From assembly GCA_964019415.1 (NCBI GenBank), contig OZ025877.1, positions 5,230,242 through 5,294,241 of the forward strand: a stretch of DNA of 64,000 nucleotides, in the 5' to 3' direction. The DNA is from Ianthella basta. Lineage: Eukaryota > Porifera > Demospongiae > Verongiida > Ianthellidae. This document shows, one piece after another, positions 1 to 64,000 of the stretch. The number at the start of each line of letters is the position of its first letter. Positions within the stretch are counted from its first letter, which is position 1. The position numbers were made by a program, and so were the translations under genes. The notes under the pieces were generated by a model, which had not been told where the DNA came from, searched no databases, and saw only the letters and a list, made by a program, of their open reading frames with translations.

Positions 1-228
1 GTTAGCTGTGTTGTGTTACCTGTAGTGCTGCATGGCTTCCCTAGGGTCTTGTATTATCATTTGGTTTTGCCTGCCTTCTGCATGGATGTAGCTTTTGATT
101 GGTTATGTATCATGTGACTTGTATGGAGCACATGTGCCTTGTTCTGGTGTAATTGGTGTGGAACCACGTGCGAGTGACCATTAGCGTCCGCAGTTGTGCA
201 TGCTTGAATTGTGCCAGCGACCTCGATA
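1..228 (+). mobile_element. LTR of a Gypsy-type retrotransposon, cut by the window edge
   Basis: This stretch matches positions 15-242 of the LTRs at 55,197-55,438 and 58,100-58,341 with only a few substitutions. It ends in CGATA and is followed at 229-233 by CAAGA, the same five bases that flank the complete element at 55,192 and 58,342. It is therefore the right end of the same insertion, duplicated with its host segment. Whether the left of this copy is a solo LTR or a full element lies outside the window. Confidence 0.9.
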
Positions 229-513
229 CAAGACTTCTGTGATTTCACACAACATAGCATGTTGAGAAACAATTGGACCATCATTCCATCTCAGCAGCAC
301 AGGATATCATGAACAAGGTGCCAGAAATAAATCTGTTTATTGCCCAGGTAGCAGCCAACAGCTAGCAGACCACATCTGTAGCTGCCCCAATTGCTGCACA
401 GAACGTTTCCAACCAGTAAGGCCTCTCATGGCAACCAATGTTCCTAGCTACCAAGGGAGACGTGGCGACTGACGTGTTATACTGGAAAGGAAGCGACTAT
501 ATCCTGGGAGCTG
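229..513. other. Intron sequence of kinase gene A, no gene seen
   Basis: Non-coding sequence between the LTR and the next repeat. It is nearly identical to the stretch after the 3' LTR at 58,342-58,625, so it belongs to the A/C duplication. I see no open frame of interest on either strand. Confidence 0.6.
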
Positions 514-920
514 ACAATTAAGGGTCAAACAATTATCACATGTCAATGTGAACTATTTGTTGTTTGCAATGAATGAATGTTCAAATAATTTGTTCCACCG
601 GCAGAGATAGTTGAATATGCAGGTCAGTTATGTAGTGAATACTGGAAGTAAGAGGAGAAAGTCAGAGGAGGAGTGGGATGGGTAAATTTGACCGGAGTAA
701 AGCACTTTGTAGTCATCACCCCATAATCCTTGAGGGTTATGAGGTGTTTCATTCCAAACAAATAAACTGATTCGTGAACAAAATGAAGTAATGTGACATC
801 TGAGGCCATTGTATGATGTTATAGGCTCACAAAAATATTCAAACAAATTATTATTCAATACATGGCTAACAAACAAATATTTGACTACTCAGTTATTCAC
901 TTGACCCTTACTGTTAATCT
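514..920. repeat. Imperfect long-TIR fold-back element (copy A)
   Basis: The left end (TTAAGGGTCAAACAATTAT and on) and the reverse complement of the right end (ending near 920) resemble each other over about 80 bases with many mismatches. This is typical of an old MITE. Copies lie at 28,677-29,234 and 58,626-59,032. No transposase is visible inside. Boundaries are approximate. Confidence 0.4.
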
Positions 921-1925
921 AAAAATTACATTGAAATTGCTTGCCTGCCAAAGAAATCGCCAGTGAAGCCATTCACCTACTGACAATCATTCTTGCAAAC
1001 ACACAAGATACCTCGAAAGGTCAAATCTAACAAAGGACCACATTTTGCAGCTTTGGAGTTAGCCAAGTTTGCTAGAGCTTATGACTTTCTACTCCATTGA
1101 AGAATATGGCTACAGTCTAGTAAAGCAGAAACATTCTTTTGATCTATGCCACAGGGCTCATAGCCTGGATAGCTGGATGACAGAAGATCTCGTCTGGGTT
1201 TCCCAGAGCCAGACCAAGGGAATGGTGCTCACAGAGGTGCTACCAAGGACATATCAGGTGATAGCCTAAAGTCGGGTTCTCACAAAAAAACACCAGTAAT
1301 CGAAATTGCTCCTTCTGCCCCCAATACCAGAGTGAAGAAGATCTACACCTCTAGATGATCCATGTCACCAGCACCTCTCAAGTAAGGTTTGCAGCATAAA
1401 CAGAACAGTCTCAGTGTTTGGTGCGAGGATAATGGTTACATCTTAATTGCACTTAATAATAATAAATGATTGAAACAAACAAATCAAATGGTGCAATCAA
1501 ATCTTTGGCTACTGCCTTCTGGGAGAACTCCCAGTAATAGTAAAACAGTTTGCAAGTGTAAGATAGGTAAACACTGAAGAGATTGGACAGTGAAGTGTAG
1601 TTATGTTTGTGAGTAGTAATTCAATAGAACTTCCCAGCAACTCTGACACAATATTCTTTAGATAAATTACGCATACATACGTAGCTGTGCATGAGCACAC
1701 TCCATAGTGTGCATTGATCTAGTAACAGATAGCTAGGTGCTTTAATTTGTTTATCAGTAGTGCGGTAGGGTTAATTAGCCACTTGGTTTGTACTATTGCA
1801 TGTGTCCTTGTTCTTACTTTTTACAATTTATTTAAAATTTTAATTCAATCTTAATTATTCCACTTAATTTCAGAAGCAAAAAATTCAATACATACTGTAG
1901 TTGATATTGGTATTTTGTAACTTAC
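921..1925. other. Intron of kinase gene A, degenerate repeated sequence
   Basis: Lies downstream of the 54-base coiled-coil exon of gene A and is shared with 29,235-29,946 and 59,033-60,031. It contains a short plus-strand reading stretch with [14 protein letters not shown] near 1,130-1,190. The stretch is longer at 29,455-29,721 and broken in the other copies, so it is probably a transposon or pseudo-exon remnant. I see no exon that joins the gene. Confidence 0.4.
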
Positions 1926-2576
1926 TTCGAGGTCCACCTCTCTTCCAGTTAGTTTCTCTTTTGTTTCCTCCAATTCAGCCTACATTTAGAAGAATAGCAG
2001 GAAACTGACACATAAACAAGACAGCAATACACACTTGCAGCATAAGCCCCACACAGTGTCACATCAGCTAATGCTGCTATCCTAACCATGTGATTTACCA
2101 TGCAAGAGAATACATCGCATTCGCACAGTGAAATACGTAATTAAACAACTTCACTACTTGAAACCAAATGCCCGTAACAATTCAAGAAAGGCATGAAAAG
2201 CTACCAAGAACATGTACTGCACATATATTTTCAAATTTTAGAGTGGACAGTCTACACATAAGTACTGTATGCAAAATTAAGTAAAGATAGGTACTGGGCT
2301 AGTGTGGTCTCTAGGGTACTAGGCACCTAACAAATGCGCCAGTAAACCAGCAAACAAAACATTCCTTAACAGTAGATTTATGCACATAAACAATACATGA
2401 GCCTAACAACCAGAAAGAAGTTATCTGCATACCTGCAGGTTCCTTTTGTCGTCCTTGAGAGCATGCAAATCTTTGTCTGACTTATGTAGTGCATCTTCCA
2501 GCTGCAATGACTGCACCTCTGCTCGTTCCAGTCTTGTCTCCAGTTGTTCAACTTTCCTCTGGAGCTCAGGATGTTT
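1926..2576 (-). CDS. Coiled-coil exons 2 and 3 of kinase gene A
   Basis: Two phase-0 exons. Exon 2 (2,433-2,576, 144 bases, 48 codons) has acceptor TTTTCAG and donor GTATGC. Exon 3 (1,926-1,979, 54 bases, 18 codons) has an acceptor ending GTAG and donor GTAAG. Both encode charged heptad-rich sequence ([38 protein letters not shown]). Paralogous exons of the same length and phase occur in genes B (31,227-31,370; 29,947-30,000) and C (60,701-60,844; 60,032-60,085), which supports them as real. The following exons should lie left of position 1. A coiled coil after a RIP-like kinase would serve oligomerisation; that role is inferred. Confidence 0.8.
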
Positions 2577-2674
2577 CTGAAAATAGAACAAAAATAATGA
2601 CAACAGAACATGTGAAAGCCACATGAAATAACTGTACAACAAATATGACAAAACAGCCAAGCTTCCAGTTGAAT

Positions 2675-3080
2675 CTGTTTATGACAACACAAGGCTGCCA
2701 CTCAAGATCCACATGCCATTTACGAGAAGTCATCACATTCACAATTCAGTCTGAACCTCAGCAACCCCATCTCTCTCACAGCAACTTTTTCGCAGCTTTT
2801 TTTAGCACCACTCCACATCATTCAACTGGAGGAAGAAGTAGTGCTCTTTCTCATGGACATCACTACTACAGCAGGAACTCTAATCAGTCACCACTTGTTA
2901 CACTGCGATCAAACCATACCCCAGCTTGCACCTCAGATGTTGAATTGTTACAATTTGTGCAGAAGCCAGACACAGCATCAATCCAGACTGGTGTCTATTA
3001 AAGAAGAGCTGCTCTGACCTCGGACTCTATTTGAGCCCGGCCTCTACTTGAGCTGGCTTCTATACAGACATATACAGTAC
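2675..3080. mobile_element. Truncated TIR element in kinase intron 1 (copy A)
   Basis: Related to the fuller element at 43,239-43,800. They share the CTCTATTTGAGCC / GCCTCTACTTGAGC block and the right terminus CAGACATATAC. The left terminus is missing. Equivalent copies sit at the same place in genes B (about 31,472-31,875) and C (about 60,950-61,337), so the insertion predates the kinase duplications. Confidence 0.55.
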
Positions 3081-3110
3081 AGGCACACACAATCCCAAGC
3101 ATAAACTTAC

Positions 3111-3941
3111 CAAAGACATCAACTGGGAGTGGATGGTAGCCACATCAGGCCGCAGCTGGTACTGGTTTTGCAAGCACCAAATGATGAGTGGCTTCATTGG
3201 ATGGCCACTGTCAAGCAAGTCAAGGTCCTTTCTTCGGCGCTCAACTTCTTGAGATGAACCAATATTGGTCATCCGTGCAGGAGGAGGTGTGCACGTGCTG
3301 AGTTCCAGCATCAGCACTCCCATGGAGAAGGAATCCACTTTGAGGTTGTAATGGGGCTCTTCCTTTAAAGCCTCTGGAGGCATGAAAACAAATGCACCTG
3401 GTGCCAAGGTCCCCATGTAATCACTGGACCCTGCCAGTAGCACTGACTGACCCAAATCCCCAATCTTTATAGACCCATCTTCGCCTACGAGAATATTCTT
3501 ATCATTGAGGTCACGATGAGCAATCGGTTGTTTCTGCCCATGTAGAAACTTCAAGCCTTCTGCAATGCTCAAAGAGATGCTCAAATGGTCCTCCACACAT
3601 ATCTTGTCCGCACCACGCTTCTTACGCTCTAGATACTCGCGTAGATTCTCCTTCATCGGCTCCATTAGCAGTAATGGCTCCTTGGTCGCGTTGTCCCAGA
3701 AGGCTCCGAGAGAGCGTACGATGTTCGGATGGCGCAGTGTCTCCAGTATCCGGCACTCCTTCTCAAAGTTTCGAAGCTGATCTGGGCTATTTGCTAACAG
3801 CACTGCGTGAATCCGCTTAATCATGACTGGATTCCCTTCGAGTTCGCCGAGACATACTGTCCCATACGAACCACGACCTTTCTCTTCTTTGATTACTAGC
3901 GAAGGTGGCTTCGGGCGGAAAACAGTTCCTGCGGTAGCCAT
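3111..3941 (-). CDS. RIP-like (TKL) protein kinase, first exon, gene A
   Basis: One exon of 831 bases (277 codons) from ATG at 3,941 to donor GTAAGT at 3,110, phase 0. It shows a complete kinase fold: glycine loop GRGSYGTV (about residues 22-29), VMIK lysine, NFEKE helix-C glutamate, HRDLNDKN catalytic loop, DLG in place of DFG (as in vertebrate RIPK1), PPEAL for APE, and [11 protein letters not shown] in lobe C. The HRDLNDKN loop has N where most Ser/Thr kinases have K. An upstream in-frame ATG at 3,980 would add 13 residues; I chose 3,941 because MAT is shared by all three copies. Two coiled-coil exons follow. The C-terminal half is the same in kinases A, B and C, suggesting strong constraint or gene conversion. 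Likely an active Ser/Thr kinase in a signalling scaffold; substrate unknown. Confidence 0.9.
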
Positions 3942-3989
3942 CTTCCAGTCACGCGCGCGCACACACCCCTGCACGCGCACGAGAGGGTG

Positions 3990-6411
3990 TGACAGGAATG
4001 CGTACTATGAAAGCAATCTTAATTTGTACAAAATCCTTTAATGGTTAGAAATTCTAGTTACATGATACTAGTAGCAAATAGCTATAGCTATAGCTAGCTC
4101 AGCCCGCTTAGCTAGCTAGGTATATATAACGGTAGCTAATCAAGCTAGTATGCTAGCTACAAATATTCTAATTATATATAACTAGTTTAATACTTGCAAA
4201 CTGCTATTCTTGAGCACTGGGCCGTTCTCTAGGCCAAGTGGTCCATCTTCCAGTGACATCCTTCCAGGCATTCCATCTTCTAGTGGCTAGAAGTAGATGA
4301 GGCTGAAGTGCACATGGTGACCTACCTAGAAAGAGTTAGCTAGCTAGCTGCGCAGCTAGTAGTTAGCTGGCTAATCAGCCCCTTCAGACAGTTTGGCTTG
4401 ATTTTGTCTTGCATGCTCAGTAAAAACTTCTAAAAGCCTTGAACAGTGCTTCATTCTCCCTATCCACTACATGAACTCTCACAGTAGCTAGCTGTATTGA
4501 TCACAAGTGTTCTGAGGACAGAAAGTAGCAAGGGCTCCCACCATACGTTTGATCAGTTAGCATTTTCCTTTTCTGAATGAATTAAAGCTGCTTGAGTCAC
4601 TGCATTAGCTGAACTGCTGAAGATTTCAGTCCATGCAGGGAATATGTTACAGCAAGACATCTGCCTAATTATAGAATAATTTAAACAAGAATGAAACAAG
4701 ATTTGTGTGTATTAGAAATGATTGAGTGGCTACAATGATGCCAATGATTTAATGATGTGTTGTGTGTGAAGAGATGGCTACCCATTGACAGATGTGGAGA
4801 CAGCATACACATTGGAAATTGAACCTTGAGCATTGAGACTGGCACAACTGTGAATGAGTGAATCTTCTGCTGTGGGCTAAGCTGCCACCATTCATATTAT
4901 GTAAACACTCACGTAGTTACTACAGAGGCCTACCATCTCACATGCATGTGCATGGAATATGAGTCCTATTGCTAGTCGTCATATATTCATTATTACATGG
5001 TATCCCCTGGGACAATCATGTAGCACTTCTCTAAGTCCACCTCCAAAATGAGGAGGATTCTCATATTTTAGCTAGCTATATACCATATGCATGTGTGAAA
5101 AGGAGACAGTGGTGTACCATTCAACATTCCCCCCTCAATATGCTTATGCATGCTTCTTGCACAAAGCACAAGATAATCTATCCTTAGGAATCTTCATCTG
5201 GTTTAGCTTGTGTAAGCAGCATCATATGCACAGTCACCTTGGGAGGGCTGATGCCTGTGAATTGACCATGGCATGTAAACACAAAGGTTTTGTGTACACA
5301 GTTGTATGGCTTAATTAATATAATATTGTCATCATTGAATCTCACACACAGGCTGGCATACATATGTATGCATATGCAGACCCTTGCAGTAACTATACTG
5401 CTATTAGCAGATGAGAAGCGGTGAGGCTGATGCACATTGCATGCATTATCCATGCATGTTGTGCACATGGTACCTCATTTTCTCTGCATTCAATTGTGCA
5501 TGATATTTCATTTGTGTTGACATAATTATTTCACATTGTGAGCTTCAGTGTAAAATGGTGGACAAGATGGTGACTCTGCGACTGTCTTCCTCAGCATAAA
5601 TGTGCTAGATACCATGGCAACAAGGCAATATCTGGAGTGGGCAGATGGATCACTTACCCATGCCCACAAATACACTGGCAATGTCATGCAGCAGCATGAA
5701 TGCACTAGATGAGCAACGCCTGCATGCTCAAAGGAAACATGCTGAAGCCAACTTTGATCTCTGGTCCCTGCAGCTGCATGGCTGAACAATAGCTGGTGTT
5801 CACTGTCTTTCCAGTGGAACATTGACTGTAGCTAGGCTCCTGATCATGAAGAGCACGCAAAAAGCCCTGCAGTGAGGATTGGCACCCCAGCTGACGTGGG
5901 TAGCCACTGTTTTCCCATGGAGATGAGCAGCCATGCGCAAATGAGTGTTTTGCCATTGAATTGGTTGTCCATTGTTCAACACCCTGATCGGGTTGACGTG
6001 GCTCAGCACAGTGAACACGACAGTATGTGAATGAGACTGAATTGCTTGGCAATGGTGAATCCCACGCCCTACCAATAAATCAGCATCCACTTGATACTTG
6101 CCACTTGCTCCACTTGCCTTTACACAGAATTTAACTTATAGAACATATGGAAAGTACGATGTGTCACTTTAAGATTTTACTTCTCAAGGCATTTCTCAGT
6201 AGAACAAGCCAGGAATTTGGACGTAACTGACTGCTGACAGAATGAGGAAAGCCCAATTGTAAAAAGGTCAACATTGTAGAAAAGACAGTGCCCTTGGAAC
6301 TTGAGAGAACTTGACCTTCTACTTACACAATCATTTCATGTTTTATGGTATATATATATATATATATGTCTTACAAGAACAGGTAACAATTAATTGCAAG
6401 TGCAGGCATGT
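3990..6411. other. Upstream region of kinase A, shared with B
   Basis: A 5' flank of about 2.4 kb, matching 32,790-35,241 at high identity. It holds AT-rich sequence with many AGCTAGCT tetramers near 4,070-4,160 and a (TA)n run at about 6,350-6,366. The stretch 5,526-6,090 stays partly open on the minus strand but gives no recognisable protein, and its copy at 34,348-34,922 differs in frame. I would not annotate a gene here. Confidence 0.5.
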
Positions 6412-6412
6412 A

Positions 6413-6993
6413 CCGTATTCGCTCTAAAAATTCGTCACCCTTAGTGCAGCGAAAATTTCGTCTTTTGAGGCAATTAGAGCTGGAATGGAGAAGACCGTCG
6501 AAGGTGACGAATATTTAGAGTTTTCGGACGAAACATTAGAGCGCAGGCGAAACGTTAGAGAGCTTTTCAGTATGGGCGTTCCTTGCTGAAATGGCCGCTT
6601 TCACGTTGACCGTGCGAACAGCAGTGCGAGGCTACCGTCCAACCGAGAAGGATCTGGGACGATTTGCGATCGCTGAACTCCACTGTCGCACGAAAATGAA
6701 AATGAACGACGTACACAGCGTCGAGAAGGCTTATAGACGAACAGAACAATACCAGAAGGACAAAGACAACAGCGAGCGTTGTTGGCTTTGCTCCTAGGCT
6801 TTGTTCCTTGGCCGTCGCAGCCATATTGCAGGCATTTCCGACGAATATTTAGAACACTTCCTGTTCATGACGAAAATTAGAGGCCAATGGCGGAAATTAG
6901 AGAGACAGGAAATTCGTCACCATTAGAGTACACCTGAGCATATTTTTTTCCCTTGACGAAAATTAGAATGACGAATTTTTAGAGCGGATACGG
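6413..6993. mobile_element. TA-flanked TIR element of 581 bp (copy A)
   Basis: Terminal inverted repeats of about 25 bases: the left end starts CCGTATTCGCTCTAAAAATT, and the right end is its reverse complement with one mismatch (CCGTATCC). TA is present on both sides (6,411-6,412; 6,994-6,995), as in Tc1/mariner-type insertion. The inside repeats the words GACGAA and TTAGAG many times and has overlapping small open frames on both strands (6,567-6,824; 6,591-6,797) without transposase motifs. Probably a non-autonomous MITE. An almost identical copy lies at 35,243-35,823. Confidence 0.8.
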
Positions 6994-6995
6994 TA

Positions 6996-7685
6996 TATAT
7001 GCATGGAGGTCATGTGTGGGCAAGCTGTGAAATGCACTAGAATGTACACATCATGCACAAGGAGTCCCATGGCTGAATTCATATGCATGCATGCATAAGG
7101 TACCTCATAAACTGGTGTCATGGTGTCCATAATTCTGTTCATTTTATAGACACAGGATCTCCAGCCATGTGAGTGAAATGAGGTTTACTTATATGCAGTG
7201 CATGTGTTAAATTGAATAAACTACTGAATGCAGGGTAATGAAAAGAAGCCCTAAGGAATTCGTGCATACACTTGAATTTCATACTCTTGACCATTCCTTA
7301 CTAGCCAAAACACATAATGATATACTGTATAAATGATATATACATATGTATATCACTCCCTGGCATACATACTCATTGCTCTACACATTGCAAAAGTCCC
7401 TTCACACCTTGTCACAATCAGTGAAAATTGAACTGCAGCTAGTACTGTTTCTACTGGGTTACTGTTGCAGTGAGTATAAGTAAGAGTTAATACATTAATC
7501 AAGGGCTGAAGAAAGTGGAACATTGACAACGCACAAGATGCAGTATTGGCTATAGCATACAGCAGTCCCTCCATACAAAGCAATTAAAGAAGTCATTCCT
7601 TATTATGTAAAAGTAGGTAATTAAGTACACAAAGGAAACTGCTACAGCATATAAATGGATAAAATGGTTTCTGTTATAAAGAATT
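6996..7685. other. Spacer between TIR element and macro-like pseudogene
   Basis: Shared with 35,826-36,517. No coding potential recognised. It is probably the 3' flank of the macro-like gene that reads toward it from the right. Confidence 0.5.
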
Positions 7686-8840
7686 CTAGAGTGACTTTCC
7701 AATGTGCCTTTCTGCTCCTGCAACAAGGGTGGTAAATTTGCTCTGGTCCAATGCAAGGAAGCAGACATCAGTGAGAAATTCATTATTTGTGAACCGAAAA
7801 TCATGTATTGTTCGGATGAAAGCTGGTAGAATAGATTCAGGCTGGAAGCCACCAATGTCAAAAGTGCTTGGTGCTATAGCAACAGATGGCATCTCCAGTG
7901 TGTCTGCTTCCTGACACACAGCTTCCAAGATCTGCTGGAGGTACTTGTGACCATCTTGACGGGTCCCAAGGGAGCGGTCCAAGATGTTGGCAATGACCAG
8001 GAAACGACAACCAATGGCAGCATGTTGAAGATGAACAGTAAACACATCAAACATATCTGGCTTGCGGTGTTGGTACCTTCCCTTCACTGCCTCACTCAGT
8101 TGACCCTTCAAGTGGCTATCCAGCTCCTTGTTGCGGCCTGTATGAAATCCCAGCTCACTGCAAATGGCAGCCACTTTCACATCAAAATCCTCATACATGA
8201 AGTGGGCCTTCTTTATAGTCATCTTGCGGTGGGTATTCTGTAAGGGGATTTTTACCACATCATCAACACAGCCTGAGGTAGATGCATGCTGGTGCTCTTG
8301 TATATGACTAGTATGACTTGGGGGATGAGCAGAAGGTCTGCCTTGGTCAGCTATTTCAGCATCTGGGTGGGGTGTTGCCTGTTCTTTGCCAGTTTGATGT
8401 ACGGATGTTTTGCTGTTGTTACCTGCAAGGCCATGCCAGGGGGTGACTGTGATGCTTGACAGATTTGTGTGTTTCTTGGTGGTTGCTTACAGGATCTACC
8501 AATAGCCCTCTCAATTCCTACACACAGCACATCAAAGTTGCTTGGATCTAAAGCCAGAAATCACACATCAGTGAGGAAATCATCATTTGTGAACTTGAAC
8601 TGGCTTAGCATGTGTATGAACTCGGGGAGAATAGACTCTGGCTGGAATCCACCAACGACAAAAGTGTTGGGTGCTATGGCAACAGATGGCATCTCCAGTG
8701 TGTCTGCTTCGTGGCACACAGCTTGCAAGATCTGTTGGAGGTACTTGTGACAGGACCCAAGGGAGTGGTCCAAGGTGTTGGCAATGACCAGGTACCGACA
8801 ACCAATGGTAGCATGTTGAACATGAACAGTCATATACAGA
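7686..8840 (-). pseudogene. Macro-like repeat gene, 3' end only, decayed (copy A)
   Basis: Counterpart of 36,518-37,672 in the intact gene. The last macro-like repeat (8,258-7,686) is still open and ends in HIGKSL. The preceding repeat has a CGA-to-TGA stop in TDVRFLALD (near 8,560) and a one-base deletion in the linker near 8,440. At 8,830 the sequence jumps from inside the repeat to the right end of a TIR element, matching 43,792 onward in copy B. The macro domain and all upstream exons are therefore gone. A functional product is unlikely. Confidence 0.85.
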
Positions 8841-9830
8841 AAGTTCATACATACATTTGGGAACAGGTTGCTGTGTGCATCAGTGATGTGTAGAGAGTCC
8901 AATGGTTGGGAGTCCAATTACTGTAATAGTCCAAAGACTAATAGTGATTGAGTCTAATTAAGGCACTATCGTGACCAGTTGAACCTAGAGACTCTAGATT
9001 TTATCATGGTCAGGTCAGAGGCCCTGGGTTCAAATACTGGCTACTCCAATTTTCTCAACAGCCCTTTGCTACTATTCAAAGGTCTATAAACAGTAATGGC
9101 CTAGATTATGTCTTTGACTAGGCTCAGTCACCAATGGTCTTCAGAGTATCAGATATCATGCTCATGATGTCTACTCAGAGTGACCCCAATACTAATGGCT
9201 ACTGCTACGCCCAGTACAATTTTGAATGCATTAGCTCGCTTTGGCAAAACTAAGTCAAATATGGGTGAGTGAGAACAATTTAAGGCCATGGATAGATGCA
9301 TTTTAAGGTACTGTATTGAAGATGGCAAGGGAACCGAAGCCACCTGGTACAGATGAGCGGAAAGCATCACAGACTGCTGTTACCCATTTCATCTTGTCAT
9401 AATTTCCTTATCCTTCCCACCAAAGTTTTGCATACTTCTAACGCACGACACAGGACACCTGTGGACCTGATTCGTGTACAAGTACTTGTACTCACATACA
9501 GACGTGAAGGGTAATGATAGAAGAGTTGGTGAGAATCCAGCTGGTGCAATGCTGGAGCAAGTATGAAGCTAGTGCTCCCATGTATTTACAAACTCCAAGT
9601 CCACCATTTTCTTATGTTTGCTTACATTAAATTCATGTACCCCTATTGTAGCTATATGCAGTGTTATTGAGAATGGTATGTAGTCTGTATTCTGCACCAT
9701 TTTAATAGGTGTAATTCAGGGGCTTAAGTTGTAAGGAAAACTCACATTGCATACAAATTATTAAATTATTTCCCCATAATTACAAGGGATATAAGAATGG
9801 TTAGCCTAGCATGCTAGACCCACGCTAGAC
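8831..9830. repeat. Segment duplicated with 43,792-44,810
   Basis: Begins at the remnant of a TIR terminus and runs in near-identity with 43,792-44,810 until AGACCTGGGTG, where the copies part. It contains a minus-strand open stretch (9,370-9,149) with the conserved run FDLVLPKRANAFKIVLGVAV and a hydrophobic segment. The equivalent frame at 44,380-44,105 is longer. It could be an old tail-anchored exon, but no splice context convinces me. Confidence 0.6.
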
Positions 9831-10169
9831 CTGGGTGTCACCAAATGTGTGCCTTTTCATCATGAATTTCACTTGAGTTACATTTGGCTGCCTAAACCTG
9901 TTGTAGTGGTGTATTGGAAGCACTACATTTTGTATGGACATGTTGTTAGTGCTGTGTACGTACGTACATAGACAGATGCTCATTGATTGCATGCTTTGTA
10001 CATTCTAAGTCTGTGCAGTCACTGTCCGGCATTTGTTCCATTTCTTTCATTCGTACTGCTCAGTTGTTGAATGTTGCCTGAAACGTTATGCGGCTGTGTC
10101 ACAGTGTAGTACTTTGGCATAGCTGGTCATTCTTTGCTGTACATTGTTGTGTCTTGTTTGTTTCTTCAG

Positions 10170-12382
10170 ATACTATGCCCAAGCTAGATTAGAGGTCAAA
10201 GCCAGCAGAAGAGCAGAGGTGTGTGTTGTGCTGCAATTGCATATTTGGAAGTCTCACTCTGGCAATGTACACAAGTAGTGGTAACTGTGTGTGTGTGTGT
10301 GTGTAGTATGTAGTATTCTATCATACTTGAACTAGACTTACCTGGCACAATAGGCATGCAAGCTCCTGAGAAAGCAGAAACTTCAGAAAAAGACAGCAGA
10401 ACAACAGCAGCAAAAGTTGGATAATTTGGAGCAAATTTTGAGCAGAATCCAACAGGCTGAAACTGATACAATGGTACATATGCCATGACCAATGCCCACA
10501 GTTGGTCAGCATGGTGTACTATACAGTGTCTATCAAGGCACTCACATAACACAAGCTTGCTCTGTGTGTTACTGTATGCCTTGTGTGTTTCAGGTAATGG
10601 AGGCCTATGCTGGTAGTCTGAAGGCAATGAAGGCAGCACTGCAGGCTCAGCCATTGAGCAGGGAAGAGCTGGAGGATGTGATGGACCAGCTGCATGATGT
10701 GAGTGCAGTAATCTGTGGTTGCTATTCTCAAGGACTTCAGCGCCCAGCCCCTCAGTTGCAGAGATACTATGCACTACTAATGTACACAGCAGGCTGAGTG
10801 GTATAGTATCCAATGATGGCTGGTCTCTTGTGTTGTGTGTTGCAAATGGGAAATGTCTGGGCTTAGCATGTGACAAAGAACTGATCGGGCGGTGATTTAT
10901 TGTACTACATTTAAGACTCAGTGTACATACATACAGATAATGTAGGAAGCTGTGATGAATTAGGAGTGTTCATACAGTATTATATGTAGTATGTGTGCAT
11001 GCATCTCACAGTGTGTGTACATTGTCCAGTAGCACAAGTTTGTTTGTTAACCATTGTAGCTGGGGTATTGTGTACTGCGCTGATATGCTCCCCAAGTTGT
11101 GCATTACAAAATGGCTGCTATTGAAACCAGCACTCTAGTGAATACACTGGCGTAGTTCCTCCATATCATGTACAGTAGTTTGAACAGGAACAGAACACTC
11201 TGTTCAAGCTGTAAAGTGTCACACACCTGCAAGATACATACGTACTTCATTTTCAGGAAGTCCCCCTCAAGTTCAAGATAAAATCTCACACCTGTGGCAT
11301 CCATTTTGTAGTATTATCACTGCAAAAGTCATATGTACTTGTAAGATCATTGGTATACAGTTTAACTGGCCCATGCTAGCTAATGTGTTCCTTGTACCTC
11401 CCCCCCCCCCCCCCCCCTCCCATTTCTTCTAGGCTGCAGAGGAACAAGATCAGATTGAGAGGATTATCTCAGAAGGTGTTGTCTCAACTTAAGAGTTTGT
11501 TTTCTCTTACTGTAGTTCTGCATTAATACTTGAATGCTTTGGATCAGTGTCACTACTTGGGCAAGAACAAATGTGATAGTGTCTAACTTTCCACACTTCT
11601 AGCCCAATGCAATGATGCAGCATGGTTGCATGTCTGCTCTGTGTAGTGTACAGATGATTAGACTCGAGGAAAGCCTATATCTTTATAATTGTGTCTGGCT
11701 AAGTATGTAGTGAACAAGCACACATTGCATTGTTTGACTAACGTAAACTACCAACTGTAAGCTGTGTTTACATTCTGTATGTTGATAAGTACCATGCCAT
11801 GTCTATTCACCTCCACCTGTGCATCATTTCCCTGTCCACTGATCTCAGACCTTGCTGCAGACAACAGTGTGGCAGAACTGGAAGAGGAGATAGCTAGGCT
11901 GACACTCACAGAGCCATCGCCTGTGGGTGAGTTGAACTGCACATTGATTTGTTCTTTGGGCAGATTGTCCAATAATAGGAATGTGATCATGTCATTTTGT
12001 TTAGAACTTGCACACTTGGGCCCAGTAGGATAGTCTGTATGTATACTGCACCCACTTTGTACCATCCATCACTAGTCCATTCTATTCTCTATTTACCCTG
12101 AAATCTTGTGTATGTACTCACTATTGATAGGATATCCATGTATCTGTACATGTAGAGCATGCTGTATTGATCCCTGCAGGTCATGCCCCCCATCTAGAGA
12201 CATCCACTGCACAGTCCAAAGGTGACAGTGAATCTCAACAAGTGGCCGTTCAAGAGCTGTGCGATTCCTTCAGTTTGCTCCAGTGTAATGACGTACGTAC
12301 TAAAGCATGTGCTTCAGCATGTCTATCCATTTCATTGTGTAGCCTGTGGTACACTTCCCTCAAGTGCCTAGTCACCAACTGA
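10170..12382 (+). CDS. CHMP7: CHMP7-like ESCRT-III (Snf7 domain) gene, 3' half
   Basis: The only clear plus-strand host gene. In-phase exons: 10,170-10,218; 10,354-10,473; 10,594-10,698; 11,433-11,475; 11,849-11,926; 12,180 to a TGA at 12,380-12,382 (a GTACGT donor at 12,293 could end that exon earlier). The product reads ARLEVKASRRAE, then ACKLLRKQKLQKKTAEQQQQ, LDNLEQILSRIQQAETDTM, MEAYAGSLKAMKAALQ and a C-terminal ELEEEIARLTLTEPSP that resembles a CHMP7-type MIM motif. CHMP7 recruits ESCRT-III to the nuclear envelope. The N-terminal winged-helix part is not seen; the duplication boundary at 9,830 lies just upstream, so the gene may be 5'-truncated, or its first exons may be unrecognised in 9,830-10,169. 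Confidence 0.75.
10289..10305. repeat. GT microsatellite
   Basis: A short uninterrupted (GT)n run inside a CHMP7-like intron. Confidence 0.8.
11400..11417. repeat. Poly-C tract before a CHMP7-like exon
   Basis: A run of cytosines followed by TCCCATTTCTTCTAG, forming an unusually C-rich polypyrimidine tract for the exon at 11,433. Confidence 0.85.
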
Positions 12383-14070
12383 ACCAAGCAAGAAGCCATG
12401 CTCGGGAACTTGAACCATTGTGAATGGTGTACAACAACTGGTAAACAGCTTAATCGTCGTGACATAACACTGTAGCTTAATGTGGATTTGAAATATGTAC
12501 CTCCGCATTGGATGAAGAGGTCGTGTGTTAACATCCTATGACTTGTACGAATGCATATTCATTGGTGCTGTAGATGACTATTTCACCAGAATCTTGAATC
12601 ATGATAAAAAATTGATATACCATTGTATCCTTGCATATAATTATAGAAATCTAAGCATAGCTCTGTATAAATTTTAAAACAGCCTTTATATTATAATGGT
12701 TTCATTTAACTGTTTATACGTATGCACATCAGCAGTGCAGATATAATGTTGAATATTATTTATTTACAGTTGGCCATGGGATATACGTATAGCATTAACT
12801 GGTGGTAGTCATATTAGCTATTGTAGGAGGTGGCCAATCTTTCCGCACGAGAATCTTGCAAGAGGGCCAACAGATATTGCAGGTACTGAACCAATATCTA
12901 ATATACATATATAAAGCCGAAAGTGTCTGTCTGTCTGTCTGTGTGTTCGCACATTTTTGCTCCAACGTCGAGAATTGATTTGCCTTGAAACTTCTGCTGT
13001 GGGTAGAGCTTAAGTGTGCCCATGTAAATACGATGTAAAAGTAAGCATTGGTGTAACTTTCGCAAAACAGGAGCCGCCGTCCAAAAACAGATGTCTTCCG
13101 TCCGAATTCATCTTACTTAGGACTGTTTGTATTTCTTACAAATACTTGCCAGAGAAAGGGCCCATCCAGGTCTAGCATTGCGTAGCTTGTTGAATTACTG
13201 TGGTCAACCAATGCATCAAGAATCACAGCGTAATGCCATTGCTAAATAAACAGAGAACTTATTGCACACATAACTTTCACTGTATAATGCAGTAGGTATT
13301 TGTTACTTTCAAGACTATATATCTACTATGTCTGAACTAGAAGTAGCAGGAAGGGGGCTTCTTTGACTGCTTGCAATAGCGGAATATGACAATTTTGTCG
13401 GCGCTCACCTTAATCAAGTTTATTACGCCTGTTTCCTTCATATTTGTGAGCATAGCCTAGTGCTTTCACTTACACAGCACATGTTCGTATATATGTGGGC
13501 GATTTCCTAATTTCCACCAGGAAGCACATGAACTGCTTTCCTGTCCTAATGACTGTGTATGAAATTAGCCCAATGCGGATATTATATAAATTATTATTTT
13601 AAATCTTCACGTAGGTGTATGGAGTACAATGTAAGAATGCATGTCAGAAAGTTTCAAAAGCCTAACTTAAAAGACAGTTGAGAAAGACATAATAAACAAA
13701 ATTCCTAAAGTCTTTAAATTTACTATAATGGGATCATGCACAAAGAAAAGAGTGCAAATACTAATACAATACATTATTTCTGAGTGTTCACAAAGTACGT
13801 AACTTGATGGATCAACGATATCTATTACCAGTTATATGTATAATGTATGTATAATGTATAATTATACGTATAAATGCATTCCGGAACATGTGTAAACGTT
13901 TGTGTACAAAAAATAAGGCAACTAATACAATACAAATACATTAACTGTAAATGGCAAATACTGAAGATCACTCTAGACTAATCCACGACAGGAAGGTTGC
14001 AAATCATTACAGTCAGTGGCGATGCAGAAATATGTATGGCTGTGGATGACCCTTGTCCAAGCCAAAATAA
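12383..14070. other. Intergenic, with a possible Helitron 5' end near 12,897
   Basis: Lies between the convergent CHMP7-like and MGDSN macro genes. At 12,897 a TCTAATATACATATATAAAG block followed by a CTGT repeat resembles the 5' terminus of some Helitrons, inserted after an A. I could not find a matching hairpin-CTRR 3' end downstream. The rest is AT-rich with no gene recognised. Confidence 0.3.
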
Positions 14071-16589
14071 TCACTGGCTTGTCACCTTAGCTGGTTGCGA
14101 ATGCCTCCTCCATACCCTACCCACTGTCCTCTCAGCATCTGCAACTAGACTATCAAAGCCATCTTCAGTCATGGCTAAGAAGCGGACATCACTGAAGTAG
14201 TCGTTATTGGTAAAACTGAAGTGACTGATCACTCTGATGAACTCAGGTAAAATGGATCCCTTCTGGAAGCCACCTATAGAGAAGCTAAAAGGTGCTATAG
14301 CAACAGATGGCATCTCCAGTTTGTCTGCTTCCTGGCACACAGCATGCAAGATCTGCTGGAGGTACTTGTGACCATCTTGACGGGTCCCAAGGGAGCGGTC
14401 CAAGATGTTGGCAATGACCAGGTAGCGACAACCAATGGCAGCATGTTGAACATGAACAGTAAACACATCAAACTTGTCTGGCCTTTGGTACTGGTTCCTT
14501 CCTTTCACTGCCTCACTCAGTTGACCCTTCAAGTGGACATCCAGTTCCTTGTTACTGCCTGTTTGAAATCCCAGCTCACTGCAAATTGCAGCCACTTTGA
14601 TGTCAGCATCTTCATAAAAGAAGTGGGCCTTCTTGATACACATCTTGCGGTGGGACTTCTCCAAGGGGATGTCCACTACATCATCAGCACCTGCACGGTT
14701 TGTGGATGCATACTGATGCTTTTCTTTGCGACTGGCTTGACTTGAAGGTCTAACACTAGCAGGTCTGTGCTGAGTAAAAGGATCAGTGGCAGCAACACGT
14801 GAGTGAGATGTTGCATATTTGCCAGTTCTATTTGCAGATATGATCCTTCTGCGACCAGCAGGACCTGGTTGAGGGGGCTGCTGTAGTGCTTGGGAGATTT
14901 GTGTGTGCCGTGGTGGTTGCCTTAGTGATCTACCAACAGCTCTCTCAGCTCCTGCCAGAAGTACATTAAACATGCCAGCATCCATAGCCAGAAATCGTAC
15001 GTCAGTGAGGAAATCATCATTAGTGAACTTGTACTGGCTTAGCATGTGTATGAACTCAGGGAGAATAGACTCTGGCTGGAACGCACCAACGACAAATGTG
15101 TTGGGTGCTATGGCAACAGATGGCATCTCCAGTGTGTCTGCTTCCTGACACACAGCATGCAAGATCTGCTGGAGGTACTTGTGGCCATCTTGACTGGTCC
15201 CAAGGGAGCGGTCCAAGATGTTGGCAATGACCAGGTAACGACAACCAATGGCGGAATGTTGAACATGAACAGTAAACACATCAAACTTGTCTGGCTTGCG
15301 GTACTGGTACCTTCCCTTCACTGCCTCACTCAATTGACCCTTCAAGTGGCTATCCAGCTCCTTGTTGCGGCCTGTTTGAAATCCCAGCTCACTGCAAATA
15401 GCAGCCACTTTGATGTCAGCATCCTCATAGATGAAGTGAGCCTTCTTGACAACCATCTTGCAGTGGGTCTTCTCCAGGGGGATCTCCACTACATCAGGTG
15501 ACCCAGGGGGAGTGACAACAGGCTGCACTGCCCCAGGTGGCATGCCATTCTTTACTTCACTGGCAAACTGTAGAAAAGGTATGAGTGTCTCTTCATCAAA
15601 GAGGACAATACGGATATCTTTGAGAGTAGATGTGTGGTGGTATTGGTAGTATAGAATGGTGCTGATCAGGATCTGAGCCACCACATCTTTCTTCATGGCA
15701 TAAATGCCCGAACTAATGGCAGGAAGGGCAACTGATACCATTCCCAGTGCTTCAGCAGTGCGAAGGACATTCTCACACACCAGCTTCAAGAGCTGCTCAC
15801 ATTCCTTGTGAGGCCTAAAGTTAGCATCCGGACCCACAGCATGAATTACTCTCTGGCACTCCAGACTGCCTCCAGCTCCAGTCACAGCCACCTGCCCAGT
15901 TGGAACATGTCCTCTACTCTGTATTACCTTCCTTGACTCTCGCTGCACATTGCCCCTGCTGGCTCTACCTATGGCCAATGCTACTCCACCAATGTGGTCC
16001 AGCTTCTCATTGGCTGCATTGACAATGGCAGTCACCTTCTCTTTCAAAATGTCTCCCTTCTTCACTGTTAGCATCCCTCCATTGGACAGAGGCAGGGCTA
16101 CACCACTGGGGGCTGTATGCTGCGGATTAATGTGGGAAGGCCTGGGAAGCACAGCAGGCTGCTGTCTTCCTGAAGAATATGACATTATGTGTTGCTTAGC
16201 TCTCAAAAGCTTGGACTGCTCCAGTGCAAACAGCATCATAGACTGCTGTGCATACTGTGGTTGGCAAACAACCTCAGGATGTTGGTCTTCCACTTCAGAT
16301 AGGAGTAGAGCATACTGATCTTCAGAGAGCTTACTTTTAGTGAGAACAGTTTCTGTGATCATTTTCATGCCCATCACAATATCTTGGAACTTCATGAGGA
16401 ATGCATCACATGCTCGTTTAGCTGGCTCATCCTCGCCCACCACATTGACAGTGGTGAAGTCTTCACTGCATTTGATGTAGGTTGCATTAAGCAGTTTGAG
16501 ACGTTGCATTAGCTGAACTATTGGAGGGTGCATTCCAGGAAAGGTATCCACTACATGGCTGTCATTGCTGGGTACACTGGTCACATCTT
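14071..16589 (-). CDS. Macro domain plus two macro-like repeats, last exon of MGDSN gene
   Basis: One large exon. It starts at 16,589 after acceptor CTATGCAG, phase 1, and stops with TGA at 14,071-14,073 (about 839 codons). The N-terminal ~165 residues are helical/KH-like (TYIKCSEDFTTVNVVGEDEP), then comes a canonical macro domain (16,095-15,550) with KGDILKEKVTAIVNAAN, GGVALAI, VIHAVGPD and ALPAISSGIYAM, which keeps the ADP-ribose-binding loops. Two ~187-residue macro-like repeats follow (about 15,485-14,920 and 14,675-14,105). They share [36 protein letters not shown] and MPSVAIAP. The macro-plus-KH-like order recalls PARP14-type proteins, but no PARP catalytic domain is visible in the window. 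Probably reads, rather than writes, ADP-ribosylation. Confidence 0.88.
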
Positions 16590-19500
16590 CTGCATAGTGT
16601 GAACAGGAAAAGCACAAGTTTGACATACACAATGTAAGTATGTACAATAAAATTCAGCAAGCACAGAGCAAATATTGAATTATGTTGGAGTTGCCATAGT
16701 ATTGTGATTATGAGGTACATAGGTGACTATGGTATTGTTAGCATTTTTATGAACTGCCTGCAGGGATACTTCGTTTGTGTTTCTGTAACGACTTCAATTG
16801 TTGCACAAGACCGTTATCCATCCTGTTTAACAGTCTCAGTGAATGCCACTGAGTAGATCAGTTGTCTAAGTCCCCACATCTTCTACAATAGCTGCCATTC
16901 TTGAAATTCTTCACAGTGGTGTCTTAGACAAGTGACAGGAACAACACAGAAATTGGTGAGCATTGTAAACTGTATGCACTGAGGTTTGCCAACTGTTTGT
17001 ATTGCAAAGTTTAGCGCACACAGCTAATCATCAAAATCATCTTCACAAAGGCATACCGTACATATACACAAGACCATCACACGAGACGTGACCTGTACGG
17101 CTCCAGAAAACTACTGAACATCCTATGCTGAACAGGCTTAGCCAAAGTTTATCCAGGGAGCTACCAAATAAAGCAATCTTCACTGTCAGCCGCACACAGC
17201 CATGACCCCTCCTTGCCAGCTACCATTAGCATTGGTGCAATGTCCATCCTATGAAGAAATACGTAGCACGAGATTTCCACATTCATACATATTTCTTGTT
17301 GTTAGCAATTTCTTAACAACTGGCAGCTATTTCCATGTCAATGATTCATGCAGTACAGCTACCCATAATATTGCCACTGCATGGCCACACAGAGACATGA
17401 ATGTACATTGCCTTTAGCTAAATTGCAACAATGGCCAGTCACAGATGAGTCTGCCTACTATGACAACAATGGCTACCGTCATACTGTCCATTGCTGTGCT
17501 AGCTGGCGTCTGAATACCCACTGTGTGACTAGTCGCCGTCAATGTGCTGTAGCAGGAAAACCTGCCATTGGTGGGCTTTCCTACTAGTTCATACGTATAT
17601 AGATCTACAGTATGTGGCTACAAATATGTCTAGGTTATAGCCCCAATCCAAGTCGCCTCACCACTAAATATTTAGACACATTGGGGTGTTGCACAATCAC
17701 TGAGGACAAAGCCCAAGGTGAACTATGCAACATCTTAAGTCTTCTAAGGCGATGTGACGAGAATTGCATCTATAATTGGCTTACAATATGGCACTGTCAT
17801 TGCAGTTTACCCTACACCTACCTGTGTGAAGTGAGCGGCTCTCTCTCAGGCCTCCTATGAAGCCGATTCAATCATCAGGTCTCATGAAGAAATTAATAAC
17901 CCATTCCTGGGTCAACATGTATAAAATATGCTACTTTAGAGGCCTCATTAGCACCTTAAGATCAAAGCATATTATGCATGCCATAGCATAAGAATCTAGA
18001 TTAAATCTAAAACTGAAAACAATATTGGGAAAGTTGAAGGGCCTCCAAAATGAACCTAGCTGTTCTCACAATGGCAGTACTTCTTTACGTAAGGGTATAT
18101 ATAGGACACTCAAAGATGTGTATTATAAGGTGTGTGTTGAGATGGCTACAGATGTGATGCTATGTAATAAACATGTGATCTGAAAGCATACTGGGAATTA
18201 ATTCATCTTAAAACGTATCTGGCAGCTGAGTGACAGAGGACAGATACCTGAAGATAGAGGGAGCCCAACCATTAAAGTTTCAATGAAATCATTTGGGTGG
18301 ACTGCCTAATAATGAAATGTACTGTTATCAGTCACTTGTAAAATGTCAAAAGCATGTTATGCATTTGTAGGCTTTGTCCTTAAACATCTTATTAGCTCTC
18401 ACCTTTGGACCTGTCATTTATTGTGCTTGTACACTCATTTGTTTTGCTTGTGCCCTCTTTTGTCTCTGTGTCATCCATTTCTATAGCTTTATACACAAGT
18501 GATTGTACACAATCCCTTAAAGGAGCCTGTTTCTCTTCAGTGGCAATGCAGATTACAGCCACCAACCGTCTCCTCAATTGGCTTATAGCATGCCATGATC
18601 CAGTGATAGAAATGCTATTCCTCTCACTGTCTGGTATTATGTCAACATTGCAATCAATCAAATCTAGATCAGTATCAAAAATTGTTCCTGCAGTTCTGCA
18701 TAGATCACAATCTTTTCCAGGTGAGGTAAACCTGACAGTATACTCTTCTGTCATCTACAGAGTAGAGAGTGAAGATAACATCACCATTCAAAACACTAGA
18801 GGTACAGGTCTTACACTAAAGAAGGTGTCTGCAACGTACCAAGAGTGTAAAGTCCACTGTTCCTTTTTGACTCTCAACCACTTTGGTCAAATCTAGGAAG
18901 AGAAGATGAAAACTTTGATTTTGCTTGCAAGAGGGTGTCAGCCAATTTGGATGTCTAATGACATGTATCTATGGTCCTACAGGCTTTTGGTTGACGTTTA
19001 TGTTGGGCTATGTACCTTAATAACAGCCATTGAGCTACATGGCAGATACGTAGGTATGCTGACAAAGGCATATATTCCACCAAAGAAGGTGCATACAACT
19101 TGATACTGAATAAAGGGGAGACCTCCGTGCAGATCTACAACTGTACGTGATTGCCTTCTAAGCCTCACTTGTGTCACACTTTCAGAAGTTTTGTCACAAT
19201 ATCACTTTGATTGTAACTTAGCGTAAGTCTACAACTTTGACCTCCCATTATTGCCAGGCCCATCCCCCCCCCCCCCCCCCCTCCCAGAACAGTACTCAGA
19301 ATTGAACTATGGACTGGGTACGAGGTTACTCTGTCACTGCATGAAAATTATCCTCCTTAGGAGCAAGCCCAAACAGATCTGACAAACGTTCGATGATTGG
19401 TTTCTTACTACCAGCAGCTGTGAAGAGTGTTTTATACTTTCATTGTCTGCAGTCTTCCTGTACACAGGACAGTAGCTCTTCTCACGACCAGGTGAGCATA

Positions 19501-20561
19501 TCCCTTGCCAGACATCCCTGGCATTTAAAATTTAATTGGCTTCAGACTATCAATGTTTAAGTCACACAAACGATTTTGCAATATGGTGCTGCACAAAATC
19601 TGACTTTTATCGGAGTATTCTGAGGATGCACTCCATATGAAGTACAGAAACCACATAATACAAGGTATTAAAGATGGAGGGATTGCACAAGAAGTACAGA
19701 AACTAGGTAAGGAAGTTACACAGTGGAGTATTAGTCATGGACCTTCTGACGCTACAGGAATGGGTGTATGTGTAGGGTCTATGGCTACATGCTCTACTGT
19801 GAAACATCCTATCTGTATTTCATCTATCCCTAAACCTACATGCTACCTTGTAGAAAGATATTAGTCTCATCCTGCACAAAGCGGATTAACTACGTTTCCA
19901 CCCAATGTTGTTTAGATTGCTGTCCTTGATCTGCTGTTCTATCCTCTAGACATGTGTCGGAACAATCCTTCATACAGTTACGGCTAAAGACATCCTTTCT
20001 TTCCCCGGCATACCAAACATGATTCACACCTCTTTGCTGTAACACAACTCATGCATCTTATACTGAACAAATGCACAAAAAGAAGTGTAGCATCACAAGG
20101 TAGTGGAAGTGGCATTATTGTGGAGCTATACACAAAATTCGAGACAAATAATACACTAACCATCACTTGTAGAAGACTTCAGTGCTTCCAGTTCCACTAA
20201 GGACTGCTGAGATGCACCACAGCGTGTCACGGTGCGCACTTCTATAACAGATTCGTCCTTTTGTTGCCTCCTGAATACTTGCTGCAGCTCAGTCTTAGCT
20301 TTACATTCATTCATCATATCTGGCATAGGCATGCGGTACAGTGCACCAGCACACTTGCAGTCAGCCATGGCACCTCCACCTGAGGGCGTGACAGCAGGGC
20401 ACAAGTAACTATGCACACAAGCACATACTAGCTATTCCTAAAGATCTCCATCAACCTTTCAAAATACATAGAGGGTTGCTTGCCTCACACCATAGATTTA
20501 CCTATGCTCACACTAGAGTGTCCTACGTACCTTCAGCGACTTTAGTGTTGCTGTCACCCAT
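14071..20561 (-). CDS. MGDSN macro gene 1 (full model)
   Basis: Exons in order: 20,561-20,531 (ATG, MGDSNTKVAE, 31 bases), 20,379-20,161 (219 bases, exon type a), 18,747-18,403 (345 bases, exon type b), 16,589-14,071 (macro exon). Every junction is phase 1, so the frame stays open throughout. A fifth exon (type c, intact at 23,256-23,029 in the neighbouring copy) should sit near 19,500-19,250 but is split by a local inversion; because it is phase 1-1, skipping it keeps the frame. Type b encodes EYTVRFTSP...ISITGSW, which may be a KH- or RRM-like module. The start is supported by the identical MGDSN exon at 24,852. It may also be entered from the upstream copy or from kinase gene B. Confidence 0.65.
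16590..18402. other. Intron of MGDSN gene 1
   Basis: No further exon recognised. Short open stretches on the plus strand (17,202-17,860) show no family signature. Confidence 0.5.
18403..18747 (-). CDS. Type b exon (KH-like candidate), copy 1
   Basis: 345 bases, phase 1 in and out, with acceptor ATGACAG and donor GTGAGA. It encodes EYTVRFTSPGKDCDLCRTAG, then NSISITGSWHAISQLRRRL and an acidic tail. Paralogue of 22,150-22,494. Conservation of frame, length and junctions across the duplication argues that it is coding. Domain identity is uncertain; the short beta-rich pattern before a helix fits the KH/RRM-like modules that precede macro domains in PARP14-like proteins. Confidence 0.65.
19263..19282. 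repeat. Poly-C tract
   Basis: Homologous to the poly-G tract at about 22,723-22,738, but on the opposite strand because the surrounding 430 bases are inverted between the two copies. Confidence 0.85.
20161..20379 (-). CDS. Type a exon, copy 1
   Basis: 219 bases, phase 1 in and out. Encodes GGGAMADCKCAGALYRMPMP, followed by a charged helix (KTELQQVFRRQQKDE). Two more copies lie at 23,950-24,168 and 24,451-24,669. Acceptor CCCTCAG and donor GTTAGT are conserved in all three. No known domain recognised. Confidence 0.65.
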
Positions 20562-20959
20562 AGCTGATTGCGCTTAGGCTGTGAGGACAAAGACTCATCA
20601 ATCTCCAAACAGAGGCAACTGTTTCCTGGAATCTGTTCGGGTAATCCCCTCCCACGTACAAATCACACATTTCCCACATGTTTGAGCAACGTGCCACGCC
20701 CTTTGTCACGGTAGCAAAATTATATTCCCCCAATTTAGATTCCCAGATAGAATAAACCAGGATCTTATGGGTCATGGCAGGTACAGTTATCCTCGTACCC
20801 AGACCCTTTCCATAATTTCGTGCCCCGCTAATTGTCCGCAGGCAGCATAGATATGAGGCTAGTAGCTAGGGCACAGCATCAATTAGCTATGCGACACCAT
20901 AATGGAAAAGGAGTGGCAGTTAGATATTGATAGATACTGGTGACGCTGCACCATTCAAA

Positions 20960-21330
20960 CATTGTAGCTACAACCATTTGAGCTTCGCTTTGAGCGTTGC
21001 AGATGACCTGACGTTTCTAGCCACACTGACAGATCATTGAGGCCCTCAATGATAAGAATGGCTAACTAGCTACTTAGAAGGCAAAGACGGGTCTGCAAAG
21101 ATTAGGAATTTTGTCAGTCATCGTTACTGACAGGTCCACAGACTATATACGGACCTTGGCACCAGGTGCATTTGTTTTCCTGCCTCCAGAAGCCTCACTA
21201 GCTAGCTACAACCCTCAAAGTGGATTCCTTCTCCATGCAAGTGCTTATACTGGAACTTAAAACACACACACCTCCGTTCCAGCACAGTTGAACTTAAAAC
21301 ACACACACCTCCGTTCCAGCACAGTTGAAC
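20960..21330 (+). pseudogene. Decayed RIP-like kinase fragment, copy 1
   Basis: Plus-strand remnants of the kinase seen at 3,111-3,941: SFALSVADDLTFL corresponds to the region before HRD; then a degraded GTCTGCAAAGATTAGGAATT (GS.KI.D.G) and GGCACCAGGTGCATTTGTTT (APGAFVF) follow with stops and frameshifts. It lies head-to-head with the MGDSN exon at 20,561, as the second copy does at 25,175-25,470. An ancestral divergent kinase/macro pair is the simplest reading. Confidence 0.65.
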
Positions 21331-22014
21331 ACATTATCAGTTCCTTCTAGGTGCCACCAATGTGAAATGTATTCACACACTATTGTAAGTTGCACTCTTG
21401 TCCTCCAGACCATTCCGCTGCATGTCATCCAATTTCATAGCACAACAGAGCATAGCTAGCTATGTCTAGGCAGTGAAACCCAGTTGCCATATCTATATTA
21501 CTGGTATATAACAGGTTGATAGAAGCTCTATGACACAGGTCACGGCATTGTATTATCTTTCAATTTCGATATGTTATCAGTTGGTATGGACCATGTGGGT
21601 TGAGATGCTACACTGGTCTGTCATGTGCAGAGACTGGATTGGGAGTAGATACTTCTTAGAGGCACTGTATAAGTCAAGTACAGACTTGCAGGCTCTAAAG
21701 GTGACCATAAGACCCTCCATGTAGGTACTTGCTTGAACTACAATCCATTGATTGTCTATGCATCTGTGCTGGGGAATTTGAGGTGCAATTGGAGAGTGCA
21801 TAATACAGAGAGTGCTTTCACTGAGACTTAATTCATCTAAAAAACGTATCTGGCAACTGAGTGCATATCTGAAGATAGAGGAAGCCCAACTGTTAATGTT
21901 TCGAATTGTTTAGATGGAACTGCCAGATAACGTAACATAATGTTGTCAGCCAATTTTTGTACTGTCAAAAGTATGTCATGTGTATGAAGAAGCTTGTCTG
22001 ACTAGGTAGCATCA

Positions 22015-22110
22015 CTGGTAGTCCTTTCAGAAGCCACTAGCCAAAGATTTGATTCTTTACCATTGCAAAGAATCAAATCTTTGTTCAGTGACTTCCGAGA
22101 AGACTACCAG
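22015..22110. repeat. Fold-back insertion with 44-base arms
   Basis: Arms 22,015-22,058 and 22,067-22,110 are inverted repeats with a few mismatches around an 8-base loop. The duplicated segment near 18,340 lacks it, and the flanks repeat a GTCATGT word, as after a transposition. A small MITE-like hairpin. Confidence 0.75.
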
Positions 22111-22149
22111 CATGTCATGTATTTGTGGGCTTCGTTAATAAGCTCTTAC

Positions 22150-24852
22150 CTTCGGACTTGGCATTTATTGTGCTTGTACACTCATTTGTACTCATTGTGC
22201 CCTCTTCTGCCTCTGTGTTATCCATTTCTAAAGCTTTATCCACAAGTGATTGTATACAATCCCCTAAAAGAGCCTGTTTCTCTTTAATGGCAGTGCAGAA
22301 TACTGCCAACAAGCATCTCCTCAAATGGCTTATAGAATGCCATGATCCAGTGATAGAAATGCTATTCTTCTGAGTGTCTGCTCTTATGTAAACATTGCAA
22401 TCAGATAAATCTGGATCAGTATTCAAAATTTCTCTTCCAGTGCTGCACAGATCACAATCATTCATAGGTGAGGTAAACCTGACAGTATACTCTTCTGTCA
22501 TCTACAGAGTAGAGAGCGAAGATACCATCACTATTCAAAACACTAGCGTTACAGGTCTTATGCTTAAGAAGGTGTCTGCAACATACCAAAAGTGTAAAGT
22601 CCATTGTTCCTTTTCGACTCTCAACCACTTTGGTCAAGTCTAGGAACAGAAGATAAAAACCATGCAGTGACAGAGTAGAACTTGTACCCAGTCCATAGTT
22701 TCATTCTGAGTATTGTTTGGTGGGGGGGGGGGGGGGGGAGGGGAGATAGGGCCTGGCAATATTGGGAGGTCAAAGCCATAGACATACAATAAGTCACATC
22801 CACGTAATATTGTGACACAGTCGAGGCTTAGAAGGTAATCAGGTACAGTTGTAGATCTGCACGGAGGTGTCACCTTGATTTAGTAACAAGTTGTATGCAC
22901 CTTCTTCGGTGGAATGTATGTCTTCGTCAGCTACCTACGGTCCTACAATCTTTTGGTTGACTTCCAGAGTTAACCGTTCATGTTGGGCTATGTACCTTAA
23001 AACAGCCATCAAGCTATACAGCAGATACGTAGGTACATGCCATTAGATGTCCAAATTGCTGACGCCCTCTTGCAAGCAAAATCAAAGAAATTGTCCTCCT
23101 TCACACCAAGCCCGAACAGATCTGACAAATATTCGTTAATTGTTTCCCTACTTAGAGTACCAGCAGCTGTGAAGAGCTCTTTACGTTTTCGTTGTCTGCA
23201 GCCTTCCCATACACAAGACAGCAGCTCTTCACACAAACAGGTGAGCTGATCCCTTGCTGACACCTATGGTATAGTATTTAAAATTTAGCTACGGACTGCC
23301 AATGTTTAAGTCACACAAACAATTTTGCCATCTAGTGCTGCATGAAATCTGACATTTATGGGAGTACAAATTCTGAGCATGAGCTCCAAACAAGGTACAG
23401 AAACTACAGAATACAAGGTAGTAATCTGGTGCTGCACAAAATAGACGTTTACAGGAGTACTAATTCTGAGTATGCACTCCATATCAGGTAAAAAAAAAAC
23501 TACATAATACAAGGCAGTAGAGATGGAGGGATTGCACAAGAAGTGCAGAAACTAGGTAAGGATGTTACACAGTGGAGCATTAGTCATGGACCCTCTGACA
23601 CTACATGCGAGGGTGCAGAAAAGATTGTCAATGCTGTAGAGCAACCCCTGTGTGTAGGGTCTATGGCTACACGCTCTACTGTAAACATCCTATTTGCATT
23701 TTGTCCATCCTGAAATCAACTTACTACCTTGCAGAAATTTGTCAGAACAATCCTTCATAAAATGGTATGGTTCAAAAGAACTTTTTATTCCCCAGCGTAC
23801 CAAACTGATTCACACCTCTTTGCTGTAACACTACTCATGCATTTTACACTAAACAAGTGCACAAAAAGTACTGTAGCAGCTCATCACAAGGTAGTGAAAA
23901 TGGCTTTAATGCAGAGCATGTGGGCTATACACATGAATAATACACTAACCATCACTTGTAGGAGACTTCAGTACTTCCAGTTCCACTATAGACTGCTGAG
24001 ACACACCACAGCGTGACAGTGTGCGCACTTCTATAACAGATTCGTCGTGTCGTTGCCTCCTTAATACTTGCTGAAGGTTAGTTTTAGCTATAGTCTCATT
24101 CATCGTCTCTGGCATAGGCATACGGTACAGTGCACCTGCACACTTGGAGTCAGCCATGGCACTTTCACCTGAGGGCGTGACAGCGGTAACTATGTACACA
24201 AGCACAGACTAGCTATTCCCAAAGATCTCCCCATCAACCTTTCAAAATACATACCAGGATCTTACGGGTCATGGCAGGTACAGTTTTATTCCCCAGCATA
24301 CCAAACTAGATTCACACCTCTTTGTTGTAACACTACTGATATCTATACTGAACAAGTGCACAAAATGTGGAGCATCACAAGGTAGTGAAAGTGGCATTAT
24401 TGTGGAGCACTAGGGCTATACACACGATTTGTGATTAATAATACACTAACCATAACTTGTAGAAGACTTCATTGCTTCCAGTTCCACTAACGATTGCTGA
24501 GATGCACCACAGCGTGTCACAGTGTGCATGTCTATGACAGGTTCGTCCTCTTGTTGTCTCCTTAATACTTGCTGAAGCTCAGTCTTAGCTTTACCTTCAT
24601 TCATCGTCTCTGGCATAGGCATGCGGTACAGTGCACCAGCACACTTGGAGTCAGCCATGGCACCTTCACCTGAGGGCGCAACAGTGGGGCACAAGTAACT
24701 ATGTGCATAAACACAGACTAGCTACGTATTCCCAAAGATCTCCATCAACCTTTCAACATATCATAGAGGGCTACTTGCCTCACATCACAGATTTACCTAT
24801 GCTCACACTAGAGTGTACTACCTTCAGCGACTTTAGTGTTGCTGTCACCCAT
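22150..24852 (-). CDS. MGDSN macro gene 2, 5' part
   Basis: Duplicate of the 5' half of MGDSN gene 1. Exons: 24,852-24,822 (MGDSNTKVAE), 24,669-24,451 (type a), 24,168-23,950 (second type a), 23,256-23,029 (type c, 228 bases, CLCEELLSCVWEGCRQRKRK and YLSDLFGLGVKEDNFFDFAC), 22,494-22,150 (type b). All are phase 1. No macro exon of its own follows; the next phase-compatible exons are those of gene 1 from 20,379 onward. This is either a separate truncated paralogue or the true 5' end of one long gene with an internal start at 20,561. No stop was seen in the joined frame of these exons. Confidence 0.6.
22723..22740. repeat. Poly-G tract
   Basis: A homopolymer run in the intron between type c and type b exons, and the inverted counterpart of the poly-C tract at 19,263. 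Confidence 0.85.
23029..23256 (-). CDS. Type c exon, intact copy
   Basis: Acceptor GTGTCAG and donor GTATCT, 228 bases, phase 1-1. Cysteine-containing helical sequence of unknown family. The homologous exon near 19,500 is disrupted: its first part is retained at about 19,500-19,345, but the remainder appears on the other strand at 18,914 onward. The intact copy shows which orientation is ancestral. Confidence 0.55.
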
Positions 24853-25174
24853 AGCTGATTGCGCTTAGGCTGTGAGGTCAAAGACTCATCAGTTTCTCCG
24901 AACAGAGGCAAGCCACGCCCTTTGTCATGGTAGCAAAATTATATTCCCCCAAATTAGATTCCCCAAATAGAATAAACCAGGATCTTATGGGTCATGGCAG
25001 GTACAGTTATAACCTTGTACCTAAGCCCTTTCCATTAATTGTGAGCCCCCACAAATTATGCGCAGACAGCCTGGGTACGAGGATAGTAGGTACAGTTATG
25101 CGACATTACAATGGAAAAGGAGTGGCAGTTAGATAGATACTGGCGACACTGCACCATTCAATCATCGTAGGTAC

Positions 25175-25470
25175 AACCATTTGAGCTTCGCTTTGAACAT
25201 TGCAGAAGGCCTGCAGTTTCCAGCCACATTGACAGATCATCGAGGCCCTCGATGATGAGAATAGCTAGGTGAAAGCGAAGACGGGTCTGCAAAGATTAGG
25301 GATTTTGGTCAGTCATTGTTACTGCCAGTACACAGACTATATGAGGACATTGGCACCAGGTGCTTTTGTTTTCATGCCTCCAGAGCTTCACTACAACCCT
25401 CAAAGTATTCCTTCTCATGGGAATGCTTATGCTAGAACTTACAACATGCACACTTCCTCTGATCCAGCAC
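25175..25470 (+). pseudogene. Decayed RIP-like kinase fragment, copy 2
   Basis: Homologous to 20,960-21,330 and to the kinase exons, with recognisable KIRDFGQS-like and [14 protein letters not shown] stretches in changing frames. Head-to-head with the MGDSN exon at 24,852. Too short and too broken to be active. Confidence 0.65.
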
Positions 25471-25880
25471 AGCTGAACATAATTGCTTTCTTCTAGGTGC
25501 CACCAATGCGAAATGTATTCACACACTATTGTAAGTTAAACATAGTCACGTCCCCAGACCCTTTCGCTACATGCCATCCATCTTTATAGCTCAAAAGAGA
25601 ATTATGCATACGGTAGCTATGTTTAGGCAATGAAACCCAGCTACCACATTTACTGGTATATAACAGGTTGATAGAAGCTCTATGACATATTTCATGGCAT
25701 GGAACTATCTTTAAATTTGACATGTTATCAGTATGTAAGACTTGTACACTATATACAAATATCATGTACAAAACACATGACAAGGAGGACTAGCTGTATT
25801 CTTTAGGAATAGTCATTTCTTCAAAGTAAACTTAAGTCATTTTCGTGTAAGTTAATAGGCATGCTGAGTGAGTAATATTA

Positions 25881-26058
25881 AATCTTCTTTTGGACAATCA
25901 AGCACACCATGAACACTTGACAATTCAACATTTCGCCCATCACGGGCTTCATCAGGCACAACTTGTGCCTGATGAACCCCGTGATGGGCGAAACGTTTAA
26001 TTGAATTGAATCGAATTGTCAAGTGTTCATGGTGTGCTCGATTGTCCAAAAGAAGAAT
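25881..26058. repeat. Palindrome with hammerhead-like core on both arms
   Basis: Nearly perfect inverted repeat: left arm 25,881-25,961, centre at 25,962, right arm 25,963-26,058 with a ~14-base insertion. Read outward on either strand, each arm carries CTGATGA, a short GC stem around GTGAT (CCC...GGGC) and GAAA. These match the conserved bases of a hammerhead ribozyme core apart from one extra A after CTGATGA. It lies between kinase gene B's last recognised exon and the MGDSN cluster. Confidence 0.7.
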
Positions 26059-26341
26059 TAAAACTGAAGTCATAGAGCTGGAAAAAATAAGATAAATGAA
26101 ACTAATGAATAAGCACAAGAGAAGCTTGTGCAGAGCATGAAGTATCATCATCAATGATGTATCGGCACTCAATAAGTGTATGATAGAAGAGACATAGTAT
26201 CACAGTCAAATGAAATCAATAAACTAGTGACCAGAACAAACCAACAGACTGACAATCATGCATTGTTCTGAAGCCACCATTGTACATAAGTGAACCTGCT
26301 GCACACTAATTGACATGACTGAATGATGATTACTCACATAC

Positions 26342-28104
26342 TTTTATTTCTCCTGTCCATTTCAGCATAGTCCTCCTCTAAAGTCTCAACTACTGAGGAA
26401 ACTGAAGAAACAGCAACTTTAATACTATCCAGGAACTTAGGCACATCTTGTAGTTTCCTCAGTGAGTCCATTATATATCTTGCTTTTGCCTGTACAAAAC
26501 AAAGTAGCCAATTCCAATGCACTAACATCACGTTGTGTGCATGAGTAAGTAAATAAAGGCATTAAGGACAAGGAGTTAGACTAAAGGGTGCAGGTCATGG
26601 TGAAATTTCTTGCATGCTAGTGGTTTACTACTGAAAAAGTGATTATCAGCCAGTGAGATTTAAGATTGCCCAGTGAGATTTTGGCTTGCTAGACCATCCC
26701 ATCCAAATGCCAGGCATTTAGGCAGAGAGAAGGGAAGATCTAGTGGCAATAACAATTACTTCACACCTACTCCATCCATCAGGTTGGCAATCATTCTTGC
26801 TCATTATTACTATCCATTCACCGTGGGAGCTTCAGTTATGCAAGAGTGGGATGGCATGTGCGTTCCCCTGGCCTTCGTGATTGGAGGAGGCTTGAAGCCC
26901 AACTATCCCTCTATGTCCCCATTGCCACTCATGGATCATTTTCTGGTTGAGATCAAGTGGCCAATAATGGAGAGGGTTGCAGTAGGCTTGAAAGGGCTCT
27001 TCTGCAACCTGAAAGAGTGCACAGGCAGTGGAAACCTTATCTCACAACGTCTTTTTCCCAGTTTCAATGTCATTAGTTGCTTCCTGAAGGTTAAACACTG
27101 TTAGATGGCATGTGTGACACAGGCTACTTTCTTCCTCAGTGATGCACAGTTGAGTTGCTGTTGCAAGTGCTTCTCCGACTTGGCGGTCAGCCTAGCAATC
27201 TTCATCAACCTCTACTTCAATTCTAGCAAATATAGAGGTGTTTGTACTGTACCATCTCGCCTGACATTAAGTCTGCCCCAACTATGCAGAGCTACTGCAT
27301 GCAGCGTATTGCTTATCAATTACACATAGGTGTGAGTTTGGTAATGCATAGGGGTGAGCTATTTGTTACTGCTACCAGAGCGTCTCGTAGGTGCATGGGA
27401 TGATCTTGCAAGGGAGACTAAGACTATAGGGTGATGAGTACTAGCTATAAACAAGGCACCACTGGAAGTTTGCTAAAATTATAACCAGATGCTCTAGTCT
27501 TCTTTCAGCCAAACATCAACCCAGTGCACACGTAGTCTAGTATGTTGCTTCCTACCTTTCACTTAGCCATCTAGATGTATACTGTCATGCCATGTGTATA
27601 TCAAACGTACCCCATTCTCCGACTTGAGTGCTGCAATCTCTTTGTCCTTTTCACTCAGTTGTCTTTCTAGTTCCTTCTGCAATGCTTGGTTATATTCCTG
27701 GAAATTGATAGAGTACATAAGTGAAGATATCACTGACCATTACGAGGTTCCATCAGCCCTTCCATTAGTAATGATGCAGGAAATATACAGACAATACCAT
27801 ACATATAGATCTCTGTGCACAACAAGGGCTGCAACTTACTAGATGTGCAAGTTTGGAACCAAAGAATACTCTAAAAGTGTTCTTCCAAATTCATGCTGTG
27901 ACCTAAGTAAACATGTGTCTAAGACTACAGGACGAAGTGCCACATGATACAGGGCAACTCCTTTAGAATAGCAGCACTTACCAACACCTTCTCTTTGTCC
28001 CTTAGTTGCACCATCAGTTGTGATTGTCGATCACGGGATGAAGTGAGCTGCCTTTGCAGCTGTACATTCTCATTCTTGTATTGCTCCACAGTACGAGACT
28101 GCTC
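26342..28104 (-). CDS. Coiled-coil exons 4 to 6 of kinase gene B
   Basis: Exon 4: 28,104-27,982 (123 bases, EQSRTVEQYKNENVQLQRQL). Exon 5: 27,697-27,611 (87 bases, [20 protein letters not shown]). Exon 6: 26,489-26,342 (148 bases, [20 protein letters not shown]), ending in phase 1 at donor GTATGTGAG. All lengths equal those in gene C (54,485-54,363; 54,083-53,997; 52,457-52,310). In C exon 6 is followed by a macro exon in phase 1. In B the next phase-1 acceptors belong to the type a, c and b exons and the macro exon of the MGDSN cluster, so B may continue into them. No stop ends the frame before that donor. Confidence 0.75.
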
Positions 28105-28222
28105 CTAAAAAGACAAGAAATGGTCGTGTGGTTTTACTGTAACTCAGGAGCTTAAGTGAATAACATGCACACTACATGCTAGCAACACTACACTGAAGGC
28201 AGGGAAACAGAATTATCACCCA

Positions 28223-28627
28223 CTAGCAGGGCGCCTGCCTTAGGCGGGCTTCTGCTACGGCGAGTCACACAACAGCGAGTCAGCCCCAGCCAGTTTTGAC
28301 GTATGTGAGCTGGTAGCAACAAAAGCTAGCATCTATAATGACGGCCAAGTTAAATTCAATCGTTGAACGACAGCGAATCAAACCGTCCGACAACTGAAAG
28401 GTATGGGAGCAATAATTAATAAAATGTCAATCAGCTGCAAACGAAGAACCGGAAATTGAAGGATATGTCTTCAAGAACTGCAAGACGGGCAATTTCAACC
28501 AGTGGAGGATACTTCTGGAGCCCCACTTTATAATCCCCGAGAGTTTGGTGGTGCCCTGTGCAGTAGTTTTTGCCCAAATTGCGAACAAACTGACTAACAA
28601 ATGAACAAACTGAATTATATATATAGA
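28223..28627 (-). mobile_element. Non-autonomous Helitron, 405 bp
   Basis: On the minus strand it starts TCTATATATATAATTCAG directly after an A and ends CGCCTAAGGCAGGCG (hairpin), CCCTG, CTAG directly before a T. These are the hallmark TC...hairpin...CTRR ends and A/T target of Helitrons. The homologous intron of gene C near 54,605 lacks it (ATAGAAATGAGTG against GGAA-element-TGGGTG), giving an empty site. No Rep/helicase coding inside. Confidence 0.85.
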
Positions 28628-28676
28628 TTCCTATGCACAGTAGGTACATAAATATATATTATATGTTGGTGAAATG

Positions 28677-29234
28677 ACAACTAAGGGTTGAACAATTAGC
28701 ACATGTCAAGGTCAACTATTTATTGTTTGCAATGAACGAATGTTCAAATAATTTGTTCCAGTGGCAGAGATAATTGAATATGGAGGTCAGTTATGTAGCA
28801 AATGCTGGGAGTTACAAGGAAAAAGTCAGAGGAGTGGAATGGGTGCATTTGACTGGAGGAAAGCACTTTGCAGTCATCACCCCATAATCGTTGAGGGTTG
28901 TGTGGTGTTTCGTTCCAAACAAATAAACTGATTCATGAACAAAATGAAGTATTGTGACATCTGAGGCCATTGTATGACGTTATAGGCTCAGAAAAATATT
29001 CAAATAAATTATTATTATTATTATTCAATATAATATATTTTGACTAAATCAGAGTTATAATTATACATTGCAAAATATTAATAAGTACATTTTGAACTTA
29101 AAGAATAAATAATATAATTAATTACAAAGATACAACTACCCAACCCTATCAGTCAAGATTGCATGCAACAGTCAATCGACCAACAAACAAATATTTGACT
29201 ATTCAGTTATTCGCTTGACCCTTATTGTTAATCT
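28677..29234. repeat. Imperfect long-TIR fold-back element (copy B)
   Basis: Counterpart of 514-920 and 58,626-59,032, with an extra AT-rich insertion of about 150 bases near 29,020-29,180. It marks the left edge of B's homology to A: before 28,677 B follows the gene C intron at 54,650, so 54,650-58,625 of C (including the LTR element) has no equivalent here. Confidence 0.4.
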
Positions 29235-29946
29235 ATCCCAATACATTGAAATTGCTCGCCTGCCAAAGAAACCTCCAGTGAAGCCATTCATCAACTGACG
29301 ATCATCTTTGCAAACACAAGAAAGGTCAACTATAACAAAGGACCACAGTTTGAAGCTTCGGAGTTAGCCAAGTTTGCTAGAGCATTATGACTTTCCATTC
29401 CATTGAAGAATATGGCTACAGTCTAATAAAGTTGCCTGACTCTGATTTGCTTGCTTGCCTAGAGAGAGAGACACTCGGATGAAGCAGAAACATTCTTTTG
29501 ATCTATGCCACAGGGCTCATAGCCTGGATAGCTGGATGTCAGGACAGAAATCTCGTCTGAATTTTCCAGAGCCAGACCAAAAGAATAGTGCTAACAGAGG
29601 TGCTACCAATGACATACCAGGTGATAACCCAAAGTCGGGTTCTCACAAGGAAACGCTAGCAATCAAAATTGCTCCTTCTTCCCCCAATACCACAGTGAAG
29701 AAGATCTACACCTCTAGATGATCCATGTCACCAGCACCTCTCAAGTAAGGTCTGCAGTGTTAACAGAACGGTCTCAGTGTTTGGTGCAATCAAATCTTTG
29801 GCTAGTCCTTTCTGGGAGAACTCCCAGTACTAGTAAAACAGTTTGCAGGTGTAAGATAGGTAAATGCTGAAGAGGTTGGACAAAAAAGGTGTATGTTTGT
29901 ACGTAATAATTCAATACATAGTTGATATTGGTGTTTTGTAACTTAC

Positions 29947-31370
29947 TTCAAGGTCTGCCTCTCTTTCAGTTAGTTTCTCTTTTGTTTCCTCCAATTCAGC
30001 CTACATTTAGAAGAATAGCAGGAAACTGACACATAAACAAGACAGCAGTACACACTTACAGCATAAGCCCCACACAGTGTCACATCAGCTAATGCTGCTA
30101 TCCTAACCATGTGATTTACCATGCAAGAGGATACACTGCATTCGCACAGTTAAATACGTAATTGAGCAACTTTAATACTTCAAACCAAATGCCAGTAACA
30201 ATAGCCCGAATGCGTATTCCAAATATAGAACAATGATGTCATGCAGTTAACGGCCGTGAAGGGTGCCGAGTAAGTACAGTTGTATAGGAAGAAGTCCGTT
30301 TGGTCGCCATGAAAAGCATGAAAAAAACAACACCAAAGGCATAACACGCTACCGAGAGCATGTACATATTACCATAATCATTGAAAATTTCATTGTGTGG
30401 AAATTTTCGTGGTTGCCTCTATCCACGAAAATCATGCCCACAGAAATTTATGTACAAAGAATACAGTAGTAACTAATATAATACGTCTAATAAATAAAGG
30501 CGATACGAAGGTCTGTATCTGAACTCGCGCAGCACTTGTGTTTGTAGGAGCTGTGAAGGATGGCTCTTCTGAGGTACCTACAGCAGAAAGAAGTGAAGGA
30601 CTTCCAGATTCATGCAGCTCACTAGCGTCTGCTATACTACCTTCGTGGCCATCGCAAAAGCGAACATAGAGGTCTGCGCTGCACGGAGTGAGATGGGGAA
30701 GCGCCGGCCTTACCAGCACTACAGTGCCGCCGCTAGCCCTAGGTTTGGACCAAAAATAGGCAAGAAGTCTGCTTGTGTTGAGGCATGGTTGTAGCAACGC
30801 GCTTCTTCTTTTCCAGGGAGCTGAATCATTGGGTCAACGAGACTACAGCGTGTTCAGTCAGGAAGGCCTACGTTGGAGAGTGAGGAAAGATATAGACGAT
30901 CTTCACTTGGCTAATTGTAGTACTCTGTATTCTGCTGTGTTTGACAGTGTACACAGTTACATTTCATGGGGTTTAAATTTCGTGGGTAGCCCAGGCCACG
31001 AAATTTATGCCCCACAAAAATTTGACACAAAAGTTTTGCCCCACAAAAATTTCTACGATTACGGTAAAGTAAAGATGCTGCAAGGTACTGGGCTAGGAAG
31101 GTCTCTAGAGTTCTAGGCACCTAACAAATGTGTCAGAAAACCAGAAAGCAAAACATTACTTAACAGTAGATATATGCACGTAAACAATACATGTGCCTAA
31201 CAACCAGAAAGAAGTTATCTGCATACCTGCAGGTTCCTTTTGTCGTCCTTGAGAGCATGCAAAGCTTTGCCTGACATATGTAGTGCATCTTCCAGTTGCA
31301 ATGAGTGTGCCTCTGCTTGTTCCAGTCTTGTCTCCAGTTGTTCAACTTTCCTCCGGAGCTCAGGATTTTT
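29947..31370 (-). CDS. Coiled-coil exons 2 and 3 of kinase gene B
   Basis: Exon 2 at 31,370-31,227 (48 codons; [19 protein letters not shown]) and exon 3 at 30,000-29,947 (18 codons; [18 protein letters not shown]), both phase 0 with GT-AG junctions. They join the kinase exon (31,908-32,735) upstream and exon 4 (28,104) downstream. The intron between them contains a 697-base TIR element that gene A lacks. Confidence 0.8.
30370..31066. mobile_element. TIR element inserted in intron 2 of kinase gene B
   Basis: The left terminus TACCATAATCATTGAAAATT and the reverse complement of the right terminus (TACCGTAATCGTAGAAATTT) match with several mismatches; TA lies at each end. Genes A and C lack it at the same intron position. 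The inside repeats GCCCCACAAAAATTT-like words and shows no transposase. Confidence 0.65.
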
Positions 31371-31471
31371 CTGAAAATATAACAAAAGTAATGACAACAC
31401 AACATGTGAAAGCCACATGAAATAACTGTACAACAAATATGACATAACAGCCAAGCTTCATATTTAAAATC

Positions 31472-31875
31472 TGCTTATGACAACACCAGGCTGCCAGTCG
31501 AGGTCCACATGCTATTTACAAGAAGTCATCACATTCACAATTCAGTCTGAACCTCAGCAACCCCATCTCTCTTGCAGCGGCTTTTTAAGCAGCTTTTTGA
31601 GCACCACTCCACATCATTCAACTGGAGGAAGAAGTAGTGCTCTTTCTCATGGACATCACTACTACAGCAGGGACTCCAATCAGTCACCACACGTTACGCT
31701 GCGATCAAACCATACCCCAGCTTGCACCTCAGATGTTGAATTGTTACAATTTGTGCAGAATCCAGACACAGCATCAATTCAGACTAGTGTCTATTAAAGA
31801 ATAGCTGCTCTGACCTCAGACTTTATTTGAGCCCCGGCCTCTACTTGAGCTGGCTTCTATACAGACATATACGAT
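31472..31875. mobile_element. Truncated TIR element in kinase intron 1 (copy B)
   Basis: Same position and sequence family as 2,675-3,080, with right terminus CAGACATATACG. Confidence 0.5.
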
Positions 31876-31907
31876 ACAGGCACACACAATCCCAAGCATA
31901 AACTTAC

Positions 31908-32735
31908 CAAAGACATCAACTGGGAGTGGATGGTAGCGACATCAGGCCGCAGCTGGTACTGGTTTTGCAAGCACCAAATGATGAGTGGCTTCATTGGGTG
32001 GCCACTGTCAAGCAAGTCAAGGTCCTTTCTTCGCCGCTCAACTTCTTGAGATGAACCAATATTGGTCATCCGTGCAGGAGGAGGTGTGCATGTGCTGAGT
32101 TCCAGCATCAGCACTCCCATGGAGAAAGAGTCCACTTTGAGGTTGTAGTGAGGCTCTTCCTTTAAGGCCTCTGGAGGCATGAAAACAAATGCACCTGGTG
32201 CCAAGGTCCCCATGTAATCACTGGACCCTGCCAGTAGCACTGACTGACCCAAATCCCCAATCTTTATAGACCCATCTTCGCCTACGAGAATATTCTTATC
32301 ATTGAGGTCACGATGAGCAATCGGTTGTTTCTGCCCATGTAGAAACTTCAGACCTTCTGCAATGCTCAAAGAAATGCTCAAATGGTCCTCCACACATATC
32401 TTGTCCGCACCACGCTTCTTACGCTCTAGATACTCGCGTAGATTCTCCTTCATCGGCTCCATTAGTAGCAATGGCTCCTTGGTCGCGTTGTCCCAGAAGG
32501 CTCCGAGAGAACGTACGATGTTCGGATGGTGCAGTGTCTCCAGTATCTGGCACTCCTTCTCAAAGTTTCGAAGTTGATCTTGGCTATTTGCCAACAGCAC
32601 TGCGTGAATCCGCTTGATCATGACTGGCTTCCCTTCGAGTTCGCCGAGACATACTGTCCCATACGAACCACGACCTTTCTCTTCTTTGATTACTAGCGAA
32701 GGTGGCCTCGGACGGAAAACAGCTGCGGTAGCCAT
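31908..32735 (-). CDS. RIP-like (TKL) protein kinase, first exon, gene B
   Basis: 828 bases, 276 codons, from ATG at 32,735 to donor GTAAGT. It differs from kinase A mainly in the N-lobe (one residue shorter: [40 protein letters not shown]). From VEDHLSISL to the exon end I see no amino-acid difference between A, B and C. All catalytic residues listed for A are present. The upstream flank is shared with A, not with C. Continues into coiled-coil exons 31,370 to 26,342. Confidence 0.9.
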
Positions 32736-32769
32736 CTTCCAGTCACGCGCGCACACCCCTTCATGCATG

Positions 32770-35242
32770 CACGCGCACGAGGGGTGTGACAGGACTGAAT
32801 GCGTACTATGAAAGCAATCTTAATTTGTACAAAATACTCCTGCCTTTAATAGTTAGAAATTCTAGTTACATGATACTAGTATCTAATAGCTATAGCTAGC
32901 TCAGCCCGCTTAGCTAGCTAGCTATATATAACGGTAGTTAATCAATCCTTGTAGCTAATACCTTTCTCAGCTTGTATGCTAGCTACAAGTATTCTAATTA
33001 TATATAACTAGTTTAATACTTGCAAACTGCTATTCTTGAGCACTGAGCCATTCTCTAGGCCAAGTGGGCCATCTTCCAGTGGCATCCTTCCAGGCATTCC
33101 ATCTTCTAGTGGCTAGAAGTAGATGACGCTGAAGTGCACATGGTGACCTAGAAGGAGTTAGCTAGCTAGCTACGCAGCTAGTAGTTAGCTGGCTAATCAG
33201 CCCCTTCAGACAGTTTGGCTTGATTTTGTCTTGCATGCTCAGTGAAAACTTCTAAAAGCCCTGAACAGTGCCTCATCCTCCCTATCCACTACATAAACTC
33301 TCACAGTAGCTAGCTGTATTGATCACAAGTGTTCTGAGGACAGAAAGTAGCAAGGGCTCCCACCATACATTTGATCAGTTAGCATTTACCTTTTCTGGAT
33401 GAATTAAAGCTGCTTGAGTCACTGCATTAGCTGAACTGCTGAAGATTTCAGTCCATGCAGGGATGTTACAGCAAGACATCTGCCTAATTATACAATAATT
33501 TAAACAAGAATGAAACAAGATTTGTGTGTATTAGAAATGATTGAGTGGCTACAGTGATGCCGATGATTTAATGATGTGTTGTGTGTGAAGAGATGGCTAC
33601 CCATTGACAGATGTGGAGACAGCATACACATTGGACAATTGAACCTTGAGCATTGAGACTGGCACAACTGTGAATGAGTGAATCTTCTGCTGTGGGCTAA
33701 ACTGCCACCATTCATATTATGCAAACACTCATGTAGTTACTACAGAGGCCTACCATCTCACATGCATGTGCATGGAATATGAGTCCTATTGCTTGTCACC
33801 ATATATTCATTATTACATGGTATCCCCTGGTACAATCACATAGCACTTCTTTAAGTTCACCTCCAAAATGAGGAGGATTCTCATATTTTAGCTAGCTATA
33901 TGCCATAGGCATGTGTGAAAAGGAGACAGTAGTGCACCATTCGACATTCCCACCTCAACATGCTTATGCATGCTTCTTGCACAAAGCACAAGATAATCTA
34001 TCCTTAGGAATCTTCACCTGGTTTAGCTTGTGCAAGCAGCGTCATATGCACAGTCACCTAGAGAGAGGCTGATGCCCTGTGAATTGACCATGGCATGTAA
34101 ACATAAAAGTTTTGTGTACACAGTTGTATGACTTAATTAATATAATATTGTCATCATTGAATCACACACACAGGCTGACATACATATGTATGCATATGCA
34201 GACCCTTGCAGTAACTATACTGCTATTAGCAGATAAGAAGCGGTGAGGTTGATGCACATTGCATGCATTATCCATGCATGTTGTGCGCATGGTACCTCAT
34301 TTTGTCTGCATTCAATTGTGCATGATATTTCATTTGTGTTGACATAATTATTTCACATTGTGAGCTTCAGTGTAAAATGGTGGACAAGATGGTGACTCTG
34401 CGACTGTCTTCCTCAGCATAAATGTGCTAGATACCACGGCAACAAGGCAATATCTGGAGTGGGCAGATGGACCACTTACCCATGCCCACAAATACACTGG
34501 CAATGTCATGCAGCAGCATGAATGCACTAGATGAGCAGTGCCTGCATGCTCAAAGGAAACATGCTGAAGCCAACTTTGATCTCTGAAGAGATCTGGTCCC
34601 TGCAGCTGCATGGCTGAACAATAGCTGGTGTTCACTGTCTTTCCAGTGGAACATTGCCTGTAGCTAGGCTCCTGATCATGAAGAGCACGCAAAAAGCCCT
34701 GCAGTGAGGATTGGCACCCCAGCTGACGTGGGTAGCCACTGTTTTCCCATAGAGATGAGCAGCCATGCGCAAATGAGTGTTTTGCCATTGAATTGGTTGT
34801 CCATTCTTCAACACCCTGATCGGGTTGACGTGGCTCAGCATAGCGAACACGACAGTATGTGAATGAGACTGAATTGCTTGGCAATGGTGAATCCCACGCC
34901 CTACCAATAAATCAGCATCCACTTGATACTTGCCACTTGCTCCACTTGCCTTTACACAGAATTTAACTTATAGAACATATGGAAAGTACGATGTGTCACT
35001 TTAAGATTTTACTTCTCAAGGCATTTCTCAGTAGAACAAGCCAGGAATTTGGACGTAGCTGACTGCTGACAGAATGAGGAAAGCCCAATTGTAAAAAGGT
35101 CAACATTGTAGAAAAGACAGTGCCCTTGGAACTTGAGAGAACTTGACCTTCTACTTACACAATCATTTCATGTTTTATGGTATATATATATATATATGTC
35201 TTACAAGAACAGGTAACAATTAATTGCAAGTGCAGGCATGTA
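32770..35242. other. Upstream region of kinase B, shared with A
   Basis: Matches 3,980-6,412. A minus-strand open stretch at 34,884-34,348 (178 codons) corresponds to two shorter, differently framed stretches in copy A, which argues against a conserved protein. I leave it as non-coding or old transposon sequence. Confidence 0.5.
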
Positions 35243-35823
35243 CCGTATTCGCTCTAAAAATTCGTCACCCTTAGTGCAGCGAAAATTTCGTCTTTTGAGG
35301 CAATTAGAGCTGGAATGGAGAAGACCGTCGAAGGTGACGAATATTTAGAGTTTTCGGACGAAACATTAGAGCGCAGGCGAAACGTTAGAGAGCTTTTCAG
35401 TATGGGAGTTCCTTGCTGAAATGGCCGCTTTCACGTTGACCGTGCGAACAGCAGTGCGAGGCTACCGTCCAACCGAGAAGGATCTGGGACGATTTGCGAT
35501 CGCTGAACTCCACTGTCGCACGAAAATGAAAATGAACGACGTACACAGCGTCGAGAAGGCTTATAGACGAACAGAACAATACCAGAAGGACAAAGACAAC
35601 AGCGAGCGTTGTTGGCTTTGCTCCTAGGCTTTGTTCCTTGGCCGTCGCAGCCATATTGCAGGCATTTCCGACGAATATTTAGAACACTTCCTGTTCATGA
35701 CGAAAATTAGAGGCCAATGGCGGAAATTAGAGAGACAGGAAATTTGTCACCATTAGAGTACACCTGAGCATATTTTTTTCCCTTGACGAAAATTAGAATG
35801 ACGAATTTTTAGAGCGGATACGG
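35243..35823. mobile_element. TA-flanked TIR element of 581 bp (copy B)
   Basis: Same element as 6,413-6,993, with only about two base differences that I can see, at the homologous place. It was carried by the segmental duplication rather than inserted twice. Confidence 0.8.
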
Positions 35824-36517
35824 TATATATGCATGGAGGTCATGTGTGGGCAAGCTGTGAAATGCACTAGAATGTACACATCATGCACAAGGAGTCCCAT
35901 GGCTGAATTCATATGCATGCATGCATAAGGTACCTCATAAACTGGTGTCATGGTGTCCATAATTCTGTTCATTTTATAGACACAGGATCTCCAGCCATGT
36001 GAGTGAAATGAGGTTTACTTATATGCAGTGCATGTGTTAAATTGAATAAACTACTGAATGCAGGGTAATGAAAAGAAGCCCTAATGAATTCGTGCATACA
36101 CTTGAATTTCATACTCTTGACCATTCCTTACTAGCCAAAACACATAATGATATACTGTATAAATGATATATACATATGTATATCACTCCCTGGCATACAT
36201 ACTCATTGCTCTACACATTGCAAAAGTCCCTTCACACCTTGTCACAATCAGTGAAAATTGAACTGCAGCTAGTACTGTTTCTACTGGGTTACTGTTGTAC
36301 GTGTTGAGTATAAGTAAGAGTTGATACATTAATCAAGGGCTGAAGAAAGTGGAGCATTGACAACGCACAAGATGCAGTATTGGCTATAGCATACAGCAGT
36401 CCCTCCATACAAAGCAATTAAAGAAGTCATTCTTTACTATGTAAAAGTAGGTAATTAAGTACACAAAAGAAACTGCTACAGCATATAAATGGCAGCTGGT
36501 TTCCGTTATAAAGATTT

Positions 36518-38610
36518 CTAGAGTGACTTTCCAATGTGCCTTTCTGCTCCTGCAACAAGGGCGGTAAATTTGCTCTGGTCCAATGCAAGGAAGCAGACAT
36601 CAGTGAGAAATTCATTATTTGTGAACTGAAAATCACGTATTGTTCGGATGAAAGCTGGTAGAATAGATTCAGGCTGGAAGCCACCAATGTCAAAAGTGCT
36701 TGGTGCTATAGCAACAGATGGCATCTCCAGTGTGTCTGCTTCCTGACATACAGCTTCTAAAATCTGCTGGAGGTACTTGTGCCCATCTTGACGGGTCCCA
36801 AGGGAGCGGTCCAAGATGTTGGCAATGACCAGAAAACGACAACCAATGGCAGCATGTTGAAGATGAACAGTAAACACATCAAACATATCTGGCTTGCAGT
36901 GTTGGTACCTTCCCTTCACTGCCTCACTCAGTTGACCCTTCAAGTGGACATCCAGCTCCTTGTTGCGGCCTGTTTGAAATCCCAGTTCACTGCAAATGGC
37001 AGCCACTTTTACATCAACATCCTCATACATGAAGTGGGCCTTCTTTATAGTCATCTTGCGGTGGGTATTCTGTAGGGGGATTTTTACCACATCATCAACA
37101 CAGCCTGATGTAGATGCATGTTGGTGCTCTTGTATATGACTGGTATGACTTGGGGGATGAGCAGAAGGTCTGCCTTGGTCAGCCACGTCAGCACCTGGGT
37201 GGGGCGTTGCCTGTTCTTTCCCAGTTTGATGTACGGATGTTTCGCTGTTGTTACCTGCAAGGCCATGCTGATGGGGTGACTGTGATACTTTACAGACTTG
37301 TGTGTTTCTTGGTGGTTGCTCACAGGATCTACCAATAGCCCTCTCAATTCCTAAACACAGCACATCAAAGTTGCTTGGATCCAAAGCCAGAAATCGCACA
37401 TCAGTGAGGAAATCATCGTTTGTGAACTTGAACTGGCTTAGCATGTGTATGAACTCAGGGAGAACAGACTCTGGCTGGAATCCACCAACGACAAAAGTAT
37501 TAGGTGCTATGGCAACAGATGGCATCTCCAGTGTGTTTGCTTCCTGACACACAGCTTGTACAATCTGCTGGAGGTACTTGTGACCATCTTGACGGGTCCC
37601 AAGGGAGCGGTCCAAGATGTTGGCAATGATCAGGTAACGGCAACCAATGGCAGCACGTTGAACATGAACAGTAAACACATCAAACTTGTCTGGTCTGTGG
37701 TATTGGTACCTTCCCTGCACCACCTCACTCAGTTGTCCCTTCAAGTGACCATCCAGCTCCTTGTTGCGGCCTGTTTGAAATCCCAGCTCACTGCAAATGG
37801 CAGCCACTTTGATGTCAGCATCCTCATAGATGAAGTGGGCCTTCTTGACAACCATCTTGCGGTGGGTATTCTCCAGGGGGATCTGTACTACATCAGGTGA
37901 CCCAGGGGGAGTGACAATAGGCTGCATTGCCCCAGGTGGCATGCCTTTCTTTACTTCACTGGCAAACTGTATAAAAGGTATGAGTGTCTCTTCCTCAAAG
38001 AGGACAATACGGATGTCCTTGAGAGTAGATGTGTGGCGGTATTGGTAGCGTAGAATGGTGCTGATCATGATCTGAGCCACCACATATTTCTTCATGGCAT
38101 ATACGCCAGAACTAATGGCAGGCAGGGCAACTGATACCATTCCCTGTGTTTCAGCAGTGCCAAGGACATTCTCACACACCAGCTTCAAGAGCTGCTCACA
38201 TTCCTTGTGAGGCTTTTCACGAGCATCTGGACCTACAGCATGAATTACTCTCTGGCACTGCAGACTGCCTCCAGCTCCAGTCACTGCCACCTGCCCTGTT
38301 GGAACATGTCCTCTACTCTGTATTACCTTCCTTGACTCTCGCTGCACATTGCCCCTGCTGGCTCTATCTATGGCCAATGCTACTCCACCAATGTGGTCCA
38401 GCTGGTCATTGGCTGCATTGACAATGGCAGTCACTTTCTCTTTCAAAAGGTCTCCCTTCTTCACTGTTAGCATCCCGCCATTGGGTAGAGGCAGGGTTAT
38501 GTCACCGGGGGCCACTTCGGTGTCGGCATCCTCATAGATGAAGTGAGCCTTCTTGACAACCATCTTATGGTGGGTCTCCTCGGGGGGGATCTCAACCATA
38601 TCATCAGCAC
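36518..38610 (-). CDS. Macro domain plus two macro-like repeats, last exon of death-domain gene
   Basis: 2,093 bases from acceptor TTTGCAG (phase 1) to TAG at 36,518. It starts with a stub of a macro-like repeat ([20 protein letters not shown]) fused straight to a canonical macro domain (about 38,480-37,930; KGDLLKEKVTAIVNAAN, GGVALAI, VIHAVGPD, ALPAISSGVYAM). Two full macro-like repeats follow (about 37,890-37,320 and 37,090-36,525). The stub shows that repeats are gained and lost by in-frame recombination. Closely related to 14,071-16,589 and to the decayed copy at 7,686-8,840. The macro loops for ADP-ribose are kept. Confidence 0.88.
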
Positions 38611-41600
38611 CTGCAAATTGGAAGCAGATGCATATAGCATAATAATAGCAGATTTTGAGAGCTACTACTGACTGAAACAATCATATAAATACAGCTTAGC
38701 CAAATTTCATGGTATATACCCTTGAGGCAATCAAAGTTTCCATATTCTTAGAAGTGTATATGTTTTGAGCTGCAAAACAAACAGTTTTCATGTCAACTGT
38801 ATAGCAAACAAATGAGAAAGGAGACAAAAAAGAACAGGAAGGAACAAAACTTAGCGGCCATTGTCAGATAACATGAGTTGCTTATGAAGCATTTGGTGCA
38901 AAAATGTCACAGATTTCAATGGATTCGAAGAAAAAGTGTGTTTTAGATAGATGATGAAGCCACAGCAAAGCTTATGTATGCATGCATGCATGCCTTACGT
39001 AATAGCTATAGACCACTTGGTGTTTGACACGACGCATAAACAGCTGGGATACGCATGGTGGTGAAGCAAAGTGAAATGTGCAATTGTCAAAATATACAGC
39101 TGTTGAACCCCCGTATAGATTGAGTAATGAGAGGCAGCTGTACAGTAGGCAACTGGGTTGCACGAGCTTCTTCTGTTCGGTGCACTGTCCATTGCTTTAC
39201 AAACTAGCAATTCTTGAAGAACATCCATCTGCTGACACAGACTCCTTGTCGCTAGCCCCATTGCCTAGGTAACCATTACACCTAGGTATTCTTATTATCA
39301 AGTGGTAGGCATGAGTTTAATAGGGAATCCCACTGAACTGATCTTGACCAGAAGGAATCAGCAGCCGTGCACGTCGTTCAGTCTACTGTTTTACCATGCC
39401 GACGTCCTGTTGTGTTGTTGGTTGTGCCAATCGTCATTGTAAGGATGCACCCTACCGCTTTATCAATTTCAGACGGACAGTAGTCGAAGGCAAAGTTGGA
39501 TAGCTGCCATTCAAAAGGTGAACATTGACGGCTCCGCGTAGCAACTGTCTGCTGGAGATGGAGTTTGCTCTCTCCATTTCGTCTCTGGAGAGAACAACAA
39601 CCCTACACACTCTGGATATGTTCCTACATTGAATATGACGGGAGAAGTAATCACAGAAGGGGCCAGTACAGCAACGGAGCAATCTGAAAGCTGAGTTCAA
39701 CGCCTTTCAGCTTGAGAGGATTGCAAACGTCATCAGTTCAGAGAAAAAGCAGCAGAAGTTGCCAGCATCTCTGCCCTTAGAAGAATCATCTCCATTGAAC
39801 ATTCTTATCCTTGTGCTGACAGCAAGTCCATCTGGAAGCCTCCAACCAAGCACTTCAGATGAAAAGCACAGGTTAGATATTTGAGTGTCTTTGCTTGCTT
39901 CTTATTGATGTACGTATGATTAATTGTGCAAGTAAATGAAATAAGCACAATCTTGATTTATTTATACTCCTCCCCCCTCAAGGTTGCCAAACAGATCCTT
40001 TAGCAAATGGTAGCTATGAAGACCTGCAACAGCTGGAAGCAAAGATTGCCAAACTGGAAGAAGAGAATGATCATATGCAGAAGCAAGTTTTAACTGATGA
40101 TCTCTTGGTTAGGTAAAGATAGTCTGACCAGATTTTATACTGGTTTTCCCAGTTATCACTCATTCAAATCATTTGTTAATTACATTAAACCTAAAGCTTT
40201 GCGATTGAGGACTAAGCGTAGCAAGCAGGCAGAGACGAAAGAACAGGAAACAAGTCATTCTCACAATCACAATTCACCCAGACCATGGCATGCTTTGTCG
40301 ATTGCCACTCAGTACCTTGCCGTTCTTGTACGCTTGAGACTCTCAGTCCCCGCTCTTGATATCAGTACAAACAAGTGACTATATTATAGTCACTTGTTTG
40401 TTACATGGGTCCCATTTCTAGCCAGGGAACTGAAGCTTCTGTTTCCTTTCCCTTCACGGGCTCTTATAGACTCCTGGATGCCTTGTGTATTTCGACTGCG
40501 CTATCCAAACACCCAGACAATAATTGACTGCAATGAGATCCAATGCCAACGACCTTCAGGACTCACAAATCAGTCACTTACTTATTCTGACTACAAAAGT
40601 AGAAATACTTCCAAGGTGGTAATTGGATGTACACCAACTGGACTGGTATCATTTGCTTTGGAGGCATTTGGTGGGCGGATTTCTGATCAAGACATAACCA
40701 TGTGGTCTGGACAAGTGGATTTGCTGCAGCAGGGGGACACAATCATGGCTGACTGTGGTTCAAAATACAGGAGCTTGTCGCCTCAAGGGCATTTTGGTGA
40801 ATGTGCCGCCACGTTTGGGCCAACACAAAGCAGATGTCTGGACCTGATGTGGAACACACTCGCAGAATAGCTGAATTATGGATTCACATTGAAAGATGCA
40901 TTGGCAGGGTACGGCGATACAAGATCCTGAATACAGATTTCCCTTTTAAGTATGCCCAATTTAGTCAATGACATAAACAATACATGTTCCTATTTAATGA
41001 ACTTCAATGTTCCACTTGTAGAACATTAAATTAGTTTCAACTGGTTCCTCTTCCAATCACATTTCCAACACAGTGATTGTTCATGTTTACAATAACTACT
41101 ATTACAAATATGATCATTTAATGATTACTATGCACAGTTTGCGTGGTTGCATGTTCACATTTCTAGCATTCCAAGAAGTACTTGCCACAGAGCATCTCAC
41201 GAGCAATGTGTACGTAGAAGGATTTCAACTTAGGCAGAAGAGTATCAACCCATTAGTCTAGGTCAAACCAAACACGATCCACAAATACAACATCACCACT
41301 GTACACCACAAAATCACACCACTCCAACTCCATTATTGCCATTTCACCTTGCACCTGTGCATAGTACATATGTGATGTGCGCAAATGCAGTACACCATCT
41401 TCACTTTTGCCAAAACAAAACCTGTTACCAAAGCATTCAGCAATCTGTTGAGGTGTAGGGTGCACAACTGACTCATTGTTAATGCTGAATGGACACTTGA
41501 TCACCGATGCACCGGAGCAACAAGTATCAACACTATGGCATGTCACGTAACCATCAGCTGATGCTCCAGTGTAAGACAACCCAGACGTTGAATACAGCCC

Positions 41601-44600
41601 AATTCTGATTCTTTCGTCAATGTCGGCTTTCCTGGAAACGTGGGACAGCTTAATCGATAGCCACTTAGCTAGACAATGTAGCTCAGGAACTTTGCGAGTC
41701 ATCAGGCGGAGAGTTAAAGACTGTCATTCCACGTCACTGCAGTCTTCAGCGGCCAACAAACTGTCTTCCAGATCATCATTGCTTGTCATACAGATAAGAA
41801 AGATGTGATTCCCAATGAAACTGCCGGTTTTCAACTCTTCTTGAGGGCGAGCGAGTGAATCCTGTTCCTAGAACTATATAGGCGAGCTGCGCTCACGTCA
41901 CTGCTTTCTGCCTACCACAGATGAGCTTGTGCAATATTTCGTTTATTGCAAAATAGCGGCAAGGAGTCCATTCTCTCAGCCCTTCAGAAGAGCAGTGTCC
42001 ACTTCCTTGCATTATAAACTTGTCAGGAACGTTCATTTGAAAGAGATTTGTCACATAGTGCCCTCAGACTGTGGTTAGTGTACTTGTGGCAATTTTGGCT
42101 TCCATCTGCCATTCCTTCCTTCTGTCTTCAACACGCAACTGAATTCAATAAGCCTGCACATTTTGGGGTGTAAATTCTTGTGATAAATTAATTACTACAC
42201 ACCTCTAATGGCTTGTAGTAACTAGTACTTAGCACAATACAATATACACCAAACAACACTCAAGGAAGAGTACAGTGTATATATTAAAAAATGGAGTGTA
42301 TGTCATACCTTTTATGACTCTTATATATTTCAGCAACTAACTTTCTTTGGCAAGCAGTAGAAACCGCATTATGCCACTGTCACAATGTTGTTTAATAGAT
42401 ATTACCTTAGTTAAGGCTACAAATTTCAGCAGTAACTAAATTTAGCATTTGAGAAGTCCAGGATTTGGTGGGTATACTAATTTCAGCAAGTTCTGAAAAT
42501 TTTGCATAAAAAAGTTTCAATTGCCGAAAATCAATAAGTACAACACGATCAGCGATCAGCATCCCACAAAACTTACGTAAAATGCCACTCACTTATATAA
42601 CACAGGTAAGTGCAGAGTGTACAGCAAATGCATGCCATATACCATATGCAAGTTATGGCCCACACTTTGTCTCATAGCCCTTAGAAACCTTGGGGTGTTG
42701 CATACATCACCTTGGCAGTACCATCAGAAAAATTGTGTATAACATCCTTAGCTTCCTAAAACAGTGATGAGACTTGGTTTGCATGGAGCTCTGAGTAACT
42801 CACATGTGCTTAGTTTCGCTTCATAAGCACAGCTTTCTTTTACTGCCTTTACATCCGACATGACTGCAGTAACATTGGCTTTAATTTCTTCCAGACTTTG
42901 CTGCATTGAGTCCATCTTATAGTTTGTCTTTGCCTGCGATCAGTCAATAGTACATGGCATTAATACATACACATGACAACTATTGTGTTTCATATATGAG
43001 TACGCATGCAAGGATGCAAAGCATCAGACAATTTAGATGAAGCCTGATGGGTGTATAAATTGATTATAACATTGTACAATGACTGAAAGAGTACCACAAT
43101 CAATGCAAGTTGAAAACAGACAGATACATATGTGAAAGGCTGTGCATTGGACATTAAAGCACTATACTGTACCATTTCAAGCTTCTACGCATAGTACTAG
43201 GGCAAACCTAATATCAGTGACAGCAATGTAATGAAATACCGTATATGCCCAAATAGAGGCCTGGGGCCTCTATTTCTTTCAGGAGGTTTTGACCCGGCCT
43301 CTATTCGAGCCAAGCCTCTATTAAAAATCTGGACAAATTGACGGATTTCCTAGCCATATTTCCTATCTATAACATTTATGATAACACACAGCTGCCGTCA
43401 ATATCCATATACGCTGAGAAGACGCGAGTTCTCAGAAATTGCCAAGCTCACATTCAGTCTCATTCAGTGACTCCCATCTTCCTCACAGCGGCTTCTTTCA
43501 CAGCTCCACTAAGTTCACTCCATACCTTTAGCTGCAAGAAGAATTGGCTACACAGTGCGATTCTCTTCAGACTTGCACATCGCTACTGCATTTGGAACTC
43601 CAGTAAGTCACCATCTGTTGCGCTGCGTTCGATTCATACCTAAAGCGTGTACCTCAGAAGCTGCAGAGTGCCAGTGTGCAATTCCGAACCCAGTCTCTAT
43701 TTGAGACCCAGCCTCTATTAACGTTTTGCTGCTCGGACCTCCGGCTTCTATTCAAGCCCCGACTTTTGTTTTAGCCCTGCCTCTATATGGACATATACGG
43801 AAAGGTCATACATACATTTGGGAACAGGTTGCTGTGTGCATCAGTAATGTGTAGAGAGTCCAATGGTCGGGAGTCCAATTAATAGTCCAAAGACAAATAG
43901 TGATTGAGTCTAATCACGGCACTATCATGACCAGTTGAACCGAGAGGCTCTAGATTTTAGCATGCTCAGGTCAGAGGCCCTGGGTTCAAATACTGGCCAC
44001 TCCAACTTTCTCAACAGCCCTTTGCCACTATTCAAAGATACATGGGAAGTAATGGCCTAGATTATGTCTTAAACTAGGCTCAGTCACCATTGGTCCTCAG
44101 AGTATCAGATATCAAGCTCATGATGTCTACTCAGAATGACCCCAATGCTAATGGCTACTGCTACGCCCAGTACAATTTTGAATGCATTAGCTCGCTTTGG
44201 CAAAACTAAGTCAAATATGAGTGAGTGAGAACAATTAAAGGCCATGGATAGATGCATTATAAGGTACTGTATTGAAGATGGCAAGGAAGCCGAAACCACC
44301 TGGTACAGATGAGCTAAAGCATCACAGACTGCTGTTACCCATTTCATCTTGTCACAATCTCCATCACTAAATTTCACCAAAGTTGAGCATACTTCTAATG
44401 CACGACACAGGACACCTGTGGACCCGAGTCACGTATGAATACTTGTACTCAAATACAGATGTGAAGGGTAAAGATAGAAGAGTCGGTGGCAATCTAGTCT
44501 AGCTGCTAGCTCCTGACAAAGTAGGGGCTAGCGGCTAGACTAGTGGCAATCCAACTGGTACAATGCTGGAGCAAGTATGAAGCTTGTGTTCCCATGTACG

Positions 44601-46562
44601 TATTTACAAACCCTAATTACACCATTTTATGTTTACTTACATTAAATTCATGTACTACTATTGTAGCTACAGGCAGTGTTATTGAGGATGGTATGCAGTC
44701 TGTATTCTGCACAAGGAAAAGTCCATTGCATGCAAATTATTAAATAACATTCCCCAAAATTATAAGGGATATAGGAATAGCTAGTCTAGCATGCTAGACC
44801 AACTCTAGACCTGGGTGCTTGTGCCTGGGAAGGTGAAGAGGCATATTTTAGTCTGTCTGAATCCACACAATGCAATACCCTTGGACTATTAACTATTACT
44901 TGCAAGAAATATCGTAGGTAATATGTGATTCCTATGAATTGTCTCTGCTCAGCTTACCATTTCCAATTTTAAGTCATCCTGCTCACATGGGACTGTTTGA
45001 GGACCCTTTTTAATGCATGTTAGCTTTGTAGGCCTCACAGCCTAGTGAAAGGGAGAGAGTGAAAAGATCAGTACACATTCATGTTATACAACACTTCTGC
45101 ATTCATGTCTGAGTAGCACTCAATGCACCATATCAGATGTCACATTCATGATGTCTATTTAGGAATGTGCCCGGTTCAAAATTGCGTCTCCTATCTTAAT
45201 GTATTAGCGCGCTTCGGCGAAACTAGCCAAACGGCGGTGGCAAAGTACAATTTAAGGCCATGGATAGGCTTCTTTGGATGTATTGAAGTCGGCAGTGCAC
45301 CCAAAGGTAACCTGGAGTTCATGTAAGAGAAAAGCGTCATAGGCCGTTCGTACCCCATTTGTTCTTTTCATATTATTCTTAATATTATTCTCCTTCCCAC
45401 AGAATTTTTGCGCGCTCCTAGCGCACGACACAGGGCACCTATTGACCCCATTTTCTAAGACGACTTACATGCATACGCGGAGAACTAAGATCTGAATGCC
45501 GGTGGCAATCCGATAAGTACAGCACTATAGTGGGTAGGAAACTTGTCCCCCTGTGTATTAAGATACCCCGATGCCGCCATTTTGTTGTGTTACCGTAACC
45601 ATAGATCGTCTAAACTACACACGACAGCCGGTACATCTAAAGTGTCATAGCTGTGCTCGATCTTCTGCGCAGTCTTCATCTAATTAAAGGAAGGGGTATT
45701 ACTCAGCTCAAGTACTAATCTGATGTAGCCATAGTCCATTGGATATGCAAAAACTGTACAAACTAGTGTACAAAAATTCCTTTAGAATTAAAAGGGATTT
45801 AGGAATGGCCAGTAGAAAAAGCATAGAAACAAGCAACAGAACCTCAACACCATGATGAACCACATTTCCGTGAAGTTCACTCTGCATTCCTAATTCCCTT
45901 GTGGATGAATGGACCCAAATGGCTAGCTAAATAGTCCCATGTAGCTGCAAGGAAAGTAGGAATGCAGAGTGAACTTCACAGAAATGTGGTTCATCATAGT
46001 GTTGAGGTACTGTTGCTTGTTTCTATGCTTTTTCTACTGGCCATTCCTAAATCCCTTTTAATTCTAAAGGAATTTTGTACACTATTCAAAGTACACATAT
46101 AATACATTCATTTGATGGACTTATAGCCATACTTGTACTTTACTATAGTGACTGAATACCTGACAATGGCCTCATGCTAGCAACACACAACAATAACCTC
46201 ATCACACGAGCTGCCTCTTTGTGATTCATTTTCCCTGCTTTGCTCCTCCAGCAGCAGATGCTCCATCACCTTTCCTTTGATATCATTGCTAACTCCAGGC
46301 CCACATGTCTCCGCAACAGCTTTCAGTACTTGATTCCAGCTGCACTTACCACCCTGTTGATGTCCTTCACCATGCAGCCATTTTGTGAACATCTCAACAC
46401 AGGTGCACTTCAAATCTTCCTTATGCTCCCTCTCAATAGTCTTCATTGTAGCTACAGGAACTTCAAGAGATATACCCAAAAGGTACCAGTCGGGAGCAAC
46501 AGTTGGGACTACAATCAAGGTGAGATGCTTTATGGTTGGGCGCTGCTGTAGGAAGGAGGCAT
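36518..46562 (-). CDS. Death domain - coiled coil - macro gene (model)
   Basis: Proposed exons: 46,562-46,270 (death domain, donor GTGATG), 45,041-44,958 (84 bases, 28 codons, AVRPTKLTCIKKGPQ), 42,933-42,804 (130 bases, MDSMQQSLEEIKANVTAVMS, homologous in place and phase to coiled-coil exon 6 of the kinase genes), 38,610-36,518 (macro exon). Phases are 1/0, 0/0, 0/1, 1, so the frame is open from the death domain to the stop. The first exon was not found; a LINE fragment occupies 46,787-47,110 upstream. The third intron carries a THAP/YqaJ transposon and a TIR element. Joining of the first two exons is the weakest link. Confidence 0.55.
39396..40940 (+). pseudogene. THAP-domain DDE transposase (ISL2EU/Harbinger-like), broken
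   Basis: Starts with a THAP zinc-finger pattern (SCCVVGCANRH ... SWIAAIQK ... GDGVCSLHFVSG) spread over shifting frames with a stop. An intron-like gap (about 39,870-39,983) and a coiled coil (LEAKIAKLEEEND) follow. Then a DDE_Tnp_4-type catalytic domain: RFYTGFPS, LVRLRLSV, TWVPFLARELK, IIDCNEIQCQRPSGLTNQS (first D), GDTIMADCG (second D), and in another frame HIERCIGRVRRYKIL (E). The open frame is interrupted at a perfect palindrome (40,367-40,401). Not functional. Confidence 0.8.
40367..40401. repeat. Perfect palindrome inside the transposase
   Basis: Two 17-base arms around a single T (ACAAACAAGTGACTATA and its complement). It falls where the helix-turn-helix reading frame ends in a stop, so it probably arose by a template-switch event that broke the gene. 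Confidence 0.85.
41253..41702 (-). pseudogene. YqaJ-type nuclease fragment of the same transposon
   Basis: Open frame of 149 codons, convergent with the THAP transposase. It contains GASADGYVTCHS, ASVIKCPFSINN (the IEIKCP-like catalytic strand with I/E changed), LHLRTSHMYYAQVQGEMAIM and CDFVVYSGDVVFVDRVWFD. This order is typical of YqaJ viral-recombinase-like exonucleases, which ISL2EU-type DNA transposons encode beside their THAP transposase. The N-terminus is missing and the central acidic residue of the KCP motif is not seen, so activity is doubtful. Confidence 0.7.
42804..42933 (-). CDS. Coiled-coil exon of the death-domain gene
   Basis: 130 bases, phase 0 in and phase 1 out, with acceptor ATCGCAG and donor GTGAGT. 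Encodes AKTNYKMDSMQQSLEEIKAN then VTAVMSDVKAVKES. It matches the kinase-gene exon 6 (AKA..MDSLRKLQDVPKF...) in start, length class and phase, and like it precedes a macro exon. This conserved position links the two gene types by descent. Confidence 0.65.
43239..43800. mobile_element. TIR element, fullest copy of the intron-1 family
   Basis: Left end CCGTATATGCCCAAATAGAG; the right end is its imperfect reverse complement (CTATATGGACATATACGG). Inside, CCTCTATT- and GAGCC-type words repeat near both ends. No transposase. Its right terminus is the exact point at which the A copy resumes after a 6.1-kb loss. Confidence 0.65.
44105..44380 (-). other. Hydrophobic-tail open frame, function unknown
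   Basis: 92 codons ending in RHHELDI, with a ~17-residue hydrophobic stretch (AFKIVLGVAVAISIGVI) preceded by KR, as in tail-anchored proteins. The copy at 9,149-9,370 keeps the last 60 residues; a more diverged relative is seen at 45,123-45,480. It lies inside an intron of the death-domain gene model. It could be an old exon or a repeat. Confidence 0.3.
45123..45480. repeat. Diverged duplicate of 44,105-44,450
   Basis: Alignable blocks include CATGATGTCTA, GCGCTTCGGCGAAACTA (against GCTCGCTTTGGCAAAACTA), AAGGCCATGGATAG and GCACGACACAGG. The hydrophobic reading frame is not maintained here. Confidence 0.55.
45764..46084. repeat. Large palindrome (fold-back element), ~129-base arms
   Basis: Left arm 45,764-45,892 and right arm 45,957-46,084 are inverted repeats with only a few differences (for example an A run of five against four, and CCATGATGAAC against CTATGATGAAC), separated by about 64 bases. 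Ends are TAGTGTACAAAA. No open frame. Either a fold-back transposon or a recent inverted duplication; cruciform-prone. Confidence 0.9.
46177..46562 (-). CDS. Death-domain exon
   Basis: Begins after acceptor TTGCTACAG, phase 1, and encodes a death-fold domain: hydrophobic first helix, APDWYLLGISLEVPVATMKT (the W..LG..L signature), IEREHKEDLKCTCVEMFTKW, then WNQVLKAVAETCGPGVSNDI. Reading on, the frame stops at TAA 46,177-46,179; a donor GTGATG at 46,269 would instead splice in frame to 45,041. Death domains self-associate and occur with RIP kinases, so its place beside kinase/macro genes suggests a common pathway. Upstream exon not found. Confidence 0.7.
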
Positions 46563-46711
46563 CTGTAGCAATTAAAATTGAAAGGAAGGAAAACAAAAAG
46601 AAGGTGCCTACATTGATCTGAGATACGTGGGTAACTTCACAATATGAAAGCAGTAACATGGGCAATGAAAACTGTATGTTTCTCTATTTCTTTGGGACAT
46701 CCATGCATTTG

Positions 46712-46809
46712 GATGTATTGAACAAGATTACATTTATCTTGTTCAATACATCTAAAGCCATAGTGTAGCATGCAGTGCCTGGGCCTTCTTAACCTGGAAG
46801 GCCCAGGCA
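46712..46809. repeat. Two adjacent perfect hairpins
   Basis: Hairpin 1: 17-base arms 46,712-46,728 and 46,736-46,752 with a 7-base loop. Hairpin 2: 13-base arms 46,776-46,788 and 46,797-46,809 with an 8-base loop (TGCCTGGGCCTTC and complement). They immediately precede, and partly enter, the LINE fragment. Confidence 0.85.
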
Positions 46810-47110
46810 TTAGATACTACGCAAAAACTGAGAGAGATTAGGAAGTTCACACTGAGTAGGCAGCTGAAGCTGCGCTTTTTCAAGTCCATAGTAAAAACAG
46901 TCCCATACTCTATGGTGCAGCAAGCTGGGACCTTGACCAAACAGCTGGAACAATCCCTTGATAGTGCCTACACAGGACTCCTATGCTATACGTACTTTGA
47001 ATGGGCCCTGGGATGGCTTCCCCACCAATGGAGGGCTATATGGTAGCTTGGAACCAGCTAGTGTGCAAGAGACTGATTACACTAAGTATTATCGGATTCT
47101 GCAATACCAG
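46787..47110 (+). mobile_element. 3' fragment of a non-LTR (LINE) reverse transcriptase
   Basis: The translation gives LREIRKFTLSRQLKLRFFKS, then IVKTVPYSMVQQAGTLTKQL, then LEQSLDSAYTGLL. This is the pattern at the C-terminus of many LINE reverse transcriptases (LSR.LKLR.F...V..V.LYG...WTLTK.L...LDG.YTR.L). It continues in a second frame as GGLYGSLEPAS. Frameshifted and without catalytic motifs. Confidence 0.6.
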
Positions 47111-47849
47111 TCAGTGTATGGGGCAAAGGTGTTGCTGAGCTATCTAGTCTGCAGCGTTGCTAATGCTTCTCATATTCGGTTGGGTTCACCATAATGTACA
47201 CACGCACGCGCAGATATCTATGGCAGGTCACCTGGAAAATCTCACTCGCAAGCAAGTTATTGCAAAATTCGCAACTTTTAAATGAAAAGAGAATAACTCT
47301 GCAATAAAAAGGAAATGGAGGTGGCCTCCGTATAGATTTGTGCACACATGCATGGAGACTGTGCATGGCATGCAAGTTTGGTTCTTCTCAGCTATTCAGG
47401 GCACAACTAGCTAGATATAGAGTTTCCCTGAAGCTACTTGACCCCCCAAAAGGCAAAAATGTTTCACTTTCAATCAGAATATCTCAATAAGGGAAGTGAC
47501 AATCAATTAATTATGCACAACAAATTGCAGGAAATTTACTTAATAATATTATTTACACTTGAAAAAATCAACACATTTGGTTGTAATATAATGGAGTTAC
47601 ATATATAGGCAAAGCAATGTACCCCAAAGGAAGCTTTTAGCCTTCCCTACTGCCTAAACTTTATTGTATAGCTACTGATAGTGTTAAAATCATATATTAA
47701 GTACATGGTACTAATAATAAGTCATAAATATTGTAAGTGATTCCTCGGGTAATTACAAAATGTAACCAAATGCAAACTGTTACATTGGAGTGTGGAGTAC
47801 TCGGTCATTCTAGACCTCTAGGTCAGGTGTTCTTTCACAAGACCAAAAA
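47111..47849. other. 3' flank of gene C, no gene seen
   Basis: AT-rich sequence between the LINE fragment and the TAA of gene C at 47,850. Probably includes the 3' UTR and polyadenylation region of that gene; no specific site is claimed. Confidence 0.5.
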
Positions 47850-50800
47850 TTATGGTGAGTCAGAAGGAGTTGCAAATCTATCATTGCCACTAGCACTCTT
47901 CTGCATCTGATGGCCATGGGTTGGCATATCTTCACCTTGATTAGTGGCATCTCCAACAATGCTCCTGAAAGCTCTCAAAGTAGCCTCATCATTCTCCTTG
48001 ACCACTACAGTAACATTCACATTGTACCGAGGGTTCTGTGGGCGGAAGGAGGCAAAAGCTCCCATCATAGCTCCAGCTAGCTTGCTTTTAGCTTTGTTGG
48101 ATGCAATGGGTGGAAAGGCTACTGAATGGGCACCAAGATCTTCTGCCAACTTGAGAGCTTCACGACAGGCTTGGTCAAGAGTCAAAGAAGGAGCTTTAGG
48201 GTTACGAACCAGCAAAATGACATGTTTACAGCTCAGACCAATCCGGGATATCTCCACTGGTATTGCAGTGCCTACAGCAACTATCTGCCTAGTCTGTTTT
48301 AATTGGCTGACTGCACGACTGATTGCTCCATTGCTGGCTGCATCTACTGATTGCACCACACCGAACTTCACATCCAGTGACGGAGAAACAGGTACAACAA
48401 CAGCATCAGCTTGTACTCTGCGCAGATCATCACATGCAAGGGCAAAGAACACATGACCTGAGAGCTTGGTCATCCCAGGTCCAGGAGTGGGATGTTGTAT
48501 GTCCTTTGATGAGTCCATGCCACTGGCTGGGAGGTCGTCTGAAGTACTACCCACTGCTGGGGTTAGTGCTTGTGGTGATGGGGAATAGCTGGGCTGTGGA
48601 CGATCCAAGTTTAAGGTTGATTGGCATGCCACCTTAGCTGGTAGTGAAGGTCTCCTCAATGACTTGCCCACTGTCCTCTCAGCATCTGCAACAAGGCAGT
48701 CAAAGCCATCATGAGTTGCTAAAAAACGCACATCCTTGAAGAAGTCATCATTAGTAAACCTGAAGTTACTGATCACTCTGATAAACTCAGGTAGAATGGT
48801 TCCTTCCTGGAAGCCACCAATGAAGAAGCTATTGGGTGCTATGGCAACAGACGGCATCTCCAGTGTGTCTGCTTCCTGGCACACAGCATGCAAGATCTGC
48901 TGGAGGTACTTGTGACCATCTTGACAGGTCCCAAGGGAGCAGTCCAAGATATTGGCAATGACAATGTACCGGCAACTGATGAAGGGACTTTGAACATGAA
49001 CAGTAAACACATCAAATTTATCCGGTCTTCGATGTTGGTATCTTTCCTGCACTACTTTACTCAGTTGACCTTTCAAGCGGCCATCCAGTTCATTATTAAT
49101 ACCTGTTTGAAATCCCATTTCACTGCAAATGGCAGCCACTTTGATGTCGGCATCCTCATAGATGAAGTGAGCCTTTTTGACAACCATCTTGCGGTGGGTC
49201 TTCTCCAAGGGGATCTTAACCACAACACCTGTTAGAATAGATGTGCCTGTGGGGGAGGCAGTTGAGCGATATACTGAGTGTACTGGGCCAGGCAAGGTAG
49301 CAGGTTGCCTGTCATGTGTCACCTCATCTGTATTGTGGGGTTGGCTTAGACCACTTCTCTTACTGGCAGCAGTTCCAGTGGACAATGCAAGGTTGACATT
49401 CTTAATAATTCCTTCAGCATACATCAGAAAAGGTGACAGTGTTTCATTGTCACTAATTACAATGCTAATGTCCTTGATAGGAGAATTCACAATGTATGGG
49501 TAGTGGAGAACAGAATCAATGAGAACCTGAGCAACCACTTCTTTGGACATTCCATAGTAGCCCAAGCCAATGGGAGGTATAGCTATGGATACTATTCCTT
49601 TCTCTTCAGCTGCATTAAGTATTTGCTGACACAGCTTTTCCAGATGTCTCTCATCCCCTTCATTGGTCCTCTCCCAGGCAGTAGGCCAAACAACATGAAT
49701 CACATGCTTGCACTTCAAACAGCCACCAGCCCCAGTCACCACCACTCTCCCTGACTGTGCACTACCTCCCATCCTCTGAACAACGTCCTTCAGTGCTACT
49801 AGCACAGCTCCCTCACTGGCTTCATTAATAGCCTTTGCCACACCTGAGCTGTGCTGGAGGTGCTCATTTGTTGAATTCACAATAGCCTCAACCGCCTCCT
49901 TCACTACATCACCTTTCTTGACGGTCAAGTTGCGTTCTTGGTGGAAAGGAATGCTAACAGATGGTACAAGGTGAGTGCTGACTGAACCAGTGGTTGAAGC
50001 TCCAACACCATGTACTGTCTGGTGTGCCTCAACCTTGAATGTGTGTGTTGTGGGAGCTTGCACACGAGAAACATCACCATGTTCCTGGATGCCCTGTTTA
50101 TTGGCAGCAGATGAATCTGTCTTATGCAAGTGGCTGCCTTCAAAGTGGGAGCTCTGCAATGGTTTCCTGAGGGACTTTCCGCTATGCCGTTCTGCTCCAG
50201 ATACCAGGGAGTTGAAGCTGTGGAGATCCAATGCAAGGAAGCGGATATCAGTGAGAAATTCATCATTTGTGAATTTAAAGTGATTGATCATTCGGATAAA
50301 TGCAGGAAGAGTGGACTCAAGCTGGAAACCACCAATGGAAAATGTGCTTGGTGCTACAGCAACAGATGGCATCTCCAGTGTGTCTGCTTCCTGACACACA
50401 GCATGCAAGATCTGCTGGAGGTACTTGTGACCATCTTGACGGGTCCCAAGGGAGCGGTCCAAGATGTTGGCAATGACCAGGTAACGACAACCAAGGGCAG
50501 CATGTTGAACATGAATGGTAAACACATCAAACTTGTCTGGCTTGTGGTGCTTGTACCTTCCCTTCACTGCCTCACTCAGTTGACCCTTCAAATGGACATC
50601 CAGCTCCTTGTTGTGGCCTGTTTGAAATCCCAGCTCACTGCAAATGGCAGCCACTTTGATGTCAGCATCCTCATAGATGAAATGAGCCTTCTTGACAACT
50701 ATCTTGCGGTGGGTCTTCTCCAAGGGGATCTCAACCATATCATCAGCACCTGCAAGGTTTGTGGATGCATGCTGATGCTTTTCTTCATGACTTGAGGGCC

Positions 50801-51658
50801 GAACACTAACAGGTTGGAACTGACTAGTAGGATCAGTGGCAGCAGCACCTGGGCGAGATGTTGCATCCCTGCCAGTCTCATTTGCTGACATGCTCCTTCT
50901 GCCACCAGCAGGAACTGGTTGATGGGACTGCTGTGGTGCTTGGGAGACTTGTGTGTGCCATGTTGGCTGTCTTATGGATCTACCAACAGCCCTCTCAGCT
51001 CCTGCCAGCAGTGTGTCAAACATGCCAGCATCTAAAGCCAGAAATCGTACATCAGTGACGAAAACATCATTTGTGAACTTGAACTGGCTTAGCATGTGTA
51101 TGAAGATGGGGAGAACAGATTCAGGCTGGAACTCGCCAACGACAAAAGTGTTGGGTGCTATGGCAACCGATGGCATCTCCAGTGTGTCTGCTTCCTGACA
51201 CACAGCTTGCAAGATCTGCTGGAGGTACTTGTGACCATCTTGACGGGTCCCAAGGGAGCGGTCCAAGATGTTGGCAATGATCAGGTAACGACAACCAATG
51301 GCAGCATGTTGAACATGAACAGTAAACACATCAAACTTGTCTGGCTTGCGTTTCTTGTACCTTCCCTTCACTGCCTCACTCAGTTGACCCTTCAAGAGGC
51401 CATCCAGCTCCTTGTTGCGGCCTGTTTGAAATCCCAGCTCACTGCAAATAGCAGCCACTTTGATGTCAACATCCTCATAGATGAAGTGAGCCTTCTTGAC
51501 AACCATCTTGCGATGAGTCTTCTCCAAGGGGATTGCAACAACCTCAGGTGACCTGGTAGCAGGGATGAGTCCTTGTTTCAACTGAATTGCTGAAGGCTGC
51601 AGTGCTGGTAAGGCATCAACTGCGAGACTATGACCTTCATGAATGCTGACCCCATCAT
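47850..51658 (-). CDS. Three macro-like repeats and two macro domains, last exon of gene C
   Basis: 3,809 bases from acceptor CTTTGTAG (phase 1) to TAA at 47,850. Order: macro-like repeat 1 (51,540-50,975), repeat 2 (50,735-50,170), macro domain 1 (49,945-49,400; [39 protein letters not shown]), repeat 3 (49,235-48,655), and a divergent C-terminal macro domain 2 (48,475-47,950; [45 protein letters not shown]). In macro 1 NAAN has become NSTN and GGGV is SSGV; in macro 2 the NAA motif is replaced. Both may bind ADP-ribose weakly or not at all, unlike the macros of the other two genes. Linkers are Pro/Ser/Gln rich. Confidence 0.9.
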
Positions 51659-54600
51659 CTACAAAGTGTTAACATAAACAGTTGGTGATCCTTACAACAG
51701 TGTTTCTGTCGTGATAGAGTAAGTACATTTGTATGTATGCAATCATTATAAGAGTACAAATTACTTGCAGCCAAAGAACATGTTATCAAGGGCAATTTTG
51801 TTCATGCACAAACAAGAAATAGGATGACTACTACATATTGCAAGCAAACCTAAGAAATTACACTGTCAATATACAAACATGGCAGACTCAATACTTGCTG
51901 CTGGTTGTAAGGAAGAGATGGGCTAGTTAATGAGCCGGAAGAGCATGTCTTATAATGTGATGAAACTGCTGGTGTAATCAGGCAAAACAACTGACCCAAT
52001 AATGGCATGCTTACAGTAGCAACACAGAGAACATCAACAACATAGTATTATAGTAATTAGATACGTACTTTTACTTATAGGACACCAGTGAACACAAGAT
52101 TGTCTAGTGCAGAACAAAATGTTAGCATCATATCAGTGCTCATTGAGTGAATGATGGAAGAGATGGACTACCACAGTCAATTAAAATCAACAAACTTGTG
52201 CAACTAGAACAGAATATAAACCAACAGACTGACCATGCATTGTTCTGAAGCCACCATTTTTAATTAATTGAGCCTGCACACTAACTGAATAATGAAATCA
52301 TTCACTCACTTTCATTTGTCTTGTCCATTTCAGCACAGTCCTCCTCTATAGTCTTAACCACTGAGGAAACTGAAAAAACAGCAGTTTTGATACTATCCAG
52401 GAACTTGGGCACATCTTGCAGTCTCCTCAGCGAGTCCCTTACACATTTTGCTTTTGCCTGTACAAAGCAAGGTCCCTTTTTGTAAGTACGCAAAAGTCTT
52501 TAAGGACATACATAGATTGAGATAAAAGGGTGAAGGCCACAGTTGAAATTCTTGTATGCAAATGGGATAAAGAGAAAACAAGCACCATATTAGAAGCACC
52601 AGTGTTCTTACAGAATGAAAGGCCATGAGGATGTTGCAATACAGTCAAGGAATTGCACAAGCCAAAGTGCATTGAGTGGCCATGGCTTTATTGCATTATC
52701 CATGCAAACGTAAGGTGCTAACTATTCAACCAATCAAATGCATTCAGCAGGAATTCCTGCTAATAGTATTTATTGGCTGTGGGAGCTTCAGTTATGCATG
52801 AGCGGCCTGTTTGAGTGTACATGACCCTGGCCTATGTGATTGGAGAGGGCTTAAGGCCCAGCTATCCCCCTTTGTTCCCTCCATTGCTGCTCTTGGATTC
52901 TCTTACTAAAGAAGAAGCAGCCATTAGTGGAAAGGGTTGTAGTGGGCTTGACAGGGAATTCATTTGTTTGGAACTTGAAAGAATGCACGAGCAGTGAAAA
53001 CCTTAGCAGTTCTAGCAATGTACGCTTCCTTGTTTCAATGTCATTAGTTGCTTTCTGAAGGTTAAACACAATTAGATAGCAAGAATGACACAGGCTACTG
53101 CCTTTCTTAGTGAGGCACAGCTGGGTATACAGCTGTCACAAGTGCTCCTCCCACTTAGCGGTCAGCCTACCCGCCTTCATCAACTTGCATGTAGCAGTAC
53201 AGTGCTGCGTTACTGTGTTTGTGCACATGAGCATACATGTTGTGACGTTCTATGATGTAAGTAAATTGTTATAATAATGAGTCTCCACCACATGTGTAAG
53301 TAAGAGGTATGCTGCATGATGGTAGACCAATTCTGATCGCGTACAAAGTAGCAGCACCATGAGTTGTAACAAGATGCGCCAACCATCATGTACGTAACTA
53401 CATTGGTAGTTACATGTACTTCTGTTCCAGGCTTGGTAGCAACAAATGTAAAAGCACTTGTACTGTACTATCTCACTTGACATTAGGTCCGCACCAACTC
53501 TGCATCTAGGGTATCGCTTATCAATGTTGATAATGTGAAGGTGTCAGTGCTGTATCTAGAAAATTGTTTGAGGGGGCCACAAAACTGAGGCTCCAAGAAT
53601 TAAGAGGAGGGGACACCATGTTAACAAATGGCTTGCCAAATTTCAAAGGGGGGGGCAAATTTATGGCAAAGGGGGGGGGGGGCAAATGCTCTAGACACCC
53701 CCCTCTAAATGCACCCTGTGTGTGATCTAATCAATACTGCCACTGGAGTATTCCTTAGATGGAACAGTCTCACAAACCAGACAACAACTAGGGCAATGAA
53801 TACTGGTTTGAAACAGGGTACCATTAGAAGTTTGCCAACACACCAACCGGATGCTCTGGTCTTCCTCCAGCTAAATGCCATCCCAGTGCAAACTTTGTCG
53901 TAGCCTAGTGTGTTGCTTCCTTCCTTTCACTTAGCCATCCAGATGTATACAGTATTATCATGCAATTTTATGATGCCAGGTGTATATCCAACCTACCTCA
54001 TTCTCTGATTTCAGTGCTGCAATCTCTTTGTCCTTTTCACTCAGTTGTCTTTCTAGTTCCTTCTGCAATGCTTGCTTGTCAGCCTGGAAATTGATAGAGT
54101 ACATAAGTGAAGACATCACTGAGGTTCCATCAGCCCTTCTCCTAGTAATGATGCGGGAAGTATACAGACCATACCATACATACACGTATATCTCTGTGCA
54201 CAACAAGGGCTGCAACTTACTAGATGTGCACGTTTGGAACCAAAGAATACTCTAAAAGTGTTCTTTGTAATTCATGCTGTGACTTAAGTAAACATGTGCC
54301 TAAGACTACAGGACAAGGTGCCATATGATTCGAGGCAATACCTTTACAATAACAGCACTTACCAATACTCTCTCTTTCTCCCTTAGCTGCACCATCAGTT
54401 GTGATTCACGATCACGGGAGGACGTGAGCTGCCTTTGCAGCTGTATATTCTCATTCCTGTATCGCTCCACAGTACGAGACTGCTCCTAAAAGGACAAGAA
54501 AATGGTCGTGTTGTTATACGGGAACTCACAAGCTAAAGTGAATAACATGCAAACTACACGCTAGCAACACTACACTGAAGCAGGGATACAGAATTATCAC

Positions 54601-57600
54601 TCATTTCTATGCACAGTAGGTACATAAATATATTATATGTTGGGAAAATGGTATTTCTTGTGCTCTTCATTTTTTAAGTTTCATTTCTGGATGACAACAT
54701 GACAGCAACAAGTTCCAGTGAGATCATGACAACAGCTAGTAAGCATCCATTCATTTTAATAATGCAAAGCAGATGAAGAAGAAGGCTTCAGTTATTTCCT
54801 CTCATAAGCTTCTTTGCTTGCTGAAGAAATTATATACCTCCTTGAGATAAACAGCCAAGCAGGAGGTTACTAAAGTATTGAATATCATTAATCTCCTCAC
54901 TCCAATTTAGTGTCTTCAAAAGCAAATACTACATTCGATTAAAACATGTATACTACCCCTTTGATGCAACTAGTCTGATGTGTTGTGGAGCACATGTATA
55001 GGCCAAAACACTGAACAACCATCCCGAGCAAGCATAGTATGACTCTTCCACTAATATTTGGCATAGGTCTGCAGGCCTGCACTTGGCATCACAGCCAAAT
55101 CATAGCAAAATCACAGATGTTCTGATGGATGAAAAGCAATGCTTGAATAGCCAGAGAGTAGCAAGGTCAGCGCTCTGTGAAGCTCCATCTACAAGATGTA
55201 GTGACTGTATGTTAGCTGTGTTGTGTTACCTGTAGTGCTGCATGGTTTCCCTAGGGTCTTGTATTATCATTTGGTTTTGCCTGCCTTCTGCATGGATGTA
55301 GCTTTTGATTGGTTATGTATCATGTGACTTGTATGGAGCACATGTGCCTTGTTCTGGTGTAATTGGTGTGGAACCACGTGCGAGTGACCATTAGCGTCCG
55401 CAGTTGTGCGTGCTTGGATTGTGCCAGCGACCTCGATATTGGCGACGAAGGTAAAGCGACAACAGACAATGGCCACTCATGGAAGCATCAGTGAGTTCCA
55501 GGGTAACCCAGAGGGGTGGACAGAGTACATCGAGCGTCTGGAGTGTTACGTCACCGCCAACGACATTGCTACCAACGAGAAAAGGAGAGCAATCTTCCTT
55601 GCTTGTTGTGGTGACACCACTTACAGCATAATACGTAGTCTGGCGGCTCCAAGGAAGCCAACGGAGATCCCATACAATGACTTGGTGAAATTAGCTCAGG
55701 CTCACTACAACCCCAGACCATCTCAGATCGTCCAGCGGTTGAAGTTCAACTCGAGGACACAGCAAGCAGGTGAGAGCATTGCTAGCTATGTTGCCAAACT
55801 CCGCCGACTCTCTGAACATTGTGAGTGTGGACCACTACCAACGATTGCCGTTTGGAGTTGCCTCAGCTCCCGCCATCTTTCAACGAACTGTGGAGTCGGT
55901 GCTACAAGGCCTCACTAACATATGTGTGTACCTGGATGATATACTCGTCTCAGGCAGGTCAGTGCAGGAGCACCTGGTGAACCTTGAGGAGGTCCTCAAA
56001 AGACTGGAAGACGCAGGGCTGAGACTTAAGAAAGATAAGTGCTCCTTTCTGATGCCAGAGGTGGAGTACTTAGGTCACCAGATCAGCAAGGAAGGCCTTC
56101 AACCCACCGAGGCCAAGGTATGGGCTGTGGCAGAAGCCCCGGAGCCCCAGCAAGTGGATGAACTGAGATCTTTCCTGGGCTTGGTAAATTATTACGGCAA
56201 GTTCTTGCCCAGCCTGACTTCCACAGCGGCCCCACTGTATCGTCTGCTCCAAAAGAAGGCCCACTGGGTTTGGGGGAAGGACTAGAGTACTGCTTTCGAG
56301 GAGGTGAAGAAATTGCTTCAGTCAGCAGACCTGTTAGTATAACACTTCGACCCCCAGAAACAGCCGGTGTTGGCTTGTGATGCGTCACCTTATGGGTTAG
56401 GGGCAGTTCTGTCTCATGTCATGGAAGATGGCACTGAGAAACCCATCGCCTTTGCCTCACGCACCCTAGCTCCACCTGAGAAGAGGTAGTCCCAGCTAGA
56501 TAAGGAAGCCCTAGCCATCATATTCGGGGTTAAGCAATTTCACCAATACCTCTATGGACGCCACTTCATCATCCACTCGGACCACAAGCCCCTGATGTTT
56601 ATCTTCAATGAGTTGAAAGCAATCCCGGCAATGGCATCAGCAAGAATCCAGAGATGGGCCCTCACCCTGAGCGGATATTCTTACACCATTCGATACAAAG
56701 TAGGGAAGGAGCATGCCAACGCCGACACCCTTAGCCGACTACCGTTAGCAGAGGTGCCAATTGAGGTACCTCGGCCAGCAGTGACCATCTTCTTGATGGA
56801 GCACCTGGCAGCCTCCCCAGTATCAGCAGCTAACATACGCTCCCAGACTGACAGAGACCCGACGCTGTCCAAGGTGAGACAGTTCATGACATGTGGGTGG
56901 CCTACACTTCCGGTCACATTCCCAGAGATGCAACCATTCAATCAACGACGTGAGGAGCTGAGTGTGGAAGATGGCTGCCTGCTGAGGGGAAGTAGAGTCA
57001 TTGTGCCACCAAGTCTTCGGAGCAAAGTCCTAGATCAGTTGCATGATGGTCACCCAGGCATTGGAAAAATGAAGGCCCTGGCCCGCCAGTATGTGTGGTG
57101 GCCTGGACTGGATGGAGATCTGAAGGGGCAAGTGGAGAAATGTGTTCCCTGCCAACCATAAGAGCCCGCCATCAGCACCATTACACCCTTGGGAGTTACC
57201 CCAAAAGCCCTGGGTGCAGGTGCATGCTAACTACGCAGGACCATTTCTGGGGCACATGTTTCTGATCTTGATAGATGCTCACTCTAAGTGGCTAGAGGTT
57301 CACATGACCAACTCCTCAACTTCATCGGCAACTATAGAATAGATGAGAAGCAGCTTTGCGACTTTGGGTCTTCCTGAGCAATTGGTCACAGACAACGGAC
57401 CATCCTTCACCAGTGAAGAGTTTGCTCTGTTTTTGCAGATGAATGGGATTAAGCACATCACAACCGCCCCATACCACCCGGGATCTAATGGGCTGGCAGA
57501 GCGGGCTGTACAGACGCTTAAGTCAGGACTGAAGAAGATCGCAGAAGGCAGTTTGGCTAACCGCCTGTCTAGATTCCTCCTGAGCTACCGAACTACGCCT

Positions 57601-60600
57601 CACTCAACAACGGGAGGGACACCCTCAGAGCTAATGTTTGGTCATCAGTTGCGGACACGTATGGATCTGCTGAAACCAGACATTGGCAGAAGGGTACGCT
57701 TCGATCAGGATCAGCAGAAGCAGGGGCATGATGCCCATGCAAGACCCAGAGAGTTCGCGGTGGGCACTAGAGTGTATGCCAAGAACTTTGGTAGAGGGTC
57801 CCCTTGGCTGCCCGGATTGGTTCAAGAGGCGAAGAGGCCAGTTTCCTACACTGTAGAGTTGGAGGACGGCCGGGTTGTCCACAGACATGTAGACCATGTA
57901 CGTGTCCATACACCCACAGATGGTGTACCACCAGAGGCTGACGAGCCTGATGACTTTTTCCGGTCGACATTTCAACTCCAAGCTCTGATCTGCCAGTGGC
58001 TCCGGCAGGCCCTTCCGCAGGTCCTCGGCGTTCCTCCCATCCCCGCCACCCTCCAGATCGTCTCGTATTCTGGGGTGCCAATTGACTAAAGGGGAGGGGT
58101 GTAGTGACTGTATGTTAGCTGTGTTGTGTTACCTGTAGTGCTGCATGGTTTCCCTAGGGTCTTGTATTATCATTTGGTTTTGCCTGCCTTCTGCATGGAT
58201 GTAGCTTTTGATTGGTTATGTATCATGTGACTTGTATGGAGCACATGTGCCTTGTTCTGGTGTATTTGGTGTGGAACCACGTGCGAGTGACCATTAGCGT
58301 CCGCAGTTGTGTGTGCTTAGATTGTGCCAGCGACCTCGATACAAGACTTCTGTGATTTCACACAACATAGCATGTTGAGAAACAATTGGACCATCATTCC
58401 ATCTCAGCAGCACAGGAGATCATGAACAAGGTGTCAAAAATAAGTCTGTTTATTGCCCAGGTAGCAGCCAACAGCTAGCAGACCACGTCTGTAGCTGCCC
58501 CAATTGCTGCACAGAATGTTTCCAACCAGTAAGGCCTCTCATGGCTACCAATGTTCCTAGCTACCAAGGGAGACGTGGCGACTGACGTGTTCTACTGGAA
58601 AGGAAGCGACTATTTCCTGGAAGCTGACAATAAAGGGTCAAACAATTATCACATGTCAATGTGAACCATTTGTTGTTTGCAATGAATGAATGTTCAAATA
58701 ATTTGTTCCACCGGCAGAGATAGTTGAATATGCAGGTCAGTTATGTAGTGAATACTGGAATTAAGAGGAGAAAGTCAGAGGAGGAGTGGGATGGGTAAAT
58801 ATGACCGGAGGAAAGCACTTTGTAGTCATCACCCCATAATCCTTGAGGGTTATGAGGTGTTTCGTTCCAAACAAATAAACTGATTCATGAACAAAATGAA
58901 GTATTGTGACATCTGAGGCCATTGTATGACGTTATAGGCTCACAAAAATATTCAAACAAATTATTATTCAATACATGGCTAACAAACAAATATTTGACTA
59001 CTCAGTTATTCGCTTGACCCTTACTGTTAATCTAAAAATTACATTGAAATTGCTTGCCTGCCAAAGAAACCGCCAGTGAAGCCATTCACCTACTGACAAT
59101 CATTCTTGCAAACACACAAGATACCTCGAAAGGTCAAATCTAACAAAGGACCACATTTTGCAGCTTTGGAGTTAGCCAAGTTTGCTAGAGCTTATGACTT
59201 TCTACTCCATTGAAGAATATGGCTACAGTCTAGTAAAGCACAAACATTCTTTTGATCTATGCCACAGGGCTCATAGCCTGGATAGCTGGATGACAGAAGA
59301 TCTCGTCTGGGTTTCCCAGAGCCAGACCAAGGGAATGGTGCTCACAGAGGTGCTACCAAGGACATAACAGGTGATAGCCTAAAGTCGGGTTCTCACAAAA
59401 AAAAACACCAGTAATCGAAATTGCTCCTTCTGCCCCCAATACCAGAGTGAAGAAGATCTACACCTCTAGATGATCCATGTCACCAGCACCTCTCAAGTAA
59501 GGTCTGCAGCATAAACAGAACAGTCTCAGTGTTTGGTGCAAGGATAATGGTTACATCTTAATTGCACTTAATAATAATAAATGATTGAAACAAACAAATC
59601 AAATGGTGCAATCAAATCTTTGGCTACTGCCTTCTGGGAGAACTCCCAGTAATAGTAAAACAGTTTGCAAGTGTAAGATAGGTAAACACTGAAGAGATTG
59701 GACAGTGAAGTGTAGTTATGTTTGTGAGTAGTAATTCAATAGAACCTCCCAGCAACTCTGACACAATATTCTTTAGATAAATTATGCATACATACGTAGC
59801 TGTGCATGAGCACACTCCATAGTGTGCATTGATCTAGTAACAGATAGTTAGGTGCTTTAATTTGTTTATCAGTAGTGCGGTAGGATTAATTAGCCACCTG
59901 GTTTGTACTATTGCATGTGTCCTTGTTCTTTCTTTTTACAATTTATTTAAAATTTTAATTCAACTTCACTTAATTTCAGAAGCAAAAAATTCAATACATA
60001 CTGTAGTTGATATTGGTATTTTGTAACTTACTTCGAGGTCCGCCTCTCTTCCAGTTAGTTTCTCTTTTGTTTCCTCCAATTCAGCCTACATTTAGAAGAA
60101 TAGCAGGAAACTGACACATAAACAAGACAGCAATACACACTTGCAGCATAAGCCCCACACAGTGTCACATCAGTGAATGTTGCTATCCTAACCATGTGAT
60201 TTACCATGCAAGAGGATACATCGCATTCGCACAGTGAAATACGTAATTAAACAACTTCACTACTTGAAACCAAATGCCAGTAACAATTCAGGTAAGGCAT
60301 GAAAAGCTACCAAGAACATGTACTGTACATATATTTTCAAATTTTAGAGTGGACACTCTACACATAAGTACTGTATGCAAAATTAAGTAAAGATAGGTAC
60401 TGGACTAGTGTGGTCTCTAGGGTACTAGGCACCTAACAAATGTGCCAGTAAACCAGCAAACAAAACATTCCTTAACAGTAGATTTATGCACATAAACAAC
60501 TGTAATCCGTCATTCAGTTGGTCAACAGGATAAGGGCAATGCTGAACTCTGCTAGTACTCATATAAGTGTGGGATCCGGGAATGTAGGTGCATGGTAAAT

Positions 60601-62204
60601 GTGCACGTTGCGCACACACACACACATACACACGTGCACACACATACACGCATACAGACATTACATGAGCCTAACAACTAGAAAGGAGTTATCTGCATAC
60701 CCGCAGGTTCCTTTTGTCGTCCTTGAGAGCATGCAAATCTTTGTCTGACTTATGTAGTGCATCTTCTAGCTGCAACGACTGTGCCTCTGCTAGTTCCAGT
60801 CTTGTCTCCAGTTGTTCAACTTTCCTCCGGAGCTCAGGATGTTTCTGAAACATAACACAAGTAATGACAACACAACAAATGTGAAAGCCACATGAAATAA
60901 CTGTACAACAAATATGACATAACAGCCAAGCTTCATATTTAGAATCTGCTTATGACAACACAAGGCTGCGATCCCCATGCCATTTATGAGAAGTCATCAC
61001 ATTCACAATTCAGTCTGAACCTCAGCAACCCCATCTCTCTCGCAGCAACTTTTTCGCAGCTTTTTTAGCACCACTCCACATCATTCAGCTGGAGGAAGAA
61101 GTAGTGCTCTTTCTCTTGGACATCACTACTACAGCAGGAACTCTAATTAGTCACCATTCGTTACGCTGTGATCAAATCATACCCCAGCTTGCACCTCAGA
61201 TGTTGAATTGTTACAATTTGTGCAGAAGCCAGACACAGCATCAATTCAGACTGGTGTCTATTAAAGAAGAGCTGCTCTGACCTGGGACTTTATTTGAGCC
61301 CAGCCTCTACTTGAGCTGGCTTCTATACAGACATATTCAGTACAGGCACACACAATCTTAAGCATAAACTTACCAAAGACATCAACTGGGAGTGGATGGT
61401 AGCCACATCAGGCCGCAGCTGGTACTGGTTTTGCAAGCACCAAATGATGAGTGGCTTCATTGGGTGGCCACTGTCAAGCAAGTCAAGGTCCTTTCTTCGC
61501 CGCTCAACTTCTTGAGATGAACCAATATTGGTCATCCGTGCAGGAGGAGGTGTGCACGTGCTGAGTTCCAGCATCAGCACTCCCATGGAGAAGGAATCCA
61601 CTTTGAGGTTGTAGTGAGGCTCTTCCTTTAAGGCCTCTGGAGGCATGAAAACAAATGCACCTGGTGCCAAGGTCCCCATGTAATCACTGGACCCTGCCAG
61701 TAGCACTGACTGACCCAAATCCCCAATCTTTATAGATCCATCTTCGCCTACGAGAATATTCTTATCATTGAGGTCACGATGAGCAATCGGTTGTTTCTGC
61801 CCATGTAGAAACTTCAAGCCTTCTGCAATGCTCAAAGATATGCTCAAATGGTCCTCCACGGATATCTTGTCGGCACCACGCTTCTTACGCTCTAGATACT
61901 CGCGTAGATTCTCTTTCATCGGCTCCATTAGCAGCAATGGCTCCTTGGTCGTTTTCTCCCAGAAGGCTCCGAGAGAGCGTACGATGTTCGGATGGCGCAG
62001 TGTCTCCAGTATCTGGCACTCCTTCTCAAAGTTACGAAGCTGATCTGGGCTATTTGCCAATAGCACTGCGTGAATCCGCTTGATCATGACTGGCTTCCCT
62101 TCCAGTTCGCCGAGACATACTGTCCCATACGAACCACGACCTTTCTCTTCTTTGATTACTAGCGAAGGTGGCTTCGGAAGGAAAACAGTACCTGTTGTAG
62201 CCAT
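47850..62204 (-). CDS. Gene C: RIP-like kinase - coiled coil - macro fusion gene (model)
   Basis: Seven exons: 62,204-61,374 (kinase, 831), 60,844-60,701 (144), 60,085-60,032 (54), 54,485-54,363 (123), 54,083-53,997 (87), 52,457-52,310 (148), 51,658-47,850. The first five junctions are phase 0 and the last phase 1: ..ACAAATGAAA joins ATGATGGGG to read N-D-G. The predicted product is about 1,730 residues: kinase (1-277), five coiled-coil blocks (to about 462), then macro-like and macro modules. The 5.5-kb intron between exons 3 and 4 holds the LTR retrotransposon. No stop interrupts the join. RNA evidence is not available here, so separate transcripts remain possible, but the phase match across all six introns is strong support. 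Confidence 0.72.
52310..54485 (-). CDS. Coiled-coil exons 4 to 6 of gene C
   Basis: 54,485-54,363 ([20 protein letters not shown]), 54,083-53,997 ([20 protein letters not shown]) and 52,457-52,310 ([20 protein letters not shown]). GT-AG junctions, lengths 123, 87 and 148 bases, identical to gene B. The intron between exons 5 and 6 (52,458-53,996) includes an open stretch at 52,851-53,069 and a G-rich low-complexity tract (about 53,649-53,692) but no convincing exon. Confidence 0.8.
53649..53692. repeat. G-rich low-complexity tract
   Basis: Runs of eight and more than ten guanines separated by CAAATTTATGGCAAA, inside an intron of gene C. G-quadruplex formation is possible. Confidence 0.7.
55197..55438 (+). 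mobile_element. 5' LTR
   Basis: 242 bases, starting TGTAGTGACTG and ending CGATA. Confidence 0.92.
55469..55918 (+). pseudogene. gag: gag, truncated
   Basis: ATG at 55,469. Typical Gypsy gag with [17 protein letters not shown] near the start, [20 protein letters not shown] and [13 protein letters not shown]. After LSEHCECG the gag sequence stops matching the family, and the next frame is already RT; the remaining gag-frame codons to 55,918 are out-of-frame RT sequence. No CCHC knuckle is present. Confidence 0.85.
55830..58089 (+). pseudogene. pol: pol remnant: RT C-half, RNase H, integrase
   Basis: RT begins at [16 protein letters not shown] (about 55,835) with the YLDD active site. RNase H includes [15 protein letters not shown] and HSDHKPL. 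Integrase has an HHCC finger (H..H...C..C at about 57,036-57,156), the DDE second D in [10 protein letters not shown] and E in [11 protein letters not shown], and a C-terminal GPY/F-like segment. Defects: in-frame stops near 56,284, 56,339, 56,487 and 57,340, a frameshift near 57,160, and N in place of the first integrase D (HANYAGPF). Clearly inactive. Confidence 0.88.
58100..58341 (+). mobile_element. 3' LTR
   Basis: 242 bases, same ends as the 5' LTR. Differs at GTATTT/GTAATT, GTGTGTGC/GTGCGTGC and CTTAG/CTTGG. Confidence 0.92.
58626..59032. repeat. Imperfect long-TIR fold-back element (copy C)
   Basis: Third copy of the repeat at 514-920, nearly identical to it. Confidence 0.4.
60032..60844 (-). 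CDS. Coiled-coil exons 2 and 3 of gene C
   Basis: 60,844-60,701 ([20 protein letters not shown], last codon CGG where A and B have CAG) and 60,085-60,032 ([18 protein letters not shown]). Phase 0. Compared with gene A, the intron has an extra ~165 bases (about 60,500-60,662) with a CA-rich microsatellite right after exon 2. Confidence 0.8.
60612..60655. repeat. CA-rich microsatellite
   Basis: Interrupted (CA)n within an insertion absent from genes A and B. Confidence 0.7.
60950..61337. mobile_element. Truncated TIR element in kinase intron 1 (copy C)
   Basis: Same family and place as 2,675-3,080. Confidence 0.5.
61374..62204 (-). CDS. RIP-like (TKL) protein kinase, first exon, gene C
   Basis: 831 bases, 277 codons, start [14 protein letters not shown]. 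It differs from A/B at [11 protein letters not shown] (A/B GAFWDNATKEP) and ISVEDHL (A/B ICVEDHL). All catalytic motifs are as in kinase A ([26 protein letters not shown]). An upstream in-frame ATG at 62,261 is not shared with A or B. Homology to A and B ends a few bases upstream of the ATG, so C has a different promoter. Confidence 0.9.
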
Positions 62205-62543
62205 CTTGCCCAGTGTAACACAGCCACTCCCCCTGGGCCGTTGCGTGTATTGGCCATGCAAAGATGCATAAGTAAATGCGCATGACAGCTTTGTGTTGCT
62301 GAATATTACTGAATAGTAATAGGTAGTATTAAATGCAGTATTATAATTATACGTACTATGTGAAACATATACAAAGGTCCTCTTACCCTAATTTACAAAT
62401 CTATGTTGTACTAGTAGCTATACCTAGCTAGCTATGATATATAGTTGCTGTATCAATCAATCGTTATTAGAGTGCGCCACACCTGAAGGTGCTAGGACAC
62501 AGATAGGTCCAATTAATGTAGCACTATCACAAAGGTACATGGA
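62205..62543. other. 5' flank of gene C, unlike A and B
   Basis: No homology to 3,942-4,200 or 32,736-33,000 beyond the first few bases. AT-rich, no gene recognised. Must contain the promoter of gene C if the gene is expressed. Confidence 0.5.
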
Positions 62544-63542
62544 CTAAACATGGACATGTGAAGGAAGTTGTTGCATGTATAATAGAGTCATAGACATAAA
62601 ACGGGCACACCACATGGATCTGATGCATTTCATAATACTAGTGTTAGTACAAGCTGCGGACAGAATGATGGCAGTCCACTTCTTAATAGAGGTCCCCTGT
62701 GGCCAGATGTCCATCCCAGGCTGTGCAAGCAGGGGCCGTCTGATGTGGTCCCTGGCAGGGCATTGTAGCAGCCAATGGCAGACATCCTCAACTTCTCCAC
62801 TCTGACACTCTTTGCAAACTCTGTCATCCCTTGTCACTCCTTGCCATCTCCCAACCTCAATCTGAAAATGCTGCTGTTCCTCCTCTTAATTTCATTAACA
62901 TCGTCCTCTCCCTCTTCTCCTTTACCAATGCACAACTCGATTCTAGCTTAAGATCAGCAATCTCTCTGAGTATACTCAGCTTGGGCTTGTCTTCCATGTC
63001 CTCTTTCATCATTGGCGTCACCCTCCTCCATGCAACACTGTCCAACATCTCCTGAATCTCTGAATCAGACAGATTCTTCACCACATCCACTCCCATACCA
63101 CTCCACCCAAAGTCACCAACACACTTAGCCGTGTTCTTCACCCAGGCACCCTTACCACATCCCACAGAGTGTCTAGCTATCTGCCTCAGTAATCTGCCCT
63201 CGTATGCCTCAGCACTCATCACCTTCAGTCAGAACCGCACACACTGCATCATCGCCTTCCACACCAAGGGCATCACCTCCATGGCATCAAACAGTAATCA
63301 ACCACCGAACTGCCTCTGCTAGAGATACATGTGAACTGGTCCTGACCCTGATGACCATTGACAAACACCAACACTGAGCTCCTCATACACTGGACTAGCA
63401 GTTCGCCATGGTCATTCCTCTCCAGATCCACACAACCTCTAGCTGACTCTTTGTCCACATTGCTCAGCCCACCACATCTTGCATTAAAGTCCCCACACAC
63501 AACCACCTCGGTCCGTGTACCTTTGTGCCAATCCATTCTCAA
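62544..63542 (-). mobile_element. Internally deleted non-LTR (LINE) retrotransposon
   Basis: Reading leftward: APE-type endonuclease C-half (VVVCGDFNARCGGLSN, FVNGHQGQDQFTCISS, SVVDYCLMPW) at 63,542-63,273, then without any reverse transcriptase a C-terminal region (AYEGRLLRQIARHSVGCGKG; WVKNTAKCVGDFGWSGMGV) and a terminal CCHC-like motif (VCKECQSGEVEDVCHWLLQC) ending near 62,544. Stops and frame changes lie between the parts. An RT-less deletion derivative; its 5' end is not recognised beyond 63,542. Confidence 0.75.
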
Positions 63543-64000
63543 TTCCTACCCCATGAATTGGAAGTTGAAAATGGCCGATTCTCAACTTTCTGTCAGAATT
63601 GGAAAACAGCAAAACCGGGAGACTCCGATTCGCAATAAAATGGAACTGCTCGGACAACGTGATCGTTGATTTACCATGTCGTGAAGTTGAAAGTGCGTGC
63701 TGAGCCAGGATTGTTTTCTGAAAGGCAGCGTGAATCCTGTGGTTCTGAAAGGCAGCGGTCCGGGGTGGAGGCGCTTCTTGGGACCTTTCCCCGGCGTTAA
63801 GGTCTCTGCCGGCCTCATCGCTTCTGTGTAGCGTCACCTGTTATAGCGTCGCAATCTTGTGTCCCGCAGATGTGTGCGTGTATACCCGTGTCCCCCTTGC
63901 AAGCCTCTCAAGATCGTGGACGTCTGCACAGAAAGTGTCCTCTTGCGCGCTGCGCAGTGAGGGATCCGATTCCCCTTCCTGACGGCACCGTTCTTCCACA
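63543..64000. other. Unrecognised GC-richer sequence at the right edge
   Basis: More CpG than the rest of the window after about 63,740. A minus-strand open stretch (63,837-63,484) shows no family features. Could be the 5' region of the LINE, or a promoter of the next gene. Confidence 0.3.

Follow-up and report, generated by a model that had tools for sequence, protein, structure and literature searches.

Phosphorylation and ADP-ribosylation, to our knowledge, mostly meet through separate proteins. The macro fold is known for handling ADP-ribose, some macro domains being ADP-ribose hydrolases, and the macro-PARPs PARP9, PARP14 and PARP15 carry several macro domains in tandem. In the RIP kinases (RIPK1-7), a kinase is followed by a distinct non-kinase region, and a death domain, CARD or ankyrin repeats are found outside the kinase. 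The TRIM proteins are reportedly an immune expansion with a constant N-terminus, there of RING/B-box type, and a variable C-terminus. The Amphimedon TRADD-N expansions are described as joining a constant signalling N-terminus to many C-terminal parts, and the same source describes, in cnidarians, fusions of TRADD-N with Macro and PARP (PMC8195603).

The locus studied here, from the sponge Ianthella basta, shares the constant-N/variable-C plan of the TRADD-N expansions, with a kinase as the constant part (where TRIM proteins have RING/B-box) and a coil in some members. It was found in a window of 64,000 nucleotides (the whole stretch of DNA that was analysed), which lies within a tandem array (C10:5.22-5.34 Mb) of a genome searched over 209 Mb and 96 contigs. 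We lean slightly towards a reading in which the tandem units each hold one gene, transcribed whole, for a sensor kinase composed of a TKL kinase, a coil and a macro-fold array.

In one stretch of the window, hereafter unit A, seven exons could be joined with all phases matching into 5196 nt (1731 codons plus the stop) with zero internal stops, in line with the product of about 1,730 residues estimated in the first-pass annotation. The junction phases were also as it had claimed, five 0/0 and then 1/1 (0, 0, 0, 0, 0, 1), and all six introns are GT-AG. The parts of unit A are:

61374..62204, minus strand: exon 1, start codon and whole kinase domain, 277 aa (exon join, Pfam, motifs)
60701..60844, minus strand: exon 2, coil, phase 0/0 (kept in units B and C)
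60032..60085, minus strand: exon 3, coil, phase 0/0 (exon join, unit comparison)
55197..58341, no strand assigned: LTR retroelement within intron 3, outside the product (242-bp LTRs, 98.8% identical)
54363..54485, minus strand: exon 4, coil (exon join, unit comparison)
53997..54083, minus strand: exon 5, coil (exon join, unit comparison)
52310..52457, minus strand: exon 6, end of the coil, phase-1 donor (exon join, unit comparison)
47850..51658, minus strand: exon 7, domains R1-R2-M1-R3-M2, phase-1 acceptor, stop at 47850 (exon join, Pfam)
47660..47665, minus strand: AATAAA about 185 nt past the stop (poly(A) signal)

A 53-nt exon-like remnant in intron 5 (53054-53002, minus strand) was dropped, since including it would disrupt the frame and unit C no longer has the donor. 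Rfam gave no match at gathering scores over the 64-kb window.

The product of exon 1 matched PK_Tyr_Ser-Thr (PF07714) at residues 17-274 with 129.3 bits and PF00069 with 122.4 bits, and its kinase motifs are intact (GRGSYG, K42, HRD at 142-144, DLG at 162-164). The best solved chains were CTR1 and TNNI3K, with JAK2 and WNK close behind; from these matches and Pfam, and not from a tree, we assign it to the TKL group of protein kinases. The label "RIPK1-type" given to it at first found no support. DLG, which we take to be the RIPK1 motif, is present in all three units (A, B and C) as well as in one C11 kinase, but P0060 and P0062, both close relatives, carry DFG, as do the C9 kinases. Among 1116 solved sequences, the 60 best matches included no RIPK; JAK2 entries predominate in that list. 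Unlike the RIP kinases, the unit A chain had no Pfam match to a death domain, CARD or ankyrin in either part at E values up to 1. Coiled-coil families matched residues 285-419, all below the Pfam cut-offs. The whole-segment score for a heptad pattern in residues 278-420 was reached by 0 of 1000 shuffles, and the best-28-residue score by 145 of 1000.

Macro (PF01661) was matched in two stretches of exon 7 (113 bits, Pfam), and five domains could be delineated there:

50961..51530, minus strand: R1, divergent macro fold (modelled)
50160..50735, minus strand: R2, putative macro fold, 79% identity to R1 (sequence)
49401..49940, minus strand: M1, macro domain, nearest solved sequences PARP14 and PARP9 (Pfam, solved-sequence comparison)
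48648..49223, minus strand: R3, putative macro fold, 73% identity to R1 (sequence)
47946..48470, minus strand: M2, weak macro domain, 30 bits in the genome scan (profile scan)

Of the architecture first proposed, the kinase, the three macro-like repeats and the two macro domains stood, and the coiled coils were matched by families only below the cut-offs. Pairwise identity among R1, R2 and R3 is 73-79%; the three had no match in Pfam, and their profile had none among solved sequences. The R1 model resembles the macro folds of PARP14 and PARP9, and the R repeats are predicted to belong to the macro fold, R1 from its model and R2 and R3 from their identity to R1. All 16 R matches of this genome fall inside the array (C10:5.220-5.340 Mb). 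The likeness to macro-PARPs extends from the tandem arrangement to M1 by sequence and to R1 by modelled fold; the chain differs in carrying an N-terminal kinase and coil in place of a PARP catalytic domain, for which no match (PF00644) was found in exon 7 or in the C10:5.2-5.3 Mb array. ADP-ribose binding by the R repeats is doubtful, because they presumably lack the NAAN-type pocket motif. The array could instead serve as eraser or scaffold, hydrolysing ADP-ribose under regulation by the kinase, with the flow running from kinase to macro. M1, closest to the macro domains of PARP14 and PARP9, also matches the glycohydrolase AF1521, as such a role would predict; we nevertheless consider it quite improbable, since three of the five domains (the R repeats) seem to lack the usual pocket motif and related kinase exons are paired with other C-termini elsewhere.

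A fit can be forced when exons are chosen by eye, and the copies of the array therefore serve as the test. Two further units were recognized on the same strand, B and C, whose kinase exons are 96% and 97% identical to that of unit A in protein:

31908..32735, minus strand: unit B exon 1 (kinase)
31370-31227, 30000-29947, 28104-27982, 27697-27611 and 26489-26342, minus strand: unit B exons 2-6
14071..16589, minus strand: type-2 macro exon (N-terminal region, macro, R, R), joining unit B exon 6 in phase 1
3111..3941, minus strand: unit C exon 1 (kinase)
2576-2433 and 1979-1926, minus strand: unit C exons 2 and 3
left of the window, within C10:5219684-5226612: unit C exons 4-7

Unit C, completed from the 12.5 kb left of the window, is whole, with seven exons, of which exons 1-6 match those of unit A in length and phase; its product has 1735 aa with no stop. 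Unit B exons 1-6 and the type-2 macro exon give 1300 aa in phase. Two kinase pieces between unit B and the type-2 exon (25175-25459 and 20932-21291, both plus strand) have decayed and contain frame shifts and stops. Incomplete macro/R copies were also observed at 38680-36518 and 8917-7689 (both minus strand), with stops within the R matches, and no kinase exon of their own was found for either.

Between units A and C, exons 1-6 have zero gaps, and introns 1 to 6 have 13, 162, 14, 0, 125 and 208 nt of gaps. Nucleotide identity does not set the exons apart (91.9-98.9% for exons 1-6, 93.7-97.8% for introns, with intron 3 overall at 97.8%); plain identity is uninformative, and the signal for selection sits in the synonymous excess. 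For the kinase, dN/dS was 0.119 (8 N, 19 S; synonymous excess P = 2e-7), and for coil exons 2-6 it was 0.156 (9 N, 15 S; P = 2e-5), pointing to purifying selection on both. The unit B coil gave 0.41 against A and 0.40 against C. In exon 7, identity between A and C is 88.8%, below that of the introns (93.7-97.8%), with dN/dS at 0.505, and the four linkers gave 1.43, 2.63, 1.04 and 0.96, from few changes. Exon 7 thus appears to have been exchanged between copies, or to be diversifying.

That exon 7 evolves differently from exons 1-6 would also be expected if the locus held two adjacent genes, one for kinase and coil and one for macro domains, duplicated jointly and not spliced to each other. A type-2 macro gene on the plus strand (L067, C10:5336-5340 kb) fits this as well, with no kinase or coil exon found in the approximately 9.9 kb upstream. 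In unit C, the open frame continues past the exon 7 acceptor to an upstream ATG in frame (compare P0003), and an ATG in frame likewise precedes the acceptor of the type-2 exon of unit B; a separate macro start may exist in these two. In unit A, however, the open frame begins just 10 nt before exon 7 and the first Met lies inside R1, where the database call P0001 begins, which makes it hard for this exon to form a gene by itself. The first-pass annotation had named a distinct promoter and start codon just upstream of 51658 as evidence against the fusion, and no in-frame start codon was found there. It had likewise named transcripts ending before 52,310; when AATAAA and ATTAAA were sought, the sole poly(A)-like word in intron 6 of unit A was one ATTAAA, which is missing from intron 6 of unit C, whose ATTAAA sits in exon 6. 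Further against two genes, the donor and acceptor phases agree in A, B and C, the joined coil is free of stops, and intron 6 is short (651 nt in A, 857 nt in C). We therefore judge two genes improbable.

Additional support comes from a second assembly, in which the kinases P0060 and P0062 (83% and 82% identical) are listed with a longest contig of 1,814,862 bp, and the macro proteins P0007, P0017, P0020 and P0022 with the same longest-contig figure. All six would share one contig, judging only from this equal figure. In general, the single-chain fusion is well supported, at the level of predicted genes, by tandem units C and B and the second-assembly matches.

The 5' flank of unit A is homologous to those of B and C only in the last 10 bases before the start codon, and the flanks of B and C have about 1.7 kb in common at 93%. 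Since the homology stops at 10 bp, unit A is perhaps promoterless or silent, and it may have lost its promoter. Units C and B would then be live, and A a duplicate that is unexpressed or only recently dead. We regard this as rather unlikely, given that every frame and splice site is kept in A together with a poly(A) signal, that dN/dS between A and C is low in kinase and coil, and that a new promoter is possible.

A kinase and Macro in one protein were sought among database relatives using precomputed Pfam assignments and were found in none of 57 matches; two further searches gave 0 of the 120 matches listed of 752 and 0 of the 120 listed of 267. A spliced fusion could be missed in these searches, because the nearest database relatives are open frames without introns. 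In the literature, no kinase-macro fusion was named in the titles or abstract openings searched.

Unit A, from the exon arrangements in this genome, belongs to a large kinase family whose C-termini differ. Related kinase matches were scored for the best 140 of 749 candidates. On contig C11, at least 22 of the 36 listed kinase exons have an NHL exon no more than 8 kb downstream and ahead of the next kinase, a lower bound with the best 150 of 1198 NHL matches scored. The opposite-strand control gave 0 of 36. An NHL exon also lies upstream of 22 of the 36, because the C11 arrays are tandem. These neighbours share a related kinase exon with unit A and differ in the C-terminal module. On contig C9, a single locus (L069 66-3579, plus strand) encodes kinase, coil and a PARP catalytic domain (PF00644, 35.3 bits, cut-off 26.7) in 590 aa, with phases 0, 0, 1. 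It has a related kinase exon, coil exons and phases 0, 0, 1 in common with unit A; its C-terminal module is different and its kinase is 54% identical to that of unit A. The ends found on more distantly related database kinases are ankyrin, NHL, filamin-NHL and Kelch (P0116, P0131, P0029 and P0177). The constant-N/variable-C layout is thus seen in many tandem copies, with NHL, PARP (one locus) and macro ends.

The sequence shows the anatomy of unit A: a chain of exons that is conserved in unit C, purifying selection on kinase and coil, a predicted macro fold for R1 and intact kinase motifs. The steps of function that we infer from it for a sensor kinase are as follows. The exon chain would be transcribed as a single mRNA, and the macro array would bind ADP-ribose or ADP-ribosylated partners. 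The coil would build dimers or larger assemblies, and binding would cluster the kinases, leading to mutual phosphorylation and to phosphorylation of downstream proteins. Phosphorylation would in this way be coupled to ADP-ribose. By analogy, the role would probably lie in innate immunity, given that in other parts of the genome related kinase exons are followed by C-terminal modules of other kinds. More tentatively, the family may consist of modular sensor kinases in which one front end is spliced to a PARP writer (C9), up to five macro folds (C10), NHL or other ends, with ADP-ribosylation both read and written by kinases, probably in defence. If true, a kinase with five macro folds, beside a kinase-PARP, would tie both modifications together in one molecule. 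The unit A product would offer a candidate, open to direct testing, for kinase signalling under ADP-ribose control, and a kinase-based example would be added to the invertebrate pattern of one constant signalling end with many sensors.

Several other arrangements were observed. Tandem kinase-then-NHL exons are present at C11:0.2-1.1 Mb of the same genome. In another assembly, the single open frame of P0027 holds TRAF-type zinc fingers followed by two R domains, with a coil-like stretch, seen by eye, in between. Two more PARP-like exons lie on C9 (7898 and 7906 kb), for which no link to a kinase was found, and near the PARP-like exons of this contig is a NADAR domain (132.5 bits, L073 5058-5708, minus strand), another family linked to ADP-ribose.
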